DNA of 64,000 nucleotides. Source: an uncultured Tateyamaria sp. Its GTDB lineage: Bacteria; Pseudomonadota; Alphaproteobacteria; Rhodobacterales; Rhodobacteraceae. Location of the stretch: contig NZ_CANMEU010000002.1 of NCBI RefSeq assembly GCF_947497045.1, forward strand, positions 496,001-560,000, in the 5' to 3' direction. Made by a program: the position numbers and the translations under genes. This document shows, in pieces, positions 1 through 64,000 of the stretch; the first letter of the stretch is position 1; every line of letters begins with the position of its first letter. A model generated the notes under the pieces. It was given only the letters and a program-made list of their open reading frames with translations. It ran no database searches and was not told the DNA's origin.

Positions 1-1
1 C

Positions 2-304
2 CACTGTCATGCCCCGTCCTGGGACGCATGGCGCACCGCCTTTGACTATCGCCACGCCAAAGGCTCTTACCGGTCGGATCTGCGCCCCGCGATCCCGCCC
101 GAAAATGGCGGCATGTCGCTGCATGATCTTTTTGCCCACCTATACGATGATCAGGGCGAGGAGGGCTTGCGCGCCTTTTTTGACGAAGTGATCAGTGACA
201 GCCCCGCCTTGCGCGCGCGCCTGTCAAAACAGGGGTTGCTGCGCGAGGTTGATCTGGCCCTTGATGCCGCGCTCGCCCGACACTTCCCCGACGCTGCGGT
301 TTGA
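2..304 (+). CDS. C-terminal fragment of an unidentified protein, truncated by the window start
   Basis: Frame open from base 2 to the stop at 304 (...WDAWRTAFDYRHAKGSYRSDLRPAIPPENGGMSLHDLF...). The family was not confidently recognised. Confidence 0.6.
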   Translation, partial: HCHAPSWDAWRTAFDYRHAKGSYRSDLRPAIPPENGGMSLHDLFAHLYDDQGEEGLRAFFDEVISDSPALRARLSKQGLLREVDLALDAALARHFPDAAV

Positions 305-428
305 CGCCAACCCACGCCTTTGTTATGGACGCAGCGCGTGTCGGGGCCAAAGGCCTCCGCTTGGGCCATTCGGGCCGGCAGCAGATGATGCCGCGGGCCA
401 AGTCAGTGTCCGCAACATACGGACATAC

Positions 429-1913
429 ATGACAAAATTTTCTGATCTGAACCTCAATCCAAAGGTCCTCAAAGCCATCGACGAAGCGGGCTACGAAAGC
501 CCCACGCCCATTCAGGCGGGTGCGATTCCCCCTGCCCTTGAGGGACGCGACGTTCTGGGGATCGCCCAGACCGGCACCGGCAAGACCGCCAGCTTTACCC
601 TGCCCCTGATCACCATGCTGGCCCGTGGCCGCGCTCGCGCACGGATGCCGCGCAGCCTCGTGCTGTGCCCCACGCGCGAATTGGCCGCGCAGGTGGCCGA
701 GAACTTCGACACCTATGCCAAGCATGTGAAGCTGACCAAGGCCCTGCTGATCGGCGGTGTGTCGTTCAAGGAACAGGACATCCTGATCGACAAGGGTGTT
801 GACGTGCTGATCGCCACACCGGGCCGCCTGCTTGACCATTTCGAACGCGGCAAGCTGATCCTGAATGACGTCAAGGTCATGGTCGTGGACGAAGCTGACC
901 GCATGCTTGACATGGGGTTCATTCCCGATATCGAGCGCATCTTTGGTCTGACGCCATTCACCCGCCAGACCCTGTTTTTCTCGGCGACCATGGCCCCTGA
1001 AATCGAGCGGATCACCAACACTTTCCTGTCCAATCCCGAGCGGATCGAGGTTGCGCGCCAGGCCACAGCCTCCGAGACAATCGAGCAGGGCGTGGTCATG
1101 TTCAAAGGCTCGCGCAAGGATCGTGAAGGCAGCGAAAAGCGCAAGGTGCTGCGCCTGATAATTGATGGCGAAGGTGAGAAATGCACCAATGCCATCATCT
1201 TCTGCAACCGCAAGACGGATGTGGACACGGTTGCCAAGTCCCTGAAAAAATACGGCTATGACGCGGCACCCATCCACGGTGATCTGGACCAATCGCAACG
1301 GACCCGCACGCTGGAAGGGTTCCGCAATGGCGAGTTGCGTTTCCTTGTCGCCTCGGATGTGGCCGCGCGCGGGCTTGATGTGCCTTCGGTCAGCCACGTG
1401 TTCAACTTTGACGTCCCAAGCCACGCCGAAGACTATGTGCACCGCATTGGCCGGACGGGCCGTGCAGGACGTGACGGCAAGGCGATGATGATCTGCGTGC
1501 CGCGCGATGAAAAGAACTTCGATGCCATTGAAAAGCTGATCCAGAAGGAAATTCCGCGTCTGGACAACCCGCTTGGCACCAAGGCGCCCGAGCCTGCGGA
1601 CACAAACCCAGACGACAAGGTCGAGGACAAGCCCAAGCGCACCCGCCGCCCACGTAAGGCCAAGGACGACGCCCCCCACGCCGAAGAGGTAAAGGCCGAC
1701 GCGCCCATGCAAGAGGTCGAGGCGAAGGAAACGCCCAAGCCTGAACAGGAGGCGACAGCCAAAGCGTCAAGCAGCCGGGGTGGGCGTTCGTCCGACCGCG
1801 GTGGACGCGGCAAGGGGCGCAATGATGATCGAGGTGGTAACAAGGTTGTCGGCCTGGGCGATCACACGCCAACCTTCATCCAGCTGAGTTTCGACGAGCG
1901 GCGCGCCAGCTGA
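429..1913 (+). CDS. DEAD-box ATP-dependent RNA helicase with basic/RGG-rich C-terminal tail
   Basis: Q-motif PTPIQ, AQTGTGKT, PTRELA, DEAD (VVDEADRMLD), SAT and HRIGRTGRAGR motifs; tail SSSRGGRSSDRGGRGKGRNDDRGG. Start chosen at MTKFSDLNLNPK rather than the longer ORF from 195. Confidence 0.95.
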   Translation: MTKFSDLNLNPKVLKAIDEAGYESPTPIQAGAIPPALEGRDVLGIAQTGTGKTASFTLPLITMLARGRARARMPRSLVLCPTRELAAQVAENFDTYAKHVKLTKALLIGGVSFKEQDILIDKGVDVLIATPGRLLDHFERGKLILNDVKVMVVDEADRMLDMGFIPDIERIFGLTPFTRQTLFFSATMAPEIERITNTFLSNPERIEVARQATASETIEQGVVMFKGSRKDREGSEKRKVLRLIIDGEGEKCTNAIIFCNRKTDVDTVAKSLKKYGYDAAPIHGDLDQSQRTRTLEGFRNGELRFLVASDVAARGLDVPSVSHVFNFDVPSHAEDYVHRIGRTGRAGRDGKAMMICVPRDEKNFDAIEKLIQKEIPRLDNPLGTKAPEPADTNPDDKVEDKPKRTRRPRKAKDDAPHAEEVKADAPMQEVEAKETPKPEQEATAKASSSRGGRSSDRGGRGKGRNDDRGGNKVVGLGDHTPTFIQLSFDERRAS

Positions 1914-1922
1914 AAGGTGTGC

Positions 1923-2309
1923 TCAGAACTCGGCACCGGGGTGCCATGACATCCCATGCACGGCCCGCCACACGCCATCGTTTTGGGCAAACCACAGCGT
2001 GAGGTTTTCTTCACTGCTGCGCGCCCATGTCACTTCGCGGATATCCGGCGTCTGATCGGCGTCAAAGATATTGCGCAGCTCGATCCGAAATTCGGGAACG
2101 CCCGGTGACATGGTGAACGTCTCTTCGCGCAGCGCGACACCAAGAAGGTCCCGTGCACCTTCCTGGTCAATGCCGACAAAGGCCTCGACCGGCGCATCCC
2201 GTTCAATCTGTTTGTTCACGTGTGTCTCTCCCTCATTGCCTTGAACGAGTGTTGCGGCGATCCACGCCAGACCAGCAAGCGCCAGAAGGGCCGCCGCAGC
2301 GCGCATCAT
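1923..2309 (-). CDS. Small protein with N-terminal membrane/signal segment, unknown function
   Basis: 128-aa ORF with hydrophobic N-terminus (MMRAAAALLALAGLAWIAATLV); start overlaps the stop of the upstream ORF. Confidence 0.65.
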   Translation of the reverse strand: MMRAAAALLALAGLAWIAATLVQGNEGETHVNKQIERDAPVEAFVGIDQEGARDLLGVALREETFTMSPGVPEFRIELRNIFDADQTPDIREVTWARSSEENLTLWFAQNDGVWRAVHGMSWHPGAEF

Positions 2310-2983
2310 TTGACGCTTTTTACACTGAATGTTGTATCGGGAATCATCTTGTTCAATTCGATCACCAGATAGTCCGCATGGCGCTTCTTGATCGTCATGC
2401 CCGAATGCATGATCGACTTCTTGTGATCCTTGAACGCGCTTGAGCTCTTGTACTCATCGCCGTGCCCGGCCGGTGAATGTTTGGAATTTCCGATGGCGTG
2501 CCCGAACTCATGCGCCGCACCCGACTGTTTGACACCTTTACCCCCGCCCTTGTTCACCTCGACGGTATCCTCGGTATCGAGCGTCATCTCCTGCTTGCCC
2601 CAGTTGACCACGCTGCCGTTGAACTTGCCCTTGGGCACCTTCACGGCCGTCACCTTCCAATGCGCGCCGGATGTCTTGGGGTCGATGTCGAATTTCACGA
2701 CAAAGGGCTTGTCCTTGAAATAGTTGGCAAAATCGGATGTGCCGCTGACAGATAGCACGAATTTCCCGTTCCAGGCCTTGCGAATGACCCTTTCGATTTC
2801 CTTGTGAAAATCCTTCTTTTCCTTCGAGGTCCACGCGGTTGCGCCCCCCTTGGTCGTATAATTGTACGACCAGAACTGCTGCACCCAGATTTGCCCTTTG
2901 GATCCAAGCACAGAAAAATCCATCCGCTTGGTTTTTTTCTTGAAATCCATCTTCGGCGGTTTCTTTATCTTCTCATCTGCCAT
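2306..2983 (-). CDS. Putative zinc metallopeptidase-like protein (HEFGH motif)
   Basis: 225 aa from MADEKIKKPPKMDF; GAAHEFGHAIGNSKHSPAGHGDEYK followed by a Met-turn-like SIMHSGM; no signal peptide seen. Confidence 0.7.
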   Translation of the reverse strand: MADEKIKKPPKMDFKKKTKRMDFSVLGSKGQIWVQQFWSYNYTTKGGATAWTSKEKKDFHKEIERVIRKAWNGKFVLSVSGTSDFANYFKDKPFVVKFDIDPKTSGAHWKVTAVKVPKGKFNGSVVNWGKQEMTLDTEDTVEVNKGGGKGVKQSGAAHEFGHAIGNSKHSPAGHGDEYKSSSAFKDHKKSIMHSGMTIKKRHADYLVIELNKMIPDTTFSVKSVK

Positions 2984-3098
2984 CGAAATGCCCTTGCCGA
3001 AAAAATGCCTGTGCGGGCCCAAATTGACCCGATTGCAATACTGTTTGCATTTAAGGCGTGAGCCGCCCCGCTCTGTCAAGATTGGGGCGGTGCCTTTC

Positions 3099-4769
3099 CT
3101 AGTGCATCCGGCTGATAACGACCGTGACTTCCGGCTTCTTGCCAATCTCGTCCTGCCCGGATTTGCGCACGATGCGGCGCAAGGCTTCGGTCAGCTTGTC
3201 ATCATCACGTAAGGTCTTGGCATCCGCTCGGCCCAGAAACTGGCCGATATCCGCTTCCAACACTTCGACCAATGCAGCCTTGGAGGTGCCCATATCCGGC
3301 AGCCCCATGGTTTCACACCATGGATCGCCAAGCGGCTCATCCTCTTCATCCAGGATCAGCGTCACCAGAACGTGCCCATTCAGCGCCATGCGAATACGAT
3401 CCCGCACAACCCCGTCCAGCGCACCGATTTGCACCGACCCGTCCAGATAGGTCCGCCCGGTTTCGATATATTCGGCCACTTTGGGTGCATTGCCCGACAG
3501 GTCGATCATCATCCCGTTCACCGCCAGCACACCTGTGCGCCCGGCGCTTTCCGCCATCTTGACGTGTTCGCGCAAATGCCGGTGTTCACCGTGCATCGGC
3601 ACCACGATCTGCGGGTTAACGATGTCATGCAGGCGCGCGATATCCGGCCCGTTCGCATGGCCCGACACGTGATAAAGCCCCGAGGAGTCATCGACCACAT
3701 CCACGCCCTTTTCGGACAGCTGGTTCATAATCCGGATTACACCACGTTCATTGCCGGGAATGGTTTTCGAGGAAAACAGGAACAGATCGCCCTCTTTCAG
3801 CTCCAGCCCCATATATTTGCCGTTGGCCAGTTGGGCCGACGCCGCGCGCCGCTCGCCTTGTGATCCGGTCACAAGCAACATCAGGTTCTCGCGCGGAATG
3901 CTGCGCGCATCCTCGGGGCTGACCACGGTCGGGAAATCCTTGAGGACCCCGGTCTCGATTGAGGCTTCGATCATCCGCCGCATGGCACGGCCAAGCAGCA
4001 CAATCGAACGGCCCGCCCGCGCACCCGCATCCGCCAATGTCTTCACACGGGCCACATTGGACGCAAAGGTGGTGGCAACCACGACGCCCTCAGTATGGTC
4101 GCGCACCAGCTTTTCAATCTCCGGCCCGACACTCGTTTCGGACCGACCCGGATTGGGTGAAAAGACGTTGGTGCTGTCACAGACGAACGCCTTGACCCCG
4201 CCCTTGGACACCTCGGCCCAGAGGTCCGGGTCAAAGGGTTCGCCCACGATGGGGGTCTCGTCCAGTTTGAAGTCGCCCGAGTGGATCACCCGGCCATGGG
4301 CGCTGTCGATGATCAGGGCCGCACTTTCGGGGATCGAGTGGGACATGGGCAGAAAGCCGACCTTGAACGGGCCCACCTCGACCTGTTCGGGCCATGCGCC
4401 GGTGACGCGCACCGCCTCTTCATCGTGGCCATGTTCGCCCATCTTGCGCCGCGCGATATTGGCGGTAAAGGCGCGCGCATAGATAGGCACGCCAAGTTGG
4501 TCATAGGTGTGTGCAATAGCGCCCACATGGTCTTCGTGGGCATGGGTGACAAAGATCGCCTCGATGCGATCCTTGCGTTCGGCAAGCCATGTGATGTCGG
4601 GCAGGATCAGGTCCACGCCGGGCGAGCCGTCCATATCCGGAAAGGTTACGCCAAGGTCCACCACGATCAGGCGTTCCTGTTCGGGTTTGCCATAGCCATA
4701 TACATAGGCGTTCATGCCTATTTCACCCGCCCCCCCAAGGGGCAGGTAGATCAGTCGTTCACTGCTCAT
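3099..4769 (-). CDS. rnj: Ribonuclease J (metallo-beta-lactamase/beta-CASP)
   Basis: THAHEDHVGAI, GGAGEIGMN, beta-CASP region and C-terminal MHGEHRHL. Confidence 0.93.
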   Translation of the reverse strand: MSSERLIYLPLGGAGEIGMNAYVYGYGKPEQERLIVVDLGVTFPDMDGSPGVDLILPDITWLAERKDRIEAIFVTHAHEDHVGAIAHTYDQLGVPIYARAFTANIARRKMGEHGHDEEAVRVTGAWPEQVEVGPFKVGFLPMSHSIPESAALIIDSAHGRVIHSGDFKLDETPIVGEPFDPDLWAEVSKGGVKAFVCDSTNVFSPNPGRSETSVGPEIEKLVRDHTEGVVVATTFASNVARVKTLADAGARAGRSIVLLGRAMRRMIEASIETGVLKDFPTVVSPEDARSIPRENLMLLVTGSQGERRAASAQLANGKYMGLELKEGDLFLFSSKTIPGNERGVIRIMNQLSEKGVDVVDDSSGLYHVSGHANGPDIARLHDIVNPQIVVPMHGEHRHLREHVKMAESAGRTGVLAVNGMMIDLSGNAPKVAEYIETGRTYLDGSVQIGALDGVVRDRIRMALNGHVLVTLILDEEDEPLGDPWCETMGLPDMGTSKAALVEVLEADIGQFLGRADAKTLRDDDKLTEALRRIVRKSGQDEIGKKPEVTVVISRMH

Positions 4770-4773
4770 AATT

Positions 4774-5547
4774 TCAGGTATTTTCCTTGTTATAGCGATG
4801 GATGACCGTCAGGCCATGCATCGTCAATTCGTCTTGATAATGATCAAAGAGGGCTTCAGTCTGCTGAAACAGCGGCGCAAGGCCCCCTGTTGAAATCACG
4901 CGCATCTCACGGGCGCGTTCCGCCTTGATCCTGGCACATATCTCACGCACCAATCCGACGTAACCCCAAAACACCCCCGACTGCATGCAGGTGACAGTGT
5001 TGGTACCAATGACGGCCTGGGGCTTGGTAATGTCCACATGGGGCAGTGCGGCAGCCGCGTTGTGCAGCGCCTCAAGGCTGAGGTTCACACCAGGTGCGAT
5101 CACCCCCCCGATATAGGCCCCATCACTGTCCACCACGTCGAATGTCGTGGCGGTGCCGAAGTCAACCATGATCAGGTCACCGCCATAGAGATCGTGCCCC
5201 GCAACCGTATTTACAAGACGGTCAGGGCCAACTTGTGTGCCTTCATCCACGCGCACCCCCACCGGCAGCAGGCAATCGGGCTTGCCCACCACGATGGGGC
5301 GCGTGTTGAAATAGCGATCTGCCAGAACGCGCAGGTTGAACACCACCCGCGGCACCGTGGAGGAGATAATCATATCGGTGATTTCAACATCAATGTTCTG
5401 GAACTTCATCAATGTCGACAGCCAGACATAGTATTGATCCGCCGTGCGCTGCCATTCGGTCGAGGTGCGCCAGGTGCCGATAAACGCCTCTCCGTCCCAG
5501 ATGGAAAACACGGTGTTGGTGTTGCCGCAGTCGATGGCCAAGAGCAT
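4774..5547 (-). CDS. coaX: Type III pantothenate kinase
   Basis: MLLAIDCGNTNTVFSIW, VGPDRLVN and DFGTATTFDVV motifs. Confidence 0.93.
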   Translation of the reverse strand: MLLAIDCGNTNTVFSIWDGEAFIGTWRTSTEWQRTADQYYVWLSTLMKFQNIDVEITDMIISSTVPRVVFNLRVLADRYFNTRPIVVGKPDCLLPVGVRVDEGTQVGPDRLVNTVAGHDLYGGDLIMVDFGTATTFDVVDSDGAYIGGVIAPGVNLSLEALHNAAAALPHVDITKPQAVIGTNTVTCMQSGVFWGYVGLVREICARIKAERAREMRVISTGGLAPLFQQTEALFDHYQDELTMHGLTVIHRYNKENT

Positions 5548-5560
5548 GGGGTGCGTCCCT

Positions 5561-6310
5561 TCAGAAATAAACGTCGCCCGCCGGGATGCGCACCCGGCCT
5601 TTGGGCGTCTCTAGAACAAGTTGGCCGTCTGCGTCCACATCTGCGAACGTTCCCTGATAGGCCTCGCGGGTTGTGCGGGCGGTGATGACCTCGCCCAGAC
5701 GGGCGGCGCGGGCCAGCCACGCGGTGCGAATAGGCGCAAAGCCGTAGGTGACAAACTGGGCCTCGTAGCGAGCATAGGATTGGGCCAGCAGGTTCAAAAA
5801 CGCCTGCGGCGTGATGTTCACTCCCAACTCGGATTTCAGGGCCACGGGGCGCACAGCCCCCTCCTCGACCTGATCCGCGCCCGGTGCTGTTTTCAGGTTG
5901 ACCCCGACACCAATGGCCAGATGTGTCACCGCCGCACCTGTGCTGATGCTCTCAAGCAGGATGCCCGCCACCTTGCCATCGCGCAGCAGCACGTCGTTGG
6001 GCCACTTCAGCGCAAAGGCATCGCCACGCCCCGTGGCCGCCACGAAAGCATCATGCAAGGCCAGCGATATGACAAAAGAGCGTAGCGCGGCATCGCCCGG
6101 TGCCTCGCGCATCGGCAACACCAAAGTCGCGGCAAAATTGCCCGCAGGCATGGACCAAGCGCGGCCACGTCGCCCCCGTGCAGCCGTCTGGTTCAGTCCC
6201 AAGATCCACTCAAGCCCCGCCAAATCAGTCGCGCGACGTGCCGCTTCGCTCAACGTGGAATCAACCTCGGTCAGGACAGTGCGGCCATAGCCTTCAGGCC
6301 ACCCGGTCAT
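5561..6310 (-). CDS. birA: Biotin-[acetyl-CoA-carboxylase] ligase
   Basis: GRRGRAW and LKWPNDVLL motifs typical of biotin protein ligase. Confidence 0.92.
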   Translation of the reverse strand: MTGWPEGYGRTVLTEVDSTLSEAARRATDLAGLEWILGLNQTAARGRRGRAWSMPAGNFAATLVLPMREAPGDAALRSFVISLALHDAFVAATGRGDAFALKWPNDVLLRDGKVAGILLESISTGAAVTHLAIGVGVNLKTAPGADQVEEGAVRPVALKSELGVNITPQAFLNLLAQSYARYEAQFVTYGFAPIRTAWLARAARLGEVITARTTREAYQGTFADVDADGQLVLETPKGRVRIPAGDVYF

Positions 6311-6363
6311 AACGTGCCCGCGTTCCGAAGGTGTTTCACGGACGGTCGGCTAACCAACGGCGC

Positions 6364-7800
6364 CTAGTTCACCAACGTGGCCGCAGCCGCCGCTGCCGCG
6401 CCTTCGACACCGAACATGTTGACGATGCCCAGAACCATGACCGCAGCCGAGCCCATAAGCATCACCCACAAAATCGGGGATTTGCCGCCATTCAGACGAT
6501 CTTCGCCCGCATCGCCAAAATACATGAAGAACACGATGCGCAGATAGTAATAGGCTCCGATAACGGAGGCGATCACACCAGCGATGGCAAGCCACGCAAG
6601 GCCCCCCTCATAGGCGGCGCGCAGAACATAGAACTTGCCGAAGAAGCCCAGCATGGGCGGCACACCGGCGAGCGAGAACATCAGGACGAGCATCGCGAGC
6701 GCCTTGCCGGGTTCTTTCTTGGCATAGCTGTTGAGGGACGAGATTTCGGTTACGGGCTGACCATCCTTCTCCATCATCAGGATGAAGGCGAAGGTACCGA
6801 CGTTCATCGTCACGTAGATCGCCATGTAGACCAGCATCGCCTGCACACCAAGCACCGTGCCCGCCGCGAGGCCCATCAGCGCATAGCCCATATGGGCAAT
6901 CGACGAAAACGCCATCAGCCGCTTGATGTTGGTCTGCCCGATGGCCGCGAAGGCCCCAAGGAACATGGACAAGACGGACAGCAACGCCATGATCTGCTGC
7001 CAGTCCGCGACCGCGCCGCCAAAGGCGTCGTGCATCACGCGCGCAAACAGGGCCATGGCCGCGACTTTGGGTGCGGTGGCAAAGAAGGCGGTGACGGGCG
7101 TGGGCGAACCTTCGTACACATCCGGCGTCCACATGTGGAACGGCACGGCAGACACCTTGAACGCGAAACCCGCCATCAGGAACACAAGACCAAAGAGCAG
7201 CCCGAGCGACACGCCCTCTTGTGCGACCTGCACGATACCCGAAAACAGCGTCGTGCCCGCATAGCCATAGACCAGCGACGCACCGTACAGCAACAAGCCC
7301 GAGGATAACGCACCCAGCACAAAATACTTGAGGCCCGCCTCGGTTGACTTGACCGAGTCCCGGCGCAGGGACGCAACGACATAAAGCGACAGCGATTGCA
7401 GCTCGAGGCCCATGTACAGCGCCATCAGATCGCCCGCTGACACCATCATCATCATGCCCACGACCGCCAGCGCAACCAGCACCGGATATTCAAAGCGCAG
7501 CAATCCGCGCGCGGCCATGTACCCTTCGCTCATCAACAGAACGGCAGCTGCCGAGATCAGGATCGTCACCTTGGCAAAGCGCGAAAACCCGTCATCGATG
7601 AACATGCCGGAGAAGGCCGCGTTGCTGCCCTCCCCCGTGAACCCGATCCACGCCGCCAGCGCCAGGAACACAGCCGCTGTTGACCAAACGAGGGGCGAGG
7701 CCAGGTCGTCCTTGGACGTATAGACCGCCCCAATCAGGGCCAGAATGGCAAACCCCGACAGCAGGATTTCAGGCAGGATGATGGTCAGATCAGCGGACAT
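6364..7800 (-). CDS. nuoN: NADH-quinone oxidoreductase subunit N
   Basis: Multi-TM antiporter-like subunit, first in the conserved N-M-L-K-J order. Confidence 0.95.
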
Positions 7801-7815
7801 TGTTCAAAACCGTTC

Positions 7816-9357
7816 TTAGTTTGCAGCCAATTGCGTTGCGGCCTCTGCCGCCACAAGGGCCGTGTCATATTGGGTCACAAGGGCGGCCACCGATGGCCCG
7901 ATGATGTCGAGGATCAGCGCAGGATAGACCCCAAGCAGGATCGTCATCACCACAAGCGGTGCAAAAATCGCACGCTCGCGCCGGCTCATGTCGGTGATCG
8001 ACTTCAGGCTCTCCTTGATCAGATCGCCCATCACCACGCGGCGGTAAAGCCACAGCGCATAAGCGGCCGAAAAGATAACCCCGGTCGTTGCCACGGCCGC
8101 CACCCAGGTGTTGACCTGGAACACCGCCATCAGCGTCAGGAACTCGCCCACGAAACCGGAGGTGCCGGGCAGGCCCACATTTGCCATGGTGAACAGCATG
8201 AAGATCAGCGCATAGGCGGGCATCTTGTTCACGAGGCCCCCATAGGCGTCGATCTCGCGCGTGTGCATCCGGTCATAGATCACGCCCACACACAGGAACA
8301 ACGCCCCCGAAATGAACCCGTGGCTGAGCATCTGGAAGATCGCGCCATCCAGCCCCTGCTGGTTGGCAGCGAAGATGCCCATGGTCACAAAGCCCATGTG
8401 GGCGACCGAGGAATAGGCGATCAGCTTTTTCATGTCCTCCTGCACCAGCGCCACCAGCGAGGTGTAGACGATGGCGATGGCCGACATCCACAAGACCAGC
8501 GGCGCCATCACGTCAGAGCCGACCGGGAACATCCCGATGGAAAAACGGATAAAGCCATAGCCGCCGAGTTTCAGCAGGATCGCCGCCAGCACCACCGATC
8601 CGGCGGTGGGGGCCTGCACGTGCGCATCCGGCAACCACGTATGGACCGGCCACATCGGCATCTTGACCGCAAAGCTGGCGAAGAAGGCCAGGAACAGCAG
8701 CGTCTGCATGCCCCCCACGACCTGAATGCCAAGCAGCGAAAAGCTTTCGGAGCCGAACTGGTGGGTCAGAAGCTGTTCAATGTCGGTGGTGCCCGCATCC
8801 GCGAACATGCCCACCATCGCCACCAGCATCAGCACCGAGCCAAGGAAGGTATAAAGGAAGAACTTGAAGCTGGCATAGATGCGGTTCGCCCCGCCCCAGA
8901 TACCAATGATCAGGAACATCGGGATCAACCCGGCCTCGAAGAACAGGTAGAACAGCACCAGATCCAGCGCCATGAACACACCCAGCATCAGCGTCTCAAG
9001 CAGCAGGAAGGCGATCATGTATTCCTTGACCCGGTCCGTCACCGACCACGAGGCCGCAATCACCAGCGGCATCATAAAGGTGGTCAGCATCACGAACAGC
9101 ACCGAAATCCCGTCGACCCCCATCTTGTAGGTCAGACCCATGATCCAGGTGCCCTCTTCCACGAACTGGAAGCCGGTGTCGTTGGGGTCGAACTCGAACA
9201 GGATGAACAGCGAGGCGAGAAAGGTCAGCCCCGTTGTCGCCATCGCAACCCATTTGGCGTTGCGCTGCGCCGCCTCGTCCTCACCACGCAGGAACACAGC
9301 TAGGATCAGGGCCGCGAGGGCCGGCATAAAGGTGACGATGGAAAGAAGGTTGTCCAT
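7816..9357 (-). CDS. nuoM: NADH-quinone oxidoreductase subunit M
   Basis: [52 protein letters not shown]. Confidence 0.96.
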
Positions 9358-9360
9358 GTG

Positions 9361-9579
9361 TCAGGTCCAGAATTGATTAAGAAAGGACAGCGCAACAAAC
9401 GCCGCAAAAAGGATCAGGGCAATCATCGGCCCAAACGCCACCATCGCCACGAGGGTCGCCCCGATGGTCCCGCCGATCACACCGCCCTTGGCGACGCGCC
9501 GCACATCCTGCCGGTCGTCGCGCATGTACATTACACCCGCAAACATCACCCCCAGACAGATCAGGCCAAGCAGTGGCAT
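9361..9579 (-). CDS. Small membrane protein between nuoL and nuoM
   Basis: 72 aa from [18 protein letters not shown]; start overlaps the nuoL stop (TGATG). Confidence 0.7.
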   Translation of the reverse strand: MPLLGLICLGVMFAGVMYMRDDRQDVRRVAKGGVIGGTIGATLVAMVAFGPMIALILFAAFVALSFLNQFWT

Positions 9580-11687
9580 CAGTTGGCGCCCCCGCTCAGC
9601 GTCATCCACGTGATCAGGATCGCGATCCCGATCACCATCGCAAACGCGTATGTAAAGATGTAGCCCGACTGCGCCCGCCCGGCGAGTCGCGTGATAAAGG
9701 GCACGATGCCCATTGAGACACCGTTGATGGTGCCGTCAATCACATCCCCATCGCCCTTTTTCCACAGCTGCTTGCCGATCCAGAGTGCGGGCTGGATGAA
9801 GATGTAATTATAAAGCTCGTCAAAGTACCACTTGTTCTTGAGGAACAGGTAGAGCGGGCGCTGGTTCTCGGCGAGCCGTCCGGGCAGCGAAGGGTTCTTG
9901 ATGTAGAACCAATAGGCCGTCAGGAACCCAAGCAGCATCGCCGCAAAGGGCGAAGTTTTCACCCAATAAGGCACCTTGTGCGCGTCATCCAGAACGGTGT
10001 TGTCAGGCCCGATATAAAGCGCACCCTGCCCCGGCTCCCCGGCAAAGGCATAGTGGTGTTCATCCTTTTTGCCCTTGTCGTCACCGTGGCTGTCGTCAGC
10101 ATGGTCGTCCTTGGCCGCGCCATGGTCCCCGGCCTCGGCATATGGGATGCCGTAGAACGTCGCGACCTTGTCCGTGTGTCCAAAGAACGAGCCATACCAG
10201 ACCATCCCCGCAAAGACCGCGCCGAGGCTCAGCACCCCAAGGGGGATCAGCATGACGGCAGGGCTTTCATGGGCGTGGTCATGCGTGTGCTTGTCGCCGC
10301 GCGCTTCGCCGTAGAAGGTCAGGAACATCAACCGCCAGCTATAGAAACTGGTGAACAGCGCCGCGATGACCAGCGCCCAGAAACTGAAGCCGGTGCCGGC
10401 GGCAAAGGCGCTTTCGACGATTGCGTCCTTGGACTGGAAGCCTGCGAACCCGATCGGGATTTCACCAAGCGTGAAGATCCAGACCGGAATACCCACCCCG
10501 GTGATGGCCAGCGTACCGATCATCATGGCCGCAAAGGTATAAGGGATCTTTTTGCGCAAGGCCCCGTAATTGGTCATGTCCTGTTCGTGGTGCATCGCAT
10601 GGATCACCGACCCGGCCCCAAGGAACAGCATCGCCTTGAAGAAGGCGTGCGTCAGCAGGTGGAACATCGCCGCCGAATACATGCCCACGCCCGCAGCTAC
10701 GAACATGTAGCCAAGCTGCGAACAGGTGGAATAGGCGATCACGCGCTTGATGTCGGTCTGCACAAGGCCGACAGAGGCCGCGAACAGCGCCGTCGCCGCG
10801 CCAAGGAAGGTGACGAAGGCCATCGTTTCGGGCGCAAACTCCATCAATGGCGACATGCGACAGACAAGGAAAACGCCCGCCGTCACCATGGTCGCGGCGT
10901 GGATCAGGGCGGACACTGGCGTCGGCCCCTCCATCGCGTCCGGCAACCACGTGTGCAGGAACAGTTGTGCCGATTTTCCCATGGCCCCGACAAACAGCAG
11001 GAAGGCGATCAGGTTGGCCGCGTTCCACTCGGTCCACAGGAAGGTCAGTTGCGTGTCCGCCAGCGTGGCCACATTGGCAAAGATATCGTCGAACTTGATC
11101 GAATCGGTGAGGAAAAACAGCCCGAAGATGCCAAGCGCAAAGCCGAAATCACCAACCCGGTTGACCACGAATGCCTTGATCGCCGCCGCATTGGCGCTTG
11201 GCTTGCGGTAATAGAATCCGATCAGCAGGTAGGAAGCGACGCCGACCCCCTCCCAACCAAAGAACATCTGCACAAGGTTGTCGGCTGTCACCAGCATCAA
11301 CATCGCAAAGGTAAAGAACGACAGGTAGGCAAAGAAGCGGGGCTTGTACGTCTCGCCTTCGCGCCATTGTGGGTCGTTATCCATGTATCCAAAGGAATAA
11401 AGGTGCACGAGGCTGGACACGGTCGTGATCACGATCAGCATGATGGCCGTCAGCCGATCAAGGCGGATGGCCCAATCGGTGCTGAGGCTGCCGCTTTCGA
11501 TCCAGCGCAGGATCTGGATGCTTTCGGTGGTGCCGTCAAAGGTCAGGAAGACGATCCACGACAGGGCCGCGGACAGGAACAACAGGCCTGTTGCGATCCA
11601 GCAGGCCGCCGTTTCTCCAAACGCGCGCCAGCCAAAGCCGCACAGCAGCGCGCCGACCAGAGGGGCAAAGAGGATGATGGTTTCCAT
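9579..11687 (-). CDS. nuoL: NADH-quinone oxidoreductase subunit L
   Basis: Start [47 protein letters not shown]. Confidence 0.96.
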
Positions 11688-11694
11688 GATCGGC

Positions 11695-11826
11695 TTATCC
11701 CTTGGTCTTGGTCTGCACGCGCGCACGGGCGGGCGCAGGGGCGATGTCTTGCATCGCAAAGTAATAGACACCGGCCACACCGATTGCGACCGGCAGCATC
11801 CAGATATAGTCCAGCAGCAGGTTCAT
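11695..11826 (-). CDS. Candidate 43-aa membrane protein between nuoK and nuoL (below ORF-track cutoff)
   Basis: Hand translation [43 protein letters not shown]-stop; one TM helix; fills the nuoK-nuoL gap. Confidence 0.55.
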
Positions 11827-11830
11827 CGGC

Positions 11831-12136
11831 TTACCCCTTCATCACGTTGACGTCTTCGACAGCGATGGTGCCCCGATTGCGGAAGAAGCACACAAGGATC
11901 GCAAGGCCGATGGCCGCCTCGGCGGCGGCGACCGTCAGGACGAACAGGGTGAACACCTGCCCCACCAGATCGCCAAGGAAGGACGAGAATGCCACCAGAT
12001 TGATGTTCACCGCCAGCAGCATCAATTCGATGCTCATCAACAGGATGATCACGTTCTTGCGGTTCAGAAACAGCCCGAAGATGCCGATGACGAACAGCGT
12101 CGCTGCGACTGTGAGGTAATGTTCTAGTCCGATCAT
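11831..12136 (-). CDS. nuoK: NADH-quinone oxidoreductase subunit K
   Basis: [46 protein letters not shown]. Confidence 0.96.
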
Positions 12137-12164
12137 CGGTCTTTCCTAATCTGGCCAGCAGGAC

Positions 12165-12641
12165 TTACCCGGCAAGCTTGAACTCTGTTTTTTCCCCGCG
12201 CGCCTCTGGATAAAGCGCGGCACAGGCGCAAGGCTCTGCGCGCAGGGTGGCAATGGTGATATCGCGGGCAATCCCATCAAGGTCCTGCGCGATACGGGGA
12301 AAGGTCGCAAAGGCGCGCGCGCCCTGCTCATGCTGCGCAATCACGGCCAGCGCCCTTTCGGTGCGGTTGAATGGCAGGCGCGTGCCCATATTCTCTTCCT
12401 GGCTGCGAAAGCTCAGCGCTGTGCCGGGCGTGCAGTCCACGAGGGTAAACGACGTCGCAGTCCCCTCCTGGCTCCACCAGTCGCGCCACATCACACGGCC
12501 TTGGCCAAGATCGACATGATCCGCCTCACCCCCATGCGAGATGTGGGTGGTCCGGTCGCACTGGGCCAGCGTCAGCGCCGCCGCTTGCGCGCCGACCAGC
12601 GCCAGGACACCCGAGAGGATATATGCGACCCGCGCCGTCAT
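12165..12641 (-). CDS. Secreted protein of unknown function within nuo operon
   Basis: 158-aa ORF with signal-like N-terminus, between nuoJ and nuoK. Confidence 0.65.
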   Translation of the reverse strand: MTARVAYILSGVLALVGAQAAALTLAQCDRTTHISHGGEADHVDLGQGRVMWRDWWSQEGTATSFTLVDCTPGTALSFRSQEENMGTRLPFNRTERALAVIAQHEQGARAFATFPRIAQDLDGIARDITIATLRAEPCACAALYPEARGEKTEFKLAG

Positions 12642-12644
12642 GCC

Positions 12645-13247
12645 TTACAGTCCCTGCCCCGGTTTGACGTCTTTCAGCTCCATCGCAACAGCAGGGTCGC
12701 GCATCATCTGGGCGACCACATCCTGCCGTTTCACATCCGAACGGTGGCGTAGCGTCAGCACAATCGCCCCGATCATCGCAACCAGCAGGATCAGGCCAGC
12801 AAGCTGGAACAACAGGAAGTACTGATCATAAAGGATCATGCCCAGGGCTTCGGTGTTGTGGCGATCCACGGGCGTCAACTGGGCACGCAAGCCCTCGGCG
12901 GCCGCATTGCTTTCCCACGCGCCAAAGGCCATCACGAACTGCATCAGGATCACGACCGCAATCAGCAGGGCCAGTGGCATATAGCGCGCCATCTCGGCCT
13001 TCAGTTCGGCGAAATCCACATCCAGCATCATCACCACGAACAGGAACAACACGGCGACCGCGCCCACATAAACGATGATAAGCAACATCGCGACGAACTC
13101 GGCCCCAAGCAGGACGAACAGGCCCGCCGCCGAGAGGAACGAGAGGATCAACCACAAGACGGAGTGGACCGGGTTGCGGCTGATGACGGTGAACAGCCCC
13201 CCGGTGATCACGCTGATCGCGAAAAGGTAAAAGGCAAATACACTCAT
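12645..13247 (-). CDS. nuoJ: NADH-quinone oxidoreductase subunit J
   Basis: [52 protein letters not shown]. Confidence 0.96.
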
Positions 13248-13645
13248 GTCTTGTCCTTATCTTCGGCCATGACTTCTTGGGCGAGCCCGGTGGCACGGGT
13301 CACCGCGGGCACACCGGCAAACATCGCCATCATGCCCAGGGTCTCGGAAATCTGCTGGTCTGTGGCACCGGCTGCGCGCGCGTGGCGCACCGTCTGGCGC
13401 ACCGCCGTATCAGCTTGCGCGCCCTGCATGGTGAGGCCCGCAAGGGTCAACAGCAGCCTGGTTCTGGCATCCAGCCCGTCCTCGTTCAGCGCATTGCCGA
13501 ACCACTGCTCCATCACCTCTTTGGGCATGGTCGGCCACATCGCCTCAAGCGCCTTGGGGTCGAACGCCTGCATTTGCGGAAACGACTTGGTCATTTCCTG
13601 CACCTGCTCAAGCATCGCAGCAAAGGGGTTGATCGGCTCGCTCAT
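13244..13645 (-). CDS. Carboxymuconolactone decarboxylase (AhpD-like) family protein
   Basis: [57 protein letters not shown] pattern; lacks the CxxC of AhpD. Confidence 0.75.
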
Positions 13646-14136
13646 CGGTAGGGGGCATCCAGTTCGAGGTTGCGCGCGATTTCGGCTTCCCACCGCTCGC
13701 CATTGGCCAGCAGCTTGTCCTTGTCGTAATACAGCTCTTCGCGGGTTTCGGTGCTGAACTCGAAATTCGGCCCCTCGACGATGGCATCGACCGGGCACGC
13801 CTCTTGGCAAAAGCCGCAATAGATGCACTTGGTCATGTCGATATCATAGCGGGTGGTGCGGCGGCTGCCGTCTTCGCGCGGTTCAGCGTCGATGGTGATG
13901 GCCTGAGCGGGGCAGACTGCCTCGCACAGCTTGCAGGCAATGCAGCGTTCTTCGCCATTGGGATAGCGGCGCAGCGCGTGCTCGCCCCGGAAACGCGGGC
14001 TCAGCGGCCCCTTTTCGTGCGGGTAGTTCAGCGTCGCCTTGGGCGCGAAAAAGTATTTCAGGCCCAGCTTCATGCCCACCCAGAAATCCTGAAGCAGAAA
14101 GTATTTCGCCGCGCGGCCATAATCGATCTGAGTCAT
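13642..14136 (-). CDS. nuoI: NADH-quinone oxidoreductase subunit I (2x 4Fe-4S)
   Basis: [16 protein letters not shown] and [16 protein letters not shown] motifs. Confidence 0.96.
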
Positions 14137-14137
14137 G

Positions 14138-14326
14138 TCAGTCGTCCTGTCCATCTCGTTTCAAGCCCGCCCACGCCTTGAAGGCGGCGATCACGTCATC
14201 GTTGTCTATGTCCACTCTGGACCCGTCTGCATCCTGCGTACACATCTCGCATTCGGCCACAATAAAGGCCGTCAGATCTGCCAGATCATGTTCTGAACTT
14301 CCCGAGATCGCATCTGCAAGACCCAT
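14138..14326 (-). CDS. Small acidic protein between nuoH and nuoI, unknown function
   Basis: 62 aa from [32 protein letters not shown]; tightly packed. Confidence 0.55.
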
Positions 14327-14328
14327 CT

Positions 14329-15366
14329 TTACGCTCCTGTCGCCCAACGGGCATAGATGCCCCAGAACCAGTCAAACTTGGCCGCAAAGGCCACGAACAC
14401 GACCCAGACAAGGCTGAAGGGCAAAAACACCTTCCACCCAAGGCGCATCAGCTGGTCATAGCGGTAGCGCGGCGTGATCGCCTTGATCATCGCAAACAGG
14501 AAGAAGAAGAACGCCATCTTGCCCACCATCCACAACACGCCATCCGGCAGGCCGGGAATGGGCGACAGCCAGCCGCCAAAGAACAGCAGCGACATCAGCG
14601 CACACATCAGGAAGATCGCGATATATTCCCCGGCCATGAACAGCAGGAACGGGGTCGATGAGTATTCGACCTGATAGCCCGCCACCAGTTCGGACTCGGC
14701 CTCGGGCAAGTCAAAAGGTGGGCGGTTCGTTTCGGCCAACGCACTGATGAAGAACAGGAAAACCATGGGAAGATGCGGCAGCCAGTACCAGCCAAAGAAC
14801 CCATATCCAGTGTCCTGCGCGTTCACGATAGCCCCGAAGTTCAGCGAGCCGGTGGACAGGATCACCCCGATGATGATCAACCCGATGGACACTTCATAGG
14901 AAATCATCTGCGCCGCAGAGCGCAGCGAACCAAGGAAGGGATATTTCGAGTTCGACGCCCATCCACCCATGATCACGCCATAGACTTCAAGCGAGGAAAT
15001 CGCGAACACATAAAGGATTGCGACGTTGATATCGCTCAGCACCCAACCATCGTTGAACGGGATCACGGCCCAGGCCACCATCGCGAGCACAAAGCTGGTC
15101 ATAGGTGCGAGCATGAACACGGTCTTGTCCGCGCCCGCAGGCACCACAACCTCTTTGACAATGTATTTTACGGCATCCGCCACAGTTTGCAGCAGGCCAA
15201 AGGTGCCCACCACGTTTGGCCCGCGCCGCATCTGGACCGCAGCCCAGATTTTGCGGTCACCATAGACCAGAAACAGCAGCGAAACCATGACGAACGCTAC
15301 AACCGCAAGCACTTGGGCAAGGATCAGGACGGCGATGCCGCCAGGAGTGGTAAAGAAGTCAGCCAT
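14329..15366 (-). CDS. nuoH: NADH-quinone oxidoreductase subunit H
   Basis: [48 protein letters not shown]. Confidence 0.97.
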
Positions 15367-15372
15367 GTATCC

Positions 15373-15753
15373 TCACACCGTCGGTATTCCCTTCTCCGCG
15401 CAGGATGCGGCCACGACTTCGGCGTCGATGGTCTTGATCCCACGTGGCAGGGCTGGCGAGATGGTGTAAACAGCATCCGCCGCCCACACGCCAGCCTCTT
15501 CATTCACATTTGTGCGCAAATGACGCGCAAAGCCCCAGCCCCGGATCAGCGTATATCCCGCGGCAGCGCATTCTGCATAGTTGGCCACGTCCTGCGCGCT
15601 CAGCGCGTTGGTCATGGAGACGTTGAACTGCACCAGATCATCTGCGAGCAATTGCGTTTCGACCCCGCGATAGTCAGGGATGAACTGCTCGGCTGTGGGC
15701 ACCGTTTCACAGGCGGCAAGCGGCATCATGGATATGATCCACGCAGCCTTCAT
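15373..15753 (-). CDS. Putative small lipoprotein between nuoG and nuoH
   Basis: 126 aa, [24 protein letters not shown] with lipobox-like LAAC; start overlaps the nuoG stop. Confidence 0.65.
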
Positions 15754-17768
15754 TCGGCGGCCATCGCTTTGGTCCGGCGCGCCTTGGCGTTCGCGCTGAG
15801 TTCGGCCATCAACTGGCTGGCCCGTGCGATGGGGTTGGTCAGGTAGAAGTCGGTGATGTGTGACGCGAAAGTGCCCGATCCAAGCGTGCCTTGCGTCAGG
15901 GCCTCGTCTTCGTTCTCGGTGATCACATCGATGTCACCCAGATGCGGATGCGCTTGGACGATTTGATGGCGCAGCGCACCAAGGCTGTCGAAGGGCAGTA
16001 TCGCGTCCATCTCTCCCGAAAGCGCGCGCAGGATCGCCCAATTTTCCTTGGCCTCACCCGGTGCAAAGCTCGCACGCGCCGCAAGCTGTGGCCGTCCTTC
16101 GGTGTTGACAAACAACCCGCCCTCTTCGGTATAGGCGGCACCGGGCAGGATCACATCGGCGCGGTGCGCACCGCGGTCCCCGTGACTGCCCTGGTAGATC
16201 ACAAAAGCGCCGTCGCCGATTTCGATCTCGTCCGTACCGAGGTTGTAGATCACATCGGCCCCATCAATCGCGGCCATGCCGTTGTCATTGGTGGCCCCGA
16301 CATCCATTGCCCCGACACGGGACGCAGCCGTGTGCAACACCATCAGCTTGGCACCCGCAGCCGCGGCCGTAGCCTGCGCCATGGCCAGAACCGCCGCGCC
16401 GTCTTCGCCTTGGAGGGCCCCTTGGCCGACAATCATCACACCGCGCTTGCCCAGCTTGTCGGAGTGATCCATTTTCGACAGATTTTCGAGCGCCGCGCGA
16501 TCAGTGCCAATGTTGGTGACGTCATAGGTCAGATCAACTGCTTCGCCGATCATCGCGACCTTGGCCCCTTTGGTCCAAGCCTTGCGGATGCGCGCATTGA
16601 GTACGGGTGCTTCAATGCGGGGGTTGGTGCCAATCAGCAGGATCATCTCCGCATCGTCAATTTCTTCGATGGTGGCTGTGCCCACATAGGCGGCGCGGTT
16701 GCCGCTTGGCAGCTTGGCTCCGTCGGTGCGGCATTCGACGATACCGCCCTGCCCTTCGATCAGTGCCTTGAGCGCATAGGCCGCCTCGACCGGGGCCAGA
16801 TCGCCGACGAGGCCGGCCAGACGAGATGCGCCCTTGATCGCGGCAGCCGCCTTGCCAAGTGCTTCGGGCCATGTGGCGGCGCGCAGCTTGCCGTTTTCGC
16901 GAATATAGGGCTTGTCCAGCCGCTGGCGGCGCAAACCGTCCCAGACGAACCGGGTCTTGTCCGAAATCCATTCCTCGTTCACGCCGTCATGGTTGAGCGG
17001 CAAAAAACGCATCACTTCACGGCCCTTGGTATCAACGCGGATCGAGGCCCCCATGCCGTCCATCACATCGATGCTTTCGGTCTTGGTCAGTTCCCACGGG
17101 CGGGCGGTGAAGGCATAAGGCTTGGACACCAGCGCACCAACGGGGCACAGATCAATGATGTTGCCTTGCAGGTTCGATTCCAGCGTCTCGCCCAGATAGG
17201 ACGTGATCTCGGCATCCTCACCGCGCCCCGTCTGGCCCATTTGGGTGATGCCGGCGACCTCGGTCGTGAAACGCACGCAGCGGGTGCAGGAAATGCAGCG
17301 GGTCATGTGGGTCTCGACCAACGGGCCAAGGTCCAGATCATCCAACGCGCGCTTGGGTTCACGGAAGCGGGAAAAATCGACGCCATAGGCCATCGCCTGA
17401 TCCTGCAAATCACACTCGCCACCCTGATCGCAGATCGGGCAATCCAGCGGGTGGTTGATGAGCAGAAATTCCATGACGCCCTCGCGGGCCTTCTTGACCA
17501 TGGGCGAATTGGTCTTGACGACGGGGGGCTGGCCTTCGGGGCCGGGGCGCAGATCCTTGACCTGCATCGCACAGGAGGCGGCGGGCTTGGGCGGGCCGCC
17601 CACGACCTCGACAAGACACATCCGGCAGTTGCCCGCGATGGACAGACGCTCGTGATAGCAGAAACGGGGGATTTCGATGCCCGCCTCTTCGCAGGCCTGG
17701 ATCAGGGTCATGGCCCCGTCCACTTCGACCTCGTTGCCGTCAATGATGATCTTGCGGAGGTTGCTCAT
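15750..17768 (-). CDS. nuoG: NADH-quinone oxidoreductase subunit G
   Basis: N-terminal 2Fe-2S ([19 protein letters not shown]) and 4Fe-4S ([10 protein letters not shown]) motifs, molybdopterin-type domain. Confidence 0.96.
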
Positions 17769-17771
17769 ACG

Positions 17772-18173
17772 TCAGTTCATCCTCAGTAGGGCGCCAATCT
17801 GGCCGCCTTTTTTGATTTCGTCACGCCCTGCGGCGCAATAGCTGGCCGGATCGCCCGCCGTCACGCCCTGCTGCGTGAGATAGGTTTTGCCCTCGCGTTT
17901 GAGGCGGGCCTTTTCGGTGTCAGACTTGCGGTAGGCGTCGATTTCTTCATCCGAATAACCCAGATCACGGGCCGTCGATTTCAAACCCGTCACGATGCGG
18001 TACGCCTGAAAGACCCGCGCCGAAATGTCGGGGCAATTCTTGCGGATCTCGTCCGCGATGCCGACAGCCAGAATCGTGTCATCGATTTCGGGAACATCCC
18101 GCAAAAGCGGTTTCGCCGAAACGGTTCCGGCAGTCAGGCTAAGGATCAAGGCTATGGTCATTGCGCGCATCAT
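17772..18173 (-). CDS. Secreted protein, DUF5333-like
   Basis: MMRAMTIALILSLTAGTVSAKPLLRDVPEIDDTILAVGIADEIRKNC; family from memory. Confidence 0.65.
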   Translation of the reverse strand: MMRAMTIALILSLTAGTVSAKPLLRDVPEIDDTILAVGIADEIRKNCPDISARVFQAYRIVTGLKSTARDLGYSDEEIDAYRKSDTEKARLKREGKTYLTQQGVTAGDPASYCAAGRDEIKKGGQIGALLRMN

Positions 18174-18292
18174 ATCTCTCCACTTGTCGCGTCGGTGTAA
18201 CGCAAGGTGGGAAAACACCTTTGTGCTATGCAATATCATGGGTTTGCACAACCCGTTAGCGCGCAATTTGTCGCCATCTGCTCGGGTTGTGG

Positions 18293-18664
18293 TCACTCTG
18301 GCGCGCAGGTGCCGCGCAACAGCAGCTTGTCACCGGAAATGCGCAAGGTTCCATCCTCGGCGTCAGGGCCTTCGATCCAGTCAACATTCGATGATCCAAA
18401 GATCCCGATGCAATAGCGGGTCGCCTCATACCGCCCCGCCTCGCGCGCGCCTTCCAGCGACGCCGATACCGGGCTGACCGAGATTTCGAACTGGTTGCGC
18501 TGCTTGTCGACCTTGCTCGCATTCGAGCGGAAGAACTGCCCGTCAAAAGCCACACGGTCGGCCTTGCGCTCTGCGCAGGCTGATAAGGCAAGGGCCGCGA
18601 TCAAAAGGGCACCTGTCATCCGCGCGTTTCGAAGGGGAAATGTGGTCATGCTCGTCGTCATCAT
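18293..18664 (-). CDS. Putative lipoprotein in nuo operon, unknown function
   Basis: MTTFPLRNARMTGALLIAALALSACAERK with lipobox LSAC. Confidence 0.65.
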   Translation of the reverse strand: MMTTSMTTFPLRNARMTGALLIAALALSACAERKADRVAFDGQFFRSNASKVDKQRNQFEISVSPVSASLEGAREAGRYEATRYCIGIFGSSNVDWIEGPDAEDGTLRISGDKLLLRGTCAPE

Positions 18665-18932
18665 ATCTTCTCCGCGCCTCAGCGCTGTTCTTGGGCCGCG
18701 GGCGGGTGCCGTCAGCCGTGGACTGACCTCTATTGCCATGGATTTTCGCGCGATGAAAGCGCTGCGTGGTCACGGCGACAGCAAGAATTTATCTGTTACG
18801 CTGCGACGGAATTGCGAGACCTTCGATCAGACCACTAGGCATTTCGCCCAAAAAACCACCTTTCGTAGTTCGTCACTCACAGCAGCACACGCGTCAGACT
18901 GAGGACCTCTCGTGACTTTTTGCTGCCAAAGA

Positions 18933-19133
18933 CTACGCGTCAGATTTGCGATTTGCCGGCCAGTCGACCAACGCCAACACCAGTAGCAGCACAAACACTC
19001 CACCTGGCAAAATAGAGAACAAATCCCAAAAACCGCTGAAGCCAGCCTTGGTAAAGATTTTCCAGAACATCAGTGGGAATATTATCAAAAACAATAACAA
19101 CAGGATGCCAGGCAAGCCAATATTGTTCAGCAT
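18933..19133 (-). CDS. Small two-TM membrane protein downstream of nuoF
   Basis: 66 aa, MLNNIGLPGILLLLFLIIFPLMFWKIFTKAGFSGFWDLFSILPGGVFVLLLVLALVDWPANRKSDA. Confidence 0.6.
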   Translation of the reverse strand: MLNNIGLPGILLLLFLIIFPLMFWKIFTKAGFSGFWDLFSILPGGVFVLLLVLALVDWPANRKSDA

Positions 19134-19142
19134 GAAAGTCTC

Positions 19143-20420
19143 CTACTCCGCCGCGATCCTCTTGTGGTTGATCCGGTCTTCGATCTCGTCGCGGAAATTC
19201 TTGATCAGCCCTTGAACCGGCCAAGCCGACGCATCGCCAAGCGCACAGATCGTGTGGCCCTCGACCTGTTTGGTCACGTCCAGAAGGATGTCGATTTCCT
19301 CAACCTCCGCCTCGCCTTTGACCAACCGGTCCATCACGCGCATCATCCAGCCTGTGCCTTCGCGGCAGGGCGTGCATTGCCCGCAGGATTCATGTTTGTA
19401 GAATTTGGACAGCCGCCAGATCGCCTTGATGATGTCCGTGCTCTGATCCATCACGATGACCGCAGCGGTTCCAAGGGACGACCCCTTTTCCTTGAGCGCG
19501 TCGAAATCCATGATCGCATCGCGCATGTTTTCACCGCGCACACATGGCACAGACGACCCGCCGGGGATCACCGCCTTGAGGTTGTCCCACCCGCCACGAA
19601 TGCCGCCGCAATGCTTTTCGATCAGTTCCTCAAACGAGATGCTCATCGACTCCTCGACCACGCAGGGATTGTTCACATGGCCCGAAATCGCAAACAGTTT
19701 GGTGCCCGCATTGTTGGGACGGCCAAACGAGGAAAACCAAGACGCGCCCCGACGCAGGATGGTGGGCACGACAGCGATGGATTCGACGTTGTTCACCGTA
19801 GTGGGGCAGCCATAAAGGCCCGCACCCGCGGGAAATGGCGGCTTCATGCGTGGCATGCCCTTCTTGCCCTCAAGCGATTCCAGCAGTGCGGTTTCCTCGC
19901 CGCAGATATAGGCCCCTGCCCCGTGGTGCAGGTAAATCTCGAAATCCCAACCGGACCCGGCGGCGTTTTTGCCAACCAGACCAGCATCATAGGCTTCGTC
20001 GATGGCAGCTTGCAGCGCCTCTTTCTCGCGGATGTATTCGCCGCGGATATAGATGTAGCAAGCATTGGCGTTCATCGCGAAGGAGGCGATCAGGCACCCT
20101 TCGATCAGGGTGTGGGGATCATGGCGCATGATCTCACGGTCCTTGCAGGTGCCGGGTTCGGATTCGTCGGCGTTCACAACCAGATAGCTGGGGCGACCGT
20201 CGCTTTCCTTGGGCATGAACGACCATTTGAGACCCGTGGGAAAGCCCGCGCCGCCGCGCCCGCGCAGGCCCGAATCCTTCATTTCCTGCACAATCCAGTC
20301 GCGCCCTTTTTGGATCAGCTTGTCAGTGCCATCCCAGTGGCCCCGCGCCTGCGCGCCTTTCAGCGTGCGGTCGTGCATTCCGTACAAGTTGGTAAAGATA
20401 CGATCCTGGTCGGCCAGCAT
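19143..20420 (-). CDS. nuoF: NADH-quinone oxidoreductase subunit F
   Basis: Start [44 protein letters not shown]. Confidence 0.97.
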
Positions 20421-20457
20421 GTCAGATCCTCTCGGTGCGGCCCCGCGCCGGGCCGTT

Positions 20458-20676
20458 TCATGTGTCCCGGCTGTTTTGCCAAATCCTGAGCGCCACCACC
20501 AGTGCCCAAATGAACGCAGCCAGTGCGAAAAGCAGCAAAAGTATCTCGAACCGGGGTGGCAGACCCAAGACACCGACGATCACAGGCGCAAAGATCGACA
20601 GCAAAGCGGCCCCCGCAATGACGAGGGCCGCGATACGGCCCTGACGGGCCTGTTTGGGATCAAGCGGGGCGGACAT
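20458..20676 (-). CDS. Small membrane protein, DUF5337-like
   Basis: 72 aa, [38 protein letters not shown]; family from memory. Confidence 0.6.
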
Positions 20677-20679
20677 GCC

Positions 20680-21444
20680 TTAGTAAACGCCGCCCTTTTT
20701 GACTTTCTTCGAAAACTCGGTGGTCCCGCCCGCAGCGAGCGTCTTGGCCTGATCGACCCATGCGTCGCGGCTGACGCGGCCCTTGAACCCTTCGAGGTTT
20801 TGGTCGACCCACGCAATTTCGTCCGTGCCCCAGGTCGCGATCTGGTCAAAATGGTAAAAGCCCATCGAATGCAGCAACGATTCCAGCTTTGGGCCGACCC
20901 CCTTGATCTGCTTGAGGTTATCGGGGCCGCCTGCGCGGGCCGCGCCGAGGGTTTCGGGCTTCTTGCCCTCACCGGCCACGGCGGGGGCGGCTTTTGCCTT
21001 GGTTTTGGCGGCAGCTTTCGGCTTGGCTTCGGCTTTCGGCTTGGCCGCGGCCTTTGGTTTTGCCTTGGCTTTGGGGGCAGCCTTGGCGGTGCCTTTATCC
21101 TCTGAAACTTCGGCCTGAGCCGCGACCGGTTCGGACGCGGTCACAGCCGCCTTGGCCGGTGCCGCAGCTTGGGCCGGTGCAGGGGTCGCAACCGCTTTGG
21201 GTTTTTCGGGGGCCGCATCATCCGCTTTGCCAGCCTGTGCTTCGCCCAATGCGGGCAAGGGGCGACACATTATGAAGTTCAAAAGCAGGCCCGCGATTAC
21301 AAACACGACGCCTGCTGCAAACACCGCCTGCATGAACGTCCATGTCCCGACCACCATCAGCAACACCGCTGCCAGTGCCCCGCCAAGAGCTGCGACCAGC
21401 CAACAGCCGAGTGCGCAACTTACCATACCTTGTTTCTTGTCCAT
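20680..21444 (-). CDS. Membrane-anchored protein with Ala/Lys/Pro-rich linker and C-terminal HhH domain homologous to the NuoE C-terminus
   Basis: N-terminal TM segments, AKAAPKAKAKPKAAAKPKAEAKPKAAAKTKAKAA linker, [27 protein letters not shown] domain. Confidence 0.75.
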   Translation of the reverse strand: MDKKQGMVSCALGCWLVAALGGALAAVLLMVVGTWTFMQAVFAAGVVFVIAGLLLNFIMCRPLPALGEAQAGKADDAAPEKPKAVATPAPAQAAAPAKAAVTASEPVAAQAEVSEDKGTAKAAPKAKAKPKAAAKPKAEAKPKAAAKTKAKAAPAVAGEGKKPETLGAARAGGPDNLKQIKGVGPKLESLLHSMGFYHFDQIATWGTDEIAWVDQNLEGFKGRVSRDAWVDQAKTLAAGGTTEFSKKVKKGGVY

Positions 21445-21471
21445 GACCGTCCCTTCCCCGTCTAGAGGCTC

Positions 21472-22647
21472 CTACTTCTTGTACGTGCCCTCTTTTTTGG
21501 CACGTTTGGAAAATTCTGTCTCTTCTCCTGCCGCCAAGGCGGTGGCCTGAGTGACCCAATTGTCGCGGCTGACGCGGCCCTTGAATCCTTCGAGGTTCTG
21601 ATCGACCCACGCGATTTCGTCCCCGCTCCACGCAGCGATCTGATCGAAATGGTAAAAGCCAAGGCGGTGCAGCAACGTCTCGAGTTTGGGACCGACGCCC
21701 TTAATCATCTTGAGATTGTCGGGGCCGCCCGCGCGGGCGGCATCAAGCGTGGCGGGCTTGGTGCCCGGCCCTGTGGCGACAGGAGAGTTGGCGGGTTTTG
21801 ACGCGACGCGGTCACCCTCTGGCCTGCTTTTGCCCTTGGCCGCGATCGCAGCAGGCTTTGCAGACGCGACGCGTCCACCCTGTTTTCCCGCTCGACTGTC
21901 GGGGGGCATCATGTCCCCGCTTGGGGCGACATTCTCGTTTGCTTTGCCCCATGGGGCGAGCAGCGGCACTTCGGTCCCGTCAATACGTTTGACCGTGTCG
22001 CCGATATCCGTCGCCAACTGGACAGAGGCATTGTATTTCGTGCGCCCGCTGTCGGCATCCTTGAGGGTGGTGAGACCGGACAGAGGCTCTGCCGCATAGC
22101 GCCCGTTCTGCGGCCCCGGCGTGGGCACCTGCCCCGCGGCCAGTTCGTCGATGATCTCGCCCATGCGGGCGGCGGTCAGATCCTCGTAATAGTCCTTGCC
22201 GATCTGGGCCATGGGCGCATTGGCGCAGGACCCGAGGCATTCGACCTCTTCCCAGCTGAATTTGCCATCCGCGCTCAGCTGATGCGACTTGGCGGCGATC
22301 TTATCCTTGCAGACCGCCACAAGGTCCTCGGCCCCGCAAATCATGCAGGACGTGGTGCCGCAGACCTGGATATGCGCAACAGAACCAACGGGTTGCAACT
22401 GGAACATGAAGTAGAACGAAGCCACTTCGAGCGCGCGGATATAGGCCAGATCAAGCATATCCGCGATCGCCTCGATCGCGGGGCGGGTCAACCAGCCCTC
22501 TTGCTCCTGCGCGCGCCACAGCAGCGGAATGATGGCGCTGGCCTGACGGCCTTCGGGGTACTTGGTGATCTGCGCCTCGGCCCAGGCCTGATTGGCGGGG
22601 GTGAAGGCGAAGGTGTCGGGTTGTTCTGCGTGGAGACGACGTAGCAT
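21472..22647 (-). CDS. nuoE: NADH-quinone oxidoreductase subunit E with long C-terminal extension ending in HhH domain
   Basis: [16 protein letters not shown] and [14 protein letters not shown] thioredoxin-like 2Fe-2S motifs, then low-complexity linker and HhH. Confidence 0.93.
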
Positions 22648-22723
22648 CAGTGTTGTCCCTTTGTCTGCGTGGAAGCGGCAGGTGCCTCCGGCGGGAGTTT
22701 ATTTGGCAAGATGAAGGGCTGGA

Positions 22724-23944
22724 TCACCGGTCGATCTCTCCGAACACCACATCCATTGTTCCGATAATCGCAGCAACATCAGCCAGTTGGTGTCCTGTGC
22801 TCATGTAATCCATTGCTTGCAGGTGCAGGAAGCCCGGCGCGCGGATCTTGGCGCGGTAGGGTTTGTTGGAGCCATCCGCCACCAGATAGACACCGAACTC
22901 CCCCTTCGGGGCTTCGACGGCGCAATAGACTTCGCCCTCGGGCACGTGGAAGCCTTCGGTGTAGAGTTTGAAGTGGTGGATCAGCGATTCCATCGACGTT
23001 TTCATGTCCGTCCGGCTTGGTGGGGTGATCTTGCCACGGGCCAGAATATCGCCGGGGCAATCACGCAGCTTGCCGATGGCCTGTTTGATGATGCTGACGG
23101 ATTGGCGCATCTCCTCCATCCGGACAAGGTAGCGGTCATAGCAATCGCCATTCTTGCCCACCGGGATCTGGAAGTCGAATTCGTCATAGCATTCATAGGG
23201 TTGCGCGCGGCGCAAATCCCATGCAAGGCCCGAGCCGCGCACCATCACGCCCGAGAAGCCGTATTCGAGTATGTCTTCTTCGGTGACGATCCCGATATCG
23301 GCGTTGCGCTGTTTGAAGATGCGGTTTTCGGTCAGCAGCCCGTCGATGTCTTCCATGAAGCCAGACATGAACTTGTGCGCCCATTCCTCGATATCGTCGA
23401 GCAATTCGTCAGGCAGGTCCTGATGCACGCCGCCGGGGCGGAAATAAGCCGCGTGGAGGCGCGCACCGCACGCCCGTTCGTAGAAAATCATCAACTGCTC
23501 ACGCTCTTCAAAGCCCCAGAGCGGCGGGGTCAGCGCGCCCACATCCAGCGCCTGCGTGGTGATGTTCAGCAGGTGGTTCAGCACGCGCCCGATCTCGCAG
23601 AACAGCACGCGGATCAGCGAGGCGCGGCGAGGCACCTCGACGCCCGTCAGCTTTTCGATGGCCAGACACCAGGCATGTTCCTGGTTCATTGGGGCCACAT
23701 AGTCGAGCCGGTCGAAATAGGGCAGGTTTTGCAGGTAGGTGCGTGATTCCATCAGCTTTTCGGTGCCACGGTGCAGCAGACCGATATGCGGGTCACACCG
23801 TTCGACCACTTCGCCATCCAGTTCAAGCACGAGGCGCAACACGCCGTGTGCCGCCGGGTGCTGAGGCCCGAAGTTGATGTTGAAATTGCGGATTTTCTGC
23901 TCGCCGGTGAGGGCGTCTTCGAAACCTTTGGTGCCGTCCATCAT
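22724..23944 (-). CDS. nuoD: NADH-quinone oxidoreductase subunit D
   Basis: [38 protein letters not shown]. Confidence 0.97.
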
Positions 23945-23981
23945 GCTGTCACCTCGCGCAAGCCGTCAAAAGGGAAGGTCA

Positions 23982-24158
23982 TCACCGCTTCTCCAGTTCC
24001 TGCAATTTGAGGGCCATAAACCACAGCAGCGCGATGGTGCCGCCGATGGGCAGCGCGCAAACAAAGGCCCAATATTGATTGATGCCGAAATGGGGCAACA
24101 GCTTGAACATCGGAACGATGGTCGCAGCCGCGATCAGAATCCAGATCAGCGTGCCCAT
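23982..24158 (-). CDS. Candidate 58-aa membrane protein between nuoC and nuoD (below ORF-track cutoff)
   Basis: Hand translation [58 protein letters not shown]-stop; start overlaps the nuoC stop (TGATG). Confidence 0.6.
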   Translation of the reverse strand: MGTLIWILIAAATIVPMFKLLPHFGINQYWAFVCALPIGGTIALLWFMALKLQELEKR

Positions 24159-24766
24159 CACTTGGCCTCCGCTTCTTTTTCGTCACCGGGCAGGATGTAT
24201 TCGGCACCCTCCCACGGGCTCATAAAGTCGAACTGGCGGTATTCCTGCACAAGGCTGACGGGTTCATAGACCACCCGTTTTTCGACCTCGTCATAGCGCA
24301 CTTCGGTATAGCCCGTAGTCGGAAAATCCTTGCGCAGCGGATAGCCCCGAAAGCCGTAATCGGTGAGGATGCGGCGCAGATCGGGGTGGCCCGAGAACAG
24401 GATGCCAAACATGTCGAATACTTCGCGCTCGAACCAGTTGGCCGAGGGGTGCAGATCCGTGATCGACGGCATCATCTGATCCTCACGGATCGACACCCGC
24501 AGGCGGATGCGGTGGTTCTGGTACATCGACAGAAAATGGTAAACGACGTCGAACCGCTTGGCCCGGCCGGGATAGTCCACCGCCGTGATGTCCACCAGCG
24601 ACGAGAACCGGCAGGTGGAGTCGACTTTCAGGAACTCGACCAGCCCAAGGATGCTGGAAGGGGCCACATCCACATTCAGCTCGCCATGGGTCACATCCCA
24701 GGCCAGCACGCAATCGGGGCGCTTGCCCTCGATATAAGTGCCCAGTTCGTTCAGCGCTTGGCTCAT
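24158..24766 (-). CDS. nuoC: NADH-quinone oxidoreductase subunit C
   Basis: [39 protein letters not shown]. Confidence 0.96.
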
Positions 24767-24776
24767 GCGTGTCCTC

Positions 24777-25678
<902 letters not shown>

Positions 25679-25696
25679 GTTTGGCTCCTTTTGAGG

Positions 25697-25717
25697 CGCA
25701 CGCGATATAAGCGTGCG
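25697..25717 (-). promoter_or_regulatory. Inverted repeat CGCACGC-N7-GCGTGCG around a putative nuoA -10 region
   Basis: Perfect 7-bp arms; centre reads TTATATC on the minus strand; 19-39 nt upstream of the nuoA start. Confidence 0.4.
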
Positions 25718-25844
25718 AGGTCAAGTGGCAAGGTTGACTGATCACGGGTGTACGCGTGCCGCCCGGCAGGGTCAATAAACCCAAAGGCGGAAGTGACGGA
25801 AATCACCGGGTGATTTCGACGCATCCGCGCCGTTTCCCGTCAGG

Positions 25845-26618
25845 TCAGGCGTCGCGGTGCCATTCGGCAAGGGTCAGACCGTCCTTGACCGCGAAGACAT
25901 GGGCAAAAAGCGCGTGCGTCGGACGGCCCGGCACGTTCACTTCGACCGCTCCAGCCTCCACGCCCTGTGCAACCAGCTGCTGCGCAGCGCGCGGCAACGC
26001 CAGAAGCTCCTGAAAGCTCAGATGCAGATCGGTGCGCAACGTCGCATTGGCAAAGACCAGGTCGCCGTCTTCGTTATGCACCGTCACCGCCTTGCCGCGC
26101 GTCTCGGCAAGGGTCGAAAGGATCGCGTCATTCTCGGCCAGCGCCCGGCTGAGGGCACCGTGCTCATAGCGCAGTGTGAGCCGTTCAATCTTGCTTTCGG
26201 CCAGATCGGCCACCGCCTGCAAATAGGACACCTCCGCATCCTGCCAGATGCGCGGTTCGCGTGAAATCGCACACATCGCGCCAACGACATCGCCACAGTC
26301 CACACGCAGAGGCACCCCCAGATAAGCCCCGATATTCAACGCCTCGACCGTGGGCGCGCTCCGAAACTTGGGATCTGCGCGCACGTCAGCGATCTTGAGA
26401 GGTTGACCGGCCCGCATCGTATGAATGCAGATCGTGTCACGCGCGGCCACCGATCTTTGCGCGATGTCGGGCTCGTGACCTGAGTGCCCCATCGCCTGCA
26501 ACGCGTCCCCGTTCGTGATGCTGATCAAGCTCAGACTACAGTTCAGCCGCGCCGCAATAGACTGCGCAAGGGCGTCAAATTCGACCAAGTTACTGAAATC
26601 AAAAGAGGCGTGCGTCAT
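25845..26618 (-). CDS. GAF-domain protein (stand-alone sensor-like)
   Basis: ARDTICIHTMRAGQPLKIADVRADPKFRSAPTVEALNIGAYLGVPLRV is GAF-like; no kinase or GGDEF domain follows. Confidence 0.75.
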   Translation of the reverse strand: MTHASFDFSNLVEFDALAQSIAARLNCSLSLISITNGDALQAMGHSGHEPDIAQRSVAARDTICIHTMRAGQPLKIADVRADPKFRSAPTVEALNIGAYLGVPLRVDCGDVVGAMCAISREPRIWQDAEVSYLQAVADLAESKIERLTLRYEHGALSRALAENDAILSTLAETRGKAVTVHNEDGDLVFANATLRTDLHLSFQELLALPRAAQQLVAQGVEAGAVEVNVPGRPTHALFAHVFAVKDGLTLAEWHRDA

Positions 26619-26754
26619 GCGTGGTATACTTCCATCAGGCCGCACACGCCCAAAAATGTCCAAGCGAGCGCGCGGTTGTTCTGAAAGTAACGAAAAATGA
26701 CGCTAAATCAAAAGAAAATTACCTTACGTCAGTTTCGGGACGCAATTCAGGGTA

Positions 26755-26787
26755 TAAAGGGCGCGCCTTTTATGTGGCGGTGCGCCC
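26755..26787 (-). terminator. Possible rho-independent terminator after the DUF1330-like gene
   Basis: Minus-strand stem GGGCGCACC...GGCGCGCCC (one mismatch) followed by CTTTATA. Confidence 0.35.
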
Positions 26788-26814
26788 TCTGCGGTCCAGA
26801 TGGTGAAAACCGGC

Positions 26815-27096
26815 CTAAAGCAGTATGATTTCCGAGTTGCCCGCCCCACGGCGCAACGCATGCACATCCGCCAGGTCGGGGTCCGATATCCAGGCCTCGG
26901 CAGCGGCCCGGTCGGGAAAAGACACAACCGCAATCGCATCCGGCACCACCGGATTGCCCTCAAGCACCTTGAGATCGGGCGAGGCCTGCACCACCTGTCC
27001 TCCATGGCGCGCCAAAGCGTCGGCGGCTTTTTCACGGTAGGCGGTCAAACTTTCGGCGTTCGTAACCCGAAACATCGCAACGGCATGGGTGGTCAT
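26815..27096 (-). CDS. DUF1330-like protein
   Basis: 93-aa ferredoxin-like-fold pattern (AYREKAADALARHGGQVV...NPVVPDAIAVVSFPDRAAAEAW). Confidence 0.75.
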   Translation of the reverse strand: MTTHAVAMFRVTNAESLTAYREKAADALARHGGQVVQASPDLKVLEGNPVVPDAIAVVSFPDRAAAEAWISDPDLADVHALRRGAGNSEIILL

Positions 27097-27209
27097 ATTT
27101 TGTCCTTTGTTCCTGATCTCGCCTCTGTTGATACGCGTACTGGTGCTGTCCGGGAATTAGGGATTGTGATGCCCCACCTGTGCAAAAACGATCAGGAAAG
27201 ACAACTCTG

Positions 27210-28094
27210 ATGAGCGGACGTGATATGGATTGGGGCGATCTGCGCTTTGTACTTGAAACGGTGCGCAACGGCGGGCTGAGCGGGGCAGCCCGCACCCTCA
27301 AGGTGAACCATGCCACCGTGGCCCGTCGGATTGCCGCCGCCGAGGCGGCCCTTGGCACGCCCCTGTTTGATCGCCGCCCCACAGGATATGTGCCGACACA
27401 GGCCGGTGAGGACGCGGCGCGCACCGCCGAGGCGTTCGAGGTCGAACATGCCACTCTGACCCGCGCGATTGCATCGCGCGATACCTCAATCAGCGGACCA
27501 CTGACGGTGACGGCACCGCAATTGATGATCCAGACGATGCTTGCCCCGATCTTTGGCGATTTTGCGCGCGCTCATCCCGAAGTGGATTTGATCGCGCTCG
27601 GGGCCAACAAACCGCTGAACCTTGCCCACCGCGAGGCAGAGGTGGCCATCCGTATCTCATCGTCCCCCGACCCTGACCTTGTGGGCCGGCAGGTTGCGAC
27701 CCAGAATTCCGCCGTCTTCGCCAGCCACGCCTATCTTGCGCGTTTGGCCGATGATCCAGACAAGCGGCTGGACTGGCTGCGATTTGTACGTTGGGAGGGG
27801 CCACAAAAGGCGGTGAGCGAAGCCTATCCCAACCTGCGTATCGCGATGCAGATGGATGACATGGTGGCCATATCGGGCGCGGTGCGTGCGGGCCTTGGGG
27901 CGACACGCCTGCCCTGTTTCCTGGGCGACACCGACCCCGATCTGGGGCGCGTGCCCGGCTTGCCGCTGTTTGCCTACCCACCGATATGGGTGCTGACCCA
28001 TGCGGATCTGCGCGCGGTGCCACGCATTGCCGCCTTCACCCGGTTTGTGTCGGATGCGTTGCGGGCGCGCCGCTCGGACTTTGCCGGGACCTAG
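27210..28094 (+). CDS. LysR-family transcriptional regulator
   Basis: N-terminal wHTH (LSGAARTLKVNHATVARRIAAAEAALGTPLFDR); divergent from the DUF1330-like gene. Confidence 0.9.
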   Translation: MSGRDMDWGDLRFVLETVRNGGLSGAARTLKVNHATVARRIAAAEAALGTPLFDRRPTGYVPTQAGEDAARTAEAFEVEHATLTRAIASRDTSISGPLTVTAPQLMIQTMLAPIFGDFARAHPEVDLIALGANKPLNLAHREAEVAIRISSSPDPDLVGRQVATQNSAVFASHAYLARLADDPDKRLDWLRFVRWEGPQKAVSEAYPNLRIAMQMDDMVAISGAVRAGLGATRLPCFLGDTDPDLGRVPGLPLFAYPPIWVLTHADLRAVPRIAAFTRFVSDALRARRSDFAGT

Positions 28095-28876
28095 TCCAAC
28101 ATCCACGCCGCGCGGCGCTTGTCAAAGAAGGCGCCAATGCCCTCGGCCGCCTCTTCCGTTTCCCACCGTGACTTCAGGGCCTTGATCGTCATTGCAATGG
28201 TGTCATCGTCAATGCGCGGGCCCAGATCGCGGGCCAGCGCCTTGGCCGCCGCCACCGCTCCGGGGGCGCAGGACAGGTAAGGCACAACCTCGGCCTCAAC
28301 CGCCGCGTCCAGATCATCCGCAGGCACGGCGCGCGCCAGCAGCCCCAGATCAACCGCCTCCGCCGCACCAAACAGGCGCGCCGACATGAACACGCGGCGC
28401 GCGCGCCCCTCGCCCATGCGCGCCAGCACATAAGGGCCGATGGTGGCCGGAATGATCCCAAGTCGCGTTTCCGTCAGCCCCATTTTCAGGTGATCAACCC
28501 CGACGGCTACGTCACAGACCGAGGCCATGCCCACCCCGCCGCCAAAGGCGTTGCCTTGCAACGCGCCGATCAACGGTTTGGGCATGGTGTTCAACGCCTG
28601 GAGCATATGCGCCAGCTTGCCCGCCTCGCGCGCGCGGGTCGCCGCACCGGCCTGCATCTGGGCGCGCATCCAGTCCAGATCACCGCCTGCACAGAAACTC
28701 TTGCCCACGCCCGTCAGCACCACCACCCGCACCGCCGGATCGCGGCCCAAATCCGTCGCTGCCTGGGTCAATTCGGCCAGCATCACCGCACTGAGCGCAT
28801 TGTGTTTTTCAGGCCGGTTCAGCGTCAGCGTCGCAACACCGCGCGCGTCCGTTATGATTGAAATCGTGTCAGGCAT
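28091..28876 (-). CDS. liuC: Enoyl-CoA hydratase/isomerase family, probably methylglutaconyl-CoA hydratase
   Basis: Crotonase motifs (NRPEKHNALSAVML, SFCAGGDLDWM, GNAFGGGVGMASVCD); in the leucine catabolism cluster. Confidence 0.8.
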   Translation of the reverse strand: MPDTISIITDARGVATLTLNRPEKHNALSAVMLAELTQAATDLGRDPAVRVVVLTGVGKSFCAGGDLDWMRAQMQAGAATRAREAGKLAHMLQALNTMPKPLIGALQGNAFGGGVGMASVCDVAVGVDHLKMGLTETRLGIIPATIGPYVLARMGEGRARRVFMSARLFGAAEAVDLGLLARAVPADDLDAAVEAEVVPYLSCAPGAVAAAKALARDLGPRIDDDTIAMTIKALKSRWETEEAAEGIGAFFDKRRAAWMLD

Positions 28877-28899
28877 GTCGGTCCCTTTGAGCTGCGGCC

Positions 28900-29751
28900 C
28901 TAGCTGCGCATCGCTTTGGCAAGGGCGGCGGCCTCGACCACCCTGTCCATGTCGAGGCCTGTGTCATAGCCAAGCCGGGACAGGTGCAACGCAACCGCTT
29001 CGGTCGCCACATTTCCGGCAGCTCCCGGCGCGAAAGGGCATCCGCCCAACCCACCCACAGCCGCATCAAACACCCGCACACCCAGACTGAGCGAGACATC
29101 GATATTGTCCATCGCCCGGCCCCCGGTGTCATGGTAATGGCCCGCCAAGCGGCCCACGGGGACCACATCGCGCACCGCCAGCAGCATGCGTGCAATCGCA
29201 TCCGGCGTGCCGCGCCCGATAGTGTCCCCAAGGCTGATCTCGTAACAGCCCATCGCAAACAGCCGATCCGCGACCTGCGCCACAGCAGCAGGGTCCACCG
29301 CGCCGTCATAGGGGCATTCGACCACGCAAGACACATAGCCCCGCACCGGCAGATCAATGGCGCGCGCGGCTGCGATGACAGGGGCAAAGCGATCAAGCGA
29401 CTCCTCAATGGTGGCGTTGATATTGGCCTTGGAGAATCCTTCGCTGGCCGAGGCAAACACGGCCACCTCATCCGCCCCTGCCGCCAGCGCATCCTCGTAG
29501 CCGCGCATGTTGGGCGTCAGCGCGCCATAGCGCACCCCCTCCGCACGCATGATCTTGGCCAGCACATCGCCGCTGCCTGCCATTTGGGGCACCCATTTGG
29601 GACTTACGAAACTGGCGCACTCGATACGCCTGAACCCCGCCCCGCTGAGACAATCGATCAGCGCGACCTTGTCCGCCACCGCGATCTCGCTTGCTTCGTT
29701 TTGCAAACCATCGCGCGGGCCCACTTCGTAGATTTCGACACGTCCTGCCAT
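28900..29751 (-). CDS. liuE: Hydroxymethylglutaryl-CoA lyase
   Basis: VEIYEVGPRDGLQNE, FVSPKWVPQMA, GLGGCPFAPGAAGNVATE. Confidence 0.93.
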   Translation of the reverse strand: MAGRVEIYEVGPRDGLQNEASEIAVADKVALIDCLSGAGFRRIECASFVSPKWVPQMAGSGDVLAKIMRAEGVRYGALTPNMRGYEDALAAGADEVAVFASASEGFSKANINATIEESLDRFAPVIAAARAIDLPVRGYVSCVVECPYDGAVDPAAVAQVADRLFAMGCYEISLGDTIGRGTPDAIARMLLAVRDVVPVGRLAGHYHDTGGRAMDNIDVSLSLGVRVFDAAVGGLGGCPFAPGAAGNVATEAVALHLSRLGYDTGLDMDRVVEAAALAKAMRS

Positions 29752-29752
29752 C

Positions 29753-30418
29753 TTATCCCTCCCAGACCGGATAGAAGTCCCGAGCGTAAAGGCCACCCCC
29801 CGTCTGGGGCAAGCACGACGTAAACGCGGGCCGTGCGGTGATCCGCGCATACCATGCCGCCGTCTCGGGGTGATTGTTGAGCGGCGCGAAATGCCGTGCC
29901 ATGTAAACCGCCTGCCCGACCGAGATGTCAGCCGCACTGAACCCGGAGGTCAGCAGATAGTCGCGGTTTTCCACCGGCGTGGACAGCCGCGCCTCAATCG
30001 CGTCATAGCATTTGGCAATCCGCGCCGCCTCCAGCTTCATTACGATGGCACTGCGCATGTGATCTTCATAGAGCATGATGTGTTGCTGGGTCAGGGCCGC
30101 CACATGCTGGCTGATCGTTTCGGCAAAATGCACCCAAACGAGCCACGCCATCCGGTCCGGGCTGTCCACACCGCGCCCCATCCGGTCGGGGCTGAAGCGT
30201 TCGCACAGGTATTGCGTGATCGCGCCCGTCTCGAACATCCGCTCGCCGTCGATTTCGAGGGCAGGCACCCGACCCGCCGGACTGAGGCTCAGAAATTCGG
30301 GGCGGCGCAGCGATTTGTCGAAGGGGTGGACCGTGACCCGAAACGGGATGTCGAGTTCATAAAGCAGCCACAGCGTGCGCATCGACCGGCTTTGCGGGCA
30401 GTGATGGAGCGTGATCAT
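29753..30418 (-). CDS. Glutathione S-transferase family protein
   Basis: Thioredoxin-like GST N-terminus (MITLHHCPQSRSMRTLWLLYELDIPF), VPALEIDG.ERMFETGAITQYL. Confidence 0.88.
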   Translation of the reverse strand: MITLHHCPQSRSMRTLWLLYELDIPFRVTVHPFDKSLRRPEFLSLSPAGRVPALEIDGERMFETGAITQYLCERFSPDRMGRGVDSPDRMAWLVWVHFAETISQHVAALTQQHIMLYEDHMRSAIVMKLEAARIAKCYDAIEARLSTPVENRDYLLTSGFSAADISVGQAVYMARHFAPLNNHPETAAWYARITARPAFTSCLPQTGGGLYARDFYPVWEG

Positions 30419-31056
30419 GGTTTCTCCTTGCGGGGGTCTGGCCAGTCGGGCCGGGTGTCGAGAAATGCGGGCTGCGCGGCCAGCGCGTTGAACCAGCGGT
30501 CAAGTGCAGGTCGCTCGGCCAGCGCCGCCGCCCCCTCTGGCACCATCTGAAAGGCATCGACCATGGGTGCGAGGTGGCAATCAGCAGAGGTCAACGTGAC
30601 GCCGTCAAGCACGTCGCCACCTTTCGCAATCGAATCGAGCATGTCCAGCACCACGCCGCTCGCCTCAAGCCCTGCACGCAATTGATCGGGGTCCGCCTCT
30701 TCGCCCATGACGGGGCGAAACCAGCCATGGGAAAACACCTGTCGTACCAGCGGCCAGTAGCCGTAGGAATCAACAATCCCGCCGACCTGCGCCACGCGGG
30801 CTTGCACAACGGGCGGCGCGCCCTTGCCGCGATGGGCCTCGCACCAGCGCAGGATCGCCGCCGTCTCGTAGATTGTTGCCCCGTCGACATACAGCGTCGG
30901 CACCCGGCCCATCGGATGACCCGTGGCGCGTGCCCCCGCCGCCTCGAACGGATCGACCTCGGTATAGCCATAGGTGCACCCAGCCAGATGCAGCCCCATC
31001 CGCGCGGCCCGAGTGTAGACGCTGTAGACATAGCCAGTGAGGTGCAGGTCGCTCAC
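30415..31056 (-). CDS. Glutathione S-transferase family protein
   Basis: GRVPTLYVDGATIYETAAILRWCE; overlaps neighbours at both ends. Confidence 0.8.
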   Translation of the reverse strand: MSDLHLTGYVYSVYTRAARMGLHLAGCTYGYTEVDPFEAAGARATGHPMGRVPTLYVDGATIYETAAILRWCEAHRGKGAPPVVQARVAQVGGIVDSYGYWPLVRQVFSHGWFRPVMGEEADPDQLRAGLEASGVVLDMLDSIAKGGDVLDGVTLTSADCHLAPMVDAFQMVPEGAAALAERPALDRWFNALAAQPAFLDTRPDWPDPRKEKP

Positions 31057-32993
31057 GCGTCACCCTCATCCTCGAGCCGGACAAGCGCCGCCCCGGCCAC
31101 GACCTGATCGCCCGTCGCGGCGAGCACTTCGGCCACCACCCCGTCGCGCGCGGCAAGCAGGGCGTGTTCCATCTTCATCGCTTCGAGAACGGCCAACCTG
31201 TCGCCCTTGGCCACCAGCGCCCCTTCGGTTGCAAACACCGCCCTCAATACGCCGGGCATGGGGGCGAGGATCACATTGCCATCCCCGCCCACGCTCGCCG
31301 CGACATCCAGCGGGTCGATATGGGCATAGGTGATGCCATAGGCGTCAAACACGGTGGCCGTGCCCTCCGCGCAGGCCACCTCCGGAGCGGGATCGCCGTC
31401 GATGCGCCAGGTTCCATGCCGGCGCACGGCGGTCAGGGAATGCCCCCCAACCTGCCACTGCTGCGTGTCAGGTCCAAGAACCTGCACCTGCACGTCCAGA
31501 ACGTCATCCCCCCACTTCAGCCCAATCGTCTGGGTGTTCGCGCCCCAAAGGGTGAACCCGGCCATCAGCCCCGGCGCATCGAGCCGGGTCAGGGCCATGG
31601 CGGCAGCCACCGCGTGGCGGGCCTGCGGCGCGTTGACCGCCGTAAGATCGGCAAGATCACGCGCGATCAGCCCTGTGTCGACCTCGCCCCGACCGAAACC
31701 CGCGTGATCCGCAAGTGCGCCCAGAAAGGCGAGGTTCGTGACCGTGCCCGCCACCTGGGTGCCAGCCAAGGCCGCAGACAAGCGGCGCAAGGCCACGGCG
31801 CGGGTGGGGCCGTGCACAATCACCTTGGCAATCATCGGATCGTAAAACGGGCTGATCTCATCGCCTGCGCGCACCCCACTGTCGGCCCGCGCTGTTTCGG
31901 GGAACGCCAGATGGGTCAGTGTGCCGGTCGCGGGCAGAAACCCTGCGGGGACGTTTTCGGCATATAGGCGCGCCTCGAAAGCGTGGCCGTCGATGTGCAA
32001 TTCGTCTTGCGCCTTGGGCAACCCTTCGCCAGCGGCCACGCGCAATTGCCACTCGACCAGATCGACGCCCGTGATGGCCTCGGTCACGGGATGTTCGACC
32101 TGAAGACGGGTGTTCATCTCCATGAAAAAGAACCCGTCAGTGCGCAGGGGGCCGGACCCGTCCACGATGAATTCAACCGTGCCCGCGCCTTTGTAACCAA
32201 TGGCTTCGGCCGCTTTCACCGCCGCGTCACCCATGGCCGCACGCATCTGGGGCGTCATGCCGGGGGCCGGAGCCTCTTCGATCACTTTCTGGTGGCGGCG
32301 TTGCAGGGAACAGTCCCGCTCGAACAGGTGGACGGCGCGGGTGCCGTCGCCAAAGATCTGCACCTCGATATGGCGCGGATGGGTTACAAATTTCTCGACC
32401 AGCACATCCGGGTTGCCAAAGGCGGTCTTTGCCTCGGAGCGGGCGCTGGCCAGCGCGTCGGTAAAGCCCTCCGCCGCCTCAACCAGACGCATGCCCTTGC
32501 CCCCGCCCCCCGCGACGGCCTTGATCAGCACCGGATAGCCCATCTTGGCCGCTTCATCCGCCAGCAGCGCGTCATCCTGATCCGCCCCGTGATAGCCCGG
32601 CACGACCGGCACGCCCGCCTCAACCATCAGTATCTTCGCCGCATCCTTGAGACCCATGGCGCGGATGGCCTTGGCCGAGGGGCCGATAAAGGTGAGGCCC
32701 GCGGCCGCGACCGCTTCGACGAAATCCGGGTTCTCGGACAGAAAGCCATAGCCGGGATGGATCGCCCGCGCGCCCGTGTCCAATGCGGCCTGAATAATCA
32801 CATCACCGCGCAGATAGCTGTCAGCCGGGGCCGCGCCGCCGATATGGACCGCGCGGTCCGCCATCGCCACATGCTTGGCCTGCGCATCCGCGTCCGAATA
32901 GACGGCCACACAGGTCACCCCCATGGCCTGGGCCGTTTCCATCACACGGCACGCGATCTCGCCCCGGTTCGCAATCAGGATCGTGTCAAACAT
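31053..32993 (-). CDS. liuD: Methylcrotonyl-CoA carboxylase biotin-containing subunit
   Basis: MFDTILIANRGEIACRV, biotin carboxylase domain and biotinyl site VLEAMKMEH; SD GGAGAGG upstream of this start. Confidence 0.92.
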   Translation of the reverse strand: MFDTILIANRGEIACRVMETAQAMGVTCVAVYSDADAQAKHVAMADRAVHIGGAAPADSYLRGDVIIQAALDTGARAIHPGYGFLSENPDFVEAVAAAGLTFIGPSAKAIRAMGLKDAAKILMVEAGVPVVPGYHGADQDDALLADEAAKMGYPVLIKAVAGGGGKGMRLVEAAEGFTDALASARSEAKTAFGNPDVLVEKFVTHPRHIEVQIFGDGTRAVHLFERDCSLQRRHQKVIEEAPAPGMTPQMRAAMGDAAVKAAEAIGYKGAGTVEFIVDGSGPLRTDGFFFMEMNTRLQVEHPVTEAITGVDLVEWQLRVAAGEGLPKAQDELHIDGHAFEARLYAENVPAGFLPATGTLTHLAFPETARADSGVRAGDEISPFYDPMIAKVIVHGPTRAVALRRLSAALAGTQVAGTVTNLAFLGALADHAGFGRGEVDTGLIARDLADLTAVNAPQARHAVAAAMALTRLDAPGLMAGFTLWGANTQTIGLKWGDDVLDVQVQVLGPDTQQWQVGGHSLTAVRRHGTWRIDGDPAPEVACAEGTATVFDAYGITYAHIDPLDVAASVGGDGNVILAPMPGVLRAVFATEGALVAKGDRLAVLEAMKMEHALLAARDGVVAEVLAATGDQVVAGAALVRLEDEGDA

Positions 32994-33056
32994 GGGCGGC
33001 CTCTCCATTTTGCAAGGTCGGGATCATCAGTTTGCAAACTTTTCTCATGGCCCGCA

Positions 33057-34661
33057 TCACATCCGGAACACGCCAAAGCGTGTTTCCTCAATCGGGGCAT
33101 TCAGCGCCGCACTCAGCGACAGGAACAGCACATCGCGCGCCTTGCGCGGATCGATCACGCCGTCATCCCACAACCGGGCCGAGGCATAAAGCGGATGGGC
33201 CTGTTCCTCGAACATATCGATTGTGGGTTGCTTGAAGGCGGCCTCTTCCTCTACTGACCACGCGCCCCCGCCCCGCTCGATCGCGTCACGCTTGACGGTG
33301 GCCAGCACGCCTGCGGCTTGCGCGCCGCCCATGACCGAAATGCGACTATTGGGCCAGGACCACAGGAACCGGGGCGAATAGGCGCGCCCCGCCATCCCGT
33401 AATTGCCCGCCCCGAACGAGCCACCCACCAGCATCGTGACCTTTGGCACAGATGTGGTGGCAACAGCCGTGACCATCTTGGCCCCGTGCCGGGCGATCCC
33501 TTCGTTCTCGTATTGGCGCCCCACCATGAAGCCGGTGATATTTTGCAGGAACACCAAGGGGATACGGCGTTGCGAACAAAGTTCGATAAAATGCGCGCCC
33601 TTTTGGGCCGCTTCGGAAAACAGCACACCGTTGTTGGCGATGATGCCCACGGGGCAGCCCTTGATATGGGCGAACCCACAGACGAGTGTCTCGCCAAAGC
33701 GCGCCTTGAACGCATCAAAGCGCGACCCATCAACCAGCCGCGCGATCACCTCGTGAATGTCGTAAGGGGTGCGCAGATCGGCGGGGACCACGCCCAGAAT
33801 TTCGTCAGGGTCATAGGCGGGCGCTTCGGGCGATTGCCACTGCACGGTGGCGGGCTTGGTACGGTTCAGATGCCCCACGGCGCGGCGGGCCAGAGCGAGG
33901 GCATGGGCGTCATCCTCGGCCAGATAGTCAGCGACGCCCGACAGCCGCGTGTGTACGTCACCGCCGCCCAGATCCTCGGCGCTCACGACCTCGCCCGTCG
34001 CAGCCTTGACCAGCGGTGGCCCCGCCAGAAAGATCGTGCCCTGATCACGCACGATGATCGTCACATCCGACATCGCGGGCACATAGGCCCCTCCGGCGGT
34101 ACACGATCCCATCACCACGGCAATCTGCGCAATCCCCTTGGCCGACATTTGCGCCTGATTGAAAAAAATGCGCCCGAAATGATCACGGTCGGGAAACACC
34201 TCGTCCTGATTGGGCAGGTTCGCACCGCCGCTGTCGACGAGGTAGATGCAGGGCAGATGGTTCTGTTCCGCAATTTCCTGGGCGCGCAGGTGCTTTTTGA
34301 CGGTCATGGGGTAGTAGGTGCCGCCCTTCACCGTCGCATCGTTGCACAGGATCATCACGTCCTGTCCCATGACCTGCCCGATGCCCGCGATCACACCCGC
34401 ACAAGGGGCCGCACTGCCATAAAGGCCGTGCGCCGCCGTCGCGCCCACCTCAAGAAACGGGCTGCCGGGATCAAGCAGGTTGGCGACCCGGTCACGGGGC
34501 AGCATCTTGCCCCGGCTCAAATGCCGTTCGCGGGATTTTTCACCACCCCCCATCGCGGCAGCCTGCGCAGCGGTCTGTACGTCCTTCAGCGCGGCAAGAT
34601 GGGCGGCCGTATTGGCCTTGAACGCCTCTGATGAGGGCAGCGCCTGCGAGGTGAGTTTCAT
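33057..34661 (-). CDS. liuB: Methylcrotonyl-CoA carboxylase carboxyltransferase subunit
   Basis: Carboxyltransferase motifs ([38 protein letters not shown]). Confidence 0.92.
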
Positions 34662-36130
34662 GGTCTGTCTCCGATTTCCGCGGCGGCGCGGGCTTTGAGT
34701 TCTTTGCGGATCACCTTGCCGGTGACCGTCATGGGCAATTCATTCAAAAAGGTGATTTCCCTTGGGTATGAATAGCTTGCAAGGCGCTCTTTCACAAAGT
34801 CGCGCAATATGTCCGCTGTCACGTCTGCGTCCGGCTTGCGCACGACATAGGCTTTGACGATTTCGGTGCGCAACGGGTCGGGTTTGCCGACGACCCCCAC
34901 CGTGGCCACGTCCGGATGGGTCAGCAGACAATCCTCGATCTCGGCGGGGCCGATGCGGTAGCCCGCCGAAGTAATCACATCATCATCGCGCCCGACAAAG
35001 CGGATGTCGGGGCCGTCCTTCTGCCCGCGATCTCCGGTCAGCATCCAATCACCTCGGAACTTGGCAGCCGTTTCGTCCGCGCGGTTCCAATATTCCAGCA
35101 TCATGGATGGGGCACCGCGCCGCACGGCGATATCACCCTCATCTGCCGTTATTTCCCCATCCATATCAATTACTTCGACGTCAAACCCCGGCACGGCCCG
35201 CCCCATGTAGCCGGGGCGCACTGGAAGGCGGGCCGCGCAGTTTGAGACGACCATATTGCACTCGGTCTGGCCGTAAAATTCATTGATGGTCAGCCCAAGC
35301 GCGTTCTGACCCCACGCGAGCATCTCGGCCCCAAGCGGCTCCCCCCCGCTGGCGACAGAGCGCAGACCGGGAATGCGGGCGTCCGCGGTCTTGAGCATAC
35401 GCAAGGCAGTTGGTGGAAAAAATACATTTTTAACAGCAACTTGTCGGGTGATATTCATGCACTGCTCTGGGTCAAATTTCCCTATCCGGGCCGCGACTAC
35501 AGGCACCCCAAGTACAAGCCCCGGCATCAGCACATCAAACAGCCCGCCTATCCACGCCCAGTCCGCAGGGGTCCACAGGCAATCGCCCGGCTGACCAAGG
35601 TCATCATGGCTGAGGCTGACGCCCGGTACGTGCCCATCGAGCACCCCGTGACCATGCAACGCGCCCTTGGGTGTGCCGGTCGTGCCGGAGGTGTAGATCA
35701 ACACGGCGGGCGTGTCCGAAGTGGCCTGCGCAAACGGCACAGCTGCCCCCACAATACCCACCGCGCTTGCCTCCCAGCACTCTGCCAGTCCTCCCACCAA
35801 AGCCGCACCTTCAGCATCACTCAGCACAAGGTCAACCCCGGCATCCGACATGCGGGACGCGAGTGCTTCATGCTTGAAGAGTTTGAACAAAGGCACTGAA
35901 ATCGCACCGATTTTCCAGATCGCCAGATGTGCTGCTGCGCACCATGGGGACTGCGACAGCAGCACGCCAACCCGGTCGCCCGGTGCCACGCGATCCATCA
36001 GGGCGCGCGCCAGCCCGTTCGTCATCTCTGTCAGCGCGCCCGTGGTCACGTCACGGCGCGCACCATCCGTCAGATCGATGATCGCGAGCGTCTCGGCAGG
36101 ATGCGACAAGCATTGCGCGGCCATGTTCAT
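34658..36130 (-). CDS. AMP-binding acyl-CoA synthetase
   Basis: [18 protein letters not shown]-terminal [24 protein letters not shown]. Confidence 0.9.
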
Positions 36131-36402
36131 ATGCCGTCCTCCGGTGCGATCCGTACGGTGCCAAGACGGTCCACATGATACATGATCTCACCGCAGCGCA
36201 CCTGAAATACCACCTGCCCCGTACCTGCCCAACCAAGGCAGTCCGCGACTGTGCCGCCGTGCCTGGCCACATGCTGTGCAGCCACGGCGTTGATCACATC
36301 CGTTGCGTCCAGATCCAGCTGGCGCTGGCCAAGCCAGTAGCCCCCAAGGGCCGCAACCAGCACGAGGCTGGCCGTGGTGATCAGGACCGGGCGTGGCATC
36401 AC
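36127..36402 (-). CDS. Small membrane-anchored protein, unknown function
   Basis: 91 aa with N-terminal TM; overlaps both neighbours by 4 nt. Confidence 0.6.
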
Positions 36403-37562
36403 CCCATCGCCGTGACCAGTTCGCGCCCCACGAGCATCCGCCGGATTTCAGACGTGCCTGCCCCGATCTCCATCAACTTGGCGTCACGGAAAATACGGGC
36501 CACGGGTGCATCATTCAGGAACCCGGCCCCGCCCATCGCCTGCACCGCCTGATGCGCCTGGCTCATCGCGGCCTCCGAGGCATAAAGGCAGCAGGCCGCC
36601 GCATCCTGCCGTGTGACCGTGCCGCGATCACAGGCCTTGGCAACTTCGTAGACATAGGCGCGCGCCGAATTCATCGCCGTGTACATATCCGCAATCTTGC
36701 CCTGCATCAGCTGGAATGATCCGATGGGCTGGCCGAACTGGCGGCGTTCGGACAGGTAGGGCATGATTTCGTCCATGCAGGCAGCCATGATGCCAAGGCC
36801 GATGCCCGCCAGCACGACCCGTTCGTAATCCAGACCGGACATCAGCACAGACACGCCCCGCCCTTCTTCACCCAGCACGTTGTCAAAGGGGACTTCGACG
36901 TCTTCAAAGATCAGTTCGGCCGTGTTCGAGCCGCGCATCCCCAGCTTGTCAAAATGGGGCGAGGTCGAAAAACCCTTCATCGACTTTTCGATGAGGAATG
37001 CGGTGATGCCCTTGGGGCCCGCCTCGGGCTCGGTCTTGGCATAGACCACCAGCGTGTCCGCATCGGGGCCGTTGGTGATCCAGTATTTGGTGCCGTTCAG
37101 GATGTAGCGGTCGTTGCGCTTTTCCGCGTTCAGTTTCATGGAGACCACGTCCGATCCGGCCCCCGCTTCGGACATGGCAAGTGCGCCTACATGGGCACCA
37201 CTGACCAGCCCCGGCAGGTATCGCGCTTTTTGAGCGGGCGATCCGTTCAGGCTGATTTGATTAACGCACAGGTTGGAATGCGCACCATAGCTAAGGGAAA
37301 CCGAGGCGCTTGCCCGCGCCAGCTCCTCGACCGCCACCGTATGCGCGACATAGCCCATGCCCGCGCCGCCAAACTCTTCATCCACCGTGATACCAAGCAG
37401 GCCAAGCGCACCCATTTCGGGCCAGAGTTCGGGGGGAAAGGTGTTGGTCTGATCAATTCTGGCCGCCATCGGTTTGACCCGATCCTGCGCCCACCGATGC
37501 ACCATCTCGCGCAGCGCATTCACATCCTCGCCCAGATCAAACGTCATGGAATGGGTGAACAT
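36399..37562 (-). CDS. liuA: Isovaleryl-CoA dehydrogenase
   Basis: Acyl-CoA dehydrogenase motifs ([36 protein letters not shown]); start [14 protein letters not shown]. Confidence 0.92.
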
Positions 37563-37578
37563 TGCGCGCCTCCCTGCT

Positions 37579-37602
37579 TTTAATGAACACTTGTTCATTA
37601 AA
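37579..37602. promoter_or_regulatory. Perfect inverted repeat TTTAATGAACA-CT-TGTTCATTAAA, putative repressor operator for liuA
   Basis: 11-bp perfect arms, 2-bp spacer; overlaps the candidate -10 and initiation region. Confidence 0.65.
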
Positions 37603-37629
37603 TATATGCCCGCCACTCTTGTCTGTCGA
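37601..37629 (-). promoter_or_regulatory. Candidate sigma70-type liuA promoter (-35 TCGACA, 17-bp spacer, -10 TATATT)
   Basis: Minus strand TCGACA-GACAAGAGTGGCGGGCA-TATATT. Confidence 0.5.
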
Positions 37630-37847
37630 GCGTTCTTTCGTCTCAAGCGGAACCAAGCCGCCACACCCGCACATTCTCCCGTTGCGGTTACCGATCCAGA
37701 CGCGAATGGCGGGGACGTGTTTTCCGCCTCGCGTCCCATCATTTTCAAGAGGTTTCGGGTCAAACACATCTTTGATCAGCGCAATGACGCGTTGAACGAT
37801 GCAGCCCGTGGTCGCGAGACCCTGCGCAGTTCAGCGAAGGTGTCGCT

Positions 37848-39053
37848 TTATTCCGCGACGGCCGTCAACTGATAGACGGCCGAGACTTCGGACCGGATGA
37901 TCCGCGCGATAAGGGCGCAATCCTCAAGGCTGAAGGTCAGTGGAACCCGCATATCAACCACCCCGGCGAGGATGCGGTCGCTGGCGGCCATCGGTGCGGA
38001 CGGGGCATAACGCCAACTGTCATAGCGGCTGGTAAAGGCCACAGGTTCGGGCGCCCCAAACCATTTAAGCTCGACCCCGCGTGCCTTGCAGCGGTCAATC
38101 ACCTCGACCACCCGATCCGCCGCCCAGTCCAGCAACAGAAACTGAATGGAAGAGCCGACGATGGTTTCCTTCTCGTGTCGTTCAACGATGTGCAGACCGG
38201 GCGTGTTGCGCAATCCGGCTTCAAGCGCATAGTATCGTTCGTTCCAGCGGGCGCATTGCGTTGCCAGGTCGGCCACTTGCGGACGCAGGATGGCGGCGCG
38301 CAGGTTATCCATCCGCCCCGAGATATTGGGCGTGGTGTATTTCAGATCGGCAAAGGCCTCGGGCGGGGGGGCCGCGAGGTGGCGTTCGAACAGCATGTAG
38401 CTGCCGGATAACATGACGGATTTTGCAGCCAGATGCGGATCGTCCGTCACCAGAAATCCGCCCTCGCCCGAATTGACGTGTTTGTAGGTCTGACAGGAAT
38501 AGCAGCCGATCACACCATGTCGCCCAGATGGCACCCCGTGCCAGGCCGCTCCCATGGTGTGTGCGCAATCCTCGACCACTTGCACACCTGCCGCGTCACA
38601 CATCGCCATCAACCGATCCATGTCACAAATGTGCCCGCGCATATGACTGAGCAGCAGGACGCGGGCTTGGTCCAGCTTGGCTGCGAGATCATCAAGGTCG
38701 ATGGTCAGCCCTTCGGTCACGCCCACGAAGACCGGGGTCGCGCCCACGGACGCAATCGCACCCGGCACCGGCGCAAGCGTGAACGCATTGGACAACACCC
38801 TGTCACCCGGACCCACGCCAAGGGCCCGCAGGGCGGTCCCCATCGCATAGCCACCCGAGGCAACGGCAAGGCAGTATTTCGCCCCCACGGTGGCCGCAAA
38901 TTCCTGTTCCAGCAGCGCGGTTTCGGACAGCTCGTCAGGGGCCGTGTTGTAGCGGTGCAAACGCCCATGGCGCAGGACAGCAAGTGCTGCTGCAATCCCG
39001 GCCTCGGGGATGGGGTCTTGCTGTGTGAAGCTGCCGGTAAATCGTTCTGTCAT
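37848..39053 (-). CDS. DegT/DnrJ/EryC1/StrS-family PLP-dependent aminotransferase
   Basis: LSHMRGHICDMDRL, VVEDCAHTMGAAWHG, CYSCQTYKHVNSGEGGFLVT (PLP lysine region). Confidence 0.85.
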   Translation of the reverse strand: MTERFTGSFTQQDPIPEAGIAAALAVLRHGRLHRYNTAPDELSETALLEQEFAATVGAKYCLAVASGGYAMGTALRALGVGPGDRVLSNAFTLAPVPGAIASVGATPVFVGVTEGLTIDLDDLAAKLDQARVLLLSHMRGHICDMDRLMAMCDAAGVQVVEDCAHTMGAAWHGVPSGRHGVIGCYSCQTYKHVNSGEGGFLVTDDPHLAAKSVMLSGSYMLFERHLAAPPPEAFADLKYTTPNISGRMDNLRAAILRPQVADLATQCARWNERYYALEAGLRNTPGLHIVERHEKETIVGSSIQFLLLDWAADRVVEVIDRCKARGVELKWFGAPEPVAFTSRYDSWRYAPSAPMAASDRILAGVVDMRVPLTFSLEDCALIARIIRSEVSAVYQLTAVAE

Positions 39054-39135
39054 GGCTTATGTCTGCTGGAGATCGCGGGGGTGCGTCAAGGCAAAGGCGC
39101 GCGATTTGAGGCTTTGAAATCGGGGCTGTCGTTTC

Positions 39136-39798
39136 CTAGCGACCCAAAAGGGCAGCGGCGACGGATGGCAGGGCTGCAAAATCCTCTAGCAAGGCTTCGG
39201 GCTCAAGCGCCACCATATCCTCGCCCGAGGGGCCAAATGTCACCAGCACCGACGGGACTCCGGCAGCACGCGCGGTGTTGCGATCCGTATCGCTGTCACC
39301 CACCAGAAGGCAGGCGCGCGGATCAACGCCAAGACGGCGGGTCGCCTCGAACAGCGGTTCGGGGTCGGGTTTGCGCACCGGCAGCGTATCAGCCCCGACC
39401 AGACTGCCAAAGGCATCCCGCACGCCAAGGTCGCGCAGCAGCTGTTCTGCCAACCCTTCGGGTTTGTTGGTGCAAATGCCCACTGCGTGGCCCTGGGATT
39501 TCAACGTCTCGACGGCGGCCATCGCACCGGGATAGATCACGGTGTGGGTGGAAATGTCGGCCCCATACGCCTCAAGCAACATGTGGTAGTAGCGATCAAT
39601 TGTCGCCTCCTCCATCTGACCGACGCGCATCAGACCGGCGCGCAACATCGCACGCCCCCCGCGCAAGGCCACACCCGCATCCGTTGGTCCCAGCACATCC
39701 CCCAACCCCATATCGCGGAAACACACGTTCGCAGCGGCCAGCAAATCCCCGCTTGTATCCGCCAACGTCCCGTCCAGATCGAAAATCACCGCTGTCAT
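39136..39798 (-). CDS. gph: HAD-family phosphoglycolate phosphatase
   Basis: MTAVIFDLDGTLADTSGDLLAAAN, LLVGDSDTDRNTARAAGVP. Confidence 0.85.
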   Translation of the reverse strand: MTAVIFDLDGTLADTSGDLLAAANVCFRDMGLGDVLGPTDAGVALRGGRAMLRAGLMRVGQMEEATIDRYYHMLLEAYGADISTHTVIYPGAMAAVETLKSQGHAVGICTNKPEGLAEQLLRDLGVRDAFGSLVGADTLPVRKPDPEPLFEATRRLGVDPRACLLVGDSDTDRNTARAAGVPSVLVTFGPSGEDMVALEPEALLEDFAALPSVAAALLGR

Positions 39799-39942
39799 GC
39801 CCGTCTCCCTTCGGCGGATGGTTGCCGCCGTGATGTTGCAACCCGCAATCTTGTTTGATGGGGCCTGCGCTTGCGTGTGCGCGTCCAGCGGATAAACAGG
39901 GCGCAACAAAAAGACAAAGAGATTTGGCCAAAGAGGCATTCT

Positions 39943-41289
39943 ATGAGCGTTGCATTAGTCATTCTGGCCGCAGGCAAGGGCACACGGATGAAGTCGGATC
40001 TGCCCAAGGTGCTGCATCCCATTGCGGGCGCACCGATGCTGCATCACGCGATGCGCGCGGGGGCCGTGCTGGAACCCGAGCGCACAATCGTTGTCGCCGG
40101 GCATGGCGTGGATCAGGTGCGGGCTGCCGCGTTGGATTTTGACGCCGAAGCACAGGTGGTGTTGCAGGCCGAACAGTTAGGCACCGGGCATGCCGCGGCG
40201 CAGGCCCGTGATGCTTTGGCGGGCTTTGAGGGGCTCGCCATTGTCCTGTTCGGCGACACCCCCTTCATCAGCCCCGAAACACTGGAAACGCTGGTCGCCT
40301 CCGAGGCGGATGTCACGGTGCTGGGGTTCGAGGCTGCGGATCCGGGTCGCTATGGCCGTTTGATCATGGACGGCGATCAGCTTGCGCGCATCGTCGAATT
40401 CAAGGACGCCACCGAGGACGAACGCGCGGTGACCCTGTGCAACTCTGGTGTGCTGGCAGCCCCGGCACCGTTGCTGCTGGAGTTGCTGTCGCAGGTCAGC
40501 AATGACAACGCCCAAGGCGAATATTACCTGACCGACCTGCCCGCCCTCGCCCGCGCTCAGGGGCGCAGGGTGGGTGTAGTCGAATGTGCCGAAGCCGAGA
40601 CCCTTGGCATCAACAGCCGCGCCGAACTGGCCGCCGCCAATGCGCTGTTTCAGGCAAAGGCACGCGCGCAGTTGATCGAAGACGGGGTTGCCTTCATGGC
40701 CCCCGACACTGTCTTTTTGTCGCTGGACACCACCATCGGGCGGGACGCGGTAATCGAACCCAATGTGGTCTTTGGTCCCGGCGTCACGGTCGAAACCGGC
40801 GCCACCGTCCGCGCCTTTTCGCATCTGGAGGGGTGTCATGTGTCGCGCGACGCCATCGTGGGCCCCTATGCCCGCCTGCGCCCGGGTGCCGAACTGGCCG
40901 AGGGCGTGCGCGTGGGCAACTTTGTCGAGGTGAAAAACGCCACGTTGGATAGCGGGGCCAAGATCAACCACCTCAGCTATATCGGCGACGCTTTTGTCGG
41001 GGCCGGGGCGAATGTCGGGGCCGGGGCGATCACCTGCAATTATGACGGCGTGATGAAGCACCGGACCGAGATTGGCGCGCGCGCCTTTATCGGGTCCAAT
41101 ACCATGCTGGTCGCGCCCGTCTCTATCGGGGCCGAGGCGATGACCGCATCAGGCTCGGTGATCACCTCTGACGTGGAAGATGGCGCGCTGGCATTGGGCC
41201 GTGCGCCGCAGGTGGAAAAACCCGGCATGGCACGCAAATTGTTCGACATGTTAAAGGCTCAAAAGGCCAAGCAAAGCAGAGGCAGCTGA
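39943..41289 (+). CDS. glmU: Bifunctional GlcNAc-1-P uridylyltransferase / glucosamine-1-P acetyltransferase
   Basis: MSVALVILAAGKGTRMKSDLPKVLHPIAG and left-handed beta-helix acetyltransferase domain. Confidence 0.95.
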   Translation: MSVALVILAAGKGTRMKSDLPKVLHPIAGAPMLHHAMRAGAVLEPERTIVVAGHGVDQVRAAALDFDAEAQVVLQAEQLGTGHAAAQARDALAGFEGLAIVLFGDTPFISPETLETLVASEADVTVLGFEAADPGRYGRLIMDGDQLARIVEFKDATEDERAVTLCNSGVLAAPAPLLLELLSQVSNDNAQGEYYLTDLPALARAQGRRVGVVECAEAETLGINSRAELAAANALFQAKARAQLIEDGVAFMAPDTVFLSLDTTIGRDAVIEPNVVFGPGVTVETGATVRAFSHLEGCHVSRDAIVGPYARLRPGAELAEGVRVGNFVEVKNATLDSGAKINHLSYIGDAFVGAGANVGAGAITCNYDGVMKHRTEIGARAFIGSNTMLVAPVSIGAEAMTASGSVITSDVEDGALALGRAPQVEKPGMARKLFDMLKAQKAKQSRGS

Positions 41290-41291
41290 AA

Positions 41292-43112
41292 ATGTGTGGA
41301 ATTGTAGGTGTTCTGGGCAGCCACGAAGTCGCGCCAATCCTTGTTGAGGCGCTGAAACGGCTCGAATATCGCGGTTATGACAGTGCTGGCATTGCGACTA
41401 TCAATGATGGGGTGCTGGACCGCCGCCGCGCAGTGGGCAAGCTGGTCAATCTGAGCGATCGGCTGGTGCATGACCCGCTGGCAGGCAAGTCCGGGATCGG
41501 CCACACGCGGTGGGCCACCCATGGCGGCCCAAGCGAGACCAACGCCCACCCCCATCGCGCGGGGTCTGTGGCGGTTGTCCACAATGGGATCATCGAAAAC
41601 TTCCGCGAGTTGCGGGCCGAGATGGCCGAGGTCGGGTTGCAGTTCGAGACCGAGACAGACACCGAAACCGTCGCCATGCTGGCGCAACACCATCTGAACA
41701 AGGGGCTGTCCCCGGTGGAGGCGGCATTCAAGACGATTGACCGGCTCGAAGGGGCCTTTGCGCTGGCGTTTCTTTTCGATGGCGAAAGTGACCTGATCGT
41801 GGCGGCGCGCAAGGGCTCCCCTCTCGCCATCGGGCATGGCGCGGGCGAGATGTTTGTCGGCTCGGATGCCATCGCGCTTGCGCCACTGACCGACCGGATC
41901 ACCTATCTTGAGGAAGGCGACCGCGCCGTCGTGACCCGCGCAGGCGTCGAAATCCGCGACGCGCATGGTGCTCTCGCAAATCGTGAGGTCCGTCAGATCC
42001 AGATCGACGATGCCCGCATCGACAAGGCCGGACACAAACACTTCATGGCCAAGGAAATCGCCGAACAGCCCACAGTGCTGAGCGCGACACTTGCCAACTA
42101 TCTGGGGTCGGATGATCAGATCACCCTGCCCGATCCTGGCATAGATTTCACGTCCATCGACCGGCTGACCATGGTGGCCTGCGGCACTGCCTATTATGCG
42201 TGCCTGACGGCGAAATACTGGTTTGAACAGATCGCGCGGCTGCCGGTCGAGGTCGATGTGGCCTCTGAATTCCGCTACCGTGAGCCACCCATTCCGGGGC
42301 GCACGCTGGCGCTGTTCGTCAGCCAGTCGGGCGAAACCGCGGACACGCTGGCCGCGCTGCGCTATTGCGAGGGCAAGGCCGACAAGATCGTGTCGGTCAT
42401 CAACGTCCCCGAAAGCTCGATTGCGCGCGAAAGCGATCTGGCCCTGCCGATCTTTGCCGGGGTCGAAGTGGGCGTGGCCTCCACCAAGGCGTTCACCTGC
42501 CAGTTGACCGTTCTGCTGATGCTGGTGCTGAAAGCGGCGCAGGCGCGCGGTACCATCAGTGCGGCGCAAATGTCCGGGCATGTTGCAGCATTGCGCGCGA
42601 TCCCCGCCATGATCAACCTCGCGATTGCGCAGAACGATGCGATGGCCAAAACGGCCCGCAAACTGTCCGAAGCGCGCGATATCCTGTTTCTGGGCCGCGG
42701 GCAAATGTACCCGCTCGCCCTTGAAGGTGCGCTGAAATTAAAGGAAATCAGCTATATACACGCCGAAGCTTATGCGTCAGGTGAACTCAAGCATGGCCCC
42801 ATCGCCCTGATCGACAAACACGTGCCCGTCGTGGTGATGGCCCCCAAGGACACGTTGTTCGACAAGACCGTGTCGAACATGCAGGAAGTCATGGCGCGCA
42901 AGGGCAAGGTCGTGTTGATCACCGATAATGACGGTTTGAAAGAAGCCGGAGACGGCGTGTGGGCTGATATCACAATGCCCGATTGCCCCGACATCATCGC
43001 CCCCATCGTCTATGCCGTGCCTGCCCAATTGCTGGCCTATCACACAGCGGTGGCCAAAGGCACGGATGTAGACCAACCCCGCAACCTCGCCAAATCCGTG
43101 ACGGTGGAATAA
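41292..43112 (+). CDS. glmS: Glutamine-fructose-6-phosphate aminotransferase (isomerizing)
   Basis: MCGIVGVLGSHEVAPILVEALKRLEYRGYDSAGIA, two SIS domains, C-terminal DVDQPRNLAKSVTVE. Confidence 0.97.
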   Translation: MCGIVGVLGSHEVAPILVEALKRLEYRGYDSAGIATINDGVLDRRRAVGKLVNLSDRLVHDPLAGKSGIGHTRWATHGGPSETNAHPHRAGSVAVVHNGIIENFRELRAEMAEVGLQFETETDTETVAMLAQHHLNKGLSPVEAAFKTIDRLEGAFALAFLFDGESDLIVAARKGSPLAIGHGAGEMFVGSDAIALAPLTDRITYLEEGDRAVVTRAGVEIRDAHGALANREVRQIQIDDARIDKAGHKHFMAKEIAEQPTVLSATLANYLGSDDQITLPDPGIDFTSIDRLTMVACGTAYYACLTAKYWFEQIARLPVEVDVASEFRYREPPIPGRTLALFVSQSGETADTLAALRYCEGKADKIVSVINVPESSIARESDLALPIFAGVEVGVASTKAFTCQLTVLLMLVLKAAQARGTISAAQMSGHVAALRAIPAMINLAIAQNDAMAKTARKLSEARDILFLGRGQMYPLALEGALKLKEISYIHAEAYASGELKHGPIALIDKHVPVVVMAPKDTLFDKTVSNMQEVMARKGKVVLITDNDGLKEAGDGVWADITMPDCPDIIAPIVYAVPAQLLAYHTAVAKGTDVDQPRNLAKSVTVE

Positions 43113-43663
43113 TGGCCAAGCAATTTGATCAGATCAGCGACGATCTGGCGGCCTTTATCGCGGCGCAGCACATGTTTTTCGTGGGCTCTGCCGCGCAGGA
43201 TGGACGCGTCAACATCTCACCCAAGGGCATGGACAGTCTGCGCGTGCTTGGCCCCAACCGGATCATCTGGCGTAACCTGACCGGGTCGGGCAATGAAACG
43301 GCGGGGCATCTGGCTTCGGTCAATCGCATGACGCTGATGTGGTGCGGATTTGAGGTGCGGCCCATGGTCCTGCGCACCTATGGCAGTGCGCACACGCTGC
43401 ATCCGCGCGATGCGGAGTTTGCCGATCTCAATACCCACTTCCCGCCCTCACATGGCGCGCGCCAGATTTATGATCTGAGCATTGATCTCGTCCAAACCTC
43501 CTGTGGGTATGCGGTGCCCTTCATGGACTATGCGGGCGAACGGGACGTGCTGGCCAAATGGGCGGACGACAAAGGCCCGGAGGGTATCAAGGCCTATTGG
43601 GCAACACGCAACACGCAAACCATCGACGGATTTGACACCCATATCGACGGGCCCAAGCCATGA
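43112..43663 (+). CDS. Pyridoxamine 5'-phosphate oxidase-family protein
   Basis: MAKQFDQISDDLAAFIAAQHMFFVGSAAQDGRVNISPKGMDSLRVL. Confidence 0.8.
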   Translation: MAKQFDQISDDLAAFIAAQHMFFVGSAAQDGRVNISPKGMDSLRVLGPNRIIWRNLTGSGNETAGHLASVNRMTLMWCGFEVRPMVLRTYGSAHTLHPRDAEFADLNTHFPPSHGARQIYDLSIDLVQTSCGYAVPFMDYAGERDVLAKWADDKGPEGIKAYWATRNTQTIDGFDTHIDGPKP

Positions 43664-44346
43664 CGCCAGATGACGCATTGGCCGAGATATCGGCCCACGC
43701 AGATGCGCAACGCGCCGCAGATGCCAAAGCCTATCACAAATCGAAACGCGACCATCTGGGCGTGCCAAATCCGATCCTGAATGACCTGACAAAAGCGTGG
43801 CGTCAGGCCCTGGACCTTCCTGCCCGTGTTGCGCTGGCGGACGGGTTGTGGCGCACGAATCTCTACGAGGCGCGATTGGCCGCCGCCAAATTGCTGACCC
43901 AGGCCCGTATTCGGCCCGATGACGATGCCTGGGCACTGATCTCATCATGGGTGCCCGAATTCGACAGTTGGGCCATTGCCGATCACGCCTGCATGGCGGG
44001 GCAAAAGCGGCTTGTGGCCGACCCGACCCGTATCGAGGAGGTCGAGGCATGGACCACCTCGGACCACCTGTGGACCCGGCGCGCAGCACTTGTGATGACC
44101 CTGCCATGGACCAAGCAGAACTTTCCCAAGCCGCATGAGGTTGAAGTGCGCGAGCGGGTGTTGGGATGGGCCGCGGGCTATGTCCCCGACCAGCAATGGT
44201 TTATTCAGAAAGCGATTGCATGGTGGGTGCGCGAGTTGGGCAAACATGACGCGGCGCGCGCCCGCACCTTTCTTGACGCGCATGGGGATGCGATGAAACC
44301 GTTCGCGGCCAAAGAGGCGGCCAAGTATCTGCCTACAAACGGATAA
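43660..44346 (+). CDS. DNA alkylation repair (AlkD-like HEAT repeat) protein
   Basis: FDSWAIADHACMAGQK..TRRAALVMTLPW..FIQKAIAWWVRELGKHD pattern. Confidence 0.8.
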   Translation: MTPDDALAEISAHADAQRAADAKAYHKSKRDHLGVPNPILNDLTKAWRQALDLPARVALADGLWRTNLYEARLAAAKLLTQARIRPDDDAWALISSWVPEFDSWAIADHACMAGQKRLVADPTRIEEVEAWTTSDHLWTRRAALVMTLPWTKQNFPKPHEVEVRERVLGWAAGYVPDQQWFIQKAIAWWVRELGKHDAARARTFLDAHGDAMKPFAAKEAAKYLPTNG

Positions 44347-44347
44347 A

Positions 44348-44785
44348 TCAGCCGTCTGCGGTCACTTCGACTTCGGGCAATCCGGTAAGCGACGCCCCGA
44401 TCGCCTGCATCGCCGCCAATGACAAACGACTGCCGGCGGTCTCGGGCCCTTCAATCGGGATCAGGGTTACAGCCACGCTTTGCCCCGTCTCGACCGAGCG
44501 GATGCGGCCCGGCTGTTCGGCGCGGACAAGTGGTGTTTTCAACCACAAACCGGGCTGCGCCGCATCACCAAGGGATGCGACAGTCGTACCCAGTTTCCCG
44601 CGACGCACGGGCGTGGGGGCCTCATCCGGCACCGCCTCCACCACGTCCAGGTCATCGGGACGTGATTGCGGGCGCACGGCGGCATCGTCGACGCCAACCA
44701 CACCCCCCGCAGGCGCATCCCGGCCCTGTTCAGGCAGTATCCCGCAGCCTGCCATGCAGACCAAACTCACCAAGATCCATCTCAT
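44348..44785 (-). CDS. Putative lipoprotein, unknown function
   Basis: MRWILVSLVCMAGCGILPEQGRD, lipobox-like MAGC. Confidence 0.65.
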   Translation of the reverse strand: MRWILVSLVCMAGCGILPEQGRDAPAGGVVGVDDAAVRPQSRPDDLDVVEAVPDEAPTPVRRGKLGTTVASLGDAAQPGLWLKTPLVRAEQPGRIRSVETGQSVAVTLIPIEGPETAGSRLSLAAMQAIGASLTGLPEVEVTADG

Positions 44786-44861
44786 GGATCCACCATACTC
44801 TGCCCAGATTGACACGCAATGGCCCTTGCAGGCGGGGCCGTGCGCACATACCACTTAACTT

Positions 44862-45869
44862 ATGACCGCTCCTTTGATTGACCCCTTTGCGCGTGCGATT
44901 ACCTATCTGCGCGTCTCCGTCACCGACCGCTGCGATTTCCGCTGTGTCTATTGCATGTCGGAAAACATGACCTTTCTGCCCAAGAAAGAGCTGCTGACCC
45001 TCGAAGAGCTGGACCGCATGTGTTCGGCGTTCATCGGTCTGGGCGTGCAAAAGCTGCGGATTACGGGTGGCGAGCCGCTGGTGCGCCGCGATATAATGAC
45101 GTTCTTCAACGCCATGGGCCGCCATCTTGAGGCGGGCACGCTCAAGGAGTTGACGCTGACCACCAATGGCAGCCAGCTGGAGCGCTTTGCGACCGATCTT
45201 TATGCCGCCGGGGTGCGCCGGGTGAACATCTCGCTCGACACCATTGACGAGACCAAATTCGCCGAGATCACACGGTGGGGCCGCCTGCCCCAGGTGTTGC
45301 GCGGTGTGGATGCGGCGCTGGCTGCGGGCCTCAAGGTCAAGATCAATGCCGTTGCCCTGAAGGATTTCAACGAAAACGAGCTTGAGACCATCACCCGCTG
45401 GTGCGCCGAGCGCGAGATGGACCTGACCTGGATCGAGGTCATGCCGATGGGCGATCTGGGCAACGAGGACCGCCTTGGCCAGTACTGGTCCCTCAAGGAC
45501 GTGCGCGCCCGCTACGCCGATCACTACACCGTCACCGATCTGGCCGAAAATACCGGCGGGCCTGCGCGTTATGTGCGTCTTGAGGAGACGGGCCAGAAGA
45601 TCGGCTTTATCACGCCCCTGTCCCACAATTTCTGTGAAAGCTGCAACCGGGTCCGCCTGACCTGCACGGGCGAGATTTACCTGTGTCTGGGCCAGGAGGA
45701 CATGGCCGATCTGCGCGCGCCGCTACGCGCCCATCCCGACGATGACGCGCCATTGCAGGATGCGATCCGCGCGGCCATTGGCATGAAACCCAAGGGCCAC
45801 GATTTTGATTATTCCCGGCAGCGACTGGATGGTCAGATGCCACGGCACATGAGCCACACGGGCGGCTGA
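44862..45869 (+). CDS. moaA: GTP 3',8-cyclase (molybdenum cofactor biosynthesis)
   Basis: Radical [15 protein letters not shown]-terminal [20 protein letters not shown]. Confidence 0.95.
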
Positions 45870-45874
45870 GCCCC

Positions 45875-47170
45875 ATGCGGCCCACGGCCCTGTTTCGGCT
45901 TTACCGCGCACTGAGCGCCCTCGCACTGCCCTTTGCGACGCGCCGGGCGGTGGCCAAGTTGCGTGCGGGCGGTGTCAGTGCCGAACGGGCCCACGAACGT
46001 CTGGGCCATGCCACCCAATTGCGCCCCAACGGGCCGCTGATCTGGTTTCATGGGGCCAGTGTGGGCGAGGCCAAGTCGGTGCTGCCTGTCCTGCACCGCA
46101 TCACACGGGATCACCCCGACCCGCGCCTGTTGCTGACCTCGGGCACCGCCACCTCGGCTGAAGCCGTCGCAGGCCGCATGCCCCAAGGCGCGATACACCA
46201 GTTCAGCCCGCTGGACGGGCGTGGGCCGATGGCGCGGTTCCTGCGCAACTGGCGCCCCGATCTGTGCGTGCTGGTGGAATCCGAACTGTGGCCCAATCTA
46301 CTCGATATGTGTGCGGAGGCCGACATTCCCGTCGCCTTGCTGAATGCACGGCTGTCCGACGGCAGCGCGCAAGGCTGGCAACGCTTTCCCGGCACCGCCG
46401 CTTATGTGCTGCGCGGGATCGTGATGGCCCATTGTCAGGACGCGCGCAGCCGCGATCACCTGCGCGCCATGGGGCTGAAGAATGCCCAACAGGGCGCGAA
46501 CCTCAAATCCATGATGGGTCCGCCGATGATCGATGCGGTGACGCGCGCGCGCGCGCATGCGGACCTTGGCAACCGCCCCCTGTGGGTCGCCGCCTCGACC
46601 CATCCGGGCGAGGAAGAGGTCGTGCTTGCCAGCCATGCCCGCCTCTTGGCGGACGATCCCGATCTGTGCCTGATCCTCGTGCCGCGCCATCCCCACCGGG
46701 CCGCTGCGGTCCGCGCGCTGGTGGCCAAGGCCGGGCTGACGCTGGCCCAACGCAGCACCGGGGACGGCGATGCCGCCACCGCTCAGATCTATCTGGCCGA
46801 CACCATCGGCGAGACCGACCTGTGGTACACGCTATCGCCCATAGTATTTCTGGGCGGCTCGTTCACCGATGTGGGCGGGCACACACCCTTTGAACCCGCG
46901 GCTGCCGATTGCGCCATCCTGCACGGGCCACACTACACGAATTTCACCGAGGCTTACGCACGTTTTCTCGCCGCGGATGCGAGTGTGGAGGTCGCAGACG
47001 GAGCGGCGCTGACACCAGCCGTCCATGCGCTGCTGCGCGACCCCGATCGCGCCGCCACGCTGGCCGTCAACGCCCGCCCGCTGGTGCAGTCGGGCGATGC
47101 GCCGCTTGGGGAACTGGCCGCGCGCCTCTTCTCTCTGGCCGACACCCACGCTAAGGATCTGCATGACTGA
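45875..47170 (+). CDS. waaA: 3-deoxy-D-manno-octulosonic acid transferase
   Basis: LIWFHGASVGEAKSVLPVL, GGSFTDVGGHTPFEPAA. Confidence 0.9.
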   Translation: MRPTALFRLYRALSALALPFATRRAVAKLRAGGVSAERAHERLGHATQLRPNGPLIWFHGASVGEAKSVLPVLHRITRDHPDPRLLLTSGTATSAEAVAGRMPQGAIHQFSPLDGRGPMARFLRNWRPDLCVLVESELWPNLLDMCAEADIPVALLNARLSDGSAQGWQRFPGTAAYVLRGIVMAHCQDARSRDHLRAMGLKNAQQGANLKSMMGPPMIDAVTRARAHADLGNRPLWVAASTHPGEEEVVLASHARLLADDPDLCLILVPRHPHRAAAVRALVAKAGLTLAQRSTGDGDAATAQIYLADTIGETDLWYTLSPIVFLGGSFTDVGGHTPFEPAAADCAILHGPHYTNFTEAYARFLAADASVEVADGAALTPAVHALLRDPDRAATLAVNARPLVQSGDAPLGELAARLFSLADTHAKDLHD

Positions 47171-48215
47171 CCTGTCCCAAATCGATGTGATAGCGCCGAA
47201 TTTCAAACGGCGCCTGTCGGGCGTGACCTCGACAGTGATCCGGCTGGTGCCCTTGCAGGCGCGCCAGATCGCCATCACCGCCTGTGCGCCCGAAGTGCCC
47301 GACCATGTGCCCAATGTGCATTGGTCAAAGCTGGTCACCATGGGGCACCGCGGCCCGTCGGGTGCGCGGGTCTGGCACGCGCGGCGCAATGTCGAGATGA
47401 TCGCGGGGATCGCCCTCAAACGGGTGCTGGGCAAGCGGCTGAAGCTGCTTTTCACCTCGGCCAGCCAGCGCAATCATACCGGGCTGACCAAGGCGCTCGT
47501 GGCACGCATGGACGCAGTCATTGCGACCTCGGCCAAGACTGCGAGCTATCTGAGCGTGCCCAATACCGTGATCCATCACGGCATCGACACCGAGGTCTTT
47601 GCCCCCAGCCCCGACAAAGCCGCTCTGCGCGCCGAACTGGGCCTGCCCATGGGTCCGTTGATGGGCTGTTTTGGCCGCATTCGCGCGCAAAAGGGCACGG
47701 ATGTCTTTGTGGACGCGATGATCGACGTGTTGGGCCGGCACCCCGACGCCTGCGCCATCGTGATGGGCCGCGCCGTGGACAAGGATCAGGCGTTTCTGGG
47801 CGACCTCAAGGCGCGCGTGCGCGCGGCGGGCCTGACCGAGCGGTTGCTGTTCCTGCCAGAAGTGCCGGTTTGGGAGACGCCGAAATTCTATCAGGCGCTT
47901 GATATCTACATCGCGCCGCAGCGGTGGGAAGGGTTCGGGCTGACCCCGCTTGAGGCGATGGCCTGCGGCGCACCTGCGATCTGCACACGGGTCGGCGCCT
48001 TCGAGGAGCTGATCGCAGACGGGCAGACCGGCACCCTGATCGCGCCGGGGAACGTGGGCGAAATGGTTGCGGCCACCGACGCGCTGCTGGCGGACCCTGC
48101 GGCGCTGACGACATGGAGCGCCCAGGCCCGCGCCCACATGGTCGACCACTTCCAGCTTCAGCAGGAAGCGGACGCCATCATCGCGATCTATCGCGCCCTG
48201 CTCGACACCGCTTAG
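47163..48215 (+). CDS. Glycosyltransferase family 4-like (LPS core type)
   Basis: GCFGRIRAQKGTDVFVDAMI, RWEGFGLTPLEAMACGAPAICTRVGAFEELI. Confidence 0.88.
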   Translation: MTDLSQIDVIAPNFKRRLSGVTSTVIRLVPLQARQIAITACAPEVPDHVPNVHWSKLVTMGHRGPSGARVWHARRNVEMIAGIALKRVLGKRLKLLFTSASQRNHTGLTKALVARMDAVIATSAKTASYLSVPNTVIHHGIDTEVFAPSPDKAALRAELGLPMGPLMGCFGRIRAQKGTDVFVDAMIDVLGRHPDACAIVMGRAVDKDQAFLGDLKARVRAAGLTERLLFLPEVPVWETPKFYQALDIYIAPQRWEGFGLTPLEAMACGAPAICTRVGAFEELIADGQTGTLIAPGNVGEMVAATDALLADPAALTTWSAQARAHMVDHFQLQQEADAIIAIYRALLDTA

Positions 48216-49378
48216 GACGCCAGCGGCATCCGCTGCTCCACGATCTCGGCCCACCACGAACAGCCCGCCGGGATCGCCTCGTCGTTGAAGTTGTATTCAG
48301 GGTGATGGACCATCGCCGTGTCGCCATTGCCCACCAGAATATAGGCGCCGGGCCGCTCTTCGAGCATAAAGGCGAAATCCTCGCCCCCCATCACCAGCGG
48401 AGCCTCGTCGCATTGCCCCGAGACCAAACGCGCCACATCAGCCGCGAATGCGGTTTGATCGTCATGGTTCACCATCACCGGATAGTTGCGCTGATAATCG
48501 ACGCGCGCCACGCCCCCGAAAGTGGTCGCGATGCCCTCGCAAATCTCCAGCACCCGCTTTTCAGCCAGATCGCGCATCTCGGCGCTCATCGTGCGCACCG
48601 TGCCCATGATCGAAACCCTTTGCGGAATGACATTGAAGGCTTTGGAGGATGTCTCGAACGAGGTGATCGACACCACGATGCGTTCGATCGGGTCGGCATT
48701 GCGACTGACGATGGATTGCAGGGCGGTCACCGCGTGAGAGGCCATAAGCGTCGTGTCGATGGTGTCCTGTGGCTTGGCCGCGTGCCCGCCCAGTCCCTCG
48801 AACTCGATCTGCAACAGGTCGGTGGCGGCAAAGAACGGCCCCGGCCGGATCGCGAATTCACCCACGGGGCGGCCCGGCCAGTTGTGCATGCCGTAAACCT
48901 CCTGAATGCCCCACCGGTCCATCATCCCGTCCTTGCACATCTCGCGACCGCCCCCGCCGCCCTCTTCGGCGGGCTGGAAGATCACCACGACCGTGCCGTC
49001 GAAATTGCGCGTCTCGGCCAGGTATTGCGCCGCCCCAAGCAGCATCGCCGTATGCCCGTCATGGCCGCAGGCGTGCATTGCGTCCGGGGTTTTCGAGGCA
49101 TACTCGAGGCCCGTCTGCTCGTGGATCGGCAGCGCGTCCATGTCGGCGCGCAGGCCAACAACCTTGCCCGCGCTGTCGGATTTGCCCTTGATCACGCCGA
49201 CCACGCCGGTGCGCCCGATCCCCTCGACCACCTCGTCACAGCCAAAGGCGCGCAGCTTTTCGGCAACCAGCGCGCTGGTGCGGTGAGTGTCGAACAGGAT
49301 TTCGGGATGTTCGTGCATGTCACGCCGCCAGGTGGTGATGTCGGCATGCATTTCGGCAAAGCGGTTCTTGATCGGCAT
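48212..49378 (-). CDS. M20 family amidohydrolase (hippurate hydrolase-like)
   Basis: LRADMDALPI, MHACGHDGHTAMLLGAAQYLAE, FQPAEEGGGGG. Confidence 0.9.
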   Translation of the reverse strand: MPIKNRFAEMHADITTWRRDMHEHPEILFDTHRTSALVAEKLRAFGCDEVVEGIGRTGVVGVIKGKSDSAGKVVGLRADMDALPIHEQTGLEYASKTPDAMHACGHDGHTAMLLGAAQYLAETRNFDGTVVVIFQPAEEGGGGGREMCKDGMMDRWGIQEVYGMHNWPGRPVGEFAIRPGPFFAATDLLQIEFEGLGGHAAKPQDTIDTTLMASHAVTALQSIVSRNADPIERIVVSITSFETSSKAFNVIPQRVSIMGTVRTMSAEMRDLAEKRVLEICEGIATTFGGVARVDYQRNYPVMVNHDDQTAFAADVARLVSGQCDEAPLVMGGEDFAFMLEERPGAYILVGNGDTAMVHHPEYNFNDEAIPAGCSWWAEIVEQRMPLAS

Positions 49379-49400
49379 GGGCTCTCTCCTGCTGCAGGGG

Positions 49401-50567
49401 TTATTGCGCGGGCATCCGCTGTTCGACGAGTTCGACGAACCAGCTGCATCCCGCCGGGATCGCATCGTCATCGAAAATATAGGCGGGGTGGTGGACCATC
49501 GGCCCGTCCCCGTTGCCAAGGAAGATATATGCCCCGGGTCGTACATTGAGCATAAAGGAAAAGTCCTCGGCTGCCATGATCGGAGGCGTGTCGGTGATCA
49601 CATCACCCGCCACAGCGCGGGCGGCGGCGATTGCATATTCGGTGTGATCGGGGTGGTTGACGGTGACGGGATAGCCCAAACGGTAATCCACCTCGACCTC
49701 GCAATCATAGGCCTCGGCGGTGGCCTTGGCGATGGCCTTGACCCGCGCCTCGACCATGTCGCGCACCTCTGCCTCCAGTGCACGGACCGTGCCCGTCATT
49801 CGCGTCTGCTGCGGGATCACGTTATGTGTATCCACATCCGAATGGAGCGCGCAGACCGACACGACGGCGGCATGCAGCGGGTCCACATTGCGGCTGGTGA
49901 TGCTTTGCAGGCCCAGAATGATATGGGCCGCCGTGACGTTGGGGTCGATGGATTGATGAGGTGCTGCGGCATGCCCGCCCTTGCCCGTCACTGTGATATA
50001 GAACTCATCCGCACTGCCCATCAGCGCCCCGGATCGGATCGCAAATTGCCCCGTGGGCAGACCCGGCATGTTGTGCAGCCCATAGACCTCCTGCACGCCA
50101 AAGCGGTCCATCACGCCCTCATTCACCATCTCGCGGCCACCACCGCCACCCTCCTCGGCGGGTTGGAACAACAACACAGCGGTGCCGTCAAAATTGCGGG
50201 TTTCGGCCAGATACTGCGCCACCCCCAACAGGATCGAGGTGTGCCCGTCATGCCCGCAGGCGTGCATGGTGCCCGGATTGGTCGAGGCATAGTCGACGCC
50301 AGAGGCCTCAAGGATCGGCAGCGCGTCCATGTCCGCACGCAGACCAATGACGCGGCCCTTGGTGTCGGTGCGTCCCTTGATCACGGCAACCACACCCGTC
50401 TGCGCAATGCCGGTTTCAATCGCATCCACACCGATCTCGCGCAGTTTGTCCGCAACGAAGGCGGATGTCTGATGTTCGGCGAATCCCAGCTCGGGATGGG
50501 CATGCAGATGCCGCCGCCATCCGGTGATCTCGGCATGGGTTTCGGCCAGACGGTTCTTGATCGGCAT
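49401..50567 (-). CDS. M20 family amidohydrolase (tandem paralogue)
   Basis: LRADMDALPI, MHACGHDGHTSILLGVAQYLAE, FQPAEEGGGGG. Confidence 0.9.
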   Translation of the reverse strand: MPIKNRLAETHAEITGWRRHLHAHPELGFAEHQTSAFVADKLREIGVDAIETGIAQTGVVAVIKGRTDTKGRVIGLRADMDALPILEASGVDYASTNPGTMHACGHDGHTSILLGVAQYLAETRNFDGTAVLLFQPAEEGGGGGREMVNEGVMDRFGVQEVYGLHNMPGLPTGQFAIRSGALMGSADEFYITVTGKGGHAAAPHQSIDPNVTAAHIILGLQSITSRNVDPLHAAVVSVCALHSDVDTHNVIPQQTRMTGTVRALEAEVRDMVEARVKAIAKATAEAYDCEVEVDYRLGYPVTVNHPDHTEYAIAAARAVAGDVITDTPPIMAAEDFSFMLNVRPGAYIFLGNGDGPMVHHPAYIFDDDAIPAGCSWFVELVEQRMPAQ

Positions 50568-50586
50568 GGGGTGTCCTTTCCGGATA

Positions 50587-51930
50587 TCAGACAGAGGGGC
50601 CGATGCGCATCCGCGTCCCATCGGTAAAGCGGCTCAGACGGAACCGTGTCAGATCATGGCCCACCTCGCCCCCCGTGACCAGAGCGGCAAGCACCTTTCC
50701 CATGCCTGGGCCGATGCCAAAGCCGTGACCGCTCATGCCGGTGCCCACCGTCAGGCCAGGCAGGGCCACGACCCGGTCCACGACCGGAACGACATCGGGC
50801 ATGGTGTCGATCATGCCCGCCCACGCCGCCTTGATCCGCACACGGCCAAGGTCGGGGAACAGAGCCGCGAAATCACGCGTCAGGTCGGCGACCTTCCTCG
50901 CATTGGGCTGGGGGTCAAGGATGCGCATCCGCTCGAACGGGCTTTGCGCGTCTTCGGACCATGTGCGCGGGGTGCCCCAGGCATCCGGGAACCCGTTGGG
51001 TGCGCCGGGCAGAAACCGGGTGCCGAATGGGTCGGCGCGCAGTTGCGCAAGGAATTTTGGTAAGGATCGGAACGCATCGGGGCCTATGAACAGCTCGTGA
51101 AAGCCCCCCGCCGCCAGAGAATAGCCCCCATCCGCACGAGGTCGAAACGCGATACCCTCATCTGCCGCGCCACCAGGATAGACCATCGGCAAGGGCGCGG
51201 TCGCGGCCACGGTGGCACGCACGGACAGTTGCGGCAGGACAACCCCGTGACGGCGCAGGAACAGGGATGACCACGCGCCCCCCGCCAGCACAACCTCGGG
51301 TGCGGCGATCCGGCCCTGTTCGGTGATCACACCAGCCACTTTGCCGTCCGCCATATCCAGCGCACGCACCGCACAGCTTTCGACAATCCGCACGCCCGCG
51401 CGCACCGCAACACCGGCCAGCGCAGGCACCGCCACCCAAGGTTCGGCGCGCATGTCGGATGCGGTATAAAGCGCGCCCGCATAACGGCGCGACATGCCCG
51501 GGATCAGCTCCACCACCTCAGCCGCCGACAACACCCGGCTGTCCACACCATGCGCCTGCGCATGAGGCAACCACGCCTCATATTCCGCCATCTTTTTGGG
51601 GGTGCGCGCCAGATAGGTCACACCGCCGGTGTGCAGACCGATATCGACATTGGTTTCACCTGCCAGCTCGCGCCACAATGCGTTGGACTCGACCATAATG
51701 CCCAATTCGTCCGGGTCGCGGCCCTGCTGCCGAATCCATCCCCAGTTGCGCGAGGATTGCTCGCCCGCGATCCGCCCCTTTTCCAGCAAGACAACGCGCA
51801 GGCCATCACGGGCCAGGAACAAGGCCGTGCACACACCAATTACACCGCCGCCGATCACGATCACATCGGCCTCGACAGGCTGCGGGCCACCCCATGTCAC
51901 GGGGCTGTCACCATGGATTGCAAAGCGCAT
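50587..51930 (-). CDS. FAD-dependent amino-acid oxidoreductase (DadA/DAO-like)
   Basis: ADVIVIGGGVIGVCTALFLARDGLRVVLLEKG and C-terminal TVGTGMSGHGFGIGPGMGK. Confidence 0.88.
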   Translation of the reverse strand: MRFAIHGDSPVTWGGPQPVEADVIVIGGGVIGVCTALFLARDGLRVVLLEKGRIAGEQSSRNWGWIRQQGRDPDELGIMVESNALWRELAGETNVDIGLHTGGVTYLARTPKKMAEYEAWLPHAQAHGVDSRVLSAAEVVELIPGMSRRYAGALYTASDMRAEPWVAVPALAGVAVRAGVRIVESCAVRALDMADGKVAGVITEQGRIAAPEVVLAGGAWSSLFLRRHGVVLPQLSVRATVAATAPLPMVYPGGAADEGIAFRPRADGGYSLAAGGFHELFIGPDAFRSLPKFLAQLRADPFGTRFLPGAPNGFPDAWGTPRTWSEDAQSPFERMRILDPQPNARKVADLTRDFAALFPDLGRVRIKAAWAGMIDTMPDVVPVVDRVVALPGLTVGTGMSGHGFGIGPGMGKVLAALVTGGEVGHDLTRFRLSRFTDGTRMRIGPSV

Positions 51931-51944
51931 CAGCTAGCCCCATC

Positions 51945-52000
51945 AAGGGTCGGTGGGCGGGTGCCTTTTGGCCCCGGGCCAAAACAGACCGGTCCCGACC
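51945..52000 (-). other. Structured intergenic repeat element, copy A, adjacent to the argE-like stop
   Basis: AAGGGTCGGTGGGCGGGTGCCTTTTGGCCCCGGGCCAAAACAGACCGGTCCCGACC; inner stem TTTTGGCCC/GGGCCAAAA; homologous to copy B. Confidence 0.65.
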
Positions 52001-53161
52001 TCACGCCAGCCGCGCCACCAGATCGCGCATAAACGCGTGGCCCGCCTCGAACTGGGCCACGGTGATGAACTCATTGGGTTGATGGGCCTGCGCGATATCG
52101 CCGGGACCACAGACGACAGCGGAATAGCCTGCCGCCTGAAACTGCCCGGCTTCGGTGCCGTAGCTGACCACATGGCCCGCATTGTCACCCGTAATGGCGC
52201 GCACCAGACCTTCGGCCACGCCATCGGTCTCGGGCTGCAAGGGCGGCACATCAAAGCGGATATCGACCTCCACCCGCGTCTCGGGGCGGATCGCCTGCAT
52301 CCCACGCTCGATCTCTGCCACATGGGAAAGATATGCCTCTTTCAGGGCGGTGGTGTCATCCCCGGGCACCGCGCGGAAATCCATCGAGAACCGGCAAGAC
52401 TTGGCGGTGATATTATGGGCCGTACCGCCCTCGACCTGCCCCACATGCCACGTGGTACAGGGCGGGTCGAACATTGCCGCCAGCGGCGACGGGGTGGCGG
52501 CGAAATTCTCGGCATTGCGATGATTGGCAAAGTCGATGATCCTGGCCCCCTCAAGGATCGCGCTGACCCCGGTGTTCAGCAGCGAGGAATGGACCTCGAA
52601 GCCGATCACATGGGTGTCAAAGCCCTGCCCCCCCTTGTGGCCGGTGACCGCCTTCATCATCGACGGCTCGCCCACGATAACCGGGCCGCCCTTGGGCACA
52701 ACGCCCTGCATCGCCTCGATCATGGGTGGCGCACCAAGGCAGCCAATCTCTTCATCGAAACTCAGGGCAAGCTGCATCGGCGTGGTGACGCCCGCATGAT
52801 GCGCCTCGACCAGTGCCCAGATCGCAAGGGCGTCATAGCCTTTCATATCGCAGGTGCCGCGCCCGAAATACTTGCCATCGACTTGGGTCACGACAAAGGG
52901 GTCGGTGTCCCACGGCTGGCCATCCACAGGCACCACATCCGTGTGCCCCGACAGGACCACCGCGCCCTCGACCTCGGGGCCGACATGCGCAAACAGGGCC
53001 GCCTTGAGCTGATCGGGGTGGTAATATCTGTGGGCCGTGATCCCGTGATCACTCAGATAGCCCTCGACCCAGTCGACCAATGGCAGGTTCGTGTCGCGGC
53101 TGACGGTAGGAAAGCTGATCAGCTTGGTCATCAACTCCAGCGGGGTCAGTCGAGCACTCAT
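52001..53161 (-). CDS. argE: Acetylornithine deacetylase (M20) or related N-acyl amino acid deacylase
   Basis: VVLSGHTDVVPVDGQPWDTDPF, GRGTCDMKGYDALAIWALVEA, AGQFQAAGYSAVVCGPGDIAQAHQPNEF. Confidence 0.88.
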   Translation of the reverse strand: MSARLTPLELMTKLISFPTVSRDTNLPLVDWVEGYLSDHGITAHRYYHPDQLKAALFAHVGPEVEGAVVLSGHTDVVPVDGQPWDTDPFVVTQVDGKYFGRGTCDMKGYDALAIWALVEAHHAGVTTPMQLALSFDEEIGCLGAPPMIEAMQGVVPKGGPVIVGEPSMMKAVTGHKGGQGFDTHVIGFEVHSSLLNTGVSAILEGARIIDFANHRNAENFAATPSPLAAMFDPPCTTWHVGQVEGGTAHNITAKSCRFSMDFRAVPGDDTTALKEAYLSHVAEIERGMQAIRPETRVEVDIRFDVPPLQPETDGVAEGLVRAITGDNAGHVVSYGTEAGQFQAAGYSAVVCGPGDIAQAHQPNEFITVAQFEAGHAFMRDLVARLA

Positions 53162-53562
53162 ATCGCTTCTCCGAAAAAAATGAGCGTGCAATCCTCGTCC
53201 GCGACGTGGAACTCGCGCTGCCCATATGGCTGATCAAACGGCGCGCGCACCCGGCCCTCGGGCAATGTGGCAAGGGTGGGCCGCATATCGGCATAGACCG
53301 CATCAAGGCCTTCAACATCGACATAGAACGATCCCTGACGATCCCTTACGCTCAGGTCCACAGTGCCGTCAACTTCGACCAGCCGAACAGCTACCGCATC
53401 GCGGCGTAGAAAGGCGTAGTTTTCAGCCTGAAATCCCAGCCCAAAGCCAAGCACGTTACGATAGAACCCGATCTGCCTGTCCATTGAGGTGCAGGGCACA
53501 AACGGGGTGATCTGGGTCAAATGTGCTATTTCCACCACCTCAATTGGCGTTCCTTGTGACAT
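53158..53562 (-). CDS. VOC/glyoxalase-family protein
   Basis: VPCTSMDRQIGFYRNVLGFGLGFQAENYAFLRRDAVAVRLVE. Confidence 0.8.
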   Translation of the reverse strand: MSQGTPIEVVEIAHLTQITPFVPCTSMDRQIGFYRNVLGFGLGFQAENYAFLRRDAVAVRLVEVDGTVDLSVRDRQGSFYVDVEGLDAVYADMRPTLATLPEGRVRAPFDQPYGQREFHVADEDCTLIFFGEAI

Positions 53563-53707
53563 CCAAATAGATCAACCCAGCGACTATCGGTGCCGCCACA
53601 AGCAAGACCCGCGCTGAAATCCAAAAAGAACGCAACAGTCCGTTGATCCCACTAAGAAGGACCGCGTCAAACCCCAATAACCGTAACAATTTGCGAGCGG
53701 CCCGCAT
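53540..53707 (-). CDS. Candidate 55-aa single-TM protein between ABC ATPase and VOC gene (below ORF-track cutoff)
   Basis: Hand translation [55 protein letters not shown]-stop; start overlaps the upstream stop (TGATG). Confidence 0.5.
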   Translation of the reverse strand: MRAARKLLRLLGFDAVLLSGINGLLRSFWISARVLLVAAPIVAGLIYLDVTRNAN

Positions 53708-55539
53708 CAATATCCGCTGTCGGTGGTCAGTACGAAATGGCCCGGTTCGACCTCGTCATATTCCGAGGGGGCGGGCTGATAATCGACCGGATGAATAGGC
53801 GACGGGATCGGTTTGAAATTGAGGTCTTTCTCGGCCTTGCGCTGGCGCGGATCGGCAATGGGCACGGCCTTCATCAAGGCCTGGGTATAAGGATGCTGGG
53901 GGTTTTCAAAGACGCGCGCGCGTGGTCCCATTTCCACGATCCGGCCCAGATACATCACGCCCACATGGTGGCTGACACGTTCCACCACGGCCATGTCGTG
54001 ACTGATAAACAGGAACGACAGCCCCATATCGGCCTGCAACTCCATCATCAGATTCAACACCTGGGCCTGCACCGACACATCCAGCGCCGACACCGCCTCG
54101 TCCGCGATAATCAGCTTGGGGTTCAGCGCGAGGGCGCGCGCGATCGCGACCCGCTGGCGCTGACCGCCCGACAACTCGTGGGGATAGCGACGCATGAAGC
54201 TGCGCGGCAACTCGACCCGGTCAAACAGCATCTCGACGCGTTTGCGCCCCTCATCACCCTTGAACATGCCGAAATTGTGCATCGGCTCGGCCACCTGATC
54301 GGCCAGCTGCATTTGGGGGTTCAGGGATGCAAACGGGTCCTGAAAGATCATCTGCATGTCGCGTCGCGCCTCGCGCAGACCTCGGTCATTCAGCTCCATC
54401 ACGTCCACATCACCCAACATGATATGGCCCGCCTGCGGCTCCACCAGCCGCAGGATCGACCGCCCCGCCGAGGATTTGCCACAGCCCGACTCGCCCACAA
54501 GGCTGAGGGTCTGACCCTTGTTGATGGTAAAGGACAAATCCTCGACCGCATGCACATTAGCCACGAGACGGCGGAAAAAGCCGCCGCGCACCGGAAAGCG
54601 GGTGGTAAGCCCTGTGACCTTCAGCAGCGGCTCGTTGGTGCCGGAAATGGGGGCGATGGATTTTTGATCACGCCCCATCAACTTCATCGGTTCGGGGTAC
54701 TGTGTGCCCTGCATCTCGCCCAGCTTGGGGACGGCGGCAAGCAGCGATTTGGTATAGGCATGTTGCGGGTTCTCGAAAATCTGTTCGACAGGCCCCTCTT
54801 CGACCTTGTTGCCCCGGAACATCACAACCACGCGGTCCGCCATCTGGGCAACCACCGCCATGTCATGCGTGATGAACATCACGGCTGTGCCCGTCTCGCG
54901 CTTGAGGCGGTCCATCAGGGCCAGAATTTCGGCCTGAATGGTCACGTCCAGCGCGGTCGTGGGTTCATCCGCGATCAGCAGGCGCGGCTCGCAAGCCAAT
55001 GCCATCGCGATCACCACGCGCTGGCGCATGCCACCGGACAACTCGTGAGGGTATTGCTTGAGGCGGCGCTCGGGTTCGGGAATGCGCACCTGTTTCATCA
55101 GTTCCAGCGCGCGGGCTTCAGCCGCGGATTTGCTCAGGCCCTTGTGCAGGCGCACCCCTTCGGTCAGCTGTTTGCCAACTGTAAAGACGGGGTTCAGCGC
55201 GGTCATTGGTTCCTGAAAGATCATCCCGATTTCGTTGCCGCGGATGGTGCGCATCAACTCCTGTTCGGTGTCGGCCAGATCAACCGCGTCCGCATCCTTG
55301 CGATTAAAAATCAGGCGCCCCCCCGCGATCTTGCCCCCGCCAAATTCGACAAGGCGCATGAGCGAGAGCGAAGAGACCGATTTGCCCGATCCCGACTCAC
55401 CCACGATGCAGACGGTTTCGCCCGGATTAACCTCGAACGAGACATCCTCGACACCCAGCACAGGGCCGTCCTTGGTCTGAAATTCGACCCGCAAACCCTG
55501 GATATTGGCAATTGGCGCGTGGCCCGGTTGATCAAGCAT
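53707..55539 (-). CDS. Dipeptide/oligopeptide ABC transporter, fused double ATP-binding protein
   Basis: Two Walker A ([16 protein letters not shown]) and two [16 protein letters not shown] signatures; start [15 protein letters not shown]. Confidence 0.94.
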
Positions 55540-55839
55540 GCAGTATTTCCCCGGTTTTTGAGCCAGAACGGCCCAACAAGCCAAAGAGTGGGCGAAGGTC
55601 CGGGCACTGTCAAACATAAGACACCCGAAATTCCCGATTGACCGCACGCAAGGCTTGCATTTTCAGCAACTTCTGTTTCGATATGGCAATGCACTTGGGG
55701 GGCCGAGCGTAAAAACCACGGATAAACCGTGGGTTACCTGATGTCAGATGACGCGTGCCCCTCCGGTCTAAACCGACGTCCCGACCAACGGGGCGTATTT
55801 GATGTGCGGGCGCGCCCGCCGTCCAACAAGGAGTATGAC

Positions 55840-57543
55840 ATGACAATAAAAACCCTTCTCATGGGTGCAGTGGCAAGCGCCGCGCTTGCGCCGGCAGCCT
55901 TTGCCGAGCGCGGAGCCGACGGCGAAGTCAGCATCATCTATTGGCAAGCGCCTTCGATCCTGAACCCCTATCTGTCAGGCGGCACTAAGGATATTGAATC
56001 GGCTTCGCTCGTGCTTGAACCGCTGGCCCGCTATGACGAGACCGGCGTGATGGTCCCCTTCCTCGCCTCTGAAATCCCGACCGTAGGCAATGGCGGCGTC
56101 AGCGAAGACCTGACCTCCATCACATGGAAAATCGCCGAAGGCATGGTATGGTCTGACGGCACACCCGTCACATCCGCTGATGTGAAATTTACCGCCGACT
56201 ACTGCATGCACCCCGAAGGCGGCTGCGCACAGGCGGCCTTCTTTGACGGTGTCGAAAACGTCGAGGCTGTGGATGACATGACCATCAAGGTCACCTTCAA
56301 CCAGCCCAAACCCAACCCCTACGGCCCCTTTGTCGGCGGCCAGTCCCCGATCATTCAGGCTGCACAGTTCGCCGACTGCCTCGGGGCCAAGGCACCTGAA
56401 TGCACCGAAGCGAACTTCAACCCCATCGGGACCGGCCCCTTTGTGGTCGATGATTTCCGTCCCAATGACGTGATCCAGTTCTCGGCCAACGACAACTACC
56501 GCGATCCGGCCAAACCTGCCTTTGCAAGCGTGACCTTCAAAGGTGGCGGTGATGCGGCAGCGGCGGGCCGTTCGGTGCTGGAAACCGGCGAATTCGACTA
56601 TGCCTGGAACCTGCAACTGGCCCCCGACGTCATTGCGCGCATGGAAAGCGCGGGCAAGGGCAAGGCGATCGCAGGCTTCGGCCCGCTGGTCGAGCGGCTC
56701 GAGATGAACATGACCGATCCCTCGCCCAACCTGGCCGAAGGCGAGCGGTCAACCATCGCCCATCCGCACCCGATCCTGAGCGACATTCGCGTGCGCGAGG
56801 CGCTGTCCAAGGCCATCGACCGTGAACTGCTGGTCGAAGTGGGCTATGGTCAGGCAGGCAAGGTCACCTGTGACCTCGTCCCCGCGCCCGAAATGTTCGC
56901 CGGTGGCGACCAGCACTGCTATGCACAGGACCTCGAAGGTGCCAAGGCGCTCTTGGAAGAGGCCGGCTGGACCGACACCGACGGTGACGGCATCCGTGAC
57001 AAGGACGGCATGAAGCTGGAACTGCTCTACCAGACCTCAACCAACGCCGTGCGTCAGGACTTCCAGGCCCTGATCAAACAGTGGTGGAGCGAGATCGGTG
57101 TTGAAACCGAGTTGCGCAACCTTGATGCGTCGGTGTTCTTCGGCGGTGACCCAGGTTCGCCCGACACGTTCCAGAAGTTCTATGCAGATGTGGAGATGTA
57201 CGCCAACACCTTCAACGGCACGGATCCGCAGCAGTATCTGGCGCAGTACCGGTGCGGCAACGAACCCCGCCCCGCGTCGCAGTGGCAGGGTGAGAACATC
57301 AACCGCTTCTGTGATCCCGCCTATGACGCGCTGATCGATGAGCTGGCCCGCACAGGCGACATCGAAAAGCGCGCCGAAATCGCGATCAAGATGAACAACA
57401 TGCTGACCAAGAACACCTATACCATCGTGCCGCTCGTGCACCGTGGGCGGGTGTCGGCCCATGCCAACTCACTTGGTGGCGTGAAGCTGAACGTCTGGGA
57501 CAGCGAGCTGTGGAACGTGGCCGACTGGCACCGCGTCAAGTAA
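55840..57543 (+). CDS. Peptide ABC transporter substrate-binding protein (SBP family 5)
   Basis: Signal peptide MTIKTLLMGAVASAALAPAAFA, family-5 pattern (HPILSDIRVREALSKAIDRELLVEVGYG). Confidence 0.93.
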   Translation: MTIKTLLMGAVASAALAPAAFAERGADGEVSIIYWQAPSILNPYLSGGTKDIESASLVLEPLARYDETGVMVPFLASEIPTVGNGGVSEDLTSITWKIAEGMVWSDGTPVTSADVKFTADYCMHPEGGCAQAAFFDGVENVEAVDDMTIKVTFNQPKPNPYGPFVGGQSPIIQAAQFADCLGAKAPECTEANFNPIGTGPFVVDDFRPNDVIQFSANDNYRDPAKPAFASVTFKGGGDAAAAGRSVLETGEFDYAWNLQLAPDVIARMESAGKGKAIAGFGPLVERLEMNMTDPSPNLAEGERSTIAHPHPILSDIRVREALSKAIDRELLVEVGYGQAGKVTCDLVPAPEMFAGGDQHCYAQDLEGAKALLEEAGWTDTDGDGIRDKDGMKLELLYQTSTNAVRQDFQALIKQWWSEIGVETELRNLDASVFFGGDPGSPDTFQKFYADVEMYANTFNGTDPQQYLAQYRCGNEPRPASQWQGENINRFCDPAYDALIDELARTGDIEKRAEIAIKMNNMLTKNTYTIVPLVHRGRVSAHANSLGGVKLNVWDSELWNVADWHRVK

Positions 57544-57551
57544 CGACTTTG

Positions 57552-57573
57552 GGGTGGGCGACATCGCCCACCC
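57552..57573 (+). other. Intercistronic stem-loop between SBP and permease genes
   Basis: GGGTGGGCG-ACAT-CGCCCACCC, perfect 9-bp stem, directly after the SBP stop. Confidence 0.6.
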
Positions 57574-57621
57574 TACCCTCTCGACCAATAATCAAGACCT
57601 CCGACAAAGGACTGGCTATAT

Positions 57622-58629
57622 ATGCTGACCTTCACAATCCGCCGGTTGATCCTGTCGATCCCGACGCTTTTGTTCATCAGCCTTGTTATTTTCCTGCTGC
57701 TGCAGCTCGCCCCCGGTGATCCGATGGCGCAGGTCCCACTGACCGTGCCCCCCGAGGTGAAGGAAAAGATGCGCGAGGCGCTTGGTCTTGGCCAGCCGAT
57801 CCACATCCAGTACCTCAAGTGGATCATACAATTCTTCTGGATCGAACCGCAGGTGCTGGTGGATCACTGGTTTGGCACCTCCTTTGCCGAGGGCAAGCAG
57901 CGGGTGATCTCGTGGCAGACCCGCAGCCCCGTCATGGACATCGTGGTCCAGCGCATTCCGCAAACCCTGTGGGTGGTGGGCCTGTCCTACGTGGTAGGCA
58001 TCCTGATCGCCCTGCCCATCGGCATCTATTCGGCCTACAGACAATATTCGGTGTTCGACCAAACGGGTACGTTCATCACGATGATCGGCTTTTCGATCCC
58101 GCCCTTCTTTACCGGCCCGCTGCTGATCGTGCTGTTCTCGGTCCAGCTTGGGTGGCTGCCCTCGATCTATGACACCACGCATGTCGTGACCGATTGGGAA
58201 AGCTTCAAGGTCCAGTTCATGCAGATGGTCATGCCCGTCATGGTGCTGGCCCTGCAAACCACGGCCCAACTCAGCCGCTACATGCGCTCCTCCATGCTGG
58301 ACAACCTTGGCCAGGACTATGTGCGCACCGCCCGCGCCAAGGGGCTGAAAGAGGGCGTAGTCGTGATGGTGCACGTGTTGCGCAACTCGATGATCCCGGT
58401 GATCACCGTCATAGCACTTGGGGTCCCTGCGATCTTTGGCGGGGCGATCATCACTGAGAACGTGTTCAAGGTGAACGGGATCGGGCAGCTTTTGCTCACC
58501 GCGCTGTTTGCCAATGACATCCCAATGGTAATGACGCTGACCTTTATCTTCGCGATCCTGATCGTGCTCTTCAACCTGATTGCCGATGTGCTTTACGGCG
58601 TGCTCGACCCGAGGATCCGCTATGACTGA
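57622..58629 (+). CDS. Peptide ABC transporter permease (DppB-like)
   Basis: BPD permease; EAA-like LGQDYVRTARAKGLKEGVVVMVHVLRNSMIPVITV. Confidence 0.92.
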   Translation: MLTFTIRRLILSIPTLLFISLVIFLLLQLAPGDPMAQVPLTVPPEVKEKMREALGLGQPIHIQYLKWIIQFFWIEPQVLVDHWFGTSFAEGKQRVISWQTRSPVMDIVVQRIPQTLWVVGLSYVVGILIALPIGIYSAYRQYSVFDQTGTFITMIGFSIPPFFTGPLLIVLFSVQLGWLPSIYDTTHVVTDWESFKVQFMQMVMPVMVLALQTTAQLSRYMRSSMLDNLGQDYVRTARAKGLKEGVVVMVHVLRNSMIPVITVIALGVPAIFGGAIITENVFKVNGIGQLLLTALFANDIPMVMTLTFIFAILIVLFNLIADVLYGVLDPRIRYD

Positions 58630-59617
58630 TCACCCCATCCCCGCAGGTTCCGACCTTGAAATCGACACGCTGGCGGCCCTTCAGGACAAGGAACCGCCCA
58701 AAGAACCACGCAGCCAGTGGAAGGACGTGTGGGACCAGTTCAAACACCACAAAGGCGCGCTGTTTGGCGGCGGTTTCCTGATCTTTATCACGCTGGCGGT
58801 CCTGCTTGGACCCTACATCTGGACGCTGGACCCACAAAAGCTGGACATTCGAAACAAGGACATGCGCCCCATTTACACAGCACTCTGGGACAGCACGGCC
58901 AAGGTCGGTTGGGGCAACCCACTGGGCACCGACAATCTGGGGCGCGACATGCTTGCGAATCTGATCGCCGGTGGGCGGGCGTCCATGGCGGTGGGCTGGG
59001 CCGCCATGGTGCTGGCACTGGTGATCGGCACGCTTGTGGGCGTGGTATCAGGCTATTTCAAAAAGGCGGACTTCTGGCTGATGCGGTTCACCGATCTGGT
59101 GCTGTCCTTGCCGATCCTGCCGCTGCTGCTGGTGGCGGTGACACTGTTCCGCGAACCACTACGGGCCAATTTCGGCCCCGAAGGTGGCATGTTCATCCTG
59201 ATCGTCTCGGTCATTGGGCTGACCAGTTGGATGCAGACCGCGCGGATCGTACGCGGCGACATTCTGGCGCTGAAAGAACGGGAATTCATCCTCGCCGCAC
59301 GCTCAATCGGGACCACGTCCGGCGCGATCATCCGGCGGCATCTGCTGCCCAACGTGGTGTCGCCCATCATGGTGTCGGCCACCCTGGGACTCGCCACCGC
59401 AATCATCACCGAAAGCGCGCTGTCCTTTCTTGGCGTCGGCTTTCCGTCCGACTTTCCCACATGGGGCAAACTGCTGGCGGACTCCGTGCAACGGATGGAA
59501 CAATACCCCGAACGGGTGATCCTGCCCGGCATCCTGATCTCGCTCACTGTGCTTGGAGTGAACTACCTCGGCGACGGTCTGCGCGACGCGCTCGATCCAC
59601 GGATCAGAGGGCGATAG
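58622..59617 (+). CDS. Peptide ABC transporter permease (DppC-like)
   Basis: LGTDNLGRDMLANLIAGGRASMAVG, EREFILAARSIGTTSGAIIRRHLLPN; overlaps the previous ORF by 8 nt. Confidence 0.92.
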   Translation: MTDHPIPAGSDLEIDTLAALQDKEPPKEPRSQWKDVWDQFKHHKGALFGGGFLIFITLAVLLGPYIWTLDPQKLDIRNKDMRPIYTALWDSTAKVGWGNPLGTDNLGRDMLANLIAGGRASMAVGWAAMVLALVIGTLVGVVSGYFKKADFWLMRFTDLVLSLPILPLLLVAVTLFREPLRANFGPEGGMFILIVSVIGLTSWMQTARIVRGDILALKEREFILAARSIGTTSGAIIRRHLLPNVVSPIMVSATLGLATAIITESALSFLGVGFPSDFPTWGKLLADSVQRMEQYPERVILPGILISLTVLGVNYLGDGLRDALDPRIRGR

Positions 59618-59700
59618 GGCGCGGCACGCCTGCCCCTTCCTTTCGCCAAAAATACCTGAATCCACGGATGCCCCACACAGCACGATAGCGATAGGGTACG

Positions 59701-59755
59701 AAGGGTCGGCGGGTGGGTGCATTTCGGCAAAGCCGGAACAGACCAGCCCGCCGAC
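59701..59755 (-). other. Structured intergenic repeat element, copy B, adjacent to the DUF3422 gene stop
   Basis: AAGGGTCGGCGGGTGGGTGCATTTCGGCAAAGCCGGAACAGACCAGCCCGCCGAC; outer stem GTCGGCGGG/CCCGCCGAC, inner stem TTTCGGC/GCCGGAA. Confidence 0.65.
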
Positions 59756-59756
59756 G

Positions 59757-61040
59757 CTATTTCTCGACCGAGCGGCGCAATCGGCGCACCAGCCACCAGA
59801 CCCCCAGAACCACCGGCACGGTGACCAGCGCCGTCAGCAGGTTCTTGGACAGACCCGTCGGCCCCTCCAGCGGATATAACAGGTAACCCGCCAGCGAGAC
59901 CGCGTAATAGCTGATGGCCACAACAGACAGACCCTCAACCGTGCGCTGCAACCGCAGCTGCAAGTCCGACCGCTTGTCCATGCTCTCAAGCAAGGCCTGG
60001 TTCTGCGCCGAGCGTTCCACATCTACCCGCGTGCGCAACAGGTTGGCGGCGCGCACGCCGCGCGCACTCATGGCCTCCAACCGATCCTGCGCTGACCGGA
60101 CCGTGCGCATCGCGGGCTGATAACGGCGCACCATGAACTCCCGAAACGTCTGGCGACCCTCAAACCGGTCCTCGCGCAGGGCGGCAATCCGCTCGTTCAC
60201 AATCGCCTCATAGGCCCAAGTGGCCCCGAAGCGGAACGAGGATTGTGCGGACACCGTTTCCAACTCGGCCGAGATCGCAAGGAGTGCCTGCAAGGTTTCC
60301 TCGGCGCGTGATCCTTCGACCGACATGCTTTCCACCAACTCGGTCACGCGCGTATCCAGCGCGCCCAATTGCGCGCCCAGACTGCGCACACGGGCAAAGC
60401 CCAGCATCGACATGGATTTGTAGGTTTCGATCTCGCACAGGCGCTGCACGATGCGGCCCACACGGCGCTGACCTGTTCCTTCGGAGGTGAACACGGCAAA
60501 GCGCATATGCCCGTTCTGATCGATGCGGAAATCTCCTGCCATCACCGCCGCATCCTCGAGCACCGAACTTACCGCAAGGCTTTCGGGCACAAACCACTCG
60601 CGCAGGCGTGCGCGCATCGTTTCTGCCTCCATCCGGGGCTCCACCCGCACCAGAATCGAGGTCACGCGCTGACCCGGCGCGTCTACCAGCCAATCCTCGG
60701 GGAACGGATCAAAGGCGCGCGGATCAAAGGCGCGCTCCTCCACCCCATCGGAAAAGATGGTGTAGGTCACGAATTCAGTGTGCTGTTCCCATTTCAGCCA
60801 ATAGCGCCCGATCTGCCCGTAATAGTGGGTCGCACCGGGTTGGGGATGCGCAACACCGTGGCGATCCAGCAGCTTGTGGAGGTGATCCAGATCCGCAGCG
60901 CGATCCCGGCTGGCCGCCATCTCAGGCTGCTTGAAGGCCACATAGGCCGCCGCACATGGCGCATGCATCGACGGAAACGGGCGGGCATGCAGCTCGTTGG
61001 CCAATTGATAGCGCAAAGGGTGATCTTCGACGGGTGCCAT
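59757..61040 (-). CDS. DUF3422-family membrane-anchored protein
   Basis: MAPVEDHPLRYQLANELHARPFPSM start typical of DUF3422; C-terminal TM segments. Confidence 0.85.
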   Translation of the reverse strand: MAPVEDHPLRYQLANELHARPFPSMHAPCAAAYVAFKQPEMAASRDRAADLDHLHKLLDRHGVAHPQPGATHYYGQIGRYWLKWEQHTEFVTYTIFSDGVEERAFDPRAFDPFPEDWLVDAPGQRVTSILVRVEPRMEAETMRARLREWFVPESLAVSSVLEDAAVMAGDFRIDQNGHMRFAVFTSEGTGQRRVGRIVQRLCEIETYKSMSMLGFARVRSLGAQLGALDTRVTELVESMSVEGSRAEETLQALLAISAELETVSAQSSFRFGATWAYEAIVNERIAALREDRFEGRQTFREFMVRRYQPAMRTVRSAQDRLEAMSARGVRAANLLRTRVDVERSAQNQALLESMDKRSDLQLRLQRTVEGLSVVAISYYAVSLAGYLLYPLEGPTGLSKNLLTALVTVPVVLGVWWLVRRLRRSVEK

Positions 61041-61174
61041 GTCTGCTCCAAGCCTGTTCGGCTTAGACCTAGCTTGAAGCGGGTTTAAATCCAACTCTTT
61101 TTATGTCTACTTTCAATATGTTAACGGGGTACAATTGTATACTGACCCCTCACAATCCCCACAGATGTGGTGTG

Positions 61175-62125
61175 TTACGGGGTCTCTGGGGTCCGCGCTG
61201 CATGCGCCACAAGACGCTGCGCCCGCTCTTTGATCTTGGGAAATTCCCATTCGGGATGCGATTGCGCGAGCCCGGTCAGGGCACGCATCACAAGCTTGGG
61301 ATGCCCCTTTGACAGCCCCGCCCGCAGGCTTTGCCGCGCGCCCATTTCACAGCGTTCCCCCGCGCGGACCATGGCGCGAAACGAGGTCGCCGTCAGTGTG
61401 CCGTCAAAGGCCGCCTCCAGCACGTCGTTCATGCGCCCTGTCTTGCTCAGGATCGGCCCAGAGTGATGCAAGCTCCACGGCAGCCGCAACTCGACCAGAT
61501 TAGACGGATCAAGCCGCGCAACATGCGCCGCGTCAGGGCCAAAATGCGGATCAAACAGCACATAGACCACCGATGCTGCCCGCGCGCCGTCAACCCCATC
61601 AAGGTAAGGCCCAGACCACTTCCCCCGCTCGAACCCTGCATCATATCGCGTCTCGAACGGCACCACGCCTGGGTCCAGATGTGTTTGCGGCACCATCGCA
61701 ACCACACGGGCACCCGGCGCGGCCTGCGCAAATGTCAGCGCGCCATAGCCCCCCATCGAACTGCCATAGAATATAACCTCGTCGAACTTTTCAAAGAAGG
61801 CATCGTCGCGCAGCCTGTCAAAGAAGGCCCAGACATCCGCATGGCGAAACCAATCATCCGGGCTTGCCATCATCAGCCCCAGATGCGAGGCCCCCATGCG
61901 GTCCACGAAATTGGCCCCCCAGGGGAAGTGCGGGCGCGGGGCGGCCCGGCTCATCACGTTGTCAAACGACACCACCAGCCGCTTGGTCGAGCGGGGGAAA
62001 TACATCGCGACATGGCGTGCCATGGCGTGCACAAAGCCGTCCGGCTCTGTCGCCTTGGCTGCGATGCGATGTCGGTGCTTGATCCTCATAAGGGTTTTGT
62101 TTGGCATCTGGCGCGCATGGGGCAA
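61175..62125 (-). CDS. Alpha/beta-hydrolase-like protein, function unknown (start uncertain)
   Basis: Nucleophile-elbow-like FYGSSMGGYGALTFAQ. Confidence 0.65.
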   Translation of the reverse strand: MPHARQMPNKTLMRIKHRHRIAAKATEPDGFVHAMARHVAMYFPRSTKRLVVSFDNVMSRAAPRPHFPWGANFVDRMGASHLGLMMASPDDWFRHADVWAFFDRLRDDAFFEKFDEVIFYGSSMGGYGALTFAQAAPGARVVAMVPQTHLDPGVVPFETRYDAGFERGKWSGPYLDGVDGARAASVVYVLFDPHFGPDAAHVARLDPSNLVELRLPWSLHHSGPILSKTGRMNDVLEAAFDGTLTATSFRAMVRAGERCEMGARQSLRAGLSKGHPKLVMRALTGLAQSHPEWEFPKIKERAQRLVAHAARTPETP

Positions 62126-62175
62126 GACGTGGGGCGGGCCATGCGCTGTTTTCTCGGTAAATGTTGCGCAACAGA

Positions 62176-62212
62176 CTCAGCGAATGGCGCCCCGAAGGCC
62201 GCCATCCCTGAG
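62176..62212 (-). terminator. Possible terminator hairpin downstream of pntB
   Basis: CTCAG-CGA-ATGGCGCCC-CGAA-GGCCGCCAT-CC-CTGAG; reads as a UUCG tetraloop on the minus strand; no clear U-tract. Confidence 0.35.
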
Positions 62213-62251
62213 ACGCCACTGCGCCAATGCTATGCGAGCATCAGAGCTGCG

Positions 62252-63769
62252 TCAGTCAATGAGAGGCAGCAGTGTGTCGATGGACGCCTTTGCATCGCCA
62301 TAGAACATCCGCGTGTTGTCCTTGAAGAACAGCGGGTTCTCGATGCCCGAGTATCCCGTCCCCTGCCCGCGCTTGGACACAAAGACCTGTTTGGCCTTCC
62401 AGCATTCCAGCACCGGCATGCCCGCGATGGGCGAGTTCGGATCGTCTTGGGCCGCCGGGTTCACGATGTCATTGGAGCCGATCACGATGGCCACATCCGT
62501 ATCCGGGAAGTCATCGTTGATCTCGTCCATTTCCAGCACGATGTCGTAAGGCACCTTGGCCTCGGCCAAGAGCACATTCATGTGCCCCGGCAGACGCCCC
62601 GCCACGGGGTGGATCGCAAAGCGCACGGTCTTGCCCTTGGCGCGCAGCTTGCGCGTCAACTCGGCCACGCCCTGCTGCGCCTGCGCCACGGCCATGCCGT
62701 AACCGGGGATGATGACGATACTGTCAGCCTCATTCAGCGCCGTTGCAACCCCATCCGCGTCGATGGCAATCTGTTCACCCTCGACCGCCATCTGCTCGCC
62801 CGCGGGGCCGCCAAAACCACCCAGAATAACCGACACAAAGGACCGGTTCATCGCCTTGCACATGATGTAGGACAGGATTGCGCCGCTCGAGCCGACCAGC
62901 GCACCCACCACGATCAGCAGGTCATTGCCAAGGCTGAAGCCAATGGCTGCCGCCGCCCACCCCGAATAGGAGTTCAGCATCGACACAACCACAGGCATGT
63001 CCGCCCCGCCGATCCCCATGATCAGGTGATAGCCGATGAACAGCCCCAACAGCGTCAACAAAACCAGCGTGAACGTCCCGCCGGACCCGAGATACATGAA
63101 GGTCAACAAAAGCGACAGACCCGCCGCCCCGGCGTTCAGGTAGTGCCCGCCCGGCAGCTTCTGCGCGCTGGTGTCCACCTGGAACGGCAACAGCGAGGAC
63201 CCGCCCGCCAGTTTGGCATAGGCGATCACCGACCCGGTGAATGTCACCGCGCCAATCCAGATGCCCAGCACCAGTTCGACGCGTAGAATGCCGATCTCGA
63301 CGCCCGACTTCTTGGCAATCAACTGGCCAAAGACGGACAACCCCTCATAGGCTTCCTTGGGCAGCCCGACCACGGTCAGCCCGTCCTCGGCCACCGCGCC
63401 CAGCACCAGCCCCTCGGCCTGATAGATCCCGTCGATATAGTTGATCATCAGATCCGCGTTGAAGCCGACGAACACCGCCGCCAGACCGACAAGCGAGTGC
63501 ATGATGGCCACGAGTTCGGGCATCTGCGTCATCTCGACCTTGGTGGCGAGCTGATAGCCCACCGCCGCGCCGCCCCCGATCAGGACCAGCGATGCGAACC
63601 ACAGACCCGAACCCGGACCGATGAGCGTGGCAAGAACCGCGATGGCCATGCCCGCGATGCCGTACCACACGGCACGCTTTGCGCTTTCCTGGCCCGACAG
63701 ACCGCCAAGTGACAGGATGAACAGAATGGCCGCGACAACATAGGCCGCAATGGTGAATGCGTTTTCCAT
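62252..63769 (-). CDS. pntB: NAD(P) transhydrogenase subunit beta
   Basis: [79 protein letters not shown]. Confidence 0.95.
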
Positions 63770-63782
63770 GAAGTGCGCCCCC

Positions 63783-64000
63783 TCAGGATTTCTGGAACAT
63801 GGCGAGCATGCGCCGGGTGACGAGGAAGCCGCCAAAGATGTTGATGGCGGCCATGAAGATACCGAGCCCCCCAAGCAGCGTGATCAAAGCGCTGGTCGAT
63901 CCGATCTGAATCAGCGCGCCCAGGATAATGATGCTTGAGATCGCGTTGGTCACCGCCATCAGCGGCGTATGCAGCGAATGCGCCACGTTCCAGATCACCT
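63783..64000 (-). CDS. pntA: NAD(P) transhydrogenase alpha chain (membrane part), truncated by window end
   Basis: [31 protein letters not shown]...[19 protein letters not shown]; adjacent to pntB; cannot tell fused from split alpha subunit. Confidence 0.8.

Follow-up and report, generated by a model that had tools for sequence, protein, structure and literature searches.

A family of short hairpin-forming repeats at gene ends of Tateyamaria and other Rhodobacteraceae is oriented with chromosome replication

We found that two similar segments in a 64,000-nt stretch of an uncultured Tateyamaria genome (the window: contig NZ_CANMEU010000002.1, positions 496,001 to 560,000) are members of a family of short DNA repeats that form hairpins and had not been described before. 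The repeats lie at the 3' ends of genes, and their sense strand is nearly always the leading strand of replication. This suggests a so far unrecognised signal used in chromosome replication or at transcript ends. The agreement between orientation and replication fork in a gene-end palindrome is not explained by transcription, gene strand or a known transposase.

The initial annotation of the window had pointed out look-alike segments at 51945-52000 and 59701-59755, and both were confirmed in place, with covariance-model boundaries of 51947-52002 for copy A (E = 4.8e-8; G000:C2:547947-548002) and 59703-59756 for copy B (E = 2.2e-10), each on the minus strand, which is the sense strand used throughout. 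In copy A, the conserved 3' arm occupies 51947-51964 (sense GCACCCGCCCACCGACCC, plus strand GGGTCGGTGGGCGGGTGC), the inner covarying hairpin 51966-51984 (TTTTGGCC-CCG-GGCCAAAA) and the invariant CTGTT 51983-51987 (AACAG on the plus strand), all on the minus strand. The same parts of copy B, likewise on the minus strand, are found at 59703-59720, 59722-59738 (TTTCGGC-AAA-GCCGGAA, read on the plus strand) and 59737-59741 (AACAG on the plus strand), and the T-A to C-G compensatory change that had been reported between the two inner stems is real. Copy A is abutted, with a 2-nt overlap, by the TGA stop (52001-52003, minus strand; TCA on the plus strand) of an argE-like gene at 52001-53131, and a co-directional gene for a DadA-like FAD oxidoreductase (50587-51930, minus strand) starts 16 nt past the element. 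Directly abutting copy B is the TAG stop (59757-59759, minus strand; CTA on the plus strand) of the gene at 59757-61040, named here as DUF3422-like, which gave no match in an NCBIfam search. Copy B folded better than shuffled sequences (z = -5.5 and -3.6); the folding of copy A alone was no better than that of shuffles (z = -1.2 and -0.2).

The element is approximately 54 nt long and reads GG(Y)CGGYGGGYGGNW-CTGTTT-stem-loop-stem-AAAKGC-RCCCRCCCRCCGACCC in sense orientation, or GG..CTGTTT-hairpin-AAAKGC(R)CCCRCCCRCCGWCCC as a short consensus. An alignment of 101 sequences showed no variation in CTGTT, in AA or at most of the C positions in the 3' arm, and the inner stem was free in sequence with its pairing almost always kept. 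Inner-stem pairs 4 and 5 were Watson-Crick in all 107 non-redundant copies (shuffled means: 37 and 53) and no G-U pairs occurred in stem pairs 1-5, although it should be noted that this set was gathered by requiring 5 or more of 6 pairs and is therefore mildly biased. Pairs 4 and 5 were also Watson-Crick, again with no G-U, in all 18 of the copies that had been retrieved with only the other arm. Such a lack of G-U pairs is expected if the DNA, or both strands, must pair. The earlier claim of a conserved structured module is borne out by a covariation score of 0.213, against 0.062 in shuffled data (0 of 500 shuffles), in an alignment picked blind to the hairpin, and by the number of copies recovered with the covariance model.

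The 5' arm is looser and its complementarity to the 3' arm is partial (69% of cells). The outer stem takes in both ends of the element, of which the 5' end is variable and the 3' end reads CCGWCCC. No U-tract was present on either strand, as the hairpin is followed by CCGWCCC in sense and by the outer arm in antisense. The antisense strand gave the more stable DNA fold in 101 of the 107 copies. Wobble pairs were considered as a guide to the folding strand and set aside, with four C-A cells and zero G-T in pairs 1-5 being too few to decide. A sister type, GCTGTTT..AAAGGCGCCCCGCCCRCCGTCCC, was found in other Rhodobacteraceae; since either type can occupy one shared position at the DUF3422 locus across congeners, the two types are taken to be one family.

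The covariance model (R1) was built from 18 aligned good copies and used for scans of the window's own genome, the genus, the family and the class. At E < 2e-4 the Tateyamaria genome contains 21 copies. The further copies for which the initial annotation had proposed a search are present within this genome, in 19 of 20 congeners (5-32 copies each) and in 33 of the 249 family members sampled, with the named carrier records coming mostly from Tateyamaria and Mameliella and also from Tropicibacter, Roseobacter, Albimonas, Arenibacterium and others. Using the 5' pattern with ≤ 2 mismatches, 18 forward and 8 reverse matches were found genome-wide compared to 6 and 4 in a reversed control. Zero copies were found in congener G006. 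This genome is smaller (3.1 Mb), its sequence at the DUF3422 locus (L289) is AT-rich, and it may not be a close relative. Outside the family, none of 384 other genomes of the class gave a match in a low-sensitivity scan (14 candidates scored per genome; 14 of the 21 own copies recovered). A comparison with Rfam, also proposed earlier, gave no match on the element at gathering or E-value thresholds, and chance-level matches outside it only. Neither phage records nor 2.9 million viral contigs gave a match, plasmids gave one weak match, and the element is essentially chromosomal. Literature searches found no description of it.

We compared the orientation of the elements to the direction of replication. 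The sense strand was the leading strand (positive GC skew) in all 20 regions from the window's own genome, in 93 of 94 wider records (these include related species and one double count and are not independent) and in all 20 loci of other genera, 19 of which were of the sister type. Among the genus matches listed, 74 of 74 adjacent pairs on the same contig shared one orientation. The 15 copies on contigs carrying dnaA were all directed away from dnaA, each at a distance of at least 244 kb. One 3.86-Mb contig, from congener G002, represents nearly a whole chromosome, with the skew placing the origin at ~ 3.42 Mb and the terminus at ~ 1.45 Mb; plus-strand copies lay at 0.80-0.88 Mb, whereas those at 1.74-1.97 and 2.83 Mb were on the minus strand, so that the sign changes at the terminus. 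Nine of its ten copies were ≤ 0.67 Mb from the terminus, in the terminus-proximal third, and it should be noted that the terminus enrichment is drawn mainly from this one chromosome. Gene orientation is not the cause of the polarity, because genes in the own regions were balanced between the strands (194 leading, 191 lagging). A general bias of G-runs was also rejected as a cause: GGGNNGGNGGG occurred 18 times on the leading and 31 times on the lagging strand, a mild bias in the direction of the element with the own elements included, which cannot yield a near-complete polarity. Separately, G002:C1 0-0.26 Mb showed negative GC skew within a positive arm, possibly an inversion or misassembly, and held no copies among the element matches listed.

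Gene context was determined with genes called by a codon-usage script, which reproduced the genes of the window sensibly. Of the 94 element records, 56 had convergent neighbours, 19 were flanked by two co-directional sense genes, 14 by two antisense genes and none by divergent genes, whereas intergenic regions of ≥ 50 nt at the same loci comprised 99 convergent, 181 sense, 155 antisense and 136 divergent, so that divergent placement was seen in 0 of about 90 records compared to 136 of 571 in the baseline. In most records the start of the 5' arm and the stop of the sense gene were no more than 2 nt apart (-2 to +2 nt), in agreement with the fixed stop-codon position that had been claimed, and past the other end of the element the opposite gene had its stop at a distance of 0-16 nt. 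A co-directional gene end was the only one adjoined in 31 records and a head-on gene end in 15; some records lacking a nearby sense gene were gene-caller errors (e.g. L111, L184, L180), and about 10-12 of 94 remained after checking. The element also stands at the ends of opposite-strand genes and, as both kinds of site exist, no single RNA strand is made at all of them.

The initial annotation had likened the element to a fixed 3'-UTR module of the minus-strand gene (a terminator, stability element or binding site). Of this, the structure and the fixed position at a stop codon hold, but to call the element the 3' UTR of that gene is too simple, given the records with an antisense gene alone and the absence of a U-tract. 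Nor does a plain terminator or stability element account for it, because the orientation follows the replication fork, which neither explains. TAG stops were commoner beside elements (23 of 52) than elsewhere (188 of 992). No common function was found among neighbouring genes, which included groEL, coproporphyrinogen oxidase, DBI phosphoribosyltransferase, TetR, LysR, SDR, purL, kefC-like, serine deaminase and ClC channel genes.

Shared sites, compensatory stems and stops that are equal with and without the element indicate that in Tateyamaria the family is passed on mainly by descent and maintained by selection, while copies are slowly gained and lost. All 8 copies on the contig of the window (C2) were at matching sites in the sister species G011, and the divergence between the two was 0 of 40 positions in CTGTT, 8% in the 3' arm and 13% in the inner part and 5' arm. 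At the argE site the element is present in the window's genome (G000), G011, G014, G008 (where it is decaying), G009 and G010 and absent in about twelve congeners, and its stems vary by compensation (GGCC/GGCC vs GAGC/GCTC). Copy A is inside the argE-dadA-like gene pair, which two congeners run as an operon with a 9-nt junction. Some congeners bear ordinary terminator-like hairpins at the DUF3422 site instead of the element. The possibility that insertion of the element created the stop codon was ruled out at the two loci checked (argE and DUF3422), where the stop is identically placed in element-free congeners. A more recent expansion is seen in Mameliella, whose near-identical copies are followed by an ordinary terminator hairpin. 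These near-identical copies were seen at L137, L143, L154, L155, L163, L167, L172, L173, L180, L182, L186 and L209. Many are followed by AACAGGCTGCGCCTGTTTTT and TCACCAGGAAACAGGC, forming a larger repeat unit of ~ 120 bp, which suggests that it was amplified recently.

We also compared the element to known systems. REPs are short imperfect intergenic palindromes found between convergent or co-directional but not divergent genes and near stop codons (PMC3733652). Like the REP and BIME sequences of E. coli, Pseudomonas and alphaproteobacteria (GTAG and CGTC families), the element is intergenic, located at 3' ends and never divergent. However, it has no unpaired GTAG or CGTC tag, the Y1/RAYT transposase (PF01797) was absent from the genome of the window while control genomes gave matches, and paired copies in opposite orientation, which are frequent in REPs, were not seen in any of the 74 adjacent pairs. 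The ~ 54-nt length, conserved C-rich arm, near absence of G-T pairs and near-complete replication polarity also set it apart. It thus departs from REPs in three respects (tag, transposase in this genome and inverted pairs) and agrees with them in one (context). KOPS are polar octamers which orient FtsK. The wider class of AIMS, which includes them, has a replication strand bias and becomes commoner toward the terminus (PMC5993296). The element shares the bias between leading and lagging strands and may show part of the terminus gradient (9 of 10 near the terminus in one chromosome, and the dnaA-contig copies at least 244 kb from dnaA), but the octamers number in the hundreds to thousands compared to 21 copies here, and the element is a covarying hairpin confined to gene ends with a conserved G-rich run on the lagging strand. 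In arrangement it resembles the Tus-Ter and RTP barriers, with few oriented sites over the terminus half of the arms and a sign flip at the terminus; Ter is not known to require a hairpin. With intrinsic terminators it shares a gene-end hairpin, possible two-way use between convergent genes and same-site replacement by terminator-like hairpins, and it differs in lacking a U-tract, in its conserved arm and CTGTT and in its replication polarity. A CTG at the 5' base of a hairpin on the lagging-strand template is also a feature of the single-strand initiation hairpins of phage G4 type, which are read by DnaG primase, a likeness which may serve as a lead only. The most fitting description of the element is a palindromic family, as yet without a name, that is REP-like and replication-polarised.

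We tentatively favour the reading of the element as an extragenic palindrome of Rhodobacteraceae, REP-like and replication-polarised, which acts at the DNA level. The sense sequence, being the same as that of the nascent leading strand, would be exposed as a single strand on the lagging-strand template, where the hairpin together with the invariant CTGTT, AAAKGC and the C-rich arm could be read by a putative replication, repair or segregation factor. Its orientation would be selected much like that of KOPS, Ter and other polar chromosomal signals, and a 55-bp element may be least damaging at gene 3' ends. This is favoured because every site offers DNA, with the sense sequence on the exposed template, whereas a role played by a single transcript strand could not be filled at each of them and would not select an orientation related to the fork. 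The maintenance of copies at shared sites by descent and their essentially chromosomal occurrence also speak for it. Against it, the sense stop is placed to 1-2 nt and the other side is looser, which looks linked to RNA or translation; copies are far fewer than those of KOPS-type signals; and the lack of copies in G006 and the many element-free argE sites make single sites dispensable. A narrower form, which we consider rather unlikely, is a structured polar signal in the origin-distal Rhodobacteraceae chromosome, formed by a lagging-strand-template hairpin with CTG at its base and read one way by a putative replication, restart or segregation factor. If true, the defining feature of this replication-polar element would be its secondary structure, as opposed to a short word.

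It is possible, if doubtful, that the element instead works at RNA 3' ends, with a hairpin of the sense transcript just past the ribosome at the stop codon terminating transcription, either by means of a factor or without a U-tract, or protecting the mRNA end, and with convergent sites serving both strands. Such a role is argued for most strongly by the exact placement beside sense stops, and the avoidance of divergent sites with a majority of convergent ones, the terminator-like hairpins that replace the element at the DUF3422 site and the strict Watson-Crick pairing, which fits use of two strands, are consistent with it. The polarity would then be due either to selection or to the stronger hairpin being unstable on the lagging-strand template; as the antisense fold is usually the more stable, the tolerated orientation leaves the weaker hairpin on that template and an orientation filter via hairpin stability is possible. 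However, an RNA role does not predict near-complete replication polarity, and it sits poorly with the missing U-tract, with the records that have no sense gene, with the position of copy A between two genes that form an operon in two congeners and with copies that follow a separate intrinsic terminator (groEL locus L112, L151, L203) or, in Mameliella, precede one. We regard it as unlikely that the element is a REP-like non-autonomous mobile palindrome with no present host function, inserted into single-stranded lagging-strand template beside stops or terminators and leaving polarity as its footprint. The best arguments for such an insertion history are the TAG excess and the REP-like context, REPs being likewise found at 3' ends and often touching stop codons (PMC3733652); the near-identical Mameliella copies, as after a burst, and the range from 0 to 32 copies among genomes also fit. 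Insertion is opposed by the lack of a Y1 transposase in the own genome, of an unpaired tag and of inverted dimers, by stops which, at the two loci checked, are not made by the element, by sites common to G011 with stems changing by compensation in place and by the absence of the element from phages and near absence from plasmids. In marine Rhodobacteraceae, little is known about how replication ends and the chromosome is oriented. The family is either a new class of replication-polar signal in this major marine family or an unusually clean footprint of single-strand insertion.

Other features of the own 20-kb regions were also noted. Across L110-L129, hairpins with T-runs resembling intrinsic terminators were oriented against the fork in 9 cases and with it in 2, with genes balanced and numbers small. 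A second dispersed repeat, at 59633-59657 of the window and in own 20-kb regions, has the leading-strand sequence GGTATTTTTGG(T/C)(C/G)AAA.GAAG and often lies past a GC-rich hairpin. This repeat may be polar too, with 7 copies on the leading and 1 on the lagging strand in regions of clear skew.
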